Below the pieces are notes generated by a model. The model saw only the letters and a program-made list of their open reading frames with translations, ran no database searches and had not been told where the DNA came from. A DNA stretch of 55,125 bases from Atopobiaceae bacterium (GTDB lineage: Bacteria; Actinomycetota; Coriobacteriia; Coriobacteriales; Atopobiaceae). A program made the translations under genes and the position numbers. Within the stretch, counting starts at the first letter, position 1. Each line of letters starts with the position of its first letter. Location of the stretch: NCBI GenBank assembly GCA_017459605.1, contig JAFUCQ010000123.1, forward strand, positions 1 to 55,125, written 5' to 3'. Below are positions 1-55,125 of this stretch, piece by piece.

Positions 1-485
1 ATAACCACGTTGATAGCAAGAATGACCTGACCCACAGAAAGCGATGTTTTGCGGCTTATCAAAATAGCAACTATCTCGGTTCCGTCGAGACAGCCTCCGC
101 CTTTGAGCACAAGACCAACTCCCGCGCCAAGCATAAGACCGCCAAAGATAACTGCCAAAAACTCATCCTGAGTGACTCCAACATAGGGTTTGAGCAGCAC
201 TGTTCCAAACGAAAAAAGCATGAGGGAAACTGCGAATTTGAGTACAAAAAGCTTGCCGAGCTTTTGCCATGCGATGACCACAAAAGGCAGGTTGAGCGTG
301 AGGACAAAAACAGCGAGTCCAACTCCAGAGAGACGCGAGGCAATCATCGAGACACCCACAACTCCGCCATCAAAGACGTTGTTAGGTGCCAAAAAACCCT
401 CAACAGCAAATGCAGCAAGTATCGCTCCCGCAATCAGGTAGAGCCACGAGAGCAGGTTTTCTCGGCGGGTGATGCTTGTGTCCAT
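1..485 (-). CDS. YitT-family membrane protein (3' part off the window)
   Basis: The reverse strand reads from an ATG at 485 to the window edge without a stop, about 161 residues. It starts MDTSITRRENLLSWLYLIAG and shows alternating hydrophobic helices with the motifs FLAPNNVFDGGVVGVSMI and GGCLDGTEIVAI. These match the YitT/DUF161 family of multi-pass membrane proteins, whose transport role is not established. The start is supported by AAGGAG six bases upstream. The C-terminal DUF2179 domain usual for the family would lie outside the window. The gene is divergent from carB, with a repeat-bearing spacer between them. The family call is firm; the function is unknown. Confidence 0.8.
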   Translation of the reverse strand, partial: MDTSITRRENLLSWLYLIAGAILAAFAVEGFLAPNNVFDGGVVGVSMIASRLSGVGLAVFVLTLNLPFVVIAWQKLGKLFVLKFAVSLMLFSFGTVLLKPYVGVTQDEFLAVIFGGLMLGAGVGLVLKGGGCLDGTEIVAILISRKTSLSVGQVILAINVV

Positions 486-590
486 GACGAGCTCCTTATA
501 TCTGCGTTATCGGGGTCTTTGTTTTCTTACCCAGCCAAACTCGATTGAAAGCCCGCAGATTAAAAAGCGTGTTTTTGTCACGTTGGGCAC

Positions 591-704
591 GCCTGTGACA
601 GCCGACAGCCCCGCCTGTGACAGCCGACAGCCCCGCCTGTGACAGCCGACAGCCCCGCCTGTGACGCTCACCATGCATGTCGCGACTACGCATGCCGCGA
701 CTGC
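591..704. repeat. Tandem repeats between yitT-like gene and carB (22-bp and 15-bp units)
   Basis: A 22-bp unit beginning GCCTGTGACAGCCGACAG is present three times without change (591-612, 613-634, 635-656), followed by a 9-bp partial copy to 665. Immediately after it a second unit of 15 bp, GCATGYCGCGACTRC, occurs twice (675-689 and 690-704). The 387-bp gap 486-872 holds nothing else recognisable apart from the dyad at 787-828. No coding potential is seen. Confidence 0.9.
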
Positions 705-786
705 GCGTACGTGTTGTTTAGATGTGCGTCTTGGTTTTCGCGATGTTACGCCTCGCCACATACGGGCTCTTTTCTGACACAATAGG

Positions 787-828
787 CTACTGATGATATT
801 GTGAATGCTGATAATTATGTATCAGTAG
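787..828. promoter_or_regulatory. Inverted repeat upstream of carB
   Basis: CTACTGAT (787-794) is repeated as its exact reverse complement ATCAGTAG (821-828), separated by 26 bp of AT-rich sequence, 45-86 bp upstream of the carB start. It could be an operator or an RNA hairpin in the carB leader. No uridine-rich terminator tail or recognisable PyrR site follows, so the function is open. Confidence 0.4.
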
Positions 829-872
829 TACCGATATGTGCTTAGCGGCAACACGTACTCAGAGGGGGTTTC

Positions 873-3800
873 ATGCCTAAGCGGACGGATGTACATAAAG
901 TTATGATTATCGGCTCTGGACCCATCGTCATTGGCCAGGCCTGTGAGTTTGACTATTCGGGAACTCAAGCGTGCAAAGCGTTGCGTTCGTTGGGCTACGA
1001 GATTGTGCTGGTAAATTCAAATCCGGCGACCATCATGACCGACCCCGAGACAGCCGACCGCACCTACATCGAGCCGCTTAATGCAGAGCGCATCGAGCAG
1101 ATTATCGAGATTGAACGCCCCGATGCTATTCTGCCAAACTTGGGCGGTCAGTCGGCTCTGAATCTCTCAGCCGAGCTTGCGCGAACTGGAGTTCTCGACA
1201 AGTACGATGTGAAAGTCATTGGCGTTCAGGTTGATGCCATTGAGCGCGGAGAAGACCGCGAGGCCTTCAAAGACCTCATGGACTCCCTTGGCATTGAGAT
1301 GGCGCGCAGCCGTGTTGCCTATAGCGTTGACGAGGCGGTTGAAATTGCCTCTGAGCTGGGCTATCCCTGCGTGCTTCGCCCGGCATATACCATGGGAGGC
1401 ACCGGTGGTGGTTTGGTTTACAACATCGATGAGCTGAAAACGGTTGTTGCGCGAGGGCTTGCTGCAAGTCCTGTGGGAGAGGTGCTGGTAGAAGAGTCAG
1501 TGCTCGGCTGGGAAGAGCTTGAGTTTGAGGTTGTCCGCGATGCTAACGGTCACATGATTACCGTTTGCACCATCGAAAACATCGATCCCATGGGCGTTCA
1601 CACGGGCGATTCTTTCTGCGTCGCACCGATGCAAACCGTTCCTAACGAGGTTATTGCTCGTCTGCAGGAGAAGTCCTATCGCATTGTCGATGCGGTCAAG
1701 GTTATCGGCGGCACCAATGTTCAGTGGGCACACGACCCCGTGAGTGACCGCGACATCATCATTGAGATTAACCCGAGAACGAGCCGTTCATCTGCTCTGG
1801 CTTCTAAGGCAACCGGCTTTCCTATTGCTCTTATCAGCGCCATGCTTGCAAGTGGTCTCACACTCGATGAGATTCCCTGCGGCAAGTGGGGAACTCTCGA
1901 CCAGTATTATCCCGATGGCGACTACGTGGTTGTTAAGTTTGCCCGCTGGGCATTCGAGAAGTTCAAGAGTATCGAGGACAAACTGGGCACACAGATGCGC
2001 GCCGTGGGTGAGGTCATGTCGATTGGCAAGACCTACAAAGAGGCGTTTCAAAAGGCTATTCGCTCGCTTGAGCAGGGGCGCTATGGTTTGGGCTTTGCCA
2101 AAGACTTCAATGAGTGGAGCGCAGATGAGCTGTTACGCACCGTGCGAACTCCCTCATCTGAGCGCCAGTTCCAGCTGTATGAGGCACTGCGCAAGGGCGT
2201 GAGTATCGACGAGCTCTTTGAGGCTACCCATATCAAGCACTACTTCCTTGAGCAGATGGCAGAGCTGGTGGCCGAGGAAGAAGAGCTGTTGGCGGCAGCT
2301 TCGGCAGCGCCCGGCAAGCTCCCCAACACAGAGCTTCTCAAGCGAGCAAAGCAAGACGGTTTTGCTGATCGCTACTTGAGCGAGCTGCTGAACATCCCCG
2401 AGACAGACATTCGAGCTGCTCGCACTGAGGCAGGCATTGTTGAGGGTTGGCATAGCGTACACGTATCATCTACGCCAGACAGCGCCTATTACTATTCGAC
2501 ATACAACGCGCCCGATGCAAGTGAACCCTTGGCTGGCAACAAGGTCATGATTTTGGGTGGCGGTCCTAACCGTATTGGTCAGGGTATCGAGTTTGATTAC
2601 TGCTGTGTCCACGCAGCTCATGCCTTGCGCAAGATGGGTATTGAGACCATCATTGTTAACTGCAATCCCGAGACGGTTTCAACCGACTATGACACCTCGG
2701 ACAAGCTCTACTTTGAGCCGCTTTGTACCGAGGATGTTCTTGCCATCTACGAGAAGGAACAACCCCTTGGTGTCATTGCGCAGTTTGGTGGCCAGACACC
2801 GCTTAACATTGCGCGTGAGCTTGAAGCAGCAGGCGTGACCATCTTGGGCACCGGCCCAGATGTCATTGATTTGGCAGAAGACCGTGATGAGTTCCGTGCG
2901 ATGATGGACCGTCTCGGCATTCCGATGCCCGAGGCAGCGATGGCAGTTACGGTTGAAGAAGCACTCGATGCAGCGCACAGTATTGGCTATCCGGTGATGG
3001 TTCGCCCGAGCTATGTATTGGGTGGTCGCGGCATGGAAGTTGTGTATGACGACACCAATCTCGTTGCTTACATGGAAGCTGCCATTGGCGTTACACCCGA
3101 TCGCCCCATCCTTATCGATCGCTATCTCCAGCACGCGCTCGAGTGCGAGGCAGATGCCATTTGCGATGGCGATGTAGCCTATGTACCTGCGGTTATGGAA
3201 CACGTTGAGCTGGCTGGCGTTCACTCTGGCGACTCGGCATGTGTCTTGCCCTCAATTTCAATTGCAGATGAGCAGCTCGAGCTTATCAAGGACTATACGC
3301 GTCGCATCGCAACCGAGATGCACGTGGTGGGTCTGCTCAATGTGCAGTACGCCATCGAGGACGGGATAGTCTACGTACTGGAAGCAAACCCACGCGCAAG
3401 CCGAACGGTGCCGCTCGTATCGAAGGTCTGCGGTGTTCAGATGGTTCAGCTTGCAACCCGCGCCATCATGGAAAAAGTCACGGGTGAAGACGCTCGTTTG
3501 GCTGATTTGAGTGAGGCTCGCTACGCCTACTATGGCGTGAAAGAGGCGGTCTTGCCCTTTAGCATGTTCCCCGAGGTAGATCCCATCTTGGGACCAGAGA
3601 TGCGCTCGACCGGCGAGGTTTTGGGTTTGGCACCCACCTTTGGCGAGGCCTTTGTCAAGTCGCAAGAGGCAACGGGTATGCCGCTTGTGAACGCTGGCAA
3701 CGTTCTCATGTCAATCTCTGATAGAACCAAGGATGAACTTGATGAGCTGGCGCAGGCGTTTGTGGATGCTGGTTTTCAGATTATCGCGACCCGCGGAACG

Positions 3801-4103
3801 GCAGCAGTTTTGGCGGAGAGCGGCATTCCCTCGACTGTCATTTTCAAACAGCGAGAAGGTCGCCCCAATATCACTGACGCTATCAAGAATGGCCAGATTG
3901 ACCTCATTGTGAATACGCCGCGTGGCGACTCTGAATCAACGTGGGATGACTCCTATATTCGCAAAGAGGCAATTCGCGCTCATATTCCGTTCATGACTAC
4001 GATGGCAGCAGCTCGTGCAGCAGCTCATGGCATCAAGCAGGTTAAGTCGATGCAAGGTTCGGCTGTTGCTGCCCTGCAAGACATTCACGCAGCGATTGAG
4101 TAG
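873..4103 (+). CDS. carB: Carbamoyl-phosphate synthase large subunit
   Basis: A 1076-residue protein of the normal length for CarB, which makes carbamoyl phosphate from bicarbonate, ammonia (from the CarA glutaminase) and two ATP for arginine and pyrimidine synthesis. The family's two homologous halves are visible: an N-terminal carboxyphosphate half (MIIGSGPIVIGQACEFDYSG, about residues 10-400), a linker/oligomerisation region, a second carbamate kinase half (MILGGGPNRIGQGIEFDYCC, about 555-935) and a C-terminal MGS-like allosteric domain (IIATRGTAAVLAESGI, about 940-1076). The ATG follows AGAGGGGG. carA is not adjacent: the upstream neighbour is the divergent YitT-like gene and the next downstream gene is a transaldolase. 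Identity is essentially certain. Confidence 0.98.
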   Translation: MPKRTDVHKVMIIGSGPIVIGQACEFDYSGTQACKALRSLGYEIVLVNSNPATIMTDPETADRTYIEPLNAERIEQIIEIERPDAILPNLGGQSALNLSAELARTGVLDKYDVKVIGVQVDAIERGEDREAFKDLMDSLGIEMARSRVAYSVDEAVEIASELGYPCVLRPAYTMGGTGGGLVYNIDELKTVVARGLAASPVGEVLVEESVLGWEELEFEVVRDANGHMITVCTIENIDPMGVHTGDSFCVAPMQTVPNEVIARLQEKSYRIVDAVKVIGGTNVQWAHDPVSDRDIIIEINPRTSRSSALASKATGFPIALISAMLASGLTLDEIPCGKWGTLDQYYPDGDYVVVKFARWAFEKFKSIEDKLGTQMRAVGEVMSIGKTYKEAFQKAIRSLEQGRYGLGFAKDFNEWSADELLRTVRTPSSERQFQLYEALRKGVSIDELFEATHIKHYFLEQMAELVAEEEELLAAASAAPGKLPNTELLKRAKQDGFADRYLSELLNIPETDIRAARTEAGIVEGWHSVHVSSTPDSAYYYSTYNAPDASEPLAGNKVMILGGGPNRIGQGIEFDYCCVHAAHALRKMGIETIIVNCNPETVSTDYDTSDKLYFEPLCTEDVLAIYEKEQPLGVIAQFGGQTPLNIARELEAAGVTILGTGPDVIDLAEDRDEFRAMMDRLGIPMPEAAMAVTVEEALDAAHSIGYPVMVRPSYVLGGRGMEVVYDDTNLVAYMEAAIGVTPDRPILIDRYLQHALECEADAICDGDVAYVPAVMEHVELAGVHSGDSACVLPSISIADEQLELIKDYTRRIATEMHVVGLLNVQYAIEDGIVYVLEANPRASRTVPLVSKVCGVQMVQLATRAIMEKVTGEDARLADLSEARYAYYGVKEAVLPFSMFPEVDPILGPEMRSTGEVLGLAPTFGEAFVKSQEATGMPLVNAGNVLMSISDRTKDELDELAQAFVDAGFQIIATRGTAAVLAESGIPSTVIFKQREGRPNITDAIKNGQIDLIVNTPRGDSESTWDDSYIRKEAIRAHIPFMTTMAAARAAAHGIKQVKSMQGSAVAALQDIHAAIE

Positions 4104-4120
4104 CGCTGCGAGCTCAGGCG

Positions 4121-4205
4121 GGACTCGACGAGGTTCGGCAAGACGAGACAAGGCTCGGCAAGACGAGACAAGGCTCGGCAAGACGAGACAAGGCTCGGCA
4201 AGACG
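4121..4205. repeat. 20-bp tandem repeat downstream of carB
   Basis: The unit AGACGAGACAAGGCTCGGCA occurs three times exactly (4141-4200), with a degenerate copy before it (4121-4140) and five bases of a fourth. The repeat starts 17 bp after the carB stop. The rest of the 339-bp gap (to 4442) contains only a weak hairpin TCACAT/ATGTGA at 4278-4293 and the ribosome binding site of the next gene. Nothing in it looks coding. Confidence 0.9.
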
Positions 4206-4442
4206 GAGTATGGGATTGCCGTGAGCACCCTAGCGAAGGAGATGGTGCAGCCGTTGGCTTCATAGATAACTTCTCAATCACATTGCGATGTGACTCTGCT
4301 ACAAGCTAAAAAAGATGGCTCACCTATTCACATGTTAAAAAGAGGCGAGCGCATCTCACCTCGATGCTTTCGCTAGAATGGGAAGTAGGCATGAGCCAAA
4401 GTTGACCGTGAAGTTGCACGATACGCGCATGAAGGAGCGAGC

Positions 4443-5129
4443 ATGAAGTTCTTTATTGACACTGCTGATTTGTCCGAGATTGAAGAGATTGCAAGCTGGG
4501 GCTGCCTTGCTGGCGTTACCACCAATCCGAGTCTCTATGCCAAGATTGGCGGCAAGCTTGCCGACTTTGAAGACCACATGGTTAAAATCTGCAAACTCGT
4601 GGGAGATGATGTGCCCGTTTCTGCCGAGTCGACCGCTACAACAACCGAGGGCATGATTGAAGAGGGTCGTCGTCTTGCTGCTCTGGCGCCCAACATCGTG
4701 GTAAAGCTTCCTATTTGTCCCGAAGCACTCGCTGCAACACGTGTCTTAGCCGAAGAGGGAATACGCGTCAACATGACGCTTATCTTCTCAGTACCGCAGG
4801 CCTTGCTGGCTGCTCGTGCTGGAGCTCGCTACATCAGCCCCTTTGTTGGTCGTTTTGACGACATTGGAGAAGACGGCATCGACCAGCTTGATAGCGTGGT
4901 GTCTGCCGTTTACAATTACGATTACGGTTGGTGGGAAGATGAGGGCGGTGTTGAGATTATCTCGGCAAGCCTTCGTACGGCTCAGCATGTGACTCAAGCA
5001 GCACTTATGGGTGCAGACATTGCTACCATTCCGTATGCGACGCTCAAGAAATGCGTGACGCATCCGCTTACAGTAAATGGTCTGGCTGCCTTTGAAGCCG
5101 ACTGGAAAAAGGTGACAGGAGCCGAGTAG
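4443..5129 (+). CDS. fsa: Small transaldolase / fructose-6-phosphate aldolase (TalC/MipB type)
   Basis: This 228-residue protein belongs to the short transaldolase family (class I aldolases of the TIM-barrel fold). It starts MKFFIDTADLSEIEEI and has the motifs GVTTNPSL, VVKLPICPEAL with the Schiff-base lysine, and ISPFVGRFDDIGEDG. Family members either move a dihydroxyacetone unit in the non-oxidative pentose phosphate pathway or cleave fructose 6-phosphate; sequence alone does not separate the two. An acidic/aromatic insertion YNYDYGWWEDEGG near residue 158 makes it slightly longer than the usual 214-220. GAAGGAG precedes the ATG. The gene has its own hairpin terminator downstream. rpiB, another pentose-phosphate enzyme, lies 44 kb away. 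Confidence 0.85.
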   Translation: MKFFIDTADLSEIEEIASWGCLAGVTTNPSLYAKIGGKLADFEDHMVKICKLVGDDVPVSAESTATTTEGMIEEGRRLAALAPNIVVKLPICPEALAATRVLAEEGIRVNMTLIFSVPQALLAARAGARYISPFVGRFDDIGEDGIDQLDSVVSAVYNYDYGWWEDEGGVEIISASLRTAQHVTQAALMGADIATIPYATLKKCVTHPLTVNGLAAFEADWKKVTGAE

Positions 5130-5190
5130 CTCGCGTGTGTCGAGTAGCCCGCGTGTGTCGAGCAGCCCGCGTGTGTCGAGTAGCCCGCAC
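5124..5190. repeat. 18-bp tandem repeat starting over the transaldolase stop codon
   Basis: The unit GAGTAGCCCGCGTGTGTC occurs at 5124-5141, 5142-5159, 5160-5177 (each with at most one or two changes) and as a partial copy to 5190. The first copy includes the last codon and the TAG stop of the transaldolase (GAG TAG). The last copy supplies the left arm of the terminator hairpin. Confidence 0.9.
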
Positions 5191-5219
5191 GAAAACGGAG
5201 CGGGCTGCTCGTGTGTTTT
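5177..5219 (+). terminator. Intrinsic terminator of the transaldolase gene
   Basis: CGAGTAGCCCGC (5177-5188) can pair with GCGGGCTGCTCG (5200-5211) over 12 bp with one G-T wobble, around an 11-base loop, and is followed closely by TTTT (5216-5219). The preceding repeat copy (CGAGCAGCCCGC, 5159-5170) matches the right arm perfectly, so two alternative stems compete for the same arm. It lies in the 93-bp gap between convergent genes. Confidence 0.75.
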
Positions 5220-5222
5220 GGA

Positions 5223-7349
5223 CTATCTTTCGTGTGCAATCTCAGTTCGCGCATGCTCAAGCAGCGGAGTCATTGACCCCTGAGACACAATCGTTACCTT
5301 GTGCATCGCACGCGAGATGGCGGTATAGAGCTGGCGCTTGGCGAGAGCTGTATCAGGATATACCTCTGCTTGAGCGTCAGCCACAATGACCTCGTCAAAT
5401 TCGAGTCCCTTTGCAAGTTTGAGCTCGAGCAGTACCACACCTTCTTTGGGTAAAGGCTCGTTTTTATGGAGGGCTTTGACCGCCTCTCCCAGCTGCTTGG
5501 CAAGCCAACTCTTGCGGGATGAATCTGCAACGACAAATGCGATCAGACCCTTTTGCTGAGCGGCAGACTCCGCACAACTACGCAGGTATTCGAGGTATTT
5601 CTCGGTGTCAAGGCACTCAACAATCTCAGGAGCAACGCCTGCAAGACGCACCGAGTTCAAGCGCATCTGACGGTCTTTGTCGATGAGACTCCCAAAGAGC
5701 TCGCTAATCTCGGGAGATGAGCGATAGCTCGTAAGCAGCTCGCACTCCTCAACACTGCCGTGGTCTTTTGTAAAGAGCTCACGAATCTGCTCAAAGGTAG
5801 CCGTTCCTTCTCGGATGGCTTGATTTTCGTCTCCCAACAACAAAAAGTGGGCATTCGAGAAATACCGAGACAAAAGCATGAGTTGCGAGACGGTATAGTC
5901 TTGCACCTCGTCAATCATGACGTAGCGTGCATCTCTTGCGCGGTTTCCTGTGAGCAAGACTTTGCAATACAGCCACTCAGTGGCCGTGAGGCTTTCTTTT
6001 CCAAGCATGCGCATGCCAATGCGATCGATGCGAAGCCAGTTGCAGTCTTCGATGAGCTTGTGGGCATGCCCGAATTTCAGTTCAACATAGTGTCTGCCAA
6101 ACTGAGCAGCCTCTTTTTCATCTTCGGGTATAAAGGGAGCACCAAAAATCTGCTTCTGTTCGTCGAGGTCAATCGAAGCTATTTCCTCGTGAATCTTCTC
6201 AGAGCGCGCCAGCGAGGCTAAGCGTCGTTCGAGCTTCTCGTGCAGGTCTTCTCGGATAAGTGACATTTTGCGCGGACCAGTTGGGGTGCGCGAGAAGGTA
6301 TTGAACGAATGTTGAAGCTGAGCTTGTGTGATCAGAACAGTTCCGTCAATGCGAATGTCACTGAGGTCTGCTGGCTCAATAGTAAGCGACGGTATGTCGC
6401 TTTCGAGTTTGTTGAGCACTTCAGGGTCAACATCACGACCGCTTGAACGCTCGCTCAGTCCCAGTTCATCGAGGAAATCTTCCCAAGTAAAGGTCTGTGG
6501 ATTTGACTCGCCCATGGAGGGCAACACCGTATCGATGTAGCTTCTAAACATGGAATTTGGTGTGAACAGATAGATTTGGTCGGGCTTGAGTCTTTCGCGC
6601 TCACGATAGAACAAAAAGGCGATTCGTTGGAGCAACACTGATGTCTTGCCTGAACCTGCTATGCCGTTGACCAGCAACACATTGACGTCTTCGTGGCGAA
6701 CCACTTCGTTTTGCTCGCGTTGGATGGTTGCGGTGATGGCTTGGAGCTTCTCGGAATGGTGGGCCTTGAGAGCATTGAGCAACAGCGAGTCTTGAATTGC
6801 CACCGTGGTGTCAAAGTAGGAGATGAGTTTATCCTCGGTGATGTCAAACTGCCGGCGGAGCTCGAGGTCGACTTCGCGAACACGGCCGTCTACTTGATAG
6901 GAAGTACGTCCCATCTCCTGCTTGTAGTAGGTTTCTGCAATGGGGCTTCTCCAGTCTACGATAAGAGGGCGCTTGCGCTCATCGGTGATGCCGGCAGCGC
7001 CAATGTAGATGTCGCGGCTCGGCTGGTCGGGACGCATCTTGAGGCGAAGCTTGGCAAAGTAGGGTTGACGGAGCAAAAGGAGCACGCGACCGAGTTTATC
7101 GACCGTCAAGTCGTGGTGCTGGTTGTAGGCGTCAATAACACTGTTGAGCGTCTCGATGGCGGCGAGCGTCTCGAGGGTCTCGTCCTCGCCACCAAAGTCA
7201 ACACGAATCTCTTCGCTCATGTCGATAAGATCTTGAGCGGCAGCTTTCTGAGCAACCTCGATATGCTCACTCAAGTCTTGACGCATGGTAAGAAGCTGCT
7301 GGTAGATCTCGCTGAGATGCTGTTGTTCTGCCTCAAATATCTCGTCCAT
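5223..7349 (-). CDS. helD: HelD-like superfamily 1 helicase (RNA polymerase-associated type)
   Basis: A 708-residue UvrD/HelD-family ATPase. It has a long helical, coiled-coil-like N-terminus (MDEIFEAEQQHLSEIYQQLL), a Walker A motif GIAGSGKTSVLLQRIAF near residue 229, a Walker B VMIDEVQDYT near 476, LLGDENQAI, and C-terminal helicase motifs including KGLEFDEVIV and YTAISRAMHKV. The family releases stalled RNA polymerase from DNA; the DNA translocase side is less established. The segment between Walker A and the DEVQD box is interrupted by the insertion typical of HelD rather than UvrD. The gene is transcribed toward the transaldolase and stands alone. HelD is the best call; a generic UvrD-like helicase is the fallback. 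Confidence 0.85.
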   Translation of the reverse strand: MDEIFEAEQQHLSEIYQQLLTMRQDLSEHIEVAQKAAAQDLIDMSEEIRVDFGGEDETLETLAAIETLNSVIDAYNQHHDLTVDKLGRVLLLLRQPYFAKLRLKMRPDQPSRDIYIGAAGITDERKRPLIVDWRSPIAETYYKQEMGRTSYQVDGRVREVDLELRRQFDITEDKLISYFDTTVAIQDSLLLNALKAHHSEKLQAITATIQREQNEVVRHEDVNVLLVNGIAGSGKTSVLLQRIAFLFYRERERLKPDQIYLFTPNSMFRSYIDTVLPSMGESNPQTFTWEDFLDELGLSERSSGRDVDPEVLNKLESDIPSLTIEPADLSDIRIDGTVLITQAQLQHSFNTFSRTPTGPRKMSLIREDLHEKLERRLASLARSEKIHEEIASIDLDEQKQIFGAPFIPEDEKEAAQFGRHYVELKFGHAHKLIEDCNWLRIDRIGMRMLGKESLTATEWLYCKVLLTGNRARDARYVMIDEVQDYTVSQLMLLSRYFSNAHFLLLGDENQAIREGTATFEQIRELFTKDHGSVEECELLTSYRSSPEISELFGSLIDKDRQMRLNSVRLAGVAPEIVECLDTEKYLEYLRSCAESAAQQKGLIAFVVADSSRKSWLAKQLGEAVKALHKNEPLPKEGVVLLELKLAKGLEFDEVIVADAQAEVYPDTALAKRQLYTAISRAMHKVTIVSQGSMTPLLEHARTEIAHER

Positions 7350-7501
7350 GTGAGCCCTTTCGACTCAGGTGCATTTCTGTATTTCATAAAGAAATAGCGT
7401 AGCGCATCTCGAGCAAAACGGGCCTGTGAAATTGGTTAGAGGTTTGTGTAGCTGTCCGCCTGTCCCGCGGGAAGCCTTCGCACGTTTGCCCATCCGCCAA
7501 A

Positions 7502-7534
7502 CCCACCAACCCCACCAACCCCACCAACCCCACC
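7502..7534. repeat. 9-bp tandem repeat in the helD-SDR spacer
   Basis: CCCACCAAC is repeated three times and a further two-thirds between the divergent helD and SDR genes. The surrounding 331-bp gap (7350-7680) otherwise shows only the AAGGAG of the SDR gene at its right end and no recognisable coding sequence. Confidence 0.85.
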
Positions 7535-7680
7535 TCTCAACAAGGCGATGGCTGAGCATTGGCGAAAGAACAAAGGCGGCCAATTTGCATGGAAATCCAA
7601 AAACGTGACGGGCGCACGTATGAGAACGAGCAGATTGGTTATAAGCATACGCAATGTCCGTAAATTAGAAAGGAGCACGT

Positions 7681-8454
7681 ATGTCTGACATGTTTGATTT
7701 AACGGGGAAAGTTGCTCTTGTTACGGGAGCTTCCTCTGGATTAGGAGTCCAGTTTGCAAAGGCACTCGCAGGTCAAGGTGCCGATATTGCCATTTGTGCT
7801 CGTCGCATGGAAAAGCTCGAACAGGTGAAAGCCGAAATCGAAGACCTTGGTGTTCGTTGTGTTGCTGTCCAGTGTGACGTAACCGACACCGAGCAAATCC
7901 GTGCCATGGTTGCTACGGTAAAAGAGGAGTATGGGCGTATTGATATTCTCGTAAACAACGCGGGAGTTGGCGACAACACGCCTGCAGCCGACATGGATGA
8001 TGAGACGTGGCGTCGCGTCATGAGCACCAACCTTGATGCGGTTTACTATGTGGCGCGCGAAGTTGGCAAGGTTATGCTCGAGCAGAACTACGGCAAGATT
8101 ATCAACCTTGGATCGCTTCACTCCGAGGTGGTTATGCCCAATACCACGTGGTTTGTCCCTGCTTATGCTGCTGCCAAAGGCGGCGTGAAAATGATCACCA
8201 AAGCGCTTGCCGTTGAGTGGGCAAAGCATGGCATTACTGTTAACGCTATTGGACCGGCTTACTTTGCTTCCGAGATGACCGGCGGCATTATCGAGAGTGG
8301 TGGATTTGAGCCCATCGCTCAGACCTATTGTCCGATGGGACGTGCTGGTCGTGAAGGTGAGCTGAACGGTGCCGTGATTTACTTTGCAACAGATGCGTCG
8401 TCCTACACAACCGGTCAGCTGCTTGCAATTGACGGAGGCTGGACTGCTGTGTAG
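7681..8454 (+). CDS. Short-chain dehydrogenase/reductase (gluconate 5-dehydrogenase-like)
   Basis: A classical 257-residue SDR enzyme with the cofactor motif TGASSGLG (residues about 16-23), the NNAG motif, catalytic Ser in INLGSLHS and the YAAAK pair (Tyr and Lys about 160-164), ending in the family's GQLLAIDGGWTAV. It should reduce or oxidise a hydroxy/keto substrate with NAD(P). The overall pattern, including the CARR after the second strand, resembles 2-deoxygluconate/gluconate 5-dehydrogenases, but the substrate cannot be read from the sequence. GAAAGGAGCACGT precedes the ATG. It stands alone between two repeat-bearing spacers. Confidence 0.85.
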   Translation: MSDMFDLTGKVALVTGASSGLGVQFAKALAGQGADIAICARRMEKLEQVKAEIEDLGVRCVAVQCDVTDTEQIRAMVATVKEEYGRIDILVNNAGVGDNTPAADMDDETWRRVMSTNLDAVYYVAREVGKVMLEQNYGKIINLGSLHSEVVMPNTTWFVPAYAAAKGGVKMITKALAVEWAKHGITVNAIGPAYFASEMTGGIIESGGFEPIAQTYCPMGRAGREGELNGAVIYFATDASSYTTGQLLAIDGGWTAV

Positions 8455-8476
8455 CACTCGTTTTGGTGATTGCGGT

Positions 8477-8580
8477 CTTGGTGTTCATCGGTCCACACCT
8501 TGACGTTCGGCTGCCCTCGCTTCGGCGTTCAGCGGTCCACGCTTTGATGCCCAGCGGCCGTCCACACCTTGGCGCTCAGA
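8477..8580. repeat. Degenerate repeat after the SDR gene
   Basis: Three imperfect copies of a CGGTCCACACCTTGRCGYTC-like segment, spaced roughly 35-45 bp apart, occupy the first 120 bp after the SDR stop. The copies are too diverged to define exact units. No coding sequence is seen here. Confidence 0.55.
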
Positions 8581-8597
8581 GACCAAGGCAGACAAAA

Positions 8598-8866
8598 CAT
8601 ACACTCTGAGAGAACTACTCGGACTCGATTTTTGCGGGTCCGAGTAATTTGTTAAAAGTGAATACTTTGGACGAGCGATATCTCAGTGGTACTCATCCAA
8701 ACTCCGCAAAATCATACACATTTTGCGGGTTATTCGGACTCGAAAAAAATTTGTCCGAATAAACGGAAGAAAGTGTATGAACAGCAAAATTCAAAACATA
8801 CACATTTTGGCAACTATTCGTGTTTTTGCTGAAATAATACAAATAACCTCTCAAAAGTGTATACTT
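8598..8866. promoter_or_regulatory. AT-rich non-coding block with repeated CATACAC/GTGTATG words and two related dyads
   Basis: Within about 270 bp the word CATACAC or its complement occurs at 8598-8604, 8713-8719, 8773-8779 and 8797-8803, with related GTGAATAC (8658-8665) and GTGTATAC (8857-8864), the last two within AAAAGTGNATACTT. Two similar perfect dyads are interleaved: TACTCGGAC/GTCCGAGTA (8616-8624, 8638-8646) and TTATTCGGAC/GTCCGAATAA (8730-8739, 8753-8762). The block is much richer in AT than its neighbours. It looks like a multi-site regulatory region or a decayed small element; no protein reads through it. Confidence 0.55.
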
Positions 8867-8883
8867 AGCCTACATATTGGACG

Positions 8884-9047
8884 GCGTACTGAACAGCGCG
8901 TTGGACAGCGCGTTGGACAGAACGCTCGGTAGCACGTTGGACAGGACGCGAGACAGCGCGTTGGGTAGCACGTTGGACAGAACGCTCGGTAGCACGTTGG
9001 GCAGCACGTTGAACAGGATACGAGACAGAGCGTTCGGCAGTCCGAGG
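8884..9047. repeat. Compound tandem repeat built on a GCGTTGGACA core
   Basis: A 10-12-bp core (GCGTTGGACA with variants such as GCACGTTGGACA and ACGCTCGGTA) is repeated about a dozen times. A higher-order period of roughly 60 bp is visible: the string around ACAGAACGCTCGGTAGCACG occurs twice. The gap 8455-9213 (759 bp) therefore holds three kinds of repetitive DNA and no gene; the final 160 bp show nothing. Confidence 0.8.
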
Positions 9048-9213
9048 TTTTGTCGACACGTGCGCACCTGAGCAGACCGATACTCGACTGCACGCAACCC
9101 TAAGCGCCCGTCCAGCAAAGAAAGCGATAGCACAAACAAGGGGACAAACCATGCGACACACGCTCAGCTAACTTAGTGCACTCTACGTTACACGAGCAAT
9201 ACGTACGGGTCGC

Positions 9214-10386
9214 TTGAGTGCCAATCTCAACAAGCGCTGCGACCTACAAGAACCGGACGCAGGTGAGCGCGGACGTTGGTCATCTACACAGCTGGCAGCC
9301 AAACTCACAGCATTTGGAAGCCTGTCGCACTTTTCTGAGAAAAATCCCCTGCATGTGATGGTTCCTAACAAGACGAGTCGTCTGCAAATAAAAGGGACAA
9401 AGTGTCGCGTACAGTCGGAGACGCTCCCTCCAAATTCACTCGTAGACCTTGGCAATGGGATTTCGATGAGCTGCCCTGAGCTCATGTTTGTTGAACTTGC
9501 ACGTGTGATGCATCCAGCTGTTCATCTCTTGCTTGGCATGGAGTTATGCGGACGTTTTTCTCGTTGTCCAGACGATGCTCGATCGGGAGAGGTGAGCTAT
9601 CAAGTTGAGCCTATCACGAGTGTTGAAAAACTGAGGTCGTATGCAAAGGGTTTAAAAGGTGTTTGGGGTATCAAAGAAGCGCGTGCAACTATCGATTTAA
9701 TTGAAGAGAACGCCTGGTCACCCATTGAGTCGGTCATTGCAACGATGCTGTGCTTGCCCTTTGAATCGTATGGCTATGACCTAGCTCCGATTAGATTAAA
9801 CGCGCGAGTGGACAATACCGCGCAAACAAAGCGAGCGAGCGGCAAAGAGAGTCGTGTTCCAGACATTCTGTTTTCGGGAACACATATTGGACTCAACTAT
9901 GATGGAGAAGACCATTTTGGGCTCAAGCGGATAGTTGAAGCAGCTCAGGCGCAGGCAATTAATCCAGATAATCCCATCTATGCAGCCGAGCTTGATAAAG
10001 CTCTCGCTGATGTTCGACATAAGATTGTCGATGATAAGCGCAGAGATCGTGAGCTTGAAGCTGAGGGCATGACAGTGTTTGCGATAAGCAGGGAAGACCT
10101 CTATGAAAAAGGTGCGTTCGAGCAGTTGGTGTCAGATGTTGTCACGCTTATGGAGCGGGAGCGCGGTCGAGATAAGCCCATTCAGCGAGCTATTTTAAAG
10201 AACCAGACATTTGCGAATTACCGTCAAGATCTCATCTGGACTTTGCTCCCGGGAGATCAAGGTGTGGATGCGTACAAGCGATTGGTTGAGAAGACCAAGA
10301 TTAAGCCAATCAAGGTTGAGGATACAATCATCAAGCTTGCGCCTATAACGGGGGCGAGCAGCCCAGAAGGTGGGCTTGCGCTTTAA
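9214..10386 (+). CDS. AbiEi/DUF559-like protein with a predicted nuclease fold
   Basis: A 390-residue protein of no certain family. The N-terminal half (HVMVPNKTSRLQIKGTKCRV, SCPELMFVELARVM) resembles the middle part of AbiEi-type proteins common in Coriobacteriia. The C-terminal half has the pattern of the Vsr/DUF559 PD-(D/E)XK fold: GLNYDGEDHFGL, then DDKRRDRELEAEGMTVFAI. The only reasonable start in frame after an upstream stop at 9169 is a TTG at 9214 without a clear ribosome binding site, so the N-terminus is uncertain; MVPNKTSRL further in is an alternative. It ends in a 4-bp overlap (10383-10386) with the convergent HAD gene. A role in defence or abortive infection is possible but not shown. 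Confidence 0.5.
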   Translation: MSANLNKRCDLQEPDAGERGRWSSTQLAAKLTAFGSLSHFSEKNPLHVMVPNKTSRLQIKGTKCRVQSETLPPNSLVDLGNGISMSCPELMFVELARVMHPAVHLLLGMELCGRFSRCPDDARSGEVSYQVEPITSVEKLRSYAKGLKGVWGIKEARATIDLIEENAWSPIESVIATMLCLPFESYGYDLAPIRLNARVDNTAQTKRASGKESRVPDILFSGTHIGLNYDGEDHFGLKRIVEAAQAQAINPDNPIYAAELDKALADVRHKIVDDKRRDRELEAEGMTVFAISREDLYEKGAFEQLVSDVVTLMERERGRDKPIQRAILKNQTFANYRQDLIWTLLPGDQGVDAYKRLVEKTKIKPIKVEDTIIKLAPITGASSPEGGLAL

Positions 10387-11246
10387 AGCTCGCCCACAAC
10401 ACCCATAAGTTGCTCAATCGCCTCTGCAGCTCCAGCCTCGTTGTTTGAGCTGACAACGAGCTGTGCTACAGCGTGTGCGCTCTCACGCGCGTTAGCAGTG
10501 ACAACGGCAAGGCCTGCTGCCTCAAGTGCAGGAATGTCGTTGTCACCATCACCTATCATCACCACACGAGACATATCAATGCCAAGCAATGCTGCAAGCT
10601 CTGACAAACCACTGCCCTTGTCCACGCCTAAGGGTGATATTTCAAGTCCGGTCTCTTCTGAGAGCGAAATCTGTATGGGAAGTTCAGCAAGGCGTGCATG
10701 AGCAGCGTTTCTCGCCTCACTGTGAGTCCAATAGAGGTCGAGTTTTTCGCAAACAAGCTGTGCGTCTTTAATCTGCTGAGCAAGACCCGATACCTCTTTA
10801 GAGGTTGCCATAAAGAGGGGTATGTATGCAGCCATATCGTAGGCAGAAAGACCGGGGATAACCCCCGCTTCAAAGTGGGCATAACCGTTTGAAAATGCCT
10901 GTATGACACAATCGTCATCCTCGAGTCGCTCGACAATTGCCGTGGCAAGCTCGGGATCAAAACACTTACGCGACAGAATGTCGCCTGTAAGACGGTCAGC
11001 AATAAGAGAGCCATTTTGACAAATTGCGTAGCGCACATGAGCAAGTTCATCACGGTACGGATTGAGTTCTGCCAACGAACGACCAGAATTACTCACAACA
11101 CAGATGCCCGCAGACAGAGCTTTCTCAATCGCTGCTACGGCGCGTGGCGAAAAACCCTTCTCATCGTTGAGCATGGTGCCATCCATGTCAAACGCGATGA
11201 GGTCATAGCTTTTTTCTAGCTGCGGTTCTTGTGTGCTGCTTGTCAT
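10383..11246 (-). CDS. Cof-type HAD phosphatase
   Basis: A 287-residue haloacid dehalogenase-superfamily hydrolase of the Cof/YidA class. Motif I is DMDGTMLND, motif II SNSGRS, motif III lysine in GVDKGSGLSELA, and motif IV GDGDNDIPALEAAG; the C2 cap domain lies between. Such enzymes dephosphorylate sugar phosphates or cofactors such as FMN and PLP. The frame is open another 133 codons upstream, but that part has no family similarity and overlaps the divergent thioesterase, so the start is placed at MTSSTQEPQ (11246); MQIGTRPM seven codons earlier is also possible. It forms a divergent pair with the thioesterase gene. Confidence 0.85.
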   Translation of the reverse strand: MTSSTQEPQLEKSYDLIAFDMDGTMLNDEKGFSPRAVAAIEKALSAGICVVSNSGRSLAELNPYRDELAHVRYAICQNGSLIADRLTGDILSRKCFDPELATAIVERLEDDDCVIQAFSNGYAHFEAGVIPGLSAYDMAAYIPLFMATSKEVSGLAQQIKDAQLVCEKLDLYWTHSEARNAAHARLAELPIQISLSEETGLEISPLGVDKGSGLSELAALLGIDMSRVVMIGDGDNDIPALEAAGLAVVTANARESAHAVAQLVVSSNNEAGAAEAIEQLMGVVGEL

Positions 11247-11349
11247 AGGTCGAGTTCCAATCTGCATGGGTGCTACGAGAATCTGTGTGGGGTGTTGCGA
11301 GAACTTGCGTTTAAAATGATAACGGTTCGATTCATAAGGAGGACTGACA

Positions 11350-11757
11350 GTGGTTAGTGCACACCAGAGTCTTGAAGATATCCGCAAATCGTTTTCGCGA
11401 GACAACTTTGCAACAAATGCCTGCGGCTGCCAGATTGTCGAAGCATCTGAAGGACATGCCGTGTGTGAGTTTACCATCAGCGAGAACCATCTCAACGCCC
11501 ATGAAGCTGTCATGGGCGGAGCCATATTTACGCTGGCAGATTTTGCGCTCGCCGTGTCGGCCAATGTGGGAAAACCCCCAACGGTGTCGGTGAGTAATTC
11601 CATTGAGTTTATCGGTACGGCAAAAGGGGTGCGCCTCATTGCCAAAAGCGATGTACTTCGAGAGAGTAAAAGTCTTGGCTTTTACGATGTCGAGGTTACC
11701 GATGAGCTCGGTAACCTCGTTGCTCGCATGACTGCTACCTGTTATCGGCGCTCCTAG
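11350..11757 (+). CDS. PaaI-family hotdog thioesterase
   Basis: A 135-residue single hotdog-domain protein. The signature HLNAHEAVMGGAIFTLADFALAVSAN contains the family's conserved Asn-His and Gly-Gly and the catalytic-helix Asp. PaaI-like enzymes hydrolyse acyl- or aryl-CoA thioesters. The start is a GTG preceded by a near-perfect AAGGAGGACTGACA. The last codons and stop (CGG CGC TCC TAG) belong to the first copy of a 40-bp tandem repeat, so the C-terminal CYRRS end may be recent. It stands alone. Confidence 0.85.
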   Translation: MVSAHQSLEDIRKSFSRDNFATNACGCQIVEASEGHAVCEFTISENHLNAHEAVMGGAIFTLADFALAVSANVGKPPTVSVSNSIEFIGTAKGVRLIAKSDVLRESKSLGFYDVEVTDELGNLVARMTATCYRRS

Positions 11758-11841
11758 CTGGGGGTGCGCAAGGAGGCTCGCGGGTAGGCGCTCCTAGCTG
11801 GGGGTGCGCAAGGAGGCTCGCGGGTAGGCGCTCGTAGCTGG
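11747..11841. repeat. 40-bp tandem repeat that includes the thioesterase stop codon
   Basis: The 40-bp segment 11747-11786, starting GGCGCTCCTAGCTGGGGGTG, is repeated exactly at 11787-11826 and in part to 11841. The first copy covers the last codons and the TAG of the upstream gene. It lies between the convergent thioesterase and isocitrate dehydrogenase genes. Confidence 0.95.
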
Positions 11842-11894
11842 TTTGAGTACCAATGCTGAGCGCGCTGCCTATTTCATCGTAAGAGACAGCTTGT

Positions 11895-13091
11895 CTACAA
11901 TCTGCTGGCGATTGCGTCGATAAAGGCTTCTGTGGAAAGCTTCGTTGGGTTGGGGATTGATGTAATGGCAACAAGGTCACCGGTCATCTCGCCCGCTTCG
12001 ATGGTGGCTAGGGTTGCCTGTTCAAGACGGTCTGCAAAGCCAACAAGCTCGGGTAGTTCATCGAGCTCACCACGCTTGCGCAGAGCTCCCGACCACGCAA
12101 AAATGGTCGCCACAGAGTTGGTCGAGGTTTCCTCGCCGGCAAGGTGCTTGTAGTAGTGGCGCTGAACCGTGCCGTGTGCTGCTTCGTACTCGTAGTAGCC
12201 GTCTGGCGAGACAAGCACGCTTGTCATCATGGCGAGCGAGCCAAAGGCAGTGGACACCATGTCGCTCATAACGTCGCCGTCATAGTTTTTGCATGCCCAG
12301 ATAAAGCCACCTTCGCTGCGCATAACGCGGGCGACGATGTCGTCAATCAGGGTGTAGAAATACTCAATGCCCGTCTTGGCAAAACGCTCGGCGTACTCTG
12401 CATCAAAAATCTCTTGGAAGATGTCCTTGAATCGGTGGTCATAGGTCTTCGAGATGGTATCTTTGGCACCAAACCACAGGTCTTGCTTGGTATCGAGAGC
12501 AAAATTGAAACAGCTGCGAGCAAAGCCTTCGATAGAAGCGTCGAGGTTGTGGACGCCTTGCACAATGCCCTGACCAGTAAATTCATGAATGAGAGCGCGA
12601 GTCTCTGTGCCATCAGCTGCGGTGTAGACAAGCTCAACTTTACCCGGACCATCAATGGTAAGCTCGCAATTGCGATACACATCTCCGTAGGCATGACGGG
12701 CAATGGTGATGGGTTTTGTCCATGCAGCAACGTAGGGTTCAATACCCTTTACAACAATGGGCGCCCGAAAGACCGTGCCGTCGAGAATAGCGCGGATGGT
12801 ACCGTTGGGACTTTTCCACATTTCACTCAAGTTGTATTCCTCAACTCGGGCGGCATTGGGCGTGATGGTAGCGCATTTTACCGCAACCCCAAGGCGCTTC
12901 GTTGCCTCTGCAGCCTCAACCGTGACCGCATCAGCAGTGCGCTCACGCTCCTCAAGACCGAGGTCATAATACTCACTCTTGAGGTCAACAAACGGAGTAA
13001 TGAGTTTGTCTTTGATGAGCTGCCAGATGATGCGGGTCATCTCGTCGCCGTCCATCTCAACCAGCGGCGTCTTCATTGCAATTCTGGACAT
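11895..13091 (-). CDS. icd: NADP-dependent isocitrate dehydrogenase (eukaryote-like dimeric class)
   Basis: A 398-residue isocitrate dehydrogenase that converts isocitrate to 2-oxoglutarate with NADP. The sequence begins [20 protein letters not shown] and carries the substrate segment [17 protein letters not shown], the conserved [10 protein letters not shown] metal/substrate region, and ANTEAAHGTV-like [14 protein letters not shown] followed by [12 protein letters not shown]. These are marks of the subfamily II enzymes found in mitochondria and some bacteria rather than the E. coli type. AAAGGA sits upstream of this ATG. The frame stays open a further 52 codons upstream only because the leader is a tandem repeat, which would encode MYDMYDTQD-like peptides; that extension is rejected. 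Confidence 0.93.
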
Positions 13092-13117
13092 AGCAGTCCT
13101 TTCTGCGTCAGTAAATG

Positions 13118-13265
13118 TGTGTATCGTGCGTGTCGTACCTATCGTGTGTGCCGTACATGTCGTGCGTGTCGTACCTATCCTGCGTCTCGACCAATCCTGC
13201 GTATCGTACATGTCGTACCTATCCTGCGTGTCGTACATGTCGTACATACCGTACCAATCATGCTG
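13118..13265. repeat. Repeat array in the icd leader (9-bp based)
   Basis: About 150 bp consist of shuffled copies of GTCGTACCT, ATCCTGCGT, GTCGTACAT and close variants, in register of roughly nine bases. It lies between icd and a HAD gene, both leftward, directly upstream of icd, so it should be in the icd leader or promoter region. Confidence 0.85.
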
Positions 13266-13349
13266 TGTGCGTTCTGTACGTGCTGTACGAAAACCGTTCG
13301 TAAGTAAGCGTATACAACCTTTGTCCTGTGCGCGTACCTCTGAGCTATT

Positions 13350-14165
13350 TTATGTCAATAATTTCTCGACAATCTCGGCGATAAGCCCGTCGTCATTTGA
13401 GGCATGAGCATGATAGCTGGCAATAGCTGTCACATCGGCAGTTGCATTTGCAGGAACAACGCCAAGACCTGCGCACTCAATCATAGATAAATCGTTCAAA
13501 GAATCACCGCAAGCAATGCAGTGAGCAAGGTCAGTTTCGAGGTGGTGAGCAAGCCAACGAAGCGCAGCTCCCTTGTTCACGCCCGGGGCATTGAACTCGA
13601 GGTAGCGTTCGGATGAAATGGAAACCTCAGTTTTAAGGAGAAGCTCTGCGGGCATGGCAGCTTTGAGCTTGTCTATCTCGGCGAGGCCTTCGCGACAAAA
13701 CAGTATTTTTGCAATGGGTCGGTCTTTAAGAAACACAATGTCGCTACCTTGGTAGTCCTCGTAATCGAGAATGCCCTTAATGTAGCTACGTTCACTCTCA
13801 TTGATGTCCACACAATAGCAGGCACCGTCGAAGGTATAGATGTGCATGGCAACCTTGTTTGTATGAGCCCACTCAAATAAGCGACTAGCTGTCTCGTATG
13901 ATAGCCCTTGCGTCATGAGAGGCTTGGTGACGCCACACTGATTGATAGCAGCTCCATTATATGAGATAACAAACGAGCCCTCGAGAAGTGCTAACAAGTC
14001 TGGATCAAAGCTATCGAGAATCGATTGGTATCCGCGCCCTGACGCAGGAACAAAGAAGACGCCAAGCTCAGACAAGCGCTTGAGTGCGGCTATGTTTGGC
14101 CGAGGAACGCTGTGGTCTGATGCCAAAAACGTTCCATCCATGTCGCTTGCAACGATCTGGTACAT
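13350..14165 (-). CDS. Cof-type HAD phosphatase (second copy)
   Basis: A 271-residue HAD hydrolase starting MYQIVASDMDGTFLASD. Motif II is PASGRG, the motif III lysine is in GVNKGAALRWLA and motif IV is CGDSLNDLSMIECAG. It has the same architecture as the protein at 10383-11246 but is clearly diverged from it. The start has AAGGAAA eight bases upstream; twelve further codons are open upstream but lack family similarity. The substrate is unknown (sugar phosphate or cofactor phosphate by family). Confidence 0.87.
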   Translation of the reverse strand: MYQIVASDMDGTFLASDHSVPRPNIAALKRLSELGVFFVPASGRGYQSILDSFDPDLLALLEGSFVISYNGAAINQCGVTKPLMTQGLSYETASRLFEWAHTNKVAMHIYTFDGACYCVDINESERSYIKGILDYEDYQGSDIVFLKDRPIAKILFCREGLAEIDKLKAAMPAELLLKTEVSISSERYLEFNAPGVNKGAALRWLAHHLETDLAHCIACGDSLNDLSMIECAGLGVVPANATADVTAIASYHAHASNDDGLIAEIVEKLLT

Positions 14166-14194
14166 AGGTGTTTCCTTAGTTGTTGTGAGGGCAG

Positions 14195-14251
14195 TTTTCA
14201 AACCGCTCTCATGTTTTCAAACCGACCTCGTGTTTTCAAACCGCCCCCGTG
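14195..14251. repeat. 19-bp tandem repeat upstream of the second HAD gene
   Basis: TTTTCAAACCGMYCYCRTG occurs three times in a row (14195-14213, 14214-14232, 14233-14251) with two to four substitutions between copies. It lies between two leftward genes, just upstream of the HAD gene. Confidence 0.9.
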
Positions 14252-14292
14252 ATGAGTGAAACTACAGCTCAATAAACAGCAGTCCAAACAGT

Positions 14293-15402
14293 CTACTCAA
14301 AGAGACTGGCAGCTTGCTCGAGACGGGTCACAATGTTGATATGTTGTGGACACACCCCTTCGCACTGATAGCACTGGATGCATTCACTCGCTTTAACGTC
14401 GCGGGCAGCAAAGCCATAATTGTGAAGACCCGCATCATGTCCGTACATCACGTCGCGGTTAATCGACTCCATGATGGACGAAATGTTCATGTGAACAGGA
14501 CAATCATCCATGCAATAGTGACAGCTTGTACAGGGAACCTCAATGAGGTCATGAAGAACACTGCGTGCCTCTGCCAACACCTGTTGTTCGTGTTCTGTGA
14601 GCGCAGACAAGTTTTTGAGGGTCTCGAGGTTTTGTCTCATCTGCTCAAGGCTGCTCATGCCAGACAGCACGGTGAGAACACCTTCGAGATTCATGGCAAA
14701 GCGAAGTGCCCACTCAACAGGGCTTCTCTCGGCATGTGCCTCGTGCAGGATGTCTGCTACCGCAACAGGGGGAGCGGCAAGCATGCCGCCTTTGACTGGT
14801 TCCATGATGACCACGGGCTTCTCGTGAGCGCGCGCAACCTCCCAGCACGCCCGTGACTGGACCGCCAAATCGTCCCAGTCGGCATAGTTAATTTGGAGTT
14901 GCACAAACTCAGCGTCGGGGTGGGCATCGAGCAGACGGTCGAGGTTCTCGGCATTGTCGTGATATGAAAAGCCCCAATGACGAATACGTCCCTCTTCTTT
15001 CAGTGAGCGAACCCAATCCCACATGCCCCATTTGTCAAAAATTTCGGTACGTGTACCTCCTAGATTGTGGAGCAGATAGTAGTCAAAATAGCCCGCTCCC
15101 GTTTCTTTGAGAGAGGTGTCAAAAAAGCCGCGAGCCTCTTCTTGGCTGTTAGCTCCAAGCCACGCTGCATTTTTCGTGGCGAGCGTAAAGCTCTCGCGGG
15201 GGTGGCGCTCTATCAGAGCACGACGGGTGGCGCTCTCTGATTCACCGTAAGCGCGTGCCGTGTCAAAGTAGGTGCAACCAGCGGCTAAAAACTCATCGAC
15301 CATCTGAGATACCTGCGCAATGTCGATACTTCCGTCTTCCAACTTGGGAAGCCTCATGAGTCCAAAACCGAGCTTAGGAGTGCCTTCTCCGAGATACGCC
15401 AT
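14293..15402 (-). CDS. Aldo/keto reductase with C-terminal 4Fe-4S domain
   Basis: A 369-residue protein joining an aldo/keto reductase barrel to a ferredoxin-like tail. The barrel shows the family tetrad in YFDTARAYGES (Asp, Tyr), LATKNA (Lys) and YYLLHNLG (His). The tail has two clusters of cysteines, CTSCHYCMDDCPVHM and CIQCYQCEGVCPQHI, each of the CxxCxxCxxxCP kind for a [4Fe-4S] cluster. The class is common in anaerobes; the electron partners and substrate are not known. GGAGGAACT precedes the ATG. It starts 12 bp after the stop of the upstream MFS gene on the same strand, so the two are probably one operon and the transporter may handle the substrate or product. Confidence 0.9.
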   Translation of the reverse strand: MAYLGEGTPKLGFGLMRLPKLEDGSIDIAQVSQMVDEFLAAGCTYFDTARAYGESESATRRALIERHPRESFTLATKNAAWLGANSQEEARGFFDTSLKETGAGYFDYYLLHNLGGTRTEIFDKWGMWDWVRSLKEEGRIRHWGFSYHDNAENLDRLLDAHPDAEFVQLQINYADWDDLAVQSRACWEVARAHEKPVVIMEPVKGGMLAAPPVAVADILHEAHAERSPVEWALRFAMNLEGVLTVLSGMSSLEQMRQNLETLKNLSALTEHEQQVLAEARSVLHDLIEVPCTSCHYCMDDCPVHMNISSIMESINRDVMYGHDAGLHNYGFAARDVKASECIQCYQCEGVCPQHINIVTRLEQAASLFE

Positions 15403-15413
15403 AGTTCCTCCAC

Positions 15414-16781
15414 TCACTTGTGCGCACCAATAAAGCGATACAAAACCATACATACAGCAGCAATAATTGCTACTGCAATGTACATACCCCGATATCCATA
15501 CGGCCCAATTAACAAGCCCATAAGCATGGGTCCGAGTGCCATGCCTATGTCAGAAAGCATAAGGTAGGTTGCGTTTGCATGGGCAAGGCGTCCTTTTGGA
15601 GCCTGCTTTACAGCACTTGCTTGTGTTCCGAGCTGGATGGATCCAAATCCAACACCCAGTATCGCCGCTGCAATAAGCAACATGTGTGAGTTAGTACTTG
15701 CACTGAAGAGCACCATACCAACAACGAAGAGACCAAAAGCGGGATAGAGAACAAAAGCTGCTCCTTGGCGGTCAAAGATGCGTCCTGCGAGCGGTCGTGA
15801 TGCAAGAACGGCAAGAGCATATACGACAAAAAAGATACTCGAGCTGTCTTGCAGACCAATGGAGATACTGTATCCAGACATAAACGAGACAAGTGCCGAG
15901 TAGCACAGATACATGACGAGACTCACCAGAGAAATGGGCATGACCGCGCCTTCAAGAGAGCCCGTAAAGGTTCCCGAGAATGACTCTGCAAAAGCACCCG
16001 AGAAGGCTCGCCCAGCTTGTTGGGATGTTTGCTGGGATTTCTGCCGTGTCCTGTGGCTTTGTGCAGCGTGGTTCTGTGTGTTTCGTGGCTGTTCGTGGGT
16101 ACTTTGGCGCGAATGTGCAAGCTGAGTGCGCGAGGTAGTGGTCGGGCGTCGTAGCTGTGTGTTTGTGGTCTGGCTTCTCGCTTGGGCTGAATTGGTGCGC
16201 GGAGTAGAGGCTTGCTTGTTGTCGTAGCCCAACAACACCATGGCACCAATCGCCATTGCTATCGTAGAAAAGCAGGTGAGAAATACAGGACGAAAGTCTT
16301 GGTCTGCGCTGATACTCAAAGCAATGAAAGGGCCAATAGCGGTGGCAAGGGTTTGGCTGAGAGAAAAATAACCAATACCTTCGCCACGCCGACGTGGTGG
16401 CAGAAGCTTTGAGGCTATGGTGAGTGTCGTTGTTGTTCCAATGCCAAATGCCGCTCCATGAATCAGACGAACAACAATGAGCAAAACATAGGAAGCACAA
16501 GCTACGTAGGCTAAGGTAATCAGGAGGTTTACGCCGAGCGAAGCAAACAACACCACGTTAGGCTTATAGGTGGAGATAAGCCTGCCCGAGAAGAGCCGGG
16601 CTATCAGAGCACCAAGTACAAACGAGCTTGCCGCAAATCCGCCGAGTGCTTCGCCCACGTCGAACGAATACATGGCAAAGCGAGCCATCACAACCATGAG
16701 CAGATAAAAATTTGCCGCAATGAGGAAGTTCACAGCGGTGATGATGATAAAGTCGCGTGTCCAAATTGTGGCTTTAGTCAT
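15414..16781 (-). CDS. MFS transporter with long polar central loop
   Basis: A 455-residue major facilitator protein in the inner membrane, with about twelve predicted transmembrane segments in two halves. Loop 2-3 carries the MFS-like GALIARLFSGRLI, repeated in the second half as ASRPLAGRIFDRQG. Between the halves, residues about 195-275 form an unusual Thr/Gln/Ser/Arg-rich, low-complexity cytoplasmic linker containing NTQNHAAQSHRTRQKSQQTS. Typical linkers are much shorter. AGAGGAT precedes the ATG. It is cotranscribed with the downstream aldo/keto reductase. The substrate is unknown; sugar-efflux or drug-efflux type is possible. Confidence 0.88.
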   Translation of the reverse strand: MTKATIWTRDFIIITAVNFLIAANFYLLMVVMARFAMYSFDVGEALGGFAASSFVLGALIARLFSGRLISTYKPNVVLFASLGVNLLITLAYVACASYVLLIVVRLIHGAAFGIGTTTTLTIASKLLPPRRRGEGIGYFSLSQTLATAIGPFIALSISADQDFRPVFLTCFSTIAMAIGAMVLLGYDNKQASTPRTNSAQARSQTTNTQLRRPTTTSRTQLAHSRQSTHEQPRNTQNHAAQSHRTRQKSQQTSQQAGRAFSGAFAESFSGTFTGSLEGAVMPISLVSLVMYLCYSALVSFMSGYSISIGLQDSSSIFFVVYALAVLASRPLAGRIFDRQGAAFVLYPAFGLFVVGMVLFSASTNSHMLLIAAAILGVGFGSIQLGTQASAVKQAPKGRLAHANATYLMLSDIGMALGPMLMGLLIGPYGYRGMYIAVAIIAAVCMVLYRFIGAHK

Positions 16782-16869
16782 CGCGGTATCCTCTGAACCA
16801 TGCAGGCCTTGATGCTTTTTGGTTTGCTATTTGTTGCGTTGTTGCTCCTCACGCATCCTTCCTGATAGT

Positions 16870-16899
16870 ATAAACCCCTTTTTCAACCTGAGGGTTTAT
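16870..16899. terminator. Hairpin between the ABC exporter and the MFS gene
   Basis: ATAAACCC (16870-16877) and GGGTTTAT (16892-16899) form an 8-bp perfect stem in the 192-bp gap after the ABC transporter stop. It may end the ABC transcript on the minus strand, but no run of thymines follows, so the call is weak. Confidence 0.4.
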
Positions 16900-16973
16900 T
16901 GAGTCTATAAACGACCGTAGGAGTATCGACATAGCCTATCGCTCGAGCGGCGTATCTGCCAACTGAGTAATCC

Positions 16974-18779
16974 TTACTCCGCCTCGAGGAAGGCGCCGGT
17001 TTGGCGGTCCCACAGACTCTCGTAGACACCACCAGCTTGGGCAAGGTTAGCGTGGGTGCCATCCTCGACAATCTCGCCATCTTCAAGCACCACAATGCGG
17101 TCGAGTGAGGCGACAGTGGACAGGCGGTGTGCAACCACAATAGAGGTGCGACCGCTCATGAGGTTTTCGAGTGCCCCCTGAACGGCTGCTTCGCTCTCGC
17201 TGTCAAGGGCGCTGGTAGCCTCATCGAGAACAAGAATCGGACAGTCTGCAAGAATGGCGCGGGCAATTGCAACACGTTGTCGCTGACCGCCGGAGAGTTT
17301 TACGCCTCGCTCACCCACCAGGGTGTCGAGCCCGTGAGGGAGCCTGTCGATAAACTCAAGGGCATTAGCAAGCCGAGCTGCCTCTCGAATTTCCTCTTCC
17401 GTGGCATTGGGCTTTCCATAGGCAATGTTTTCTCGGATACTGCGGTGGAACAAAAGCGCCTCTTGTGGCACGTAGGCAACTTGGCGGCGAAGCGACTGCT
17501 GTGTGCACTGGGTAATGTCTTGTCCGTCCACCAACACGCGCCCGCCCTGTACGTCTGACAAGCGAAGCAGGAGCTTGGTGAGTGTGGTCTTGCCCGAGCC
17601 AGAGCGTCCGACAAGACCCACGCGCTGTCCCGCAGGAACGTGGAGGTCGAGGTCTTTGAAAACGTAGTCATCTTCTGCTGCATCGAGGTAGCGAAACGCG
17701 AGATGCTCAAAGTCGATCGAGCCTTCACGTACCGTGAGCTCAGCCGCATTGGGAGCATCCTCAACAAGACGCGGCTCATCTAAGATACGGGTCATCTCGC
17801 TGGCATCACCTACGGCGCGGTTCATGCGCTGCATCATCGAGTTGATGTAGTTGAAGCGCATGGTGAGCTGGTAGGTGTACGAAAACATCATCACGAGTGT
17901 ACCTGCGCTAATGCCAAACCATGCGTTGCCTCCAACAACAAATATGGAGGTAACAAACATGATGATGGTGATAAGAGTGGAGGTCATGGCGCCGCGTCTC
18001 ATCATGGCACTCATGGAGCGGCGTTCTGCCTGCATGGCTTCGCAGTCGGCATCATCGAAAAGCCCTCGCTCATAGTCCTCTCGGCCGTAGGTTTTCACTG
18101 CCAAGATGTTGGTGACCGCGTCTGAAAGTACGCCCGAGAGCTTGTTTTGTGCAGCAGAGGTAGCAGCAGAGAGGGGAAGAATGCGCTGGTACATGGTGTA
18201 GGCAACCAGCACATAGACAATGAGTAGTACAAACAAGATGAGCACAAAGAGTGGAGCCACCGGAGCCAACAAAACGATAGTACACACAATGGATGCAAGC
18301 GTTGGAATGAGCGAGTAGACTACAACGTCAACCAGTCCTGTGTAGCCTCCCATAAAGCGCGAGGTTTGGCTCACGAGCGACCCACCAAAGCGTCCTGTGT
18401 GAAAGGTCATGGACTGGTTCGAGAGCGTATCAAAACACAGACGAGCCAGATGATAGTTGCCATTGAGCTCCAAGCTCATAACAGACCAGTCTTGGAGCTT
18501 AGAGGCGGCCTGCCCTAAGGCATTGACCAGCAACAGTGCAACAACGTAGGGACCAAAAGTGCTCCACACCTGATCTGCCGTTACTGGCTGCGCTTGTACA
18601 CGGTCGACAATGAGACCCATAATCCAGGTGTTTGCATAGGTGAGTAGGGCGGTATATCCCACCGAGGTGAGTACCGCCATAAAGGTGGCAAAGGGCCGTT
18701 TTTTGGTAACCCACCAAAACCAGTGCAGCGTTCTTCTCACCGTAGAGCGCTTAAGTGGCGCTGAGCTATGTTGTGACAC
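16974..18779 (-). CDS. ABC transporter, fused permease and ATPase (exporter type)
   Basis: A 601-residue half-transporter with an N-terminal six-helix membrane domain (about residues 25-320) and a C-terminal nucleotide-binding domain. The ATPase has Walker A GRSGSGKTT near 390, the signature LSGGQRQRVAIARA near 497, Walker B ILVLDEATSALD near 515 and the H-loop VAHRLST. It would work as a homodimer or with a partner, exporting a lipid, peptide or drug; no partner half-transporter is adjacent, which suggests a homodimer. The start MSQHSSAPLKR lies 86 bp from the divergent VOC-protein region. Substrate unknown. Confidence 0.9.
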   Translation of the reverse strand: MSQHSSAPLKRSTVRRTLHWFWWVTKKRPFATFMAVLTSVGYTALLTYANTWIMGLIVDRVQAQPVTADQVWSTFGPYVVALLLVNALGQAASKLQDWSVMSLELNGNYHLARLCFDTLSNQSMTFHTGRFGGSLVSQTSRFMGGYTGLVDVVVYSLIPTLASIVCTIVLLAPVAPLFVLILFVLLIVYVLVAYTMYQRILPLSAATSAAQNKLSGVLSDAVTNILAVKTYGREDYERGLFDDADCEAMQAERRSMSAMMRRGAMTSTLITIIMFVTSIFVVGGNAWFGISAGTLVMMFSYTYQLTMRFNYINSMMQRMNRAVGDASEMTRILDEPRLVEDAPNAAELTVREGSIDFEHLAFRYLDAAEDDYVFKDLDLHVPAGQRVGLVGRSGSGKTTLTKLLLRLSDVQGGRVLVDGQDITQCTQQSLRRQVAYVPQEALLFHRSIRENIAYGKPNATEEEIREAARLANALEFIDRLPHGLDTLVGERGVKLSGGQRQRVAIARAILADCPILVLDEATSALDSESEAAVQGALENLMSGRTSIVVAHRLSTVASLDRIVVLEDGEIVEDGTHANLAQAGGVYESLWDRQTGAFLEAE

Positions 18780-18898
18780 GAAACATCCTCTCGATTGTGG
18801 CTTGTCTTCTTTTTAATAGGGCATCTTATACCCATCTACGCCACTATAAACTGTGACATAATCGCATGTATGAAAAGCGAGACGCTGAGGAGGCCACT

Positions 18899-19303
18899 AT
18901 GAGAGCCAAAATGATTCATCGCAATATCCACGTTCTTGATTACGAGAAGTCCATTGCGTTTTACGAGAAGGCTCTCTGCCTCAAGGAGCGTCGTCGCAAA
19001 GGTCCCGAGGATGGATCGTGGCTCATCATTTTTATGGGAAATGATGAGGCTGATTTTGAGCTTGAACTCACGTGGAACAATGGCTGGACTGAGCCCTACA
19101 ATAACGGCAATGGCGATACTCACTTGGCGGTTCGTGTTGACGACTACGACGCTTTCCATGCGCTGCACGAAGAGATGGGTTGCATCGTGAAAGAGAATCC
19201 CAAGATGGGACTCTATTTCATCGTAGATCCTGATGGCTGCTGGACAGAAATCCTGCCCAACCTTGAGACGATTCCGCTTGAGGCAGAGCGTCCGGCAAAG
19301 TAG
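18899..19303 (+). CDS. VOC-family protein (lactoylglutathione lyase-like)
   Basis: A 134-residue vicinal-oxygen-chelate protein with the glyoxalase I pattern: MIHRNIHVLDYEKSIAFYEKAL at the start, DFELELTWN, THLAVRVDD and the closing FIVDPDGCWTEI. The likely metal ligands are the two His and two Glu of these motifs. It probably removes methylglyoxal adducts or acts on a related substrate; these organisms lack glutathione in general, so another thiol may be used (inference). The start at 18899 is chosen because GAGGAGG lies six bases upstream; an ATG eleven codons earlier has no such site. Confidence 0.85.
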   Translation: MRAKMIHRNIHVLDYEKSIAFYEKALCLKERRRKGPEDGSWLIIFMGNDEADFELELTWNNGWTEPYNNGNGDTHLAVRVDDYDAFHALHEEMGCIVKENPKMGLYFIVDPDGCWTEILPNLETIPLEAERPAK

Positions 19304-19445
19304 GACGTGGATGCGACGAGTGCCGAGCTCCGAGCAGCGAGGACGTTCAAAAAACTACTCTTGGCTTTGACGAAAAGACATCGCGAATGCACCGGTCATG
19401 TATTGATGGAATTAGTTTCGATACATGGCTGTGACGGCTTGTGAA

Positions 19446-19973
19446 TCATACGACAAAGCCAGCGGAGCGCAACTCGTCGAGCAGGGCGTATCTTCTTGGG
19501 TATTCGTCCCGAATCGATGAGGCGGCGTTCTGCGCGGGTTCCAGCCCGCCTGGCAGGCTGGCAGCATGGGCGAGGTTGGCCGCAACGCCCCGGTAGGCTC
19601 TCCTGTTATTGGCGTAGTTCATGTGCAACATCGCGTCTTTGAACGCGCTCAGGCGTTCGTTGGCGAGCTCAATCATGCTGGGAGCGAACTTGGCATCCTG
19701 CGAGAAGCGCTCTGCGAGAAACTCATCGATGATATCCTGCTCAAACCAGTATATGTTGCCCCGGTCTTTGCCTGGATTTTCTTCCGCAAAGTCGTTGAGT
19801 ACTTCGAGCAGCCGTCGGCGCTGCGTGCTGTCCCCAAGCTCAAAAGCTAGATTCAGATGCGTGATTACGTCGTTGAGTGCGTCGGAAAAGAACCCATCGG
19901 AATCGTCGATGCAGATTCGCTGTAGTTGTACGAGGCTGCTCCGATTAACACCAGATAGCTTCCAATTCCCCAA
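19446..19973 (-). CDS. Unknown protein at the left edge of the foreign region
   Basis: A 175-residue protein that I do not recognise. It is mostly predicted helix, with YWFEQDIIDEFLAERF, MIELANERLSAFKDAM and a C-terminal YALLDELRSAGFVV, reminiscent of helical-repeat proteins but without a family signature. Its first possible start is a TTG lacking a ribosome binding site, so it may be a C-terminal fragment of a longer gene. Codon use is GC-richer than the VOC gene to its left and like the island genes to its right, which places the left border of foreign DNA near 19.35-19.45 kb. Confidence 0.5.
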   Translation of the reverse strand: MGNWKLSGVNRSSLVQLQRICIDDSDGFFSDALNDVITHLNLAFELGDSTQRRRLLEVLNDFAEENPGKDRGNIYWFEQDIIDEFLAERFSQDAKFAPSMIELANERLSAFKDAMLHMNYANNRRAYRGVAANLAHAASLPGGLEPAQNAASSIRDEYPRRYALLDELRSAGFVV

Positions 19974-20058
19974 TAGCCGTAAAACCGGCTAACCACGACA
20001 GGGAAGCACTACGATCCACCCGGCGTACAACTGTGATTCGAAGGAGGTTCCACGACAA

Positions 20059-20292
20059 ATGGCAGAAGGAAGAGTCGTCTACATAACCGAGGTGCCGCAG
20101 TCCAACGAGGTAAAGCTGTTCGAAAACGAACCCGACATACTGACGAAGCAGCAGGTGGCGGATTTGCTCGGAGTCACCCTGAAAACGGTTCACTGCGAGA
20201 TTCAGCGCGGTCGCCTTGGGTGCTTCCACGTGGGCACGCGCGTCAGAATCACCAAGACAGCCCTTCTCAAATACGTCGAGGAGCAGGGATAG
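20059..20292 (+). CDS. Excisionase-family helix-turn-helix protein
   Basis: A 77-residue DNA-binding protein. After a short N-terminal arm it has the MerR/excisionase-type pattern ILTKQQVADLLGVTLKTV followed by IQRGRLGCFHVGTRVRI, the wing of the HTH_17 fold. Such proteins direct integrase toward excision or act as small regulators. GAAGGAGG sits upstream of the ATG. No integrase is next to it; the only integrase in the window is 19.8 kb away and has its own truncated excisionase nearby. It therefore probably belonged to a different, now decayed element. Confidence 0.75.
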   Translation: MAEGRVVYITEVPQSNEVKLFENEPDILTKQQVADLLGVTLKTVHCEIQRGRLGCFHVGTRVRITKTALLKYVEEQG

Positions 20293-20352
20293 GGAAAATC
20301 GGTTTCCGACGAAGGAGCTTAGACAGACGGGGTCGACTCAGAATCGGTCCCG

Positions 20353-21027
20353 TTATTCCATAAGCTTGCGCCGTGCCTGCTTCAGCCAGTTCTTCTTGAA
20401 AGTGCCCACACTGCCGAAGAACTTGTCGTAGGTGCCGCCGTCCTCCTTGGCGGCGTACTTCACAGCCGCCAGCTCGATAGTGCAAAGATAGTCCGCAACC
20501 TGGGCGAGCCGGTACTCGGTCATGGTCGTGCGCTTCTTCACGATGGCCTGCTTCGCGAGTGCCGCGCTCACCGCTTTGTCCAGCGCCTTCTTCACGATTG
20601 CCTGACCGTTGTCGTAGTAGAGCTTGACCTGCTCGAACGTCTGGAAGTAGGCGAGGTCGTCGGTCAGCATCTCGGTCATGTCCCGCTTCATCCGCTCGGC
20701 CAGCTTCTCGGGGCTGTCGAACTCCTTGCGCTTGTAGACGAAGGTCCTGTATCGGATGGGAAGGCGCTGCACCAGCACGTTGAAGGCCACCAGCAGCTTC
20801 TTGCGCTGCTCGGGCTCCAGGTTCTCGTAGGCCTTGTGGCCGTTCAGGAGGGGTTCGGAATGGAAGGGTATGTTCGGCAGGTCGGCGTCTGATAGGGCAC
20901 GCTCGTAGTGGGATATCTTCTCGCCGATCGAGTCGTCTTGGTCGTGCGTAACCAAGGTCAGTAAGAAGTACTTGCTGTGATCTGTCTTGTCGCCGCTCTC
21001 GTCTACGAAAATGGAGAGTTCACACAC
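20353..21027 (-). CDS. DUF3800 protein preceded by a structured leader
   Basis: A 224-residue DUF3800 protein, recognised by the N-terminal acidic motif ELSIFVDESGDKTDHSKYF and the later TEYRLAQVADYLCTIELA block. The family has an RNase H-like acidic centre by prediction, and its biological role is not established. The start is taken as GTG at 21027, which puts the motif at residues 6-12 as usual; the frame is open 39 codons further, but that stretch is the leader with its two hairpins. DUF3800 genes in many bacteria are known to be preceded by various conserved RNA motifs, and this one fits that pattern. It converges with the excisionase-like gene. Confidence 0.8.
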   Translation of the reverse strand: MCELSIFVDESGDKTDHSKYFLLTLVTHDQDDSIGEKISHYERALSDADLPNIPFHSEPLLNGHKAYENLEPEQRKKLLVAFNVLVQRLPIRYRTFVYKRKEFDSPEKLAERMKRDMTEMLTDDLAYFQTFEQVKLYYDNGQAIVKKALDKAVSAALAKQAIVKKRTTMTEYRLAQVADYLCTIELAAVKYAAKEDGGTYDKFFGSVGTFKKNWLKQARRKLME

Positions 21028-21029
21028 CG

Positions 21030-21104
21030 CTGGGGACCCCCTAATACAAAAGTTGCCGGGGGATAAGCCCCCGGCGCTTGGAGGTAGCCCTTCGGAGCCA
21101 CCAA
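21030..21104 (-). ncRNA. Candidate DUF3800-associated leader RNA with two hairpins
   Basis: On the minus strand the leader begins with GGTGGCTCCGAAGGGCTACC (21102 to 21083), an 8-bp stem with a CGAA loop. It contains two G-U pairs, which are A-C mismatches when read on the plus strand, so only this strand folds fully. A second hairpin follows, GCCGGGGG/CCCCCGGC with a CTTAT loop (21075-21055), and then AACTTTT, like a terminator or stall site. GGGGG just before the GTG start could pair with CCCCC of that hairpin as an alternative fold. Structured RNA upstream of DUF3800 genes is a published theme; assignment to a particular motif needs a covariance search. Confidence 0.6.
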
Positions 21105-21108
21105 TGAG

Positions 21109-21137
21109 TTTATACCATGCCTGTGCTTGCTTGGGAA
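21109..21137 (-). promoter_or_regulatory. Predicted promoter of the DUF3800 leader
   Basis: On the minus strand TTCCCA (21137-21132) and TATAAA (21114-21109) are 17 bp apart, the optimal spacing for a sigma-70-type promoter. Initiation about seven bases further would fall almost exactly at the first leader hairpin. Confidence 0.5.
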
Positions 21138-21154
21138 GCCGCAAATCGATGGTG

Positions 21155-21961
21155 TCACGCAGACGTCAGATAACCGGGCGTCCCGGCCTCATCTATGCGG
21201 AAGTACGTGCACGAGGTGTTGGAGTTCGACCATACGGTGCTGTTTCCGCCAACAAGGTTTGCGGAGCACGAGTAGAACAGGTAGTTGAAGTTCAGGTACG
21301 AGAACGTTGCCATGTAGCTCGCGAAGGTCGCGCTCGTGAGGTGCAGGCGGTGGGTCGGCCCGGTGACGACGTCCCAGGGAGTGAACCCGAGCCCCACGCA
21401 CGTGCCAATCGCGCAGATCCTCCCCGATGCAACGAGCTCACGCGAAGAATCCGGCGTGGGATTCGCCGTGAGCACGCCCTCGTCATCGCCCTCGTCATCG
21501 CCGGTGTCGCCCTTGTCACCTTTGACACCTTATGCCACATCGGCGGTTGTGGTGCCGTTCTTGTCGGTGATTGTGATTGTCGCTCCATCGGTGGTCTGCG
21601 TCACGGGCGCCGTCGGGGTGAAACCGTACGTGCCGTCGGCACCGTCGAAATCTCCGCGCTCGGCCGCAGTCGTCAGGTTCTCATGTGCCGTGTTGGCCAG
21701 CGCAGCCGTGGCATTCGCGGCATCGGTCGTGATCTCGGTCGCGTGCTCGTATGCGTTGATGGCGTCCACGAACAGCGTGAAGCCGTCCTCGTGCTCCTCT
21801 CCACCGATTACCACGGGCTCCACGCGGATGGTGAACACCCGAGAGCTGATATACGTGTCGTCGCCCCGAGAAACCATGACCTGGGCCTGCACGGCACCCT
21901 CGGCTTCCTGCATGGCGGCCGGGTAGTAGACCTCGAACGTCCCGGCAGCAGCGTCGGACTG
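21155..21961 (-). pseudogene. Broken phage baseplate/tail protein (BppU-like with collagen-like segment)
   Basis: The minus strand encodes GTFEVYYPAAMQEAEGAVQAQVMVSRGDDTYI-type sequence characteristic of phage baseplate upper protein N-terminal domains, then AINAYEHATEITTDAANA, then TTADVA and a TAA (21530-21532). Reading on in the same frame gives VKGDKGDTGDDEGDDEG, a collagen-like segment, and a C-terminal domain ending GTPGYLTSA at 21155. The stop is thus an in-frame nonsense break in one former gene. The 5' end is missing as well: recognisable phage sequence stops where the tRNA-derived att copy begins (21966). Confidence 0.7.
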
Positions 21962-21965
21962 ACCT

Positions 21966-22019
21966 GGAGTTTCATGGCGGGATGTACGCGACTTGAACTC
22001 TCGACCTCCGACGTGACAG
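21966..22019 (-). other. Left attachment site: 3' half of a tRNA-Asp gene (attL candidate)
   Basis: These 54 bp match 41261-41314 in 51 positions and in the same orientation. Read on the minus strand, they run from the anticodon loop CTGTCAC (anticodon GTC) through the variable region and T arm to the acceptor strand ACATCCC, discriminator G and CCA. Two of the three differences break pairs in the T stem, so this copy could not form a working tRNA. No 5' half is present. Confidence 0.75.
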
Positions 22020-22072
22020 TTGGGCAGGGCGGCGATAACAGGGAGTGACTGACGATGTGTAACGCTGGCTTG

Positions 22073-22217
22073 AACTGGGGAAATCGAAAACTGGCGATAA
22101 CTGGAGAAAACTGGAAATCTCGCGCGTTGGCTTAGCATTGGCTGAGGATTGGCTGAATTGAAAAGGTGGTCACGAATTCCGAATCCGATTGGCTTAGCCG
22201 AAAAGGTAGTCACAAAT
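22073..22217. repeat. Left-end recognition repeats of the element (candidate integrase/excisionase arm sites)
   Basis: Three sets of short direct repeats lie within 200 bp of the left att copy. AACTGG occurs at 22073, 22089, 22099 and 22109. TTGGCTTAGC occurs at 22127-22136 and 22189-22198, with shortened TTGGCTGA copies at 22138-22145 and 22149-22156. GAAAAGGTRGTCACRAAT occurs at 22160-22177 and 22200-22217. The TTGGCTTAGC word also occurs twice inside the right end, as expected for integrase arm-binding sites flanking an attP core. The stretch 22020-22312 contains no gene. Confidence 0.6.
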
Positions 22218-22312
22218 GAAAGCCTTTTCGTCAATGCGCAGTATGTTCCGTTTTCAAGATCGAAAGCGAGCGTCCACGGAATCTCCCATCAAGAACGTAT
22301 GACCTCCTCCAT

Positions 22313-23902
22313 TCACCAGCCCATTCCGGTATGCCGGCCGAAGAAGCCATCGAGGTCTTTGAGGGATGTGAACGGCTGCCATCCGTTTCGTCGCGCCCAA
22401 TTGAGCAAATGGAAACGCTCCTTCTCGTCGTCGCTAAACGCGTAGTGACTCTTGCGCGCTACAGCTGCCGCCTCCTCGTCGTTTTCAATCATGTCGACGA
22501 TTTCGCGGTATTCCGACATCCCGGAGTCTTCAGGCGGCGTGTGTCCGACTGCCCCAACGATACGCGGCAGGTCGTAGGCGTCTTCCATGGAATACTCGAG
22601 CGGGAAGAGGGAAAGCTCTTTGTCGGAGCCGTAGTCGTAGTGGTAGTAAAGACCTTGCGACTTGCTGATCGGTGCTTCTGGACTCTTGCCATCCTTCAGC
22701 GTAGCCATGACTTTCGGATACTCGGCAGAACCGAGAAGGAACAACCCAAGCGGTTGGTTCTCGGGTAGTTGTGCAGAGGGGAAATCGTTGTCGAGCACAC
22801 CCTCGCGCTCCGCCGTCTCGGCGAAATCGTGGTAAAGCCAGCGGAGGCTCATATTCGACGCCTGCATGAAGCGTTTCTCGCCATCGGGTTCCGAGAACGG
22901 ATTCTCCCAATCGTCCATGAGCGACTCTATGGCGAACAGGTCGCGAAACGCCCCGTCGAGCAGCTCGCGGGCGTCGGAATCGAGGAACTGGAACTCGTGC
23001 AGGTGGTAGTCTGCCCAGTAGAAGGCTTTCTGGATGACCTGATGCACCCACGAGAGTGGGGCGTCGAGCGGCAGGAGCAGGTCGCGGTAACACGCTGGTT
23101 CGAAAGCGGGGGGCTCGCGGTGTGCTCCGGGCGCGAAGCCGTCGAGCAGCTTGACGCGAAGCCGCACGGCGGGATGCTTCACATGCCCGAAGCGCTCGCG
23201 CAACGAAGCGCGCCAGAATTGGCCGGGGAACTGGTAGTCCTTCTTGCCCGTTGCGCGGATGGTCACGGGCATGCCATTGATGCGGTAGCACGCACTGCGG
23301 TCGATGTCGGGGCGCTCTGATAGCGGGATTGGGCTTTTCGCTGACATTCCCGCATGCATCTCCACGACGTGTGAGAGCCCGATTGCCGCGCTGCGATCGT
23401 TGTTGGGGATGACGATGGTCGGCGACGGCCAGCCGGCGCGCGCGACGTCGAGCCAGTCTATGATGCGCTCATCCTGGAGGAAGCCGAACAGCTCGAGCGC
23501 GAGCTCTTCTGCGTCGTCAAGCAGCTGGTCGCACGCCATGGGCGTTGCGTAGCAGTCCTGCGAGACGACTTCGATTCCATGGCGCGCGAACTTGCCAATC
23601 GCGCATAGGTCGGCGTCGTCGAGCGCGTTCAAGATTGCCGTGAGGCGGAAGTGCCTGCTGAACACATAACCGCACGTGAAGTACCCTGCCAGCTCTCCGT
23701 CGGCGTCTCCGACTGGGTAGTCGTCCACGTCGAGGTTCCAGACCAGCTGCTCGTAGCCCGCCCGTTCGTTTAGCCACGCGCGGATCCGGGCGACCTGACA
23801 CTTGTCCTTCACCACTCTGGGAACGGGGTCTTTCTTTGCGATGCGGGAGCGCTTGGCTTTCTCTATACGTTCGAGCGCTCGAGCGGAACAAGCGAGGATC
23901 AT
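22313..23902 (-). CDS. Protein with plasmid pRiA4b ORF-3-like domain
   Basis: A 529-residue protein. The middle-to-C-terminal part has the pRiA4b ORF-3 signature, RLRVKLLDGFAPG followed by LSWVHQVIQKAFYWADYHLHEFQF, and the later YYHYDYGSDKEL-type segment typical of that domain. The first 200 residues (LDVDDYPVGDADGELAGYF) are a separate domain I do not recognise. The pRiA4b ORF-3 domain is widespread on plasmids and islands, often next to SEC-C and transposase genes, with no firm function. GGAGT precedes the ATG. It is divergent from the UPF0158 gene 136 bp away. Confidence 0.75.
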   Translation of the reverse strand: MILACSARALERIEKAKRSRIAKKDPVPRVVKDKCQVARIRAWLNERAGYEQLVWNLDVDDYPVGDADGELAGYFTCGYVFSRHFRLTAILNALDDADLCAIGKFARHGIEVVSQDCYATPMACDQLLDDAEELALELFGFLQDERIIDWLDVARAGWPSPTIVIPNNDRSAAIGLSHVVEMHAGMSAKSPIPLSERPDIDRSACYRINGMPVTIRATGKKDYQFPGQFWRASLRERFGHVKHPAVRLRVKLLDGFAPGAHREPPAFEPACYRDLLLPLDAPLSWVHQVIQKAFYWADYHLHEFQFLDSDARELLDGAFRDLFAIESLMDDWENPFSEPDGEKRFMQASNMSLRWLYHDFAETAEREGVLDNDFPSAQLPENQPLGLFLLGSAEYPKVMATLKDGKSPEAPISKSQGLYYHYDYGSDKELSLFPLEYSMEDAYDLPRIVGAVGHTPPEDSGMSEYREIVDMIENDEEAAAVARKSHYAFSDDEKERFHLLNWARRNGWQPFTSLKDLDGFFGRHTGMGW

Positions 23903-24038
23903 GTTTTACTCCATTTCCGCAACTCGTAGCTTCTGTTGCATTATAGTTGGTAACGCTTAGCGTGGATCTGAGAAGCGAACGACATGGATGATGCTCGGAA
24001 CCTGTCCATGCCGTCATATTTGCAGGTTGGAGGAAGCT

Positions 24039-24458
24039 ATGGGCCCGACGGATTCGGAGAAGGCCGCGTTCACCGCGAAGGAGATTGCCGATCTGCTGCA
24101 GATGACCGACCAATATGCGCAGTGGTACGTGAACCTGCGCACGGGTGAGATCGCATACACGAGCGACATGTCGATGACCTTCGGGGAACGGGAAGAAGTT
24201 GTCAGCCGCATCGAAGGCGAGGACGGCTGGGCGGCGTTACCTGATTCGTTCGACATCCACGAGTGGGACATCATGCGTCGTTTCTCCGTCGAACAGGAAG
24301 AACCGGCGTACTCGCAGCTCATGGACGCCATTCACGGAAAGGGCGCATTCCGGATGTTTCGCTCGACCGCCGAGCGGCTCGGACTGCTTCAGAGCTGGTA
24401 CGATTATCGTGACGCCTATCTGGAAAATATGGCGCGCGAGTGGCTCGAGGGCCAATGA
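24039..24458 (+). CDS. UPF0158-family protein
   Basis: A 139-residue acidic protein starting MGPTDSEKAAF. The segment WYVNLRTGEIAYTSD followed by PDSFDIHEWDIMRRF and a C-terminal WYDYRDAYLENMAREWLEG fits the UPF0158 family, whose role is unknown. The start is chosen for the GGAGG seven bases upstream; 17 more codons are open upstream. It is followed after 36 bp by the SEC-C gene on the same strand, so they are probably cotranscribed. Confidence 0.7.
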   Translation: MGPTDSEKAAFTAKEIADLLQMTDQYAQWYVNLRTGEIAYTSDMSMTFGEREEVVSRIEGEDGWAALPDSFDIHEWDIMRRFSVEQEEPAYSQLMDAIHGKGAFRMFRSTAERLGLLQSWYDYRDAYLENMAREWLEGQ

Positions 24459-24494
24459 GCGCCAGTAGCGATGCTGACAATAGGAGTCCAGGAT

Positions 24495-26111
24495 ATGCCT
24501 TACGAATGTCACGATCATGACTGGGACAGCAAGGCTGGGCATGCCGTGCACGAGAGCATCCTCGCGGGGCTTTCGGAGGAGGAGCGGGCGGCTGCGGTCG
24601 CCGAGGGGATGCGGATGCGCGTACAGCGCTTCGACGACTACGGCTTCCATAGCCAGGCGACGCCGTTCTGGGATGAGGAAGTCGACTACTTCTCAGGAGA
24701 GGCGTTCGTCTATTACGACAAGCTCCTCAAGCCCATATCTGGCGAGGTGCCGCAAAGCCTAGGCGCGCTGCTCGCGATGATGGACAAGCAGAGCCTGACC
24801 GAGCTGGCCTCCTTCCTGGATATCAGTGCGGGCCACCCCACCGGTGCCGACAAGGGCAAGCTTGCCGCAATGCTCGCACGGGAGATCTCAGGCTTGCCCG
24901 CCGAGTTGCTGAGCGACCGCGTCTCGTGGTTCACTTCCGCATACGTGAGGCGGCTGCGGTCAATCCTCGAGGACGGCGGACACGCCTTGGTGCGGAAGGA
25001 CTCGGCGAACATCGCGCAAGAGTTCATATCCCCCCGCGTCCCGTTCCTGTTCGGTTTCGACTTAGGCGAAGTCGTAGAGCTGGTCGTCCCCGTCGATATG
25101 CGCGGCCCGTTGTCGCGGATCAATTGGGGCGATATTGTTTCGCAGCGCATGAACGCAGAGGCCATCGAGCACTACGTCGTCCTGCACGCCCAACTTCGCG
25201 GTATCGACACGCTTGACAACGTTTACGCCCGATGGGTCGAGTGGAAAGACGGCCTCTCACCCGAGGAGGCGCGCGCAGCGGGCGTGCGCGAGACCGGCTT
25301 CGAGGAGTTCTGCCGGATAGCTATGCGGGCCGAGCTGACCGCCGGAGAGAACTACGAGACGGTTCGGACGTGCGATGGGCTGTGGTACCTGGTCCACGGC
25401 AGCATGTTCTGGAAAGTGCAGCCCGGGAATTGCCGATGGAACGATGTGAAGGGCGAGGACGCGAAGAGGCTGGAGCGAGAGCTTGCGAAGTTTAGCGGGC
25501 ATGAGCGGGAGGCGCACGTCACGCCGGAGATGGCGCGCTTCAGCTCGCTGACCGCATGGGCCCAAAGCCTACCCGAGGCGATCGCGTTGCGCCGCTTCCT
25601 CGACCGGCGCGTGCCCGAAGGCAGCGACGAGCTACTGTTTGCGGACCACGCGGTGAGGTCGGTCGTCGAGATGGCGCGCACGCTCGACGAGGCACGCTTC
25701 CTGTACTGCCAGCTGGATTCCCTGGCCGTGGTTCAGGGCGAAGACGAGGTCAATGAGGCGGCGAGGCTGCTCGCAGAGCTGGCGAACGCGACTCCGAAAT
25801 GGGAGTACGCAGGCAGGACCCCCCGAGAGGAGTTCGACTCGGGCCAGGTTTCCGCGATTATCACGACCGAGGAGCTTCTTCGCAATGCCGAAGACGAGGG
25901 GGTGTTCGACGAGCTTGGCGGGTTCGCCGAGGTTGGCAGGCCAGATGCGTTCGATGAGATCTTTCGACTGGCGCGCGAGCATGCCGACGAGGCTGACCTT
26001 CCCTTGCCGGCAGCGTTCTACGACGAGAACGGAAAACTCAGGAAGATAGGCAGGAACGAGCCATGCCCTTGCGGCAGCGGCAAAAAATACAAGAAATGCC
26101 ATGGAAGATAG
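24495..26111 (+). CDS. Large protein with C-terminal SEC-C zinc motif
   Basis: A 538-residue protein ending in a textbook SEC-C motif, [18 protein letters not shown], which binds one zinc through three Cys and a His and is found at the ends of SecA and of many island proteins as an adaptor module. The remaining 500 residues are mostly helical and acidic, with repeated regions such as [24 protein letters not shown] resembling a SAP-like or Rho-N-like helix pair; I do not recognise a catalytic motif. The start [11 protein letters not shown] is chosen for AGGAG upstream. It is cotranscribed with UPF0158. Confidence 0.7.
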
Positions 26112-26268
26112 CGCGTGATGAGATCGCACGTATGCCATCCGGCCTTCCATGGGAAGCCTCCGTTCATCGTCGACGCCTTATCGGCCAATCAAATCTCCGG
26201 CTTTCTGCGGCAGGCTTCTGCAGTTTCTCGTCGCCTTCATTCCTGCACCAACCCGGTACAGCCTTCGT

Positions 26269-27378
26269 CTACTCTTCCAATCGCCTTCGCGCCCTGCTAA
26301 TCGCCAAGCGCAGCTTCTCTTCCAACACCTCCATCGGTGGTAATTGTGTTATGTACTCCGCCACGCGGATGTTGCCCTCGTCCAATCCGAGCAGCTCGAT
26401 GTGCTCGTCGTTCTTGCCCGAGCATAGGATGAGGCCGATGGGCTGATTCTCGCCTTCGACCATCTCGTATTTCTCGAGCCAGCGAAGATACAGCTCCATC
26501 TGTCCCTTGAATGAGGCCTCGAAATCCCCGAGCTTCAGCTCGATGGCGACGAGCCGTCGAAGCCTGCGATGGAAGAAGAGGAGGTCGATGTAGTAGTCAC
26601 GTCCGTCGATGGTTATGCGTTTCTGCCGGTCGAGGAAGGCGAAGTCGTTGCCCAGCTCGGTGATGAAGTGCTGCAGTTCGGCCAGTATCGCTGATTCCAG
26701 GTCGCGCTCGGAATAATCTCCGTGAAGGCCAAGGTAGTCGAGAAGGTAGGGGTCGCGGAACACTAGATCTTGCGACAGCTCTCCCTCTTCGCGCAGCTGC
26801 TCCAGGTCGTTCGCGATGACCTCGTCTGGCTTCCTGGCAATCGCCGTGCGCTCGTAGAGCATCGATTTGATGCGCCCTTGCAGCGTACGGCTGCTCCATC
26901 CATTGAGCTTGCACATCTCTATGTAGAAGTCGCGCTTGAGCGGCTCGTCGATGTACATGATTGTGCGAATGCATGTCCAGTTCAATTTTGTACGCACTGC
27001 GTACAAAATCTCCTCGTCGGGAAACGTCGTGGCCAGACGCATGCATTGCCGCAGATGGTGCGCGCTCCATCCTCGGCCGTATTCCGACGTGAGGCGCTTC
27101 GACAGGCCTTCGAGAGTCTGAGAGCCGTAAGCCTGGCGCTCTCCGCCCATCACGTCTTCGTTGAGCACCCTGCCAACTTGCCAATAGAGCTCTGTCATCT
27201 CAGCATTTACCGCGACGGAGACGCGTGTATGGCTTTCTTGGATAAGCTGCGAGATCGACTCGAACAGCGAATCAGCTGTTGCAGAGACGCTGTTACCGGA
27301 ACCTGTCGAATTGCCTACGAGCTGTGGAGATAATTCGCTGTTCGTTTTCGCGATTAGCTTCTTACCGCTAGCTGTCAT
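26269..27378 (-). CDS. YhcG/DUF1016-family PD-(D/E)XK nuclease
   Basis: A 369-residue protein of the YhcG family. The N-terminal DUF1016-type domain (LYWQVGRVLNEDVMGGERQAYG, LRQCMRLATTFPDEEI, WSSRTLQGRIKSMLYERTA) is followed by a predicted nuclease domain with FRDPYLLDYLGL, LDRQKRITIDGRDYYIDLLFFHR and LVAIELKLGDF, the last carrying the D...ExK catalytic set. Relatives often sit beside Type I restriction genes. The start overlaps the mcrC stop by 4 bp, so translation is coupled and it is the last gene of the seven-gene operon. A nuclease role is a family prediction. Confidence 0.88.
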   Translation of the reverse strand: MTASGKKLIAKTNSELSPQLVGNSTGSGNSVSATADSLFESISQLIQESHTRVSVAVNAEMTELYWQVGRVLNEDVMGGERQAYGSQTLEGLSKRLTSEYGRGWSAHHLRQCMRLATTFPDEEILYAVRTKLNWTCIRTIMYIDEPLKRDFYIEMCKLNGWSSRTLQGRIKSMLYERTAIARKPDEVIANDLEQLREEGELSQDLVFRDPYLLDYLGLHGDYSERDLESAILAELQHFITELGNDFAFLDRQKRITIDGRDYYIDLLFFHRRLRRLVAIELKLGDFEASFKGQMELYLRWLEKYEMVEGENQPIGLILCSGKNDEHIELLGLDEGNIRVAEYITQLPPMEVLEEKLRLAISRARRRLEE

Positions 27379-28430
27379 ACGACAATCGCCTCCTGGCTGA
27401 AGTGTTCGATAGCTATTGTATCGAGTTGCGTTCGAATGTTCTCAAACGGCATGTCCAGCCCCAGCGTCTTCACGCTGATCTGGTTGCCATTCATCTGATA
27501 CACGCCATCCGGCTGCATATCCTCGTCGGTCCTGGCATAGAGCAGCATTCCCGATACCTCGTGCGACACTCCCGTCCGGGCGAGCTCTGCCTCCTTGTTC
27601 TTGACATAGGTGAAGATCTGGTACAGGTTGCCTGAGTGCACACTGCGCTTGTCGAACTGCTGCTGTGTCGTGTGGCTGTAGTACTTCGCGTCGATGATGA
27701 GAACCGTGCCGCCGCGCGTAAGGGTGATGTCGGTGTGCATAGCGGGCAGCATGTCATCGAAGCCATCGTCGAGTACCCAGCCGATGTAGGGAGCGCCGGC
27801 GTCAAGCTCGGGGTGCTCGCGCCGGTAGTACTCCAGAATGAACTTCTCGTATAGTCGGCTCATGCGCTGCTCGTCCAGGAAGTCCATCAGGCGGGATGTC
27901 CCGTCGGCCTGTGTCTGCAGCAGGCCCTTGGCCACCAGCCAGCACACGTTCATCAGCATGCGGTAGGTCTGGTTGTTTCGGTCGAACCGCATGTGCCAGT
28001 CGACCGTCGCCAGGTCAATGTCCCCGACATCCCCGAAGTAAACCAGCAGCCGCTTGAGCTCCTTCTTGCGAGCCTTGTCGATGTCGGAACGTACCAGCAG
28101 CACCATCGTTGCCTTGAGAATCCGATTCATGCGTGTGTCCACGCTGAACTCGTCGTAGCTGCAGACCATCTGCCGCCGCAACACAGAACGTGTCTTCACC
28201 GACTCGCTCACCTCGATCTTGCCGCGCAGGGTCGAAAGCGCGTCGGTCCGGTCAACGTACTCGCGCCCGAGCCCCCGCTTGAGCTGCGAGCTCACGCCGC
28301 GCGCTAGAATGGCGGCGCAGAGCTCGGCCGTGTTGGCGAACTTCTCGGTTGCCACGTCGCGGTAGCCCTGCTCGTGAAGCACCTGGAAGGCGTAGGCGAG
28401 CATGTGGTAGATGTTCTGTATGCGGATCAC
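27375..28430 (-). CDS. mcrC: McrC-type nuclease subunit of a McrBC system
   Basis: A 351-residue McrC-family protein. The N-terminal part (IQNIYHMLAYAFQVL, RGKIEVSESV) is the McrB-contacting region and the C-terminal PD-(D/E)XK nuclease core contains DITLTRGGTVLIIDAKYY, with the catalytic Asp and D-A-K. In known systems McrC is brought to modified DNA by the GTP-driven McrB ring and makes double-strand cuts. The start is taken as GTG at 28430, overlapping the mcrB TGA in GTGA; the frame is open ten codons further inside mcrB. It is followed by yhcG in a 4-bp overlap. Confidence 0.88.
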   Translation of the reverse strand: MIRIQNIYHMLAYAFQVLHEQGYRDVATEKFANTAELCAAILARGVSSQLKRGLGREYVDRTDALSTLRGKIEVSESVKTRSVLRRQMVCSYDEFSVDTRMNRILKATMVLLVRSDIDKARKKELKRLLVYFGDVGDIDLATVDWHMRFDRNNQTYRMLMNVCWLVAKGLLQTQADGTSRLMDFLDEQRMSRLYEKFILEYYRREHPELDAGAPYIGWVLDDGFDDMLPAMHTDITLTRGGTVLIIDAKYYSHTTQQQFDKRSVHSGNLYQIFTYVKNKEAELARTGVSHEVSGMLLYARTDEDMQPDGVYQMNGNQISVKTLGLDMPFENIRTQLDTIAIEHFSQEAIVV

Positions 28431-30619
28431 TTTATCGACCTGCGCAGCGCGTCGGCCCACTCCCGCACCTTGGACGGCTCGTCGAACCAGTACTCGCGCA
28501 GCATGGGGATGAGCTCGTACTCCACGATTGCCGAGAGCTTGGCGTCGGTCACGTCCTCTGTCTTCATGCCGCAGAAGTAGCTGTGACCAATGCAGAAGCC
28601 GTCACCAAGCGTCTCGTCGGCGGCAATCGCCTCGTTCAGGCGCACCACGCAGGCGAGGAGCTCGTTGAGCTTGTCGTTACCCAGGCCGTCGCGGTACGCG
28701 ACGAACCCGTCCGAACCAAAGCCAGGCTTCAGGTCGAAGAACGCGAAGCGGCGCCTCAGTGCGTAGTCGAGCATCGCCAGCGACCGGTCGGCCGTGTTCA
28801 TCATGCCGATGAGGTACACGTTGCTCGGAACATGGAAGAGCTCACGCGAGTAAAGCAACTGCAGCTTGTTCTTCGGCCCGCGTTTGTCGTTCTCGATGAG
28901 CATGAACAGCTCGCCGAAGATCTTGGAGAGGTTGCCTCGGTTGATCTCGTCGATGATGAAGAAGTAGTCGCTCTCGTCGTCGTCGGCCGCCCTCTTGCAG
29001 AAGGTGTAGAATGCGCCCTTCTCGAGCTCGAAGCCGTCGGCTGACGGGCGGTACCCCTCGATGAAGTCCTCGTAGCTGTAGCTCTGGTGGAACTGCACCA
29101 TCATCACGCGCTCGGGGTCTTTCACGCCCATCATCGAGTAGGCAAGGCGCTTCGCGATGAAGGTCTTGCCCACGCCCGGGGCGCCCTGCAGGATGATGTT
29201 CTTCTTCGAGCGGAGCACGCCGACAAGCGTGTCGTACTGCTCCTCGCTCATGTAGGCCTCGGTGAGGAACAACTCTCTATCGTATTCTGGATAATCGATA
29301 ACCGGTTCGTCATCGACGGTTTCTTCGACGGGGTCTATGAACAGGGATGCAATCTCGGCAACAAAGTCCGGGTAGTCAGTCACGTCAGTGAGCGTCTTCT
29401 GCGCGAATTTCTTTTCGCGAGTCCAGCTGCCTCGATGCGTCCACTTCACCCTGCGGATATGAGGGTACCCATCGGTAGCCTCGGCATCGTACTCGTAATC
29501 TCCCTCGACAATACCCCTGCCGATGATCTCGCTCATGCCGCGCTTGGCGAATATGATGTCTCCGGGCTTGATGTCATGAACGAACTGCCAGTTTGCATGG
29601 GCGGAGTTCTTCTGGGAAGTGTCGCCCCCGAACGTCTCGACCAGGTCTCTTCGCAGCTCCTCCTTGGTCGAGTATTTCCGCAGATCGCCGAGCTCCTCCC
29701 AGCCTAAGCCCATGACGCCGCGCTTGAAAAAGTCGTCCCACATGGCGGCGCCGTGACCAGGCGCGTAGAGCCAGTAGTGTGCAGTAACGACGTCGGCATC
29801 GCCGAGGGCGTTGTCCTCAGCCTCTTTCTCGGCGGCCTTCTCTGCCGCTTTCTTCTCCTTGTTGACGCGCTCGGATTCGACGAAGGCCGCGTTGGAGAGC
29901 GATGGGAAGTCAGCGTATGGACAAACCTCGGTGCCGAGCTCCATCTTGATTGCATCGCATATGGCGAGGTATCGCTCACCGTCGTGGATTGGCGTGTCCT
30001 TCTCCTTCGGCACGATATCGGCAATAGCCTCACCGGTCTTTGCGACGTCGCCCATGAACCAACGGTTGCGCGAGTCCAAGTTGATAAACGACAGCGGCCT
30101 CGCCCAGTAAAGGCCCATAGTCAGCTTCCAACCGAGCCCAAACTGAGTGACAGTGTCGTTGAACGCCTCGACAAAAGCCTTGCGATTCTCGGCGTTGTCA
30201 TCGGCTGCAAGGGCGATCTCCGCCTCGAAGACTTGCCAGAGGTTGTCGATATCGTGCTCTCCGCGACGGTCATCGCCAACGAAGGCATAGAAGGTCGCGT
30301 TGAGGTTGTTGAGTACGGGGATTCCGTCGAAGTCACTTGGCACATCAGATTCAATGCCAAATGCTTCAGCAATGGCGGCTATAATCTTCTTCCTGTTCGC
30401 TTCCGAAATGCCCTTGTTAAAGAGCCCGTAGACGGTGTACGGGTCGATGTCGGCAGGAACCGACGCGCTGTCAAGCTTTGGAAGCTTCATGCCGATGCCC
30501 TCATACAGGGCCTGTAGCTTCCCAATTAATCCTATGCGGTCGTCTTTGTAGGGAAGAAGCGCTCCGGCTAGCTCCTGGTAGAAGCTGACCCATGTGCAAG
30601 TTGCTTTCGTATCGTCCAT
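28427..30619 (-). CDS. mcrB: McrB-type AAA+ GTPase of a modification-dependent restriction system
   Basis: A 730-residue protein. The C-terminal AAA+ domain has Walker A ILQGAPGVGKTFIAKRLA near residue 478, Walker B YFFIIDEINRGNLSKIFGE near 550 and the McrB signature MMNTADRSLAMLD. The middle part, YWLYAPGHGAAMWDDFF through GDIIFAKRGMSEIIGRG, looks like an EVE/PUA-type modified-base reader, and the N-terminal 230 residues are an unassigned helical domain. The start at 30619 has GAGGTGA five bases upstream; an ATG at 30643 overlaps the hsdS stop (ATGA) and is the alternative. It pairs with McrC downstream. The base modification recognised is unknown. Confidence 0.88.
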   Translation of the reverse strand: MDDTKATCTWVSFYQELAGALLPYKDDRIGLIGKLQALYEGIGMKLPKLDSASVPADIDPYTVYGLFNKGISEANRKKIIAAIAEAFGIESDVPSDFDGIPVLNNLNATFYAFVGDDRRGEHDIDNLWQVFEAEIALAADDNAENRKAFVEAFNDTVTQFGLGWKLTMGLYWARPLSFINLDSRNRWFMGDVAKTGEAIADIVPKEKDTPIHDGERYLAICDAIKMELGTEVCPYADFPSLSNAAFVESERVNKEKKAAEKAAEKEAEDNALGDADVVTAHYWLYAPGHGAAMWDDFFKRGVMGLGWEELGDLRKYSTKEELRRDLVETFGGDTSQKNSAHANWQFVHDIKPGDIIFAKRGMSEIIGRGIVEGDYEYDAEATDGYPHIRRVKWTHRGSWTREKKFAQKTLTDVTDYPDFVAEIASLFIDPVEETVDDEPVIDYPEYDRELFLTEAYMSEEQYDTLVGVLRSKKNIILQGAPGVGKTFIAKRLAYSMMGVKDPERVMMVQFHQSYSYEDFIEGYRPSADGFELEKGAFYTFCKRAADDDESDYFFIIDEINRGNLSKIFGELFMLIENDKRGPKNKLQLLYSRELFHVPSNVYLIGMMNTADRSLAMLDYALRRRFAFFDLKPGFGSDGFVAYRDGLGNDKLNELLACVVRLNEAIAADETLGDGFCIGHSYFCGMKTEDVTDAKLSAIVEYELIPMLREYWFDEPSKVREWADALRRSIK

Positions 30620-30639
30620 ATCATTCACCTCGCGACTTG

Positions 30640-32007
30640 TCATTTGCCAGCATTACCGCTCATTATGCTGGCTAGCAGCTCCTTTGAGCTTGCCTCGCCC
30701 GGATCATTAGTCCCAAGCTCGCCACGCAGCGCTTTTGCTAGTATTGCTTGCCGCGTTAACGTAGTGATCTCAAGCACGCTCCTAACAGTTGAGAGCGCCT
30801 GTTCTTCTTTCAAAAGCAAGATATCGAGCTGCCTGATAATCTCGGCCCTCTCCTCGCTACTTGGGCAATTGAACTCAAGGTTCCTGAGTCCTTTGATCGG
30901 AACTGTTAGTTGCGCCGTTCCGGTAGCTATTGCAGTCGCCTTTTCAAACATTCTTTGGCTTCTCAGTAAGTACCAAAGATACTTCTGCTCTATATCGCTA
31001 GGCTTTAGAAGCGCCATATGCCGCTGAAAACAGAATGGTCTCTCATCGTCTACCATTACAGGAATGCCATACGATCCAACTAAAGTGTAAAGGACATCCC
31101 CAATTTCGGGTTTTCTGGTTGCTGTCAAGTTGTTGTAATAATCCTCGGGTACAAAGCGCGTATCTTCAAAAGACAGATGCCCATCGTTGACATTCGATAT
31201 TACGAGAAAAGGGATGCCATTTGCTGCTTTAGGCGGGGGCATGTGATCGCCGTCAAAAATGCTCGAACATACATCACCTAAGGTCTTCTCAGTCCATGTT
31301 TCTTGGCTTATGCCATGCTCTCTTCTCCAAGGTTCCGTCAATTGACCCGAGAATGCTTTGTGAAGAATCGCCGCCTGTCTCTGCTCTGAGCCGTCGATTA
31401 CCTCGCGCAACTCAGCTTCTGCATCGTCGAGCTTTGCGAAGAGCCATTCGATGCGGGATGCGATTCTCCGCTGCTCGTGTAATGGCGGCAATGGAATGAC
31501 ATAGTCCTTGATATAGCGCGGTTGAGCACGCATGAGCGACCCGCCCACTCCAGAAACATGCGAGAGCAACTGTTCGCGGAAGAAGTGCGCAGAGAGACAG
31601 CGCATAAGAAAATTGGGTTCATAAACTGCACTGCGTATTACAACCCATTCCGATGAGGCTATAAGTGTCTCGTCTGTGTATTTGGTAACCTTCCATACAC
31701 GATTGATCCTTGGGTTGATTTTGCACAACAATACATCGTCTTTTTGTACAGATTGTTTGGTCGATCCAATTTCAGAGCCAGCAATGATCTCTGGGTAATC
31801 TTCTTCAAGACTTGGTACGCTATACAGCTCAAAAAAACGGTCTGGTGTTTTGCTTGGATCGACGGAGGAGCTTTTGTAGGAATTTACAGAGCCGATTCTG
31901 ACCCAGCACCAATTCTCTGGCACCTCATAAGGCCACTCGCTTTCTGGTACGAGAGCCGCTTCCAGCTGTTCTTCGGGCGTGAGCACACGTTTCTTCCTAG
32001 CAGCCAT
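30640..32007 (-). CDS. hsdS: Type I restriction specificity subunit HsdS
   Basis: A 455-residue HsdS with two target-recognition domains (each about 150 residues) separated by a conserved helical spacer. The repeated ends IPLPPLHEQRRIASRIEWLFAKLD and FNCPSSEERAEIIRQLDILL are typical, as are the following coiled-coil helices with RQAAILHKAFSGQLT and RQAILAKALRGEL. It sets the bipartite DNA target of the HsdM/HsdR complex. Its ATG overlaps the hsdM stop by one base (TAATG). Base composition of the recognition domains is lower in GC than the neighbouring hsdM and hsdR, as usual for exchangeable TRDs. Confidence 0.93.
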   Translation of the reverse strand: MAARKKRVLTPEEQLEAALVPESEWPYEVPENWCWVRIGSVNSYKSSSVDPSKTPDRFFELYSVPSLEEDYPEIIAGSEIGSTKQSVQKDDVLLCKINPRINRVWKVTKYTDETLIASSEWVVIRSAVYEPNFLMRCLSAHFFREQLLSHVSGVGGSLMRAQPRYIKDYVIPLPPLHEQRRIASRIEWLFAKLDDAEAELREVIDGSEQRQAAILHKAFSGQLTEPWRREHGISQETWTEKTLGDVCSSIFDGDHMPPPKAANGIPFLVISNVNDGHLSFEDTRFVPEDYYNNLTATRKPEIGDVLYTLVGSYGIPVMVDDERPFCFQRHMALLKPSDIEQKYLWYLLRSQRMFEKATAIATGTAQLTVPIKGLRNLEFNCPSSEERAEIIRQLDILLLKEEQALSTVRSVLEITTLTRQAILAKALRGELGTNDPGEASSKELLASIMSGNAGK

Positions 32008-33434
32008 TACTCCACCTCGTAGGATTTGAGCTCGGCAATGACGTCGTTCAGCAGCGATATTGCGTCCTCGAGCTTGCTGACGGCCTCCTCGGCGCTCTCA
32101 ACAGGATCGGGAAGGTCGTCGTAGTCGACAATCGAGGCGTCGCGGATGAGGCCGATGTCCAGGCTGTTCGTCTCATGCCCAGCGCTGTCGTGCTTGCGGA
32201 TCTCATCGCGCGTGAACACGTGCCAACGCTCGTCTTGTATGGCATGCCGATCCTCGGCGGTGTAGGCCATCTCGAAGCCGGCGAAGTCCTCGTGCGCGAG
32301 CGGATGCGTCTTCCCGAAGCTGCGCATGTTGGTGCGCAGGTCGTAGTACCAAACCTCGCCCGTGTTGCCCTTGTCTGTCTTTCCGCGCTCGAAGAAGAGC
32401 ACGTTCGTCTTCACGCCCTGGGCATAGAAGATGCCAGTCGGCAGGCGGAGAACCGTGTGCAGGCGGCACTTGTCCATCAGGTCGCAGCGGATTTGGTCGC
32501 CGACACCGTCCTCGAAGAGCACGTTGTCGGGTAGTACCACAGCCGCACGGCCGCCCTTCTTGAGACTGCGGTAGATGTGCTGCAGGAAGTTCAGCTGCTT
32601 GTTGCTCGTCACGTAAGTCAGGTCGTCGCGCGTCGCGCGCTCGCCGCCCTTCTTCGTGCCGAACGGTGGATTGGTGAGCACCACGTCGTACACCTGGCTG
32701 CAAGCTCCTGCGGGGGAAAGCGTGTCGCCTAGCTCGATCCTGCCCTCAATGCCATGCAGCATCGCGTTCATCAGCGCAAGGCGGTGCGTGTCGTGCACTA
32801 GCTCGCGCCCGGTGAACGCCTCCTCGCGTTGGAACTTCTCCTCGTCAGCGGAAAGGTCGAAGTAGTCGTCGGTCTGCGATTTCACGTAGGCATCGGCGGC
32901 GATCATGAAGCCGAAGGTCCCAGCGGCAGGGTCGTTGCAGAGCTCGCCAGGCTGCGGGGCGATGAGCCTCGTCATGACGTCGATGAGCACGCGCGGGGTG
33001 AAGTACTGGCCTGCCCCGGACTTCTTCTCGTTCGCGTTCTTCTCGAGCAGCCCTTCGTACAGGTCGCCAAGACCTTCCTCACGGGCCGAGTACCAGTCGA
33101 GCTCGTCGATGCTTGATATTATCTTCTCGAGGTTCTTGGGCTCGTCGATGTTGCTCGCTGCGCCCTGGTAGATCTCGCGGATGCGCCCGGTGCCGTTCTC
33201 TCCGAGCTCGTCTAGAAGCTCCTTGTAGAACTTCTTGAGCGCGATACCCGACTTGGAAGTCAGGTCTTCCCAGCGGTAGCCCTGCGGCAGCTGTTCCTCG
33301 CGTCCCGTCTCGTTCATCATCTTGAGGAACAGGATGTAGGTGAGCTCAGTGACGTAATCCTGGTAGGTTATGCCGTCATCCCGAAGGACATTGCAGAGGT
33401 TCCAGAGCTTCGCGACGATTTCCTGTGTTGTCAT
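32007..33434 (-). CDS. hsdM: Type I restriction modification methylase HsdM
   Basis: A 475-residue N6-adenine methyltransferase. The N-terminal helical HsdM domain is followed by the SAM-binding motif NDPAAGTFGFMIAAD and the catalytic LTNPPFGTKKGGE (NPPF) motif, then LRLPTGIFYAQGVKTNVLFF. With HsdS it methylates the host target sites, protecting them from HsdR. The gene overlaps hsdR upstream by 4 bp (ATGA) and hsdS downstream by one base, so synthesis of the three subunits is coupled. Confidence 0.95.
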   Translation of the reverse strand: MTTQEIVAKLWNLCNVLRDDGITYQDYVTELTYILFLKMMNETGREEQLPQGYRWEDLTSKSGIALKKFYKELLDELGENGTGRIREIYQGAASNIDEPKNLEKIISSIDELDWYSAREEGLGDLYEGLLEKNANEKKSGAGQYFTPRVLIDVMTRLIAPQPGELCNDPAAGTFGFMIAADAYVKSQTDDYFDLSADEEKFQREEAFTGRELVHDTHRLALMNAMLHGIEGRIELGDTLSPAGACSQVYDVVLTNPPFGTKKGGERATRDDLTYVTSNKQLNFLQHIYRSLKKGGRAAVVLPDNVLFEDGVGDQIRCDLMDKCRLHTVLRLPTGIFYAQGVKTNVLFFERGKTDKGNTGEVWYYDLRTNMRSFGKTHPLAHEDFAGFEMAYTAEDRHAIQDERWHVFTRDEIRKHDSAGHETNSLDIGLIRDASIVDYDDLPDPVESAEEAVSKLEDAISLLNDVIAELKSYEVE

Positions 33435-36400
33435 GCAGCACGCCCCTTGTCGTCATACAGATAGGTGTTCAGTTCGTGGACGATATCGACAAGCTCCCCG
33501 TGGAAGACCTTGTCGAGCTTCTTAAACCCGCCCTTGCTCTTGAAGCGCTCATCTTCGTCGAAGACGGACGCGTTCAGGACAGAGTCGTTTATGAGGTAGG
33601 TCTCGATGCGATCGAGCCAGTTAAGCTCTTGCTTGCTGAAAGAGTGGGCGGCCTTGAGACGTTCCACGGCGCGATGTATGCGCTCCTCATGGCTGAGCAG
33701 GATGGAGCCGATAGCATAGCGGCGCACGAGGCTGATGATGTCGGCGGCCATCTCGGCATTCGTCATCTCGGATATGGCCCTATTAAGGCGGGTTGCGTTG
33801 AACCCGGCGCGGTCGAGCGTCAGCTCGAGCTCGCGCAGCGTTTCGCGCGTCAGGTCGGCGGGCTTCGTCACGCACAGGTTGAGCGCCGCCACCTCGTTAA
33901 CATGGGTCGTGATGTAGTCGCTGAACGCCTCTAGGTAGTCTTCTGGCCTCGCTCCGCCGCCGTAGTCGCGGGTATGGCTTACCAGCTCGTCTGGCGCATC
34001 TGATATCACGACAGCGTGGCCCTTGTTCGCATGCACCTCGTCAAGTGCAGCAAGGATTTCGCGCTGCTGCTTGGCGCGCTGCTTGGCAGCCTGCGGGTCG
34101 TCTCCATGCAGGTCGCGCGTGAACTCCTCGAAAGAGAACCCGGCGTGCTCCTCGGCTGCCTTGAGCTGCTTTTCGCTCAGCGAGTGAATCTTGCGCTGCA
34201 GCTTGGCGATGAGTCTGTCGATTTGCACCTGAACGTCATCGTCGTCCTCGTAGTAGTCCAGACCGTCGATAAGCTGTGCGATGGTCGTGGTCGGGTTTGC
34301 GGATATCGGCCTCATGGTGCTTACGGGTTCCAGCGCCTCGTATACGCCAACGGGGTCGAATATCTCGAAGTGCGTCTTGTGGATATCCGGGCAAAGGCGC
34401 GTCGCGCGTCCGAGCATCTGCTCGAACAGAATGCGCGACTTCACTCGCCGCATGAACACGAGCGTCGTCAGCTCCGGCACGTCGATGCCGGTGGTAAGCA
34501 GGTCGACGGTCACGGCGATGGACGGGTACGGCTCGTTCTTGAACCTGCGCACCAGTTCGCGTGTTCGCTTTGGGTTTCCCCCTCCGGCTGCTGCGGTGAT
34601 CTTCATTATCGCGTCGTTGTCCACGCCGGTTTCGGAGTAAATCTCTTTGAGTATGCGCACGATCATGTCTGCATGCGCGTCATCAACCGCGTATATGAGC
34701 GTCTTGCCCTGTTCCTCGGGGGCCTCGGGATCGATGTATGCTGCGATCTCCTCGAGTATCGCCCGGTCGATGTTCTCGTCGACGACGCTCTTGTTGAAGT
34801 CGTCGACGTCGAAGTCGAGCTCGTCCTCCAGCTCTGCGCCGTTGATGAGCTCGCCGGTCTTCGGGTTATATACGGTCACGGTATCGCCGCTTTTGTAGTG
34901 AATTCCGCCCTCGGTGAGCTTCGTCTTGAGCGTGTGCGGCACGTCATGGTCGACAAGGTAGCCGTCGATAACCGCCTCTCGGTAGGTGTACTGGAACACG
35001 GGAGCACCGAATATCTGCGTCGTGTGCAGGGCAGGCGTCGCAGTGAGGGCGATTTTCATGGCGTCGAAGTAGTCGATTACCGCGCGGTACTTGCTCTGGT
35101 AGTCTCGCTGGTCGCGGTAGAGAGACTCCTCCTCTGTCATCTCCTTGTCCAGGATGTAGCCGCGGTGCGCCTCGTCCACGATGACGAGGTCGAAGTCGGT
35201 TACGGCAGGTTTGTTGCCCTCGCCGTCGTCGTACATGATCCGCTTCACCATGCTCTGCACGGTGGCGATGGATATGCGTGTCTCGGGATTAATCTCGGCA
35301 GTGTCGAGGCCCTTTACCTCGTATATCTGATCGAGAGCCATCAGCTGCTCGATCTTGACGTCCTTGAAGGCGTCCTCTGCCTGCTCGCCGAGTGCGTCGC
35401 GGTCAACGAGGAACAGGATACGGCGGAACCGGTCGGTCGATAGGAATCGGTAGATCATCGCTAGCGCCGTGCGGGTCTTGCCGGTGCCGGTCGCCATAGC
35501 GATGAGCGCCGTTGGCTTGCCGGCAATGACCGCCTTCTCGGCGGCGGACACGGCCTTTATCTGGTATTCGCGCAGGTTCAGCCCGTCCTTGTCCCGTAGA
35601 AGGTCGTAGGGCTCGTCGGCAAGGCGTTGGTTGGCGGCCTTCACGTCCTCTTGCAGCATGCGCATGAGCGCCTGCGGTCGCGGCCAGCCGCGCAGCGGCT
35701 TTGGCGCGTTCGACGGGTCGCGCAGGTCGAGCGACCAGATGCCGGATTTCGTCTCGTACTGCTTGAGATAGGGCCTGCCGTTCGTGGCGAACGTGAACGG
35801 CACTTGATAGTGGCCGTCGTACTCGATGGCGACATAGCAATAGTCGACCTGTCGGATATGGCTCGAGTAGTCTTTGCACTGCACGTCGAGCACAGAGAGC
35901 ACATCCTTGCGCTCCGCTTTGGCCTCGACCGTACCCACCATAGTTTCGTCCACGAAGAAGGCGTAGTCCACGTAACCGCCGTCACCGATACTGGAATCCG
36001 TCGGCCATTCGGCAATCGCCATGTTGTGGCCCTTCTTGGGGCGTGCGCCCTTTGAGTGGCGAATCGTCTCTGTGTCTGCTTCCCAGCCGGCGTCGCGCAT
36101 CGCCGCGTCGACGAGGAGGCGTGTCTCCTTCTCGGTCTTCGGACGCTGGTTCTCGGCTTCCAGAACGCGCTTGACGCGCTCGGCTTTCGAGACCTTCGGG
36201 GCGGCCTTCGCCTTCGCCTTGGCTTCCTCGGCAAGCTTCTCGTCTTCGGCTTCGCTTGTCTTTGTCGGCACAGCAGGCCTGGCCTCAGGTTCCGCTTTTG
36301 CTGGCTCCACATAGGGACGCATCTCGTACTGCTCGTTGCCGAAGGCCATGGCGAACCAGAGGCAAACGCTGTACGTTATTCTTACAAGCCCGCTCGCGAG

Positions 36401-36706
36401 TTCAACTGACTCGTAGCCCTCGTGGACAGCCCGGTTGCGCGCCTTGCGCATCTCGTGCAAAACGCTCACGATTTGCTGAGGAAGGTACCCCTCGCTCGCT
36501 AGACGGTTGATCTTCGTGACAGCCTTCTGATCGGCGGGCTCCTCAACGCCAGTGAAACCGTAGATCATGTCGACGATGCTCTCGCCGATCATGCCCACCT
36601 TGATGAGCGCGGAATTCGAATCGTCCGCGCAGTAGCTTTCCGCCTGGTTTCCAAATGTGGCCAACGCGGGGAACTCTTTTGTGAGGAAGTCGAAGTTGCC
36701 GCTCAT
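33431..36706 (-). CDS. hsdR: Type I restriction endonuclease subunit HsdR
   Basis: A 1091-residue HsdR. After an N-terminal DUF4145-like helical domain and a lysine/alanine-rich linker (about residues 140-190), the nuclease domain shows VDYAFFVDETMVGTVEAKAE near 250-270. The SF2 translocase has Walker A MATGTGKTRTA near 400, DEAHRG near 509, ALTATPA and the motif VI GRATRLCPD. It translocates DNA and cuts at a distance when unmethylated targets are bound by the complex. The start is MSGNFDFLTKEF at 36706, in an ATGA overlap with the stop of the small RHH gene. Confidence 0.95.
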   Translation of the reverse strand: MSGNFDFLTKEFPALATFGNQAESYCADDSNSALIKVGMIGESIVDMIYGFTGVEEPADQKAVTKINRLASEGYLPQQIVSVLHEMRKARNRAVHEGYESVELASGLVRITYSVCLWFAMAFGNEQYEMRPYVEPAKAEPEARPAVPTKTSEAEDEKLAEEAKAKAKAAPKVSKAERVKRVLEAENQRPKTEKETRLLVDAAMRDAGWEADTETIRHSKGARPKKGHNMAIAEWPTDSSIGDGGYVDYAFFVDETMVGTVEAKAERKDVLSVLDVQCKDYSSHIRQVDYCYVAIEYDGHYQVPFTFATNGRPYLKQYETKSGIWSLDLRDPSNAPKPLRGWPRPQALMRMLQEDVKAANQRLADEPYDLLRDKDGLNLREYQIKAVSAAEKAVIAGKPTALIAMATGTGKTRTALAMIYRFLSTDRFRRILFLVDRDALGEQAEDAFKDVKIEQLMALDQIYEVKGLDTAEINPETRISIATVQSMVKRIMYDDGEGNKPAVTDFDLVIVDEAHRGYILDKEMTEEESLYRDQRDYQSKYRAVIDYFDAMKIALTATPALHTTQIFGAPVFQYTYREAVIDGYLVDHDVPHTLKTKLTEGGIHYKSGDTVTVYNPKTGELINGAELEDELDFDVDDFNKSVVDENIDRAILEEIAAYIDPEAPEEQGKTLIYAVDDAHADMIVRILKEIYSETGVDNDAIMKITAAAGGGNPKRTRELVRRFKNEPYPSIAVTVDLLTTGIDVPELTTLVFMRRVKSRILFEQMLGRATRLCPDIHKTHFEIFDPVGVYEALEPVSTMRPISANPTTTIAQLIDGLDYYEDDDDVQVQIDRLIAKLQRKIHSLSEKQLKAAEEHAGFSFEEFTRDLHGDDPQAAKQRAKQQREILAALDEVHANKGHAVVISDAPDELVSHTRDYGGGARPEDYLEAFSDYITTHVNEVAALNLCVTKPADLTRETLRELELTLDRAGFNATRLNRAISEMTNAEMAADIISLVRRYAIGSILLSHEERIHRAVERLKAAHSFSKQELNWLDRIETYLINDSVLNASVFDEDERFKSKGGFKKLDKVFHGELVDIVHELNTYLYDDKGRAA

Positions 36707-36918
36707 TTGGAAACACCCGCCTCGGCTGTGAGACGCTGGATGGCGCATTGCCGTATGTATGCCGAGAAGCTCATGCCCGAAAGCGACGCTTCCTCAGATA
36801 TGGCCGCCTTGAGGTTGGTGGGTATCCGAATGGTAGTGGTGGCCATTTCGCCTTTAGCGAGATAGGACTGGATCTCCGTGCGGTCGGCTCCCTTGTCTAC
36901 GAGTTCACGATATCCCAT
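36703..36918 (-). CDS. Ribbon-helix-helix DNA-binding protein heading the restriction operon
   Basis: A 71-residue protein whose C-terminal 47 residues are an Arc/CopG-type ribbon-helix-helix: the beta strand TTTIRIPTNLKAAI followed by two helices with SGMSFSAYIRQCAIQR. A short acidic leader of 24 residues precedes it. AGGAGG eight bases before the ATG supports the long form; MATTTIRIP would be the short one. Its stop overlaps the hsdR start (ATGA). Such proteins are antitoxins or repressors; here no toxin is adjacent and two direct repeats lie just upstream, so autoregulation of the whole restriction operon is the most likely role (inference). Confidence 0.8.
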   Translation of the reverse strand: MGYRELVDKGADRTEIQSYLAKGEMATTTIRIPTNLKAAISEEASLSGMSFSAYIRQCAIQRLTAEAGVSK

Positions 36919-36940
36919 ATCGGTTGCCTCCTATCCGTAC

Positions 36941-36960
36941 CGAATACATCCGAATACATT
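36941..36960 (-). promoter_or_regulatory. Direct-repeat operator candidate of the restriction operon
   Basis: CGAATACATC and CGAATACATT are adjacent 10-bp direct repeats starting 22 bp upstream of the RHH start codon. Ribbon-helix-helix dimers commonly bind pairs of short repeats placed one helical turn apart, as here. A possible -35 TTGATA lies beside them on the minus strand. Confidence 0.5.
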
Positions 36961-37039
36961 CTATCAAACTGAACGAGGCACGATGATAGCTCGCGGCTAT
37001 GAATTAGAGGCCGAATTGTTCGAATTGTTTTGCCGCACG

Positions 37040-37410
37040 TCCTGGCTGCCGGCCTGGCCGTGCGCTACCAACCTCGGTTTGACCGCAGCCCGGCCGCCCA
37101 CGCTCCGGGTGTGCGCTCGGCCCGTTCGTGCCACATGCCGGCCGCGCGCCCAGGAAGTCTCCCGCACGGCCAGCTGTCGGCTCCGTGTGGTCTTCGCATA
37201 CGCGCCTACGGCAGCCCGCTGGCGCGGTCTGCCTCCGGCTGCGTGCTCAGCCCACACTACGCCGCCATTTGGCCTACCGCAGCGTTATCGGGGGCGAGCG
37301 TCCGTCATGCGTCACGCCCGGTGCAGCGGCGCACACCCGGAGCGTGGCCGTCCGGTCTGCTACCGTCACGCGCTCGTCCGCGCCCGTCCAGCCCATCAGC
37401 CAGCGCGGGC
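37040..37410. repeat. GC-rich non-coding gap with a long inverted repeat
   Basis: CCACGCTCCGGGTGTGCGC (37098-37116) recurs exactly as its reverse complement at 37329-37347, 212 bp apart, and the sequences flanking the arms show weaker inverted similarity (CTGGCTG near 37053 against CAGCCAG near 37400). The stretch is extremely GC-rich. Several frames are open over 80-260 codons, but the products are Arg/Ala/Pro-rich with no family features, as expected from composition. The gap 36919-37436 (518 bp) thus appears to hold a structured element such as a replication or transfer origin, or an RNA. Confidence 0.5.
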
Positions 37411-37436
37411 GGCAAAGGCTATGAGGAATCGTCTCT

Positions 37437-37844
37437 TTATGCCTGAGCATCAAGGGACGATTGCTGCTCGGTCTTTCGCCACGTACGCCCGAAAAGGGCT
37501 TCTCCATCAGGGCCCAGCGAAAGAACAACTGCATCGGATAAAGCGCGTTGGGCAATTTCAGGGTATGAGGACAACTTGTCGATGGCAACGAAAGTTTGCT
37601 TGCTGGCATTCAGATAGGCTTGGGCAAGCCCTGCAATCGCTTGGTTTTCGATGTTCTTAAACATAATCGAGTCGTGTACGAGCGTGGGTACGTCAGCGGC
37701 TTCAAGCATTGCAAGGTCGAATTCGATTACCCCTCTCGGCGTTTCGCTCCCCGGCGTCGAAGCCGTGGCGTTCAGCTCCTTCGGGGAGAAGTCGGGCTGG
37801 GGTGAAAGCTTCGACATCAAGGAAAAGGGGCTTTCAAAGATCAT
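37437..37844 (-). pseudogene. C-terminal remnant of a DUF2326-type ATPase-associated protein
   Basis: A 135-codon frame whose core, VIEFDLAMLEAADVPTLVHDSIMFKNIENQAI followed by KQTFVAIDKLSSYPEIAQRAL, matches the conserved C-terminal DUF2326 region of large SMC-like ATPases that occur in defence-associated gene sets (ABC-3C-like). The family protein is usually over 500 residues; the ATPase and coiled-coil parts are absent, and no matching frame lies upstream. It is therefore called a fragment. The GC is lower than in the gap on its left. Confidence 0.5.
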
Positions 37845-37952
37845 CGGTTAGCCTGGTTCTCCTGTCCCAAGCTCTTTTTTGTATTCTCGCTTTATGCGCG
37901 ATTCAGCTCAATGTGGTTAGTGGGGCAGTCAAACCGCTTGGGCAACGGCGAT

Positions 37953-38050
37953 GGAAGGGCGTAAACGTGTGCTTCGGCACGTTTCCGCCCTTCCGTTGCC
38001 TTTCGCTGAGGGGGTACAACAACATCATGTTTCTTATAGGTGATGTTGTT
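37953..38050. terminator. Two strong hairpins between the DUF2326 remnant and repA
   Basis: The first hairpin pairs 37953-37969 (GGAAGGGCGTAAACGTG) with 37978-37994 over 17 positions with one mismatch and a TGCTTCGG loop. The second pairs AACAACATCA (38018-38027) with TGATGTTGTT (38041-38050) perfectly around 13 bases. They follow the repA stop on the minus strand and could end that transcript or serve as protein-binding sites; neither has a clear T-run. Confidence 0.55.
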
Positions 38051-38084
38051 CCCCCTGTGGGTGGCGTGCAAATGGCTGTTGGGC

Positions 38085-39212
38085 TCATATCCTCCTGCGG
38101 CGGATGATGGTGCTTGAAGCACTGCTTACGAGCTCGAAGAGCTTGCTTTCCTCAATATGCTTGTTGATGGTCCGCTTGTCTTTGCCGATGTAGCTGACGA
38201 ATGCCTTGCGATCTACCTCTTCCTGGTTCCCCATGAACTCCTCGAGTGCTGCCTCGATTTCGGCGCGAGTTGCTTCGCTTCGATCCCTGCCAGGGCAATG
38301 CGCCCTTCCCGGCTTGTGCGCATTGCAGCTTGCAAGCGTGCCCGTGTCGTCCGTCACGTGGATGGGGTGGGTGAACCAGATGTTGAGCGGCTCCGGTGAT
38401 TTGAAGTCGCGAAGCACGAATTCGAGCCGAAACGGAATCGCGCCTCGGCGGCCCCTCAGCCTTTCCGCCATGAAGGCATCGTCGTTCATGCCGAGCTCCA
38501 CCATGTCGATGAGAGCGTCGGCGTCGCGGCCAAACACGCCCGAGCCCGAAGCCCAGTCCTGCGCGTTCTTTCCTCCCTGGCCGCCTTTCGAATGGTGGTG
38601 GCTGTATGCCACCGTGCAGTCGAGCGCCTCGACGAGGCGGTCGAGCTCCGCGCAGAACCGCGTGATGGCATCCGCGTCGTTTTCCGAGCCCGGTTGTATC
38701 TTGTAGGCGGGGTCGATGATGACGAGATCGAATTCTCCGCGCTTGCAAGTTGCGATGAGACCATCGACGAGCGTCGCCGCATCGGAGTACTTGCTCCTCA
38801 GGTTCGCGACCATGAGGTTATCGTTCACCATCGTCCGGTTCGCGTGGAGCGCGTCGGTGACGCGGCAGACGCGGTGCATGAATTGCGGTCGCTGGATCTC
38901 GAGGTTAACGTAGAGCACGCGCCCCTTCATGCATTTGAACCTGTCGAGCCACCAGCCGCCGGTCGAGACCGCGACGGCGAGCTCGATGAGCGGGTAAGAC
39001 TTGCCTGCCTTCGAAGCCCCGGCGACGAGCAGCTTGCCGCCTTTACGGATGACTCCCTCGATTATCTCGGGTGGCAGCTCGGGGAGCTCCTCGTATTCTG
39101 TTATGGCAGGTTCGGCATGGATGACGGGCGTGCCTTCAGCGCCATCGACTTCGCCGTTTGCGATTAGCTCCTCGACCATGGCCATGTATTCCTCGCGCAT
39201 GCTCATGGTCAT
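38085..39212 (-). CDS. RepA-like AAA ATPase (hexameric helicase type)
   Basis: A 375-residue protein of the AAA_25/RSF1010 RepA-like RecA-fold class. It has Walker A LLVAGASKAGKSYPLIELA, Walker B FDLVIIDPAYKIQPGSENDA, and the SHHHSKGGQGGKNAQDWASGSG motif typical of these helicases, plus a C-terminal winged-helix-like tail (EVDRKAFVSYIGKDKRTINKH). On integrative elements such proteins drive replication of the excised circle. The start follows the stop of an excisionase fragment by 3 bp, which indicates a former xis-repA operon. The GC-rich inverted-repeat gap to its left could be its origin (inference). Confidence 0.8.
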   Translation of the reverse strand: MTMSMREEYMAMVEELIANGEVDGAEGTPVIHAEPAITEYEELPELPPEIIEGVIRKGGKLLVAGASKAGKSYPLIELAVAVSTGGWWLDRFKCMKGRVLYVNLEIQRPQFMHRVCRVTDALHANRTMVNDNLMVANLRSKYSDAATLVDGLIATCKRGEFDLVIIDPAYKIQPGSENDADAITRFCAELDRLVEALDCTVAYSHHHSKGGQGGKNAQDWASGSGVFGRDADALIDMVELGMNDDAFMAERLRGRRGAIPFRLEFVLRDFKSPEPLNIWFTHPIHVTDDTGTLASCNAHKPGRAHCPGRDRSEATRAEIEAALEEFMGNQEEVDRKAFVSYIGKDKRTINKHIEESKLFELVSSASSTIIRRRRI

Positions 39213-39215
39213 GGA

Positions 39216-39305
39216 TTACTGCCCGGAATCGCCGTTCAGATAGGCGATGAGACGCTGCTTAGGCACGTACCAACGGCTCTTGCCAACCTGGACCGCGGGA
39301 AGCAT
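39216..39305 (-). pseudogene. Excisionase C-terminal fragment
   Basis: The minus strand encodes MLPAVQVGKSRWYVPKQRLI and then AYLNGDSGQ with a TAA three bases before repA. This is the wing and last helix of an HTH excisionase; the helix-turn-helix itself is missing. Upstream of about 39303 the frame loses any resemblance and the sequence becomes the sense strand of the Cys-rich gene, so a deletion or recombination joint lies there. Confidence 0.6.
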
Positions 39306-39786
39306 AGAAGGCCTTGCATCTGCCCTCGAGGACGATGCTCGCTACCCGGTTTTCCCGTTCACAACAGGCGAGCTGCTCATCGAGGGGTCCTGCTCGGCCG
39401 AGCGTGCATTGCTGCTTTCAGACGCGGTCATCAAGCCTTTCGTTCAAGGCGTCCGCATGCAGACCGTTAAAGGCATCCTTGCGCCTTTCGCCGACAGCCA
39501 CCTCACATCGCTATGGGTGTGCCTGTGCGAGAGCTTTCGGGAAGCGCGCGTCGGGGCGTGCAAAGCGTGCGGGTTGCCCGTTATCGCAATCGGCGAGCGC
39601 GGCTCAAAGCGCCAGTACTGCTCGGACAGCTGCAAGCGCAAGTACAAGCGCGCTCTCAAGTTCGCGTCGCTTGTCAACGAGGGCGGATTGGACCCGGTGC
39701 AAGCCGCGCGGGAAGCCGGCATCGCCCAGGCGACCGCGCTCGGCATGCTTGAGCGCAACGATATTCACGTCAATCTCGCCCGATAG
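39247..39786 (+). CDS. Cys-rich zinc-finger-like protein, N-terminus probably artificial
   Basis: A 179-codon frame. The C-terminal third has ACKACGLPVIAIGERGSKRQ followed by YCSDSCKRKYKR, a four-cysteine zinc ribbon like those of CGNR-type proteins, then a small helix-turn-helix-like end (DPVQAAREAGIAQATALGML). The middle is unassigned. The first 20 or so codons lie antisense over the excisionase fragment and show no ribosome binding site, so the true start was probably lost at the joint near 39303 and the gene may be truncated. It is oriented toward the integrase, 60 bp away. Confidence 0.5.
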   Translation: MRRCLGTYQRLLPTWTAGSIEGLASALEDDARYPVFPFTTGELLIEGSCSAERALLLSDAVIKPFVQGVRMQTVKGILAPFADSHLTSLWVCLCESFREARVGACKACGLPVIAIGERGSKRQYCSDSCKRKYKRALKFASLVNEGGLDPVQAAREAGIAQATALGMLERNDIHVNLAR

Positions 39787-39846
39787 GGCGCGATGAATGG
39801 ACTTCCCTTATCAAGCCAGCGTTGCCGGAAAGGAAGGTGATAAGAA

Positions 39847-41202
39847 ATGGCAAACAGCAAAGGAGATGGCAGCATCTACCAGGCCAAGGACAAGAACGGT
39901 AAGCCAATCCCGAACTGCTGGCGTATTAGCGTCTCGTTCGGCAGCTCAGGCTGTGACCGTCAGCGTGTGCAGTGCACCGTGCACGGCACCAAGGCCGAGG
40001 CCAAGAAGAAGCGCGACGAGATCCGCCGTCAGCACGAGGAGGGTCTCGCAATCGACGCCGGCAAGGTGACAGTCTCGGAGTTCATCGAGACGTGGCTCGA
40101 AGCACGCCAGACCACCGGCAAGGTCAGCGAGTCCACCATCAAGAACTACCGCGCAAGGCTCAAGACCATCGAGCCCTACATCGGCAAGAAGAAGCTCAAC
40201 AAGGTCACAGCTGCCGAGATCGAGCGCGCCTACGCTCAGCTCAAGGCGAAGAAGAAACTGTCGGGCACCACGCTCAACAAACTGCACATCCTGCTGAAGT
40301 CGGTCTTCGAGAAGGCGTGCGACTACGACCTCATCCTGCGCAATCCGTGCAACAAGGTCGAGTCACCCAGCGTCGACAAGCCCGACCGAAAGCCCCTCAC
40401 CCAGGAAGAGGGCGCAACGCTCCTGCACAAGCTCGACATGGAGGAGGCACGCATCATCCGGGAGATGGACGAGAAGGAGGAGCGCCAGGTGAAGAAGGGC
40501 AACCAGTTCGGCCGCAGCTCGATCCGCGGCCTGGCCAACCTCGGCTTCACCATCGGCACGCGCATCGCGTTGGCAACCGGGCTTCGCCGCGGCGAGGTTT
40601 TCGGCCTCACATGGAAGAACGTCAACCTGCGCCAGAACACGATAACCGTAGCCCAGACGCTCACCAAGGAAGGCGATATAAAGGACCCGAAGACCGGTGC
40701 CGGAAGGCGCACCATCAGTATCGACGAGAACACGGCGGCTCACCTCAAGATGTGGCGCAAGCGCCAGCGCGAGGAGCTCGCGAAGCTGACAATCAAGCTC
40801 GGCGATGCCACGCCGGTGTGCTGCAGCGAACGCGGCGAGTGGGTCAACCTCGCGAACTTCGAGCGTTGGTGGCGTTCCTTCCGAGAGGAAGCAGGCTTCG
40901 ACGGCCTCCGCTTCCACGAGCTCCGTCACAGCCAGGCAACATTGCTACTGGCGAACGGAACCGATCTCAAGACTGTCCAGGACCGCATGGGCCATGCCAA
41001 CGGCGCGATTACTTTGAACTGGTACGCGCACGCCATCCCCGAGAACGACCAGAAGGCAGCGCAGCTTGTTGGAAACCTCTTCGGGACGCCTCCGAAGCGG
41101 ACACAACGCGGACAATCGAAAATCATCAACCTCGCCGAAAACTCTACGCATGCGGAGAGAATTGGCGAAAAACCCGACGCGGTTGGCTTAGCTTTGGCTT
41201 AG
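39847..41202 (+). CDS. int: Tyrosine-family integrase of the element
   Basis: A 451-residue site-specific recombinase. It has an N-terminal arm-binding AP2-like domain (GSIYQAKDKNGKP), a SAM-like core-binding domain (VSEFIETWLEARQTT) and the catalytic domain with Arg in ATGLRRGEVFGL near 244, HELRHSQATLLL near 356-367 and the nucleophile in HANGAITLNWYAH near 391. An insertion of charged residues precedes the first catalytic Arg. It would integrate the element at the tRNA-Asp 3' end and, with an excisionase, release it. Its last codons contain two TTGGCTTAGC arm-site words, and the att copy lies 58 bp downstream. Confidence 0.95.
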   Translation: MANSKGDGSIYQAKDKNGKPIPNCWRISVSFGSSGCDRQRVQCTVHGTKAEAKKKRDEIRRQHEEGLAIDAGKVTVSEFIETWLEARQTTGKVSESTIKNYRARLKTIEPYIGKKKLNKVTAAEIERAYAQLKAKKKLSGTTLNKLHILLKSVFEKACDYDLILRNPCNKVESPSVDKPDRKPLTQEEGATLLHKLDMEEARIIREMDEKEERQVKKGNQFGRSSIRGLANLGFTIGTRIALATGLRRGEVFGLTWKNVNLRQNTITVAQTLTKEGDIKDPKTGAGRRTISIDENTAAHLKMWRKRQREELAKLTIKLGDATPVCCSERGEWVNLANFERWWRSFREEAGFDGLRFHELRHSQATLLLANGTDLKTVQDRMGHANGAITLNWYAHAIPENDQKAAQLVGNLFGTPPKRTQRGQSKIINLAENSTHAERIGEKPDAVGLALA

Positions 41203-41203
41203 C
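41183..41203 (+). repeat. Right-end arm sites inside the integrase 3' end
   Basis: TTGGCTTAGC occurs twice in near tandem (41183-41192, 41194-41203), overlapping the last codons and stop of int. The same word, in the same orientation, occurs twice at the left end of the element. Joined through the circular form these would flank the att core on both sides. Confidence 0.6.
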
Positions 41204-41260
41204 CGCCGCGATTCCCGGCCTCGGAGAAACAAAAAGGCCAGCCGCATAATGGGCTGACCA

Positions 41261-41314
41261 GGAGTTTCGTGGCGGGATGTACGAGACTTGAACTCGCGAC
41301 CTCCGACGTGACAG
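41261..41314 (-). other. Right attachment site: 3' half of a tRNA-Asp gene (attR candidate)
   Basis: The minus strand reads anticodon loop CTGTCAC, stem GTCGG, variable AGGTC, an intact T arm GCGAG/TTCAAGT/CTCGT, acceptor strand ACATCCC, discriminator G and CCA. The T stem pairs properly here, unlike in the left copy. The 5' half of the tRNA should follow at 41315 onward, but that sequence is instead the end of trmB. This is a tRNA fragment, not a functional tRNA gene. Confidence 0.8.
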
Positions 41315-41322
41315 ACAAAAGG

Positions 41323-42228
41323 TCATGAGATGCGTGCTTTTGCTCGTGCGTTAGCTTTGCGGTTTCGCAGATTGGTAACCGCTGCTTGCATACCATGTGG
41401 TACGTAGTCGAGTGAGTCTAAGTCCTGCGGCAGATAGTCCATGAGACTAACAGGCTTTCGCGGAGTTTGAGCAGCGTTACCACTTGGGTGAGCAACCAGT
41501 TCATAGACGCGAGCTCCCTGTTCACAAAGACGCTGTTCATATTCACTGAGAGGCTCATCAGGGCGCTCTGCTCGAGCATCATCGCTACGGTGAATCACCT
41601 CAAATCCGGCGTGTGCCAGCTCATCTAAAGCAAAGTCTCGCAAGGGTAGGCTGTCGGTTCTGAGTCGCAGTACTCCCGTTGGGCTGAGCAGCTCTCGATA
41701 CAACATGAGGTGCTCGTAGTTGACTACACGCCGGGCGGCATCTCGCTTTCGAGGAAATGGCGTGGGAAAATTCAGTTGTATGGTGTTGAGTTCGTGAGCA
41801 GTAAAGAAGGAGGGGAGATTGCGAGCGAGGCCAGCAACAACAACAGCATTTGGTAGTTTCTGCTCAACGATGCGTTGTGCTGCGTAAGCAACACAAATCG
41901 GTTCGCTATCAATTCCTACGAAGAGCGTGTTCGGATGAAGACGAGCCATGCCTGCAAGATAAATCCCTTTGCCACAACCCAAGTCGAGAAAAAGCTCATC
42001 GTACGAGCCTTCGGTCATCTCGCCAGCATGAGTCGTCTCGCCAGTATGGGTTGCCTCGCCAGTATGAGTGGTCTCGTCTGTCTGAGTAGCCTTACCAATA
42101 GCTGGATAGCACAGTTTCGTCCAGTTGCCCTTGAGGCGTGCGGGTTCTAACTCAATAGCTGGAGCATAGCGCTCGAGGCGCTCTTCAAGCACAAAATTCT
42201 TAGGTAGGCGCGCATGCATGGCGTGCAT
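41323..42228 (-). CDS. trmB: tRNA (guanine-N7)-methyltransferase
   Basis: A 301-residue TrmB, which methylates G46 in tRNA variable loops. The SAM-binding motif is LFLDLGCGKGIYLAGMA, followed by VGIDSEPICVAYA and the family motif NFPTPFPRKRDAARRVVN. Two oddities are seen. Residues about 48-71 carry four copies of a THTGET-like hexapeptide inserted between the N-terminal region and the SAM motif, and the C-terminus after YVPHGMQAAVTN is basic and longer than usual. AGGAGA precedes the ATG. The gene stops 8 bp before the att copy, so integration has not cut it. Confidence 0.9.
   Translation of the reverse strand: MHAMHARLPKNFVLEERLERYAPAIELEPARLKGNWTKLCYPAIGKATQTDETTHTGEATHTGETTHAGEMTEGSYDELFLDLGCGKGIYLAGMARLHPNTLFVGIDSEPICVAYAAQRIVEQKLPNAVVVAGLARNLPSFFTAHELNTIQLNFPTPFPRKRDAARRVVNYEHLMLYRELLSPTGVLRLRTDSLPLRDFALDELAHAGFEVIHRSDDARAERPDEPLSEYEQRLCEQGARVYELVAHPSGNAAQTPRKPVSLMDYLPQDLDSLDYVPHGMQAAVTNLRNRKANARAKARIS
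42014..42085 (-). repeat. In-frame 18-bp tandem repeat inside trmB
   Basis: Four consecutive 18-bp units (42014-42031, 42032-42049, 42050-42067, 42068-42085) with a consensus close to GTCGTCTCGCCAGTATGA encode hexapeptide repeats of the THTGEA/THTGET kind. It is the one clear tandem repeat of this style that lies inside a gene here. Confidence 0.9.
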
Positions 42229-42301
42229 GGTCTATCTCCTCATCACCATAACGAACGAAGCGATTATTGCACAAGCTGTGAATCTTGTATTGTTGCCAAG
42301 G

Positions 42302-42341
42302 TATTTCACAATCTGTGCAATAATGCACACAGTGAGAAATA
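42302..42341. promoter_or_regulatory. 40-bp dyad operator upstream of the TetR gene
   Basis: TATTTCAC (42302-42309) faces GAGAAATA (42334-42341), and TGTGCA (42314-42319) faces TGCACA (42324-42329); both pairs share the same centre at 42321.5. The dyad lies 65 bp upstream of the tetR start in the gap between the divergent trmB and tetR genes, as expected for an autoregulated TetR operator. Confidence 0.65.
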
Positions 42342-42405
42342 ACCGTATTGAAAGTACGAAACAATCATGCCCTCAATACAGGGCAGAAATGATGAGGTAC
42401 GTAGG

Positions 42406-43116
42406 ATGACCCAAAGTGCTGGTGTTATTGAACCAGAGCTCAGCACCGATCGGCGTTCGGTGAGAACAAGAAGCGCTCTCGTTGAGGCGCTTGCAGATGA
42501 AGCGCTGTCTGTTGGCGATCTTGGTCGGGTGACGGTTACTGCTGTAGCTGAGCGTGCGGGGCTCACGCGGCGCAGTTTTTACACCCATTTCAAAGATATC
42601 CCCGACTTGGTTGCGTATGCCGAGCATCAAGAGCTTCTCGAGCTCAAAGCCCTCGTAAAGAACTTGGTTTCGACTGATCTTGATGGACTGTCTGATGCTT
42701 TGCAGACGCTCAATCCAAGCCCTGGATCGATTGAGCTGCTCGAGCATATTCGCAACAATGGCACGCTTTATCTTGCGCTTCTTGGTGAGGGCGGCGATGT
42801 TGCCTTCATTGAGAAGATTAAAGTGTTGGTGCGAGAAGTCGCAGCACCTCGTGCACTCGATGGTATTGACAGTCGTGCAATCGGCTCGTTTTTTGATTAC
42901 TACCTCACCTTTGTCGTATCCGCCGAATGTGGCGTTTTAGTTCGTTGGTTATCTGGCGGTATGCGCGAGAGCAATGAAGTTATGGCGCGTATCATGACTG
43001 CGCTGATGTTTGTCCGTCCGGGCGACCTCTATGGTCGCCAAATTGATATCAGCCTGCCGCTCTATGGTTTGGCGTTGATGCAACTTACTCATCAGGAGGA
43101 ACAACATGTCTCTTAA
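42406..43116 (+). CDS. TetR-family transcriptional regulator
   Basis: A 236-residue regulator with the TetR DNA-binding head: RSALVEALADEALSVGDLG, then VTVTAVAERAGLTRRSFYTHFKD, which is the helix-turn-helix. The rest is an all-helical ligand/dimerisation domain. The start at 42406 is chosen for the GAGG eight bases upstream; an ATG at 42367 is in frame but without a site. Its last 11 bp overlap the start of the activase gene, so it heads that operon and probably represses it through the 40-bp dyad upstream. The ligand is unknown. Confidence 0.87.
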   Translation: MTQSAGVIEPELSTDRRSVRTRSALVEALADEALSVGDLGRVTVTAVAERAGLTRRSFYTHFKDIPDLVAYAEHQELLELKALVKNLVSTDLDGLSDALQTLNPSPGSIELLEHIRNNGTLYLALLGEGGDVAFIEKIKVLVREVAAPRALDGIDSRAIGSFFDYYLTFVVSAECGVLVRWLSGGMRESNEVMARIMTALMFVRPGDLYGRQIDISLPLYGLALMQLTHQEEQHVS

Positions 43117-46100
43117 CAACACTCAAATTGAAGAACACATGACTGAGGATCACAGCCTTGAGAACGTCGAGAAGCACAGCGTTGAGAACTCCCCAATTGA
43201 GCTGGTAGAAAATGGAGCAGAACTCAAGCCTGCGTCGGCCTTTGATGCTTCAGGACGCTCGTTGCGGCTGGGCATTGACGTGGGATCAACAACTGTCAAG
43301 CTTGCGGTTATCGATGAGTCAGGCGCGCTGGTATACGCCAACTATCAGCGTCATCACACCGACATTCGAGCAACCGCGCGAGACCTCTTTGAAAAGGCGC
43401 GGGTTGTTCTTGGTGATGCACAGATGCGTGTAGCCATCACAGGTTCTGGTGGTTTGCTGCTGTCCCAGTGGCTTGGCCTTGAGTTTGTCCAAGAGGTTAT
43501 CGCCTCTAAGCGCGCTGTTGAGGTACTCATCCCTCAGACCGACGTTGCCATTGAGCTTGGTGGCGAGGACGCAAAGATTATCTACTTCGAAGGTGGCATT
43601 GAGCAGCGCATGAACGGAACTTGCGCAGGTGGTACCGGTGCTTTTGTCGACCAGATGGCTTCGCTGCTCCACACGGATGCAACAGGACTCAATGAGCTGG
43701 CAGAGTCTGCAACGCATATCTATCCCATCGCCAGCCGCTGCGGCGTATTTGCCAAAAGTGACGTTCAACCCCTGCTCAACGAGGGTGCAAAGCCAGCAGA
43801 CATTGCAGCATCAATTTTCCAGAGCGTGGCAAACCAGACGGTTTCTGGTCTTGCCTGCGGACACCCCATTCGCGGTCATGTTGCGTTTTTGGGGGGTCCA
43901 CTGCAGTACCTCTCGCAGCTGCGTGAGCGCTTCTATGAGACGCTCGACCTTGATGAAGAGCATCGCATCGTGCCCGAAAATGCCCACCTCTTTGTAGCTT
44001 CGGGTGCTGCCCTTGCTGGCGAAGACGACAAGGTTGTGACCTTTGATGATGTTATTGCATCCTTGGAGCAACTTGGATCTACGCAGGGCTCTGAGGTTGA
44101 GCGACTCGATGCACTGTTTGCAAATCAAGAAGAGCTTGATGAGTTTCGTGAGCGCCATGCAAAAGAGGTTGTTCCTCGAGCAGATCTTGAGACCTACCGC
44201 GGCCGTATCTTCATTGGCATTGACGCAGGCTCAACGACCATGAAAGCTGCCATGGTTGGTGAGGGAGGAGAGCTTCTTCGCACGTGGTATGGCAACAACA
44301 ATGGTGACGTTTTAGGCAGCGCCCGTACCATCATGGATGACTTTTATGATCACATTCCTGAGGGATGTGAAATTGGACACGTCACTACCACGGGCTACGG
44401 TGAGGCTCTGCTCATTGAAGCTCTGCGTGCTGACTCAGGCGAGATTGAAACGGTGGCACACCTTCGTGGCGCCAAAGCATTTGTGCCAGATGTCGAGTTT
44501 ATTCTCGACATTGGTGGTCAGGACATGAAGTGTTTGCAGGTCAAAGAAGGCATCATCGAGCACATCATGCTCAATGAGGCTTGCTCAAGTGGCTGTGGTA
44601 GCTTTATCGAGAGTTTTGCTGTGTCCATGGGTATGGGCGTTGAAGACTTTGCTGGGGTTGCAACACAGGCCGATATGCCCGTTGACTTGGGTAGTCGCTG
44701 CACTGTCTTTATGAACTCCCGCGTGAAGCAAGCACAAAAAGAAGGCGCTACCGTTGGCGACATCGCAGCTGGCCTTTCGTACTCGGTTATTAAAAACGCC
44801 ATCTTCAAGGTCATCAAGCTGCGCGACTTCGACCAGATTGGCAAGCATGTTGTTGTGCAAGGCGGCACCTTTATGAGCGATGCAACCTTGCGTGCCTTTG
44901 AGCAGCTTACGGGCAGAAACGTTATACGCCCTGACATCGCAGGTTGCATGGGCGCCTATGGTGCAGCCCTTCTTGCCCGCGACCGTGCGGGCATCGATGG
45001 TGTCTCAACCTTGTTGTCCCGAGAAGAGATTGCAGCACTCAAGCCGAAGCACACCAACGTGAACTGTGGCTTGTGCTCAAATAACTGCCTGCTAACCGTG
45101 AATGACTTTGGTGGTGGCCGTAAGTTCATTACCGGCAACCGTTGTGAGAAGGGTGCTGGCCACAAGCGCCGTCGAACTGAGGCTCCTAACCTCTATGCCA
45201 AAAAGACGAAGCTCCTCTTTGACCGTCCCGTGCTCGACCGTGAGCGTGCTCCGCGTGGAACCGTAGGTATCCCTCGCGCACTCAACATGTATGAGAACTA
45301 TCCCTTCTGGCATGCTTTCTTCACTGAGCTGGGCTTCTCGGTCATTTTGTCTGAGCCTTCAACTAAGAAAACCTATGAGGCAGGCATTGAGTCGATGCCG
45401 TCCGAGAGTGTGTGCTATCCAGCCAAGCTGTCTCACGGCCACATCATGAACCTGCTTGAGCAAGATCCTGACTTTATCTGGATGCCCTGTGTGCGCTGGG
45501 AGCGCCAAGAAGACGACGGTGCCACCAACCACTACAACTGCCCGATTGTCATGAGCTATCCGCAGGCATTGGGACTCAATGTCGATGAGCTCCAGCAGCC
45601 AAACATCCAGTATATGGCTCCATTTGTACCCTATGATGATAAGCGCGAGCTCAAGCGTCGCCTCTATGAGTTGATTAGTGTTCAGCGTGAGGAAGAGGCC
45701 AAACAGGGCAAGGGTCGTTTTACCGGCAAGCACATTACCCGCACAGAGATTGACCGTGCACTCAACAAAGCATGGCAGGTTGACCTCGATTTCAAGGATG
45801 AGATGCGCCGCGCTGGCGATGAATGTCTCAAGTGGATTGAGGAAAACGATGCGCACGGAATCGTTTTGGCAGGGCGTCCCTACCACAACGACCCCGAGAT
45901 TAACCATGCCATCCCAGAGCTTGTCAATTCCTTTGGCTTTGCGGTGCTTACCGAAGACTCGGTGGCACACAAGATGGAGCCCGAGCGTCCAATTCGTGCG
46001 GTTGACCAGTGGATGTATCACTCTCGCCTCTATCGTGCGGCTCGCTTCGTGGCAACACGAAATGACCTTGACCTTATCCAGCTCAACAGCTTTGGTTGTG

Positions 46101-47890
46101 GTTTGGACGCTATTACAACCGACCAAGTTCAAGAGATTCTCGAGAACAATGGCAAGATATACACCGTTCTCAAGATTGACGAGGTTTCAAACTTGGGTGC
46201 TGCTCGCATCCGTATTCGCTCGCTCATGGCAGCGTTGGATGAGCAGCGTGCAGATCTTGAGCATCAGGTTGAGCAGGGACTCATCGAAGAGGCGGTGCCC
46301 GACCGCATTCACTTGGCAGACGGCTCGCTTGAGCGCATGAGAACAACCGATACCTCCAAGCGTGTACCGGTGTATCGCCAAGCAAAGAGTTCTGCCTTCA
46401 AAAAGGTGCGCTACACCGAAGAAATGCAGGAAGAGGGCTATACCATTCTGGCACCGCAGATGGCCCCCATTCACTTTGATTTGGCAAAGGAACTCTTTGA
46501 AGCTTATGGCTACCACGTAGAGCTCTTGCCCAGCGTTGATCAAGGTGCAGTTGAAGCTGGTCTCAAATACGTGAACAACGACATCTGCTATCCCTCGATT
46601 CTGACGGTGGGCCAGATTATGGAAGCCATCGACAGCGGCAAGTACGACCTGTCAAAGACCGCAGTACTCATCTCTCAAACGGGTGGTGGATGCCGCGCAA
46701 CCAATTACATCTCGCTCATCCGCAAAGCGCTCAAAGACGCAGGTCATCCTGAGGTTCCCGTTATCTCTATCTCCATGGCGTCGGGTCTTGACGAGAGCAA
46801 TCCAGGCTTTAACATCATGAAGCCCGAAATGCTCATCAAGGCTGTGTACATCCTGCTCTATGGCGACCTCATCATGCAGACCTTGCATCGTACGCGCCCC
46901 TATGAGGCGGTTGAGGGTTCAGTTGACGCACTTTACGAGCAGTTTATGGAGCGCGCACGTAAGCTCACGCCAACTATTAACAAGAAGAGCTTCAACCAGC
47001 TGTGCCAAGATACCATTACCGCGTTTGACACCATTGAGCTGGTGGATGACCGCTCCAAGCCACGCGTTGGTGTGGTGGGTGAGATTTTGGTTAAGTTCCA
47101 CCCCACAGCAAACAATGAGTTGGTGCGCGTTATCGAGCGCGAAGGCTGCGAGGCAAACGTGCCCGGACTTGTCGACTTCTTCCTCTTTGGCCTGATGGGA
47201 CCGCTCAACTACAAGGATGAGCTGGGAAGTTCGCTCAAGAGTCGCTTGACACACAAGGCAGGCATTAAGCTCATCGAGTCCATCCGCTCGCCGCTCAACA
47301 AGATGCTCGAGAAGTCTGAGCGCTTTGAGCCCTACGTCAAGATCTCTGAGCTTGCCGAGAAGGCCGAGCAGGTTTTGTCGCTGTGTAACACCATGGGCGA
47401 GGGATGGCTGCTCACCGCCGAGATGGTTGACCTCATTGAGATGGGAACTCCCAACATCGTGTGTGCTCAGCCCTTTGCATGTTTGCCCAACCACGTGGTT
47501 GGCAAGAGCGTTATCAAGCGCCTGCGTCAGATGCACCCCGAGAGCAACATTGTGGCGGTTGACTACGATCCGGGTGCTTCTGAGGTCAACCAGCTCAACC
47601 GAATCAAGCTCATGATTAGTGTTGCAAAAGAGAACTACAAAGAGACGGGAGGCTTCCGTCTTGAGAACCCCAATGACCCCACCATTGCGGTTGTGGCTCC
47701 CTATGTGGATGAGCGCGGTAGGCGTCGCGAGATTCTCGGCGACCGCGAAATCAATGGTGCTCCCGAAGGAGATTTCACATTTGGTTCATCAAGTGGTTGC
47801 TCAACCGGCTCAAATTCCGTAGGATTTACCCTCACACCAGAACAGCTTGAAAAAATCGAGGAGGCAAAACGTGCCGCTGGTGTTAGATAG
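43106..47890 (+). CDS. Giant acyl-CoA dehydratase activase-related protein (BadF/BcrA type, with HgdB-like part)
   Basis: A 1594-residue fusion. Two ASKHA ATPase domains follow each other: GIDVGSTTVKLAVIDESG near residue 56 with CAGGTGAFVDQMA and SRCGVFAKSDV, and GIDAGSTTMKAAMV near 371 with ACSSGCGSFIESFA and SRCTVFMNSRV. These Cys pairs are the ligands of the shared [4Fe-4S] cluster in 2-hydroxyacyl-CoA dehydratase activators. A Cys-rich linker (CGLCSNNCLLTV), a DUF2229-like domain (GIPRALNMYENYPFWHAFF) and a C-terminal HgdB-like region with NDICYPSILTVGQI follow. The family is oxygen-sensitive and common in anaerobes; a dehydratase substrate is not defined. AGGAGG precedes the ATG. Confidence 0.9.
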   Translation: MSLNNTQIEEHMTEDHSLENVEKHSVENSPIELVENGAELKPASAFDASGRSLRLGIDVGSTTVKLAVIDESGALVYANYQRHHTDIRATARDLFEKARVVLGDAQMRVAITGSGGLLLSQWLGLEFVQEVIASKRAVEVLIPQTDVAIELGGEDAKIIYFEGGIEQRMNGTCAGGTGAFVDQMASLLHTDATGLNELAESATHIYPIASRCGVFAKSDVQPLLNEGAKPADIAASIFQSVANQTVSGLACGHPIRGHVAFLGGPLQYLSQLRERFYETLDLDEEHRIVPENAHLFVASGAALAGEDDKVVTFDDVIASLEQLGSTQGSEVERLDALFANQEELDEFRERHAKEVVPRADLETYRGRIFIGIDAGSTTMKAAMVGEGGELLRTWYGNNNGDVLGSARTIMDDFYDHIPEGCEIGHVTTTGYGEALLIEALRADSGEIETVAHLRGAKAFVPDVEFILDIGGQDMKCLQVKEGIIEHIMLNEACSSGCGSFIESFAVSMGMGVEDFAGVATQADMPVDLGSRCTVFMNSRVKQAQKEGATVGDIAAGLSYSVIKNAIFKVIKLRDFDQIGKHVVVQGGTFMSDATLRAFEQLTGRNVIRPDIAGCMGAYGAALLARDRAGIDGVSTLLSREEIAALKPKHTNVNCGLCSNNCLLTVNDFGGGRKFITGNRCEKGAGHKRRRTEAPNLYAKKTKLLFDRPVLDRERAPRGTVGIPRALNMYENYPFWHAFFTELGFSVILSEPSTKKTYEAGIESMPSESVCYPAKLSHGHIMNLLEQDPDFIWMPCVRWERQEDDGATNHYNCPIVMSYPQALGLNVDELQQPNIQYMAPFVPYDDKRELKRRLYELISVQREEEAKQGKGRFTGKHITRTEIDRALNKAWQVDLDFKDEMRRAGDECLKWIEENDAHGIVLAGRPYHNDPEINHAIPELVNSFGFAVLTEDSVAHKMEPERPIRAVDQWMYHSRLYRAARFVATRNDLDLIQLNSFGCGLDAITTDQVQEILENNGKIYTVLKIDEVSNLGAARIRIRSLMAALDEQRADLEHQVEQGLIEEAVPDRIHLADGSLERMRTTDTSKRVPVYRQAKSSAFKKVRYTEEMQEEGYTILAPQMAPIHFDLAKELFEAYGYHVELLPSVDQGAVEAGLKYVNNDICYPSILTVGQIMEAIDSGKYDLSKTAVLISQTGGGCRATNYISLIRKALKDAGHPEVPVISISMASGLDESNPGFNIMKPEMLIKAVYILLYGDLIMQTLHRTRPYEAVEGSVDALYEQFMERARKLTPTINKKSFNQLCQDTITAFDTIELVDDRSKPRVGVVGEILVKFHPTANNELVRVIEREGCEANVPGLVDFFLFGLMGPLNYKDELGSSLKSRLTHKAGIKLIESIRSPLNKMLEKSERFEPYVKISELAEKAEQVLSLCNTMGEGWLLTAEMVDLIEMGTPNIVCAQPFACLPNHVVGKSVIKRLRQMHPESNIVAVDYDPGASEVNQLNRIKLMISVAKENYKETGGFRLENPNDPTIAVVAPYVDERGRRREILGDREINGAPEGDFTFGSSSGCSTGSNSVGFTLTPEQLEKIEEAKRAAGVR

Positions 47891-48677
47891 GCACGCGTCT
47901 GTGCAAGGAAATGAACTAGGAGACAATGTGTCGCTACAGTTGCCCGCTCCTGTCTGTTTGAACTTCGAGGGCTCACATAATGTTCGTGACTTGGGGGGCT
48001 ATCCATGCCCCTCGGGAGTCACCAAACACGGACGTTATATGCGCTCAGGTTCGGTGAGCGAACTCGATTCTGATGGTCAATCAACACTTCGCAACTACGG
48101 AGTTAACCGTGTGCTTGACCTGAGAAGTGAGGGCGAGCTCTTGTTTGAGCCTAATCCCTTTTCCAATAACGATAAGAGCGGCGTAGAATTTAGAAACCTT
48201 GCCCTTTCGAGCTACAACATGAGCGACCCCGCACTTGATCGTGGTAATGACGATGGACTTATTTCCTTTGTGACCAGCGGATACTTCTCAATGTTGTCGT
48301 ACAAGTATGGTGTGCGTGGCTGCTTTAGCTTTTTGTCGAAGGCTGACAAAGACGGCTGCACACTCTTTCACTGTGCGGCAGGAAAAGACAGGACGGGCGT
48401 TCTTTCCATGCTCGTTCTTGCCCTTGCGGGCGTGAGCAAAGAGCACATCATTTGTGATTACTGCTATTCGTTTGGCTCAGTTGATGAGGTAAATGCCCTT
48501 GTGCTAGAAGGAGCCGATATCGGGGAGCGACAGAGTAAGCTTGCCTTGAGGCGAGATGCAATGGCGCTTGTGTATAGCCGCCTGCTCGAAGTTCACGGCT
48601 CGATTGGCAGCTATCTTTTGAGCTGTGGTGTGAACTACGACATGATGGATAAGGTATGTGAGCAACTCTTGGGCTAG
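47871..48677 (+). CDS. Tyrosine/dual-specificity protein phosphatase
   Basis: A 268-residue phosphatase of the atypical (YwqE-unrelated, LipA/PTP-like) kind with the signature HCAAGKDRTGVLSML, the CX5R active site. Upstream lie NVRDLGGYPCPSGVTKHGRYMRSGSV and VLDLRSEGELLFEPN, typical of bacterial tyrosine phosphatases that may also act on phosphoinositides. The start is a GTG at 47871 with GAGGAGG six bases before it, overlapping the activase gene by 20 bp. It therefore belongs to the tetR-activase operon, although the functional link is unclear. Confidence 0.87.
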   Translation: MPLVLDRHASVQGNELGDNVSLQLPAPVCLNFEGSHNVRDLGGYPCPSGVTKHGRYMRSGSVSELDSDGQSTLRNYGVNRVLDLRSEGELLFEPNPFSNNDKSGVEFRNLALSSYNMSDPALDRGNDDGLISFVTSGYFSMLSYKYGVRGCFSFLSKADKDGCTLFHCAAGKDRTGVLSMLVLALAGVSKEHIICDYCYSFGSVDEVNALVLEGADIGERQSKLALRRDAMALVYSRLLEVHGSIGSYLLSCGVNYDMMDKVCEQLLG

Positions 48678-48742
48678 GAGTCCTTGAGTTGCTCATGTTT
48701 GAACTGCTTGTTTTTGCGTGTTGTGAGGCAGGGCATTCGTGA

Positions 48743-49192
48743 CTAGGCTTCTTCCTGCTGTTCAATCTCAGTGATCTTCTCGATACGCCGCACGTGGCGT
48801 TCATCTCCAGAGAAGCTCGATTGAAGGAAGGTATCCACAATCTTGCACGCAAGACCTGGACCAAGCACGCGTCCGCCCATGACCAAGACATTGGCATCGT
48901 TGTGCTCGCGGGCTGCTTGGGCACTAAAGCAATCGCTGCACAGTGCCGCACGGATACCAGTCATTTTGTTTGCAGCTATCGATATGCCAATGCCCGTTCC
49001 GCAAATCAAGATTCCCAAATTGCTGCAGCCATCTTGAATGGATTTTCCCAGCTTAACAGCATAGTCGGGATAGTCAACAGAATCAGGGCTGCTGCAGCCA
49101 AAGTCAAGGTAGGCAATTCCTTGCTGCTCAAGGTGGGCTTTTACTTCTTGCATGAGGGCATATCCGCCGTGGTCGCATCCCAAAGCCAGCAT
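48743..49192 (-). CDS. rpiB: Ribose-5-phosphate isomerase B
   Basis: A 149-residue RpiB/LacAB-family isomerase interconverting ribose 5-phosphate and ribulose 5-phosphate. It begins MLALGCDHGGYALMQEVKAHL and has the active-site segment ILICGTGIGISIAANKMTGIRAAL with the catalytic Cys, and HNDANVLVMGGRVLGPGLA. The start at 49192 gives the family's usual length and has GGAG five bases upstream; two further in-frame ATGs lie upstream. It converges with the phosphatase gene and is separate from the transaldolase locus. Confidence 0.93.
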   Translation of the reverse strand: MLALGCDHGGYALMQEVKAHLEQQGIAYLDFGCSSPDSVDYPDYAVKLGKSIQDGCSNLGILICGTGIGISIAANKMTGIRAALCSDCFSAQAAREHNDANVLVMGGRVLGPGLACKIVDTFLQSSFSGDERHVRRIEKITEIEQQEEA

Positions 49193-49456
49193 GGTTTCTC
49201 CGTTCATGTCGAAGCTAATGAGGGGTAAGGAACTCGAGACTAGCACAGAGCACGTGCTGTTCGCTGTGACTTAGAGCACATGACGCAGGCAATTAACCAA
49301 GGGCTTTACAACTGTGGAATATCGGCGCTCTTATCGGCATGAAATCCTATTTAAGCTGCAATTAGGATAATCTTGAAACGTCTTTTATGACCACACGATT
49401 CGGTGGGTATCACCTGTGTTTTGCGGTGCCTGTCGTTGTTATATCAAAGGAGTACC

Positions 49457-50701
49457 ATGAGCGATGTTCTCGAGCGCTTTATACGCTATGTTCAGGTTGA
49501 TTCTCAGTCAGATCCGCTCAATGAGCACGAAACGCCCTCGACTGCTCGTCAGCACGACATGGCACGCCTGCTCTATAACGAGCTGCGTGAGCTGGGCTGT
49601 GAAGACGTGCGTATTGATGAGCACGCCTACGTTACGGCGGGGCTACCTGCGTCAAAAGACTGTGATGACCTGCCGCCGCTCGGCTTGATTGCCCACGTTG
49701 ATTCTGCTCCAGACGCTCCTGGTGCTGATGTGAAGCCGCATGTGGTGCACTACGAAGGTGGCAATCTTGTCCATGGCGTTGTTAACGGCGAGTCAATTGA
49801 GACAAGCCCAGGGCAGGTTCCTGACCTCGAGCTTTTTGTGGGACAAGACATTGTGTGCTCTGACGGAACGACGCTCCTTGCAGCAGATGACAAAGCTGGC
49901 GTGGCAGAAATCATGGCGCTGCTTGCTCGCCTCAAGGCAGATAAGTCCCTCGTACACCCTGAGATACGAGTCGCCTTTGTTCCAGATGAAGAGATTGGCC
50001 ACGGAGCTTCGCTGTTGAATCTCAATGAGTTTGGCGCCACGTGGGCATATACCGTTGATGGCGAGTATCTGGGGCAGTTTTCCTATGAGTGCTTTAACGC
50101 TGCAGATGCTGTTGTAGCAACGAAGGGAAACAATCACCATCCCGGCTCTGGCAAGGACATTCTTGTGAATGCGCTTGAGTTGCTCCACGAGTTCCACGCA
50201 CAGCTCCCCAAAGAAGAAAAGCCTGAGTACACCGATGGATATGAGGGTTTTTTCCACCTACACACGATGGAAGGCTCGGTGGGACAGGCTTCTGCCTATT
50301 ACATCTTGCGCGATTTTTCCTCTGAGGGAATGGAGCGAAGAAAACAGGCTATGCGCGATGCTGCCCAAGCTATCAATGAGCGCCATGGTGAGGGCAGCGT
50401 TGAGCTCAAAATTGAAGACGAGTATCGTAATATGGCAGAGCAGTTTGGTGACGCTCAGTTCCTAATCGATAATGCACTCGAGGCTAACAGACGCGCAGGT
50501 ATTGAACCTGTTGTCGAGGCAATTCGTGGCGGCACTGATGGCGCACAGCTCACCTTTAGAGGACTTCCTTGTCCAAATCTCGCAACAGGTGGGTACAACT
50601 TCCATAGTGTTCGAGAGTTTATTCCGGTAACAAATCTCGAGCGTACGGTTGATATGCTCGTTGAACTTGTTGCGCTTTTTGCACAACCACAGCGCTCGTA
50701 G
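49457..50701 (+). CDS. pepT: Peptidase T (tripeptide aminopeptidase)
   Basis: A 414-residue M20-family dizinc peptidase. The metal and catalytic motifs are GLIAHVDSAPDAPG, LLAADDKAGVAEIM, VPDEEIGHGA and the C-terminal GYNFHSVREFIPV. PepT removes N-terminal residues from tripeptides in the cytoplasm. The start at 49457 is chosen for AAAGGAG; 18 more codons are open upstream without similarity. The next gene, a secreted protease, follows after 25 bp, so the two may be cotranscribed and act together in peptide use. Confidence 0.94.
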   Translation: MSDVLERFIRYVQVDSQSDPLNEHETPSTARQHDMARLLYNELRELGCEDVRIDEHAYVTAGLPASKDCDDLPPLGLIAHVDSAPDAPGADVKPHVVHYEGGNLVHGVVNGESIETSPGQVPDLELFVGQDIVCSDGTTLLAADDKAGVAEIMALLARLKADKSLVHPEIRVAFVPDEEIGHGASLLNLNEFGATWAYTVDGEYLGQFSYECFNAADAVVATKGNNHHPGSGKDILVNALELLHEFHAQLPKEEKPEYTDGYEGFFHLHTMEGSVGQASAYYILRDFSSEGMERRKQAMRDAAQAINERHGEGSVELKIEDEYRNMAEQFGDAQFLIDNALEANRRAGIEPVVEAIRGGTDGAQLTFRGLPCPNLATGGYNFHSVREFIPVTNLERTVDMLVELVALFAQPQRS

Positions 50702-50726
50702 TGCGGGGTCAATGACGGGAGAGAAC

Positions 50727-53090
50727 ATGATGACCACAGGCGTAGAGCAGCATACAAGCTCCAAGTTACGAGTGCTTCTCGTTGCCGTATGTGTATGGCT
50801 GCTGATGGCTTTTAACTGTGTGTTCATGGGTCAGCTTGCGTATGCAGATGAGGTGGTAGGCAATCCTGCGCTCGAGCCGCTGTCGCTTGACGATGAAGCA
50901 AACTTTGAGGCGGGGACGGTTCTTGTTCGCATAAACGACGATCTGTCGCTTGGCGATTTTGACGTGCTCTTGGCGGGGGTACCGGGCATTTCTCTTGATG
51001 CTGAGCCCCTTGAGTTTGCGGACGGCTGGTATCAAGTATTTCTTGAGAACGGCGCCGATGTTGAGGATGTGGTAAACACGCTCAACGCGCTTGGTGGAGC
51101 TGTTGAAGCGCAGCCCAATTACGCCTTTGAAATGATGAGTGACCTGAGCGCTGGTGATTTCTTCCGGCTGGTAGCACATGCCAGCAAGGTTGATGTACTC
51201 GCAGAGGCGCATGCGGCTGAGGAGTCTGGTGCGTACTTGCTTGCTCAGGCGGTAAATGTCAACGACCCGCTGGCAGCTAATCAGTGGTCACTTGAAGCTT
51301 TACACCTGCCAGAGACGTGGGAGCTCGTAAAGGGCAACAAGTCGGTGACCATAGCTTTGATGGATGTGGGCTGCGACATAACGCACGAGGACTTGACTGC
51401 CAACGTTGTCACCAGCTACAACTCAGCAGAAGATAAACCCAACTATGAGATGGACGATCTGACGGGCCATGGCACTCATGTGGCAGGGATTGTCTCGGCG
51501 GTAAGCGACAATGCGCTTGGTGTGAGTGGCGTGTCATACAACGCGCAGATTCTTCCCATCAAGGTGGTTGCAGCAGATGGAAGGGCGTATACCAACAGCC
51601 TCATTCGCGCGTACAACTACGTCATCAAACATAAAGACGAGTTCAACATTCGCGTCATCAACCTGTCGATGGGAACGCCGGGAGATCCCGAAAAGTATCG
51701 TGACTGGGGGCTGCTCGACAAGATTGATGAGGCATTTAACGCGGGCATTCTTACGGTGTGCTCGGCAGGAAATGCTACGACAACTGCGGTACCACCGTAT
51801 CAAAACTACCCGGGAGACTATCGTAGCGTGGTGAGCACTATCAGCCTTCAGGCGGGAGACGATGGGAGTTACTCCAAGTCTGGCTCATCAAATTACAACG
51901 CAGCAGGGGAGACGACCAAAAACATCTCAGCACCTGGGGTTGAGATATTGAGCACGTATTTATATAACAGCACGCTCTACGGGGGACGCTACGGAACACT
52001 CAGCGGCACCTCAATGGCAGCACCTCATGTAGCAGCGGTGTTAGCACTTGAGTTTGCAGCTAACCCCGACCTAACTGCTGCACAAGCTCGTGACGTCTTG
52101 TATTCAACCACCACCGATTTGCTCGACACTGGCTTTGATGAACAAACGGGCTGGGGCATGGTCAATGCTCTTGGAGCGGTTGAAGGCGCTCAGACCTATA
52201 TCGATGGCCTTGACCTTGTTATTGTTGGAGAAAAGGTCGACTTTTCTGTTGTCGGTGAGGTTGGCTCGGTTCGCTTTAGTTCCTCTGACCCGAATGTGTT
52301 GAGTATCGATGAGTTTGGTCACGCTCAGGCACTCTCTGAGGGCACCATCAATGTGTTAGCTGAGTGCAGTGCAGAGGGAGCACCTGATGAAGGTGCCTCT
52401 AAGTGGACGCTCGTCAAACAGGTGAGTGTGTGTAGCCCTGCCATCACAGGTCCCACATCTGTGAAGTTTGGAAGAACCGCCAGCTATGGCATTACCCCAG
52501 TGATGCAACGCGATTGGGTATGGGCAGTCTCTAACAGCAAGGTAGCGAGTATCGATGCCACCACAGGCAGACTCAAGGCTTTGTCGGTGGGCAAGGTTGT
52601 AGTAACCGCACAGCTGATGAGCGACCGCCACGTGAGTGTAAGCATGGAGGTAACTATTACCGAGGAAACCGTCGCCATGTATCGCCTGTATAACCCCAAT
52701 TCCGGTGAGCACTTCTATACTGCTAGTTCGTACGAGCGAGATGTACTCAAGAAAGCCGGTTGGCGCTATGAGGGGATTGGTTGGTATGCCCCGGTGAGTT
52801 CTAAGACGCCGGTATATCGCCTGTACAACCCAAATGCGGGAGACCATCACTACACAACGAGTGCTGCCGAGAAAAAAATGCTGGTGGGAGTTGGTTGGCG
52901 AGACGAGGGGATTGGCTGGTATTCAGCTGAGGGAGTTGGTCGAGCACCCCTGTGGCGCCAGTACAACCCTAACGCAAAGACAGGCACACATAATTACACG
53001 CTGTCTGCAGGAGAGCGTGACTATCTGGTCAAAGTTGGCTGGCGCGACGAAGGTATTGGCTGGTACGGATACGCAAAAGCGGTGGCCTAG
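50727..53090 (+). CDS. Secreted S8 subtilisin-like protease with Ig-like and DUF5648 repeats
   Basis: A 787-residue secreted protein. The N-terminal signal peptide (KLRVLLVAVCVWLLMAF) ends near AYA-DEV. After a propeptide, the peptidase S8 domain shows catalytic Asp in IALMDVGCDI near 212, His in GHGTHVAGIVSAV near 250 and Ser in SGTSMAAPHVAAVLALE near 429. Two bacterial Ig-like (Big2-type) segments follow (about 505-645), then three DUF5648 repeats, each of the RLYNPNSGEHFYT...GWRYEGIGWY form, likely for surface or glycan binding. GGGAGA precedes the ATG at 50727. No LPXTG or S-layer motif is seen, so attachment would be non-covalent. Confidence 0.9.
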   Translation: MMTTGVEQHTSSKLRVLLVAVCVWLLMAFNCVFMGQLAYADEVVGNPALEPLSLDDEANFEAGTVLVRINDDLSLGDFDVLLAGVPGISLDAEPLEFADGWYQVFLENGADVEDVVNTLNALGGAVEAQPNYAFEMMSDLSAGDFFRLVAHASKVDVLAEAHAAEESGAYLLAQAVNVNDPLAANQWSLEALHLPETWELVKGNKSVTIALMDVGCDITHEDLTANVVTSYNSAEDKPNYEMDDLTGHGTHVAGIVSAVSDNALGVSGVSYNAQILPIKVVAADGRAYTNSLIRAYNYVIKHKDEFNIRVINLSMGTPGDPEKYRDWGLLDKIDEAFNAGILTVCSAGNATTTAVPPYQNYPGDYRSVVSTISLQAGDDGSYSKSGSSNYNAAGETTKNISAPGVEILSTYLYNSTLYGGRYGTLSGTSMAAPHVAAVLALEFAANPDLTAAQARDVLYSTTTDLLDTGFDEQTGWGMVNALGAVEGAQTYIDGLDLVIVGEKVDFSVVGEVGSVRFSSSDPNVLSIDEFGHAQALSEGTINVLAECSAEGAPDEGASKWTLVKQVSVCSPAITGPTSVKFGRTASYGITPVMQRDWVWAVSNSKVASIDATTGRLKALSVGKVVVTAQLMSDRHVSVSMEVTITEETVAMYRLYNPNSGEHFYTASSYERDVLKKAGWRYEGIGWYAPVSSKTPVYRLYNPNAGDHHYTTSAAEKKMLVGVGWRDEGIGWYSAEGVGRAPLWRQYNPNAKTGTHNYTLSAGERDYLVKVGWRDEGIGWYGYAKAVA

Positions 53091-53554
53091 TAGCCCTGCT
53101 CACGGCGCTCTTTGCGGATGGCATTGCGGCGCTCAGCTGCTTCCCACTCCTCGCGTTCCTCGTCTGTCTCAAGTATGAGACCGGGAACTGAGGTTGGGCG
53201 GCCGTCCTCATCAACCGCGACCATGACAACGTATGCACGGTTCATGGTGGTGCGATTGCCCGAGTAGTCTTCAATATAGCTGTCCACGCGAATCTCCATT
53301 GAGGTTTTGCCAACGTGGGTAACCTTGCCAACAAGAACAATCATGTCGTCTTGATAGGCTGCAGCTAAGAAGTTGAGATTGTCGATAGAGGCGGTGGTCA
53401 CAATGCTGTTGGAGTGACGGCGGCTCACGACACCTGCCATCTCGTCAATCCAGAGCATGAGCTGTCCACCAAAGAGACGGTCGCTCGGGTTGATGTGCTG
53501 CGGACGGATGATATAAACCTGCTCGGTTAATGAGTCTGATACACGCTTTTCCAT
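53087..53554 (-). CDS. Acyl-CoA thioesterase (hotdog, YciA/BFIT-like)
   Basis: A 155-residue hotdog protein with the acyl-CoA hydrolase pattern PQHINPSDRLFGGQLMLWIDEMAG, VTTASIDNLNFLAAAY and IEVDSYIEDY-like IRVDSYIEDYSGNRTTMN, ending in a charged tail. It probably hydrolyses medium- or long-chain acyl-CoA. It is not closely similar to the PaaI protein at 11350. TAAGGAG precedes the ATG. Its stop shares CTAG (53087-53090) with the convergent protease gene. Confidence 0.88.
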   Translation of the reverse strand: MEKRVSDSLTEQVYIIRPQHINPSDRLFGGQLMLWIDEMAGVVSRRHSNSIVTTASIDNLNFLAAAYQDDMIVLVGKVTHVGKTSMEIRVDSYIEDYSGNRTTMNRAYVVMVAVDEDGRPTSVPGLILETDEEREEWEAAERRNAIRKERREQGY

Positions 53555-53734
53555 GAGGGACTCCTTATCGTTTCTGTGCTATTCGCTTATGGACAAGGTG
53601 ATTGTACCGAGCATAATTGGGAATGCCAACGGGCTTTGGGACAGAGTCACATATGCGTAGGTCTTTGCTGGGCCCCAGCTTACTGATTGAGACAATGCAA
53701 CACACCAATCGAAACAGGTCAACATGGCTCAAAG

Positions 53735-53770
53735 TGAGAGTCAGCCCGAAGATATTCGCGCTGACTCTCA
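53735..53770. terminator. Hairpin after the HAD lipoprotein gene
   Basis: TGAGAGTCAGC (53735-53745) and GCTGACTCTCA (53760-53770) form an 11-bp perfect stem 30 bp beyond the stop of the minus-strand lipoprotein gene. It could end that transcript; the T-run is poor. Confidence 0.5.
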
Positions 53771-53800
53771 AGTCATTCACTAATTGTTTTGCATACGAGT

Positions 53801-55009
53801 TTACGCAGCTTGGGCGAGTTCCTCAGCACCTCCAAGGTAGGTGACGCCATCGCCATAGATGGTCTTCCAGTCGTTTGCCATTGAAACAGGCACGTAGCCG
53901 TTTTTCTCGCATTCTTCGAGCATGGACTGGGCTTTTTCGGTACTGCCGTTCTCACGCTCGAGGTCGTCGCAGCACAGCTGGAAGGCAGCCGAAGGGTAGT
54001 TGGAGTTTGACAGTGCGTAGTTATCCATGGCAAAGTCACCTGAGGAATTACCAAACGAAAGCACGGGCTGCTGGGCAATCTCTCTTTGAATGAGTGCTAC
54101 TTTGTTTTGCTTCAGGTCTTTGAGGATAAAATCGCCACCCAGAACGAGCTCTTCGTCCTGACCAAAGGTGTAATCCAGACCATCCTCATCACCCTGCTCT
54201 GAGCCCACCAGCTCTTCATCGGAGCCAATTATCTGAGCAAGGGGCAAATCGATGGGACAGCTTGGGTCGTTGAAGATGCCGCGAACGATGAGACGATCGG
54301 TGCCAGAAACGATATACACGGTAAAGTCATTTGCCTGCAGGTATTCAACTACCTGCACCATGGGTAGGTAGAAGCCACCGCCACGCAGCATGCCCTCATA
54401 GCTAGGCATGGGAGTTTTCATAAACTCGCTTACGTAGCTGTAGAACTCGTCGATGGTCATACCCTCAAATGAAGAAGCGACAGCTTGTCCATGCTCAACA
54501 GGGAGCTCTTCATATTTTGTACCGTTTTCGTTTTGATCGACAATCTTTGCCGCGACGGACTTCTCAAAATCTGAGGCTTTGTCCTTGTAGTCAGGGTCTT
54601 CGAGGACGCGGTGGACGAGCAGTGTGTAATCAAAATAGTTGGGGTCGGTCTCGCAGAAGAGCGTTCCGTCAAAATCGAAGGTGGCGATACGGTCTTCTAC
54701 TGGGATGAAGTTGGATGAGGACTCGTTGGTTGCATCTTCGACAAAAGAGATGAGCTTCTTCTTGAGAGGCGCATCGTCGTTCCAGAGGCTGAGCGGATCT
54801 TGCACACTTGCAGCGGCTTGCGATGCACTTGGCTCGGTGCTTTGCTCGCTTGTGCTTGCGGACGAGGACTCGGCGCTTCGCTCGGCTGTTGAAGCACTTA
54901 CTGAGGATTCAGCGTTGTTGTCTATTCCTTCGCCGTTGCTGCATGCAACGAGCATGGCAGTCAAGAGAATGCTTGTCATGATGTATACAAATCTCGACAG
55001 ATGCTTCAT
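53801..55009 (-). CDS. HAD-family phosphatase lipoprotein
   Basis: A 402-residue exported protein. The N-terminus has a lipoprotein signal with the lipobox LLTAMLVAC, so it should be anchored to the outer face of the membrane. A Ser/Ala/Glu-rich linker (about residues 35-65) leads to a HAD domain with motif I TFDFDGTLFCETD, motif II VSGTD and motif IV FGNSSGDFAMDN. Extracytoplasmic HAD phosphatases of this kind act on phosphorylated nutrients; the substrate is unknown. GGGG/GAACAGAG lies before the ATG. Confidence 0.85.
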   Translation of the reverse strand: MKHLSRFVYIMTSILLTAMLVACSNGEGIDNNAESSVSASTAERSAESSSASTSEQSTEPSASQAAASVQDPLSLWNDDAPLKKKLISFVEDATNESSSNFIPVEDRIATFDFDGTLFCETDPNYFDYTLLVHRVLEDPDYKDKASDFEKSVAAKIVDQNENGTKYEELPVEHGQAVASSFEGMTIDEFYSYVSEFMKTPMPSYEGMLRGGGFYLPMVQVVEYLQANDFTVYIVSGTDRLIVRGIFNDPSCPIDLPLAQIIGSDEELVGSEQGDEDGLDYTFGQDEELVLGGDFILKDLKQNKVALIQREIAQQPVLSFGNSSGDFAMDNYALSNSNYPSAAFQLCCDDLERENGSTEKAQSMLEECEKNGYVPVSMANDWKTIYGDGVTYLGGAEELAQAA

Positions 55010-55047
55010 CTCTGTTCCCCTTCTGTGTGAGTCGTCGTAGCGCCTAT

Positions 55048-55053
55048 TTTATA
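55048..55053 (-). promoter_or_regulatory. Extended -10 element of the lipoprotein promoter
   Basis: On the minus strand TGCTATAAA places TG one base before a TATAAA hexamer, an extended -10, 39-44 bp upstream of the lipoprotein start. A -35-like TTTATC lies 16 bp further up. The remaining bases to the window end are AT-rich with no gene. Confidence 0.5.
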
Positions 55054-55125
55054 GCATGAGTGAAGGCAAGATAAAGATTATATCTAAATATGTAAAGATG
55101 GCGTAAGACAAGAGTTGTATCAATA

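Follow-up and report, generated by a model that had tools for sequence, protein, structure and literature searches.

What is the short structured RNA encoded in front of a DUF3800 gene in this Atopobiaceae contig (JAFUCQ010000123.1), and does it control the gene or serve as a partner of the protein? We analyzed the whole 55,125-nucleotide stretch, referred to here as the window. An initial annotation of the sequence had proposed that the RNA was either a known DUF3800 motif or a new one. No Rfam family matched anywhere in the window at its gathering score. The search with the DUF3800 models that the annotation had recommended, run on the locus and relaxed to E ≤ 10, gave no match to any DUF3800 family, RF02975 included; the relaxed search returned two chance-level matches, neither from a DUF3800 family. 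Other copies of the same RNA were likewise without a match in Rfam. The RNA is conserved and covaries in front of DUF3800 genes, and it represents an undescribed DUF3800 RNA class that is absent from Rfam.

The module lies on the minus strand between 21137 and 21025 and runs from a promoter through hairpin 1, a linker, and hairpin 2 with a U-run to a Shine-Dalgarno sequence and the GTG start of the DUF3800 gene. The promoter consists of a −35-like hexamer, TTCCCA (21132–21137), and an extended −10 element, TGG-TATAAA (21109–21117, with TATAAA at 21114–21109), separated by 17 nt. Of the promoter pair put forward in the initial annotation, the spacing and the −10 box hold up well: a weak TTG recurs in relatives at the same 17-nt distance upstream of the −10, and TGnTATAA is strongly conserved in 92 copies. 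The TTCCCA half fares worse, being a poor −35 hexamer, and a sigma-70 scan found no promoter. Hairpin 1, GGUGGCUC-CGAA-GGGCUACC (21083–21102), begins 6 nt after the −10 box in the window, and of 95 non-redundant copies 84 have precisely this distance. The fixed spacing places the predicted start site, and with it the predicted 5′ end of the RNA (21102), on the first base of the hairpin, in line with the start at the CGAA hairpin that had been annotated. As also described there, hairpin 1 is strand-specific, since its two imperfect pairs are G-U on the minus strand and A-C on the opposite strand.

An unpaired linker, UCCAAGC (21076–21082), is conserved in the alignments, with CAAG nearly invariant. 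It is followed by hairpin 2, GCCGGGGG-CUUAU-CCCCCGGC (21075–21055), and an AACUUUU tail; this element (21048–21075) is the second GC hairpin and T-run of the initial annotation, and it is conserved in relatives with its T-rich tail. A terminator scan detected it as the one terminator-like site, against 0.2 expected, and it is the putative 3′ end of a small RNA. The Shine-Dalgarno sequence AGGGGG (21037–21042; GGAG and GGGG types in relatives) precedes the GTG start codon (21027–21025) of the DUF3800 gene (20353–21027, minus strand), which encodes 224 amino acids. Just upstream of the module, the minus strand (21155–22234) contains fragments that match PHROG entries of unknown function and are separated by a collagen-like GDx stretch, and on the other side of the module the plus strand encodes an excisionase-like HTH protein (20059–20292); with these flanks, the module seems to lie inside a decayed prophage or mobile DNA.

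The predicted fold of the 55-nt RNA consists solely of the two hairpins; its energy is −30.8 kcal/mol (z = −3.50), which none of 200 shuffled sequences equalled. Because the z-score of a wider 101-nt stretch is only −1.2, folding energy alone argues weakly for the RNA, and conservation and covariation are decisive. The initial annotation had staked its proposal on hairpins that are conserved and covary in homologous loci, which is what we found. A MAFFT alignment of 40 diverse copies was used for pair statistics: 93.8% of cells are paired, 12 of the 16 pairs change on both sides, and none of 500 shuffles reaches any of five measures. Among relatives, both-side changes occur in seven of the eight pairs of hairpin 1, and sliding the structure by one column lowers the covariation score from 0.448 to 0.13–0.22. 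We also applied a home-made covariation test to 95 copies, in which substitutions are re-placed on a tree built from the same alignment. Hairpin-1 pairs top its list, and two of them pass E < 0.05 when all column pairs are counted; the other high-ranking entries are mostly hairpin pairs or their one-column neighbors. Covariation of the hairpins is strong.

A search with the protein yielded 27 loci, in Coriobacteriia and sporadically in Bifidobacterium, Varibaculum, and a MAG labelled Actinomycetaceae, with the leader common to nearly all. Culturable carriers include Ellagibacter isourolithinifaciens DSM 104140 and Bifidobacterium oedipodis DSM 109957. A covariance model (R1) matched 120 of 398 genomes of the class, about a third, some of them several times. 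Matches of a refined model (R2) in 396 genomes of the phylum were confined to the window's own order. From most of the R1 matches listed, an independent pattern (TATAA, AAG, GC hairpin, T-rich tail) gave 112 distinct copies; the copy counts exclude five regex-artefact sites and two copies that resemble DUF3800-XI. The two-hairpin unit is single per locus in nearly all 112 copies, with extra separate RNAs in a few loci. One of these crowded loci, L060 (G106:C29:9000-12000), has three RNA copies of two hairpin types within about 500 bp, on both strands, beside one broken DUF3800 gene. A search for the RNA in phage and plasmid records found no phage record and one Collinsella record; a profile search found it in two viral contigs (L226 and L235), and a pattern match in IMG/VR (L059) was rejected as chance. 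We also rejected a transposon-like unit, as there are no conserved ends upstream of the promoter or behind the gene.

The RNA is closely coupled to its gene. Among the 112 copies, 69 lead directly to an intact DUF3800 ORF, 13 to a broken ORF, and 25 have no gene (5 were not judgeable); where a gene is present, the leader almost always precedes DUF3800. Several of the 25 gene-less copies retain an N-terminal scrap of the DUF3800 gene, indicating that the gene is often lost while its RNA stays in place. Hairpin 1 pairing is 0.94 both with and without the gene. Divergence of the RNA hairpins tracks divergence of the protein (r = 0.51 and 0.48; r = 0.08 for the adjacent 6-nt spacer), and other DUF3800 subfamilies (for example, L089 and L090) have no such leader. 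None of 20 flanking proteins is shared between loci; the RNA–gene pair therefore looks self-contained, and a fixed defence-island partner was rejected for the same reason. A csb1-type Cas gene and an MmeI-type restriction gene lie near two of 13 loci (L014:4068-5249 and L004:4148-4927).

Individual loci show the pair in various states of disruption. In L003:1041-2950, an IS-like element, bounded by terminal inverted repeats and carrying a 446-aa ORF that reads as a transposase, sits inside hairpin 2 with GGGGCTGTCCCC on both sides. In genome G132, the RNA and the DUF3800 gene stand at two contig ends (L055 and L200, contigs C104 and C121) joined by what seems to be a single inserted sequence; this may be a further insertion, here one that parts the RNA from its gene. 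Three intact DUF3800 ORFs (L199, L201, and L061:542-1201 on the plus strand) have an upstream RNA or promoter that is lost or damaged.

The window protein scores 31.1 bits against PF12686 (gathering cut-off 21). PADLOC gave it a weak DUF3800_VII match at 20 bits and found no match in seven relatives. In an AlphaFold2 model (pLDDT 91.2, pTM 0.90), the protein is predicted to have an RNase H fold nearest to RNase HII: Foldseek placed an archaeal RNase HII as the nearest solved structure (E = 3.8e-4), and the best solved matches in structure comparison were RNase HII/H2 and Argonaute PIWI, at a Z of about 8 that is modest taken alone. Across 33 proteins, D9, D139, and D179 are invariant and E10 is nearly so. 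The DEAG motif of RNase HII and its two additional aspartates occupy places comparable to D9-E10, D139, and D179. These carboxylates make a two-metal nuclease the likely activity of the modelled DUF3800 protein.

What might the RNA do for such a protein? That the leader is an ordinary terminator beside a chance hairpin is very improbable. GC-rich terminators are common and the wider 101-nt fold is unexceptional, but the covariation of hairpin 1, the fixed promoter spacing, and the gene coupling in relatives contradict this reading. We also think it unlikely that the leader is solely a cis-acting attenuator, in which hairpin 2 terminates transcription and either the DUF3800 protein, by autoregulation, or a ligand at hairpin 1 sets the read-through. 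A terminator-like hairpin between promoter and gene, and leader copies nearly always placed before DUF3800 when a gene is present, are what it would predict, and the initial annotation had suggested a switch of this kind, in which GGGGG before the start codon pairs with CCCCC of hairpin 2. This alternative pairing does form when the 101-nt stretch of the window is folded. Of 53 intact relatives, however, just 14 have GGGGG close to the start codon, so the switch is not conserved. A conserved anti-terminator is likewise missing. Moreover, the start site is fixed on the hairpin itself, gene-less copies retain the full structure, and the conserved unpaired bases are too few for the usual riboswitch aptamer. 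The evidence leans toward a partner RNA that has a promoter and a terminator to itself, over a pure cis switch.

A partner RNA might activate the protein or restrain it. We regard it as quite unlikely that the RNA serves to activate the protein, as cofactor or scaffold of a DUF3800–RNA ribonucleoprotein nuclease that attacks foreign nucleic acid, with the protein inactive without RNA. The RNase HII/PIWI-like fold would suit it, DUF3800 domains adjoin Cas12a2 in rare CRISPR systems (PMC10910872), and the constant linker and hairpin 2 could serve as a protein-binding handle. Against this, the RNA has no variable single-stranded guide segment, its variable parts being paired or short loops, and a terminator before the gene favors an excess of RNA, as with antitoxins. 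We put forward, tentatively and at close to an even chance, a two-part module resembling type III toxin-antitoxin systems, in which the small RNA of about 55 nt binds the RNase HII-like nuclease and keeps it inactive.

In the restraint model, transcription would start at the first base of hairpin 1 and most transcripts would end at hairpin 2, freeing the short RNA; read-through past hairpin 2 would yield the DUF3800 mRNA, with the terminator limiting protein supply. The RNA would bind DUF3800 through hairpin 1, which is paralogue-specific, together with the constant part made up of CAAG and hairpin 2. Bound RNA would hold the nuclease inactive, in the manner of the RNA antitoxins of type III toxin-antitoxin and AbiF systems. 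If RNA levels fell, as they might when a phage infects the cell, the nuclease would be released. The observations behind this model are the conserved promoter-like box, the RNA structure, the terminator-like 3′ end, the gene coupling, the shared divergence of RNA and protein, and the nuclease-type fold; from them we infer transcription of the module, RNA–protein binding, inhibition, toxicity, and a role in defence.

Restraint, which we consider most likely by analogy with RCd22-AbiF, fits a terminator that favors RNA excess, a structure kept without the gene, hairpins that vary from one paralogue to another, and the lack of a conserved third gene. Speaking against an antitoxin are the single RNA unit, without the repeat array usual in ToxIN-type loci, and the few intact DUF3800 ORFs without a full RNA (L199, L201, and L061, plus strand). 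Since several gene-less copies are relics with N-terminal gene scraps, persistence of the RNA may mean only recent loss, and simple linkage together with shared ancestry would also lead RNA and protein to diverge in step. The association of the module with defence is thin.

With slightly less confidence than for the module itself, we suggest that this may be a widespread new class of RNA-restrained nuclease: one two-hairpin RNA would keep an RNase HII-like DUF3800 protein, which has no relationship to ToxN or AbiF, in an inactive state, and by extension the known DUF3800 motif RNAs would be antitoxins too. If true, a new nuclease fold would join the RNA-controlled toxins. The family is abundant in gut Coriobacteriia, compact (about 55 nt), and offers many natural variants with matched proteins, which makes the antitoxin idea directly testable, including specificity between paralogous pairs.

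The nearest known RNA is DUF3800-XI (Rfam RF02975, type Gene; sRNA). Like the window RNA, it has a promoter, a 5′ hairpin, a short CC..A.. linker, a GGCGGGG hairpin with a T-rich tail, and a DUF3800 gene, which belongs to the same DUF3800 subfamily as the window gene. It occupies the same position before same-subfamily genes in Coriobacteriia (L094, L102, L198) and viral contigs. Its hairpin 1 and linker are different, RF02975 does not match the window at E ≤ 10, and R2 detects part of the DUF3800-XI copies weakly, at 14–28 bits. With the same plan in another sequence, the window RNA is a sister class undescribed in Rfam. The two RNA classes meet in L067:1411-3049, where the immediate leader of a DUF3800 gene matches DUF3800-XI below threshold (22 bits) and a relic of the window-type RNA stands about 1 kb upstream of that gene.

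More distant systems share parts of the arrangement. In the TPR-DUF3800 proteins of Cas12a2 loci, the DUF3800 domain is likewise predicted to adopt an RNase H fold (PMC10910872), but it is fused to TPR and linked to Cas12a2, and the window has neither. Type III toxin-antitoxin loci (ToxIN, CptIN) also place an RNA gene before a nuclease gene (PMC8860590, PMC5086642), and by sequence and fold prediction the window has the type III layout of an RNA gene, a terminator-like hairpin, and a nuclease-fold gene in one predicted transcript. The antitoxin described there is a set of RNA repeats that a ToxN-type endoribonuclease processes, whereas the window has a single two-hairpin unit, without tandem antitoxin repeats, and an RNase HII-like protein. 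The comparison that guides our reading is RCd22-AbiF of Clostridioides difficile (abiF motif, Rfam RF03085), whose RNA is the most thoroughly tested one of this layout. AbiF, unlike DUF3800, belongs to the Abi_2 proteins, is linked to ancestral Cas13, and has no RNase H fold, and RCd22 differs from the window RNA in length (about 100–130 nt), in its two motif copies, and in sequence. As proposed for the window module, a promoter, a short structured RNA, and an intrinsic terminator with read-through precede the protein gene: RCd22 is terminated before the gene with occasional read-through, and it neutralizes its toxic protein by direct binding, in cis and in trans (PMC12373285).

Follow-up and report, generated by a model that had tools for sequence, protein, structure and literature searches.

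What is the role of a long inverted repeat that lies in an extremely GC-rich gap without a credible gene, next to a repA-like gene of an Atopobiaceae bacterium? The gap measures 518 bp (36919-37436 of the window, i.e. the whole stretch of 55,125 nt analysed here), as had been stated in an earlier reading made without database searches (the sequence-only reading), and the perfect 19-bp inverted repeat described there was placed exactly, at 37098-37116 and 37329-37347 with 212 nt between the arms. No other perfect inverted repeat of at least 19 bp with a loop of less than 400 nt occurs in the 55-kb window. The arms extend to 32 nt at 91% (left arm 37085..37116, right arm 37329..37360, both on the plus strand), and the gene for a RepA-like AAA_25 ATPase (38085..39212, minus strand), which had been put at 0.7 kb, is indeed 0.66 kb away. 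The weaker outer pairing claimed in the same reading is present too, but reaches further than described, with 69% self-complementarity over 37029-37416, i.e. over nearly the whole of an element of 395 bp. Likewise, the span proposed for it (37040-37410) falls on the element, while the bounds are slightly wider: homology boundaries, an alignment of 27 copies, covariation and the fold place a candidate structured RNA of 395 nt, a rod with one tip, at 37026..37420 on the minus strand, with its 5' end at 37420. Its GC content is 72.7%, against a maximum of 67.6% in the other 395-nt stretches of the window, taken every 25 nt. A further inverted repeat, with 26-nt arms at 85% and an 8-nt loop, is found at 37944-38003, between a DUF2326 fragment and the repA-like gene.

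A structured RNA was one of the two guesses that had been offered for the gap, and it is strongly supported by covariation, fold, genomic place and the existence of subtypes. Folding of both strands, a check suggested at the outset, gave a stable end-to-end fold. The minus strand folds into a single rod (-253 kcal/mol, z -8.0) and the plus strand reaches -220 kcal/mol (z -5.6), in both cases with none of 100 shuffled sequences as good. From 47 matched stretches, 27 full-length copies, 69-90% identical to that of the window, were aligned, leaving out the truncated, internally deleted and duplicate ones. RNAalifold predicts 105 pairs for the minus-strand alignment, 29 of them with two-sided changes, and by an independent count 97.9% of the cells in the 27 copies are paired. 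Double-change cells number 128, compared with 30.0 +/- 5.9 in a set of 500 shuffles and with no more than 13 after displacement of the partners by 1-3 columns. The compensatory base changes thus exceed both the column-shuffle and the slid controls, as is the case for conserved structured RNAs. A short internal loop of most copies is fully complementary in the window copy and in L030, i.e. several bases of one arm match the other at once, and some of the double changes could stem from copying of one arm onto the other during replication, which would mimic compensation.

The energy is lower on the minus strand in all 27 copies and the z-score in 21 of them. Folding from either strand recovers 86 pairs in common, and these contain 31 G-U against 16 A-C cells, a strand bias of 2 to 1; because this ratio is modest and each consensus favours its own strand, the strand call leans on gene context. 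Protein coding is not indicated. Indels relative to the window copy are dominated by those of 1 nt (102) and 2 nt (13), with two of 3 nt; the best reading frame is open in 19 of the 27 copies, and each of the three minus-strand frames is open in 0 of 27. Therefore, the conserved protein that would have spoken against the earlier reading was not found in the frames of the 27 aligned copies, and the lack of conservation in related elements that would equally have done so is contradicted by the same 27 full-length copies and their covariation. Rfam covariance models gave no match in the window at gathering score, and those at E values up to 10 (best 1.1-8.5) fell on unrelated families at chance level. 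Taking these comparisons together, we consider it very probable that the element is a selected RNA encoded on the minus strand.

The copies belong to phages, prophages and islands of the class Coriobacteriia. At an E value of 1e-6 or better, 30 of 396 genomes of the class have a match, and all finds of the element came from Coriobacteriia genomes or from viral contigs that carry the same type of portal gene. An exact 20-base piece of it occurs in 18 contigs of the genome collection, 17 of which have a longer match, with that in Corallococcus restricted to approximately 21-32 nt. The assembly from which the window comes (89% complete) harbours the element once in full and once with an internal deletion, the latter on contig C47. 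Short or internally deleted copies, retaining only the outer stem or one arm, are represented by this one (L058, G000:C47, 10192-10333) and by L116, L117, L118 and L119, the last three of which are still located beside a portal gene.

The recurrent neighbour of the element is this phage portal gene. In G042, one member of the phage family, the portal is of the SPP1 type (phrog_533, Pfam SPP1_portal) and is accompanied by a major head protein (phrog_422), by head-tail adaptors and by Dit; the other members were recognized by similarity to the G042 genes. On the portal strand the order is primase/RepA, a small gene, terL, portal, RNA, a variable cassette, a gene for a protein of 166 aa, head protein and tail, with terL named by position and by eye and the 166-aa gene called scaffold by position. 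A portal match, in some cases in two pieces, lies immediately 5' of the RNA, i.e. the RNA is 3' of the portal, in 21 of the 27 aligned copies; in the other six, a portal remnant is found in G027 and G361 and none in the window, G346 and G158, while L017 could not be judged. The distance between portal and scaffold is 4.7-14.6 kb in the 28 loci that contain both, duplicates included. In loci L047, L100-L119, L138-L171 and L242-L249, a variable cassette with many genes for restriction and other defence takes up the space between them. That of G042 contains a type III restriction-modification (RM) system and an SNF2-type helicase, and others, identified by eye and from partial matches, contain type I RM systems, C5 methylases, helicases and others. 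Judged by these genes, the interval between portal and scaffold is a phage defence hotspot. The first genes of the cassette point toward the RNA in at least five copies (L063, G264, G405, L017 and G358), and therefore the RNA is not simply a cassette leader. A small related ribbon-helix-helix (RHH) gene comes first in the cassette of several of the phages.

Relatives of the portal led to 41 loci in IMG/VR. With a profile built from the 27 copies (E up to 1e-3), the element was detected on the portal strand and 3' to the portal gene in 23 of them, counting L133, where only two end fragments match, and L166-L168, where the match is weak (4e-4) and 2.5 kb away. In ten other loci, in which the profile matched nothing at 1e-3, that very place is occupied by a structured, GC-rich stretch, with z-scores from -4.4 to -13.6; the lowest values, from 12 shuffles each, are -11.3 in L135, -13.6 in L136, -10.9 in L137, -5.8 in L139, -7.6 in L140, -6.6 in L153, -4.4 in L155, -6.6 in L157, -10.6 in L158 and -10.4 in L160. 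Three architectures can be distinguished beside the portal, i.e. the rod with one tip, a Y of approximately 510 nt with two tips and a short rod of approximately 320 nt. In L135-L137, a long, near-perfect basal stem opens into two arms, each of which ends in the tip motif of the window rod. The consensus of the two-tip form is based on eight sequences (six of 507-519 nt, L140 with 393 nt and L139 with 562 nt, at least two of them identical) and has 190 pairs, 26 with double changes.

The tip motif, CUGAGC-N13-CAGACC-...GGGCUG...-GCGAAGAC, lies at 37190..37250 on the minus strand of the window, and a pattern match detects it in two-tip and short-rod relatives as well. Its internal loop, GGCUGAGC / GCGAAGAC, presumably resembles the kink-turn Kt-7. 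Among the 27 aligned copies, CTGAGC-N-CAGACC-N-GCGAAGAC occurs in its strict form in 20 and in a looser form in 26, with the strict form absent from seven. Eight loci without a profile match contain the motif, namely L135, L136, L137, L140, L142, L143, L144 and, more loosely, L158, while L139, L153, L155, L157 and L160 showed no match to it; L139 resembles L135 in sequence. Across the class, 36 matches were found in 28 of 396 genomes, compared with four for the pattern read backwards, and outside Coriobacteriia, in the same phylum, one of 270 genomes has the motif, without the GGGCTG step. In IMG/VR, 45 contigs contain it and 16 contain the inner GGGCTG step too; all 16 are portal contigs, including L189, for which the portal on the same contig is that of L137. 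Wherever a row with the motif has a portal match, the motif follows the portal on the 3' side and shares its strand, at a distance of 123-1450 nt. Seven motif copies lack a portal, and additional portal references revealed none in the 3-kb pieces that surround them.

The short rods overlap the portal reading frame. In seven of nine loci, the portal stop codon ends 20-72 nt after the beginning of the profile-matched RNA, and the start of the full RNA is extrapolated to 107-108 nt before that end, so that the stop codon (CGGGCGTGA; CGAGCGTGA in L251) stands inside the RNA sequence in these seven. In the remaining two, the RNA begins approximately 870 nt further on. The position of the stop codon makes it nearly certain that RNA and portal would be on a shared transcript in those seven of nine loci, some of the short-rod loci looking like one element seen in two collections. 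The short-rod consensus, from nine sequences that are 84-100% identical, comprises 110 pairs, six with double changes; its 75 G-U versus four A-C cells are a count biased by the strand used for folding.

Compensatory changes, strand bias and the overlap with the portal frame in one subtype therefore argue for an RNA rather than for the replication origin or oriT that had been the other initial guess. The search against plasmids that had been recommended gave no match in 72,556 plasmid records, and distant BLAST likewise gave none in 50,697 phage records. Since most relatives adjoin a portal gene and not repA, the origin reading is left unsupported.

In the window itself, the element is part of an island of about 19 kb bounded by att-like direct repeats (left 21955..22019, right 41250..41314), with a left core at 21975-22019 that is identical at 43 of 45 positions to the right core at 41270-41314. 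By eye the repeat looks like the 3' end of a tRNA gene; ARAGORN reported no tRNA at either copy. The island contains genes for an integrase, RepA, the DUF2326 fragment, the RNA, the RHH protein, HsdR, HsdM, HsdS and a YhcG-type nuclease. The tyrosine integrase (39847..41202, plus strand) shows 38-47% identity to that of several phages carrying the RNA and 28% to others, and the RepA-like ATPase, matching a PHROG DNA primase, shows 29-41% identity to genes of some related phages. The DUF2326 C-terminal fragment, recognized by a domain match (37437..37844, minus strand), ends 16 nt before the 5' end of the RNA. On its other side, the RHH gene (36703..36918, minus strand; Pfam NikA-like just above and RHH_1 just below the cut-off) is the first of the defence operon; its product is 41-50% identical to most of its phage-type relatives, and relatives of the gene stand at the same place in several phages. 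It is followed, all on the minus strand, by hsdR (listed ORF 33431..36748, probably with its true start near 36706; EcoEI_R_C, ResIII, PADLOC REase_I 1.6e-217), hsdM (32007..33434; PADLOC MTase_I 4.3e-210) and hsdS (30640..32007; PADLOC Specificity_I 8.4e-71). An AAA_5 ATPase gene (28427..30643) on the same strand as the hsd genes encodes what we take to be a McrB-like protein.

Portal, terL/terminase and head or capsid genes gave no match in the 55-kb window, whose DNA similarity to loci G383, G361 and L066 is confined to the RNA. In G346, a block of RNA, RHH, HsdR and HsdM is 82-87% identical to the window at the DNA level and is broken at the far end of the RNA, and phage structural genes gave no match to the references across the 59.9 kb of it examined. 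The fold is retained in both copies: two of the 105 consensus pairs are broken in that of the window and three in that of G346, with a range of 0-8 over the 27 copies, and against the consensus of the 24 other copies three and five of 107 are broken, respectively. Comparing window and G346 directly on the union of the two consensus folds, six pairs are kept and ten broken, and therefore this pair provides no evidence for selection in islands. The RNA thus survives without adjacent phage genes; either it is still working there or the loss is recent.

Two further stretches near the island borders were observed. The DNA at 21253-21482, outside the repeat-bounded island, matches a prophage locus of G139 at 79% and is possibly a remnant of another prophage; an ORF beside it (21530-22234, minus strand) matches phrog_32779, for which no function is annotated. 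At 41323-42228 (minus strand), an ORF that by eye resembles a tRNA methyltransferase contains a low-complexity tandem insert of THTGE/THAGE units.

Our main reading, to which we assign a probability of roughly 0.6 on the basis of comparative sequence data, is that the element encodes a large, hyperstable structured RNA of a family that temperate phages of Coriobacteriia carry 3' to their portal gene, with a cis role on the late transcript as the leading candidate function. The RNA would form in the course of late transcription, when the polymerase moves out of the portal gene, and co-transcription with the late genes, as proposed for the short rods, may be general across the family. It could then act in cis where the head-gene transcript meets the variable defence cassette, with the conserved tip binding a protein and the long rod serving as a transcript boundary, a processing site or a read-through signal. 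In the window, such an RNA would stand upstream of RHH-HsdR-HsdM-HsdS, on their strand, in an island in which no phage structural genes were detected. Two loci weaken antitermination as a full account: L141 carries opposite-strand cargo next to its portal, with no RNA detected, and the RNA of L158 is followed by another set of genes, which by eye look like lysis genes. Both therefore argue against a pure read-through device. Action in cis on its own transcript is the component that we propose more tentatively, ranking it over a free RNA acting in trans and, after that, over a function in packaging.

A trans-acting structural RNA, i.e. a rod or Y cut from the late transcript and working as a free RNA or an RNA-protein particle, as is supposed for GOLLD and ROOL, is somewhat unlikely in our judgement. 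It would fit the size of approximately 320-510 nt, the conservation of the stems in sequence and not in pairing alone, the common tip module shared by several architectures and the intact fold where phage structural genes were not detected; moreover, GOLLD and ROOL are described as phage RNAs that form cages and whose function is unexplained (PMC12286853). Against it, the element is without a known partner protein, and a sigma-70-like promoter of its own was found in neither of the two regions scanned, a weak test in which the shuffle means were just 0.5 and 0.2 and the result hence little informative. Terminator-like sites, none in the window and two in L047, were uninformative as well, given a shuffle mean of 1.1. 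Extending this line of thought, the hyperstable rods with one or two protein- or RNA-binding tips may form a new class of large phage RNA that functions as a particle or a late-transcript switch and matters to a widespread phage family of gut Coriobacteriia, and which satellite-like defence islands lacking phage structural genes would carry to exploit or block the helper phage, a scenario that we regard as doubtful.

A packaging element appears quite unlikely, whether as a cos or pac DNA site or as a packaging RNA that acts with the portal and terminase and that a satellite-like island retains for its own packaging. It draws on the location 3' to the portal gene and next to a defence hotspot, and on an island that lacks detected terminase, portal and capsid genes and yet possesses the element, an integrase and RepA. 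A parallel is offered by the P2/P4 hotspots, since the P4-like satellite hotspot adjoins cos and a cos-proximal hotspot of P2-like phages lies beside the portal gene (PMC9122126), which keeps the packaging explanation alive. Eight contigs (L014, L018, L019, L021, L026, L062, L065 and L069) truly end inside the rod, at element positions that are, in ascending order, 19, 88, 91, 94, 95, ~127, 214 and ~275, four of them within 88-95; the end of L067 was left out of this count as a storage cut only, and L142, L143 and L144 end inside their element too. However, two of these contigs, L014 and L018 with the ends at 19 and 95, belong to the same assembly and share an overlap of exactly 77 nt, like a branch in an assembly graph, and the remaining ends scatter. 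The ends therefore do not clearly speak against a packaging site, nor do they raise its odds, and assembly breaks explain contig ends inside the element better than virion ends, which are less likely. In addition, the subtypes differ greatly in length and fold, and similar rods accompany portals of different clades, ~70% and ~85% identical to the reference portal; RNA and portal can therefore be exchanged separately.

Selfish palindromic DNA of the MITE type, or a recombination anchor for swapping defence cassettes, is very improbable. A short inverted repeat (TTTGCCGC/GCGGCAAA) is indeed present at the ends, the element edges are often where homology with the neighbours breaks off, and short, internally deleted copies exist. 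Nevertheless, the 89%-complete assembly of the window contains just one full and one deleted copy, no target duplication was noticed in the flanks of one alignment, and divergent subtypes, several with the same tips, occupy the same place; above all, most copies keep their place and strand beside the portal, which disfavours a MITE. Equally improbable is an RNA antitoxin or guide of one neighbouring defence system: restriction and other defence genes adjoin the element in many copies, but they vary too much (type I RM, type III RM, C5 methylases and helicases, with names given partly by eye), none is constant, and the gene that recurs next to the element is that of the portal.

The large structured RNAs known from bacteria and their viruses fall into only a few classes. 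To these, the family described here would add strong comparative evidence, a recurrent portal neighbour and, in one subtype, an overlap with a reading frame. Its natural variants, i.e. one tip, two tips, a deleted middle and copies without detected phage genes, together with their genomic context, make its function testable by deletion or complementation in lysogens, and the RNA serves as a marker of a defence hotspot in phages that infect an important group of gut bacteria.

Among the papers listed by searches of 5.39 million open-access articles, none dealt with this RNA. A paper on Eggerthella lenta prophages (PMC8778435) contains no word match for non-coding, ncRNA, palindrom or inverted repeat. 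The Collinsella-1 motif (RF01700) is named in PMC2864571. No Rfam family, RF01700 included, matches the element.

Several known systems invite comparison. The put RNA of phage HK022 and antitermination RNAs of the EAR type act in cis and are far smaller; a cis-acting RNA at the head of a long transcription unit would fit the position of the element, without membership being claimed. The pRNA of phi29, a packaging-linked phage RNA, is much smaller too, and the likeness lies in a phage RNA possibly linked to packaging, while the element matches no Rfam family. GOLLD and ROOL are often encoded near phage tRNA islands, whereas no tRNA was found near the element in the 55-kb window. The RNAs studied here also differ from GOLLD and ROOL in forming a rod or Y beside the portal gene, and from these two and OLE in lacking an Rfam match at gathering score. 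GOLLD and ROOL are described as large structured phage RNAs that form cages, and the functions of GOLLD, ROOL and OLE are poorly understood (PMC12286853); the element shares with GOLLD and ROOL that it is phage-borne, measures hundreds of nucleotides and has an elaborate conserved fold. At the level of the locus, a parallel exists with the defence hotspots of P2-like phages and P4-like satellites, described as a variable antiviral cassette of ~1-5 kb at a fixed position in the phage (PMC9122126, Rousset et al. 2022). Likewise, a variable defence cassette is found here at a fixed place near the portal, although the distance from portal to scaffold is 4.7-14.6 kb, and the term non-coding RNA has no word match in the text of that paper. 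We assign the element to the large structured phage RNAs, a known kind, as a copy of a family that seems not to have been described before.
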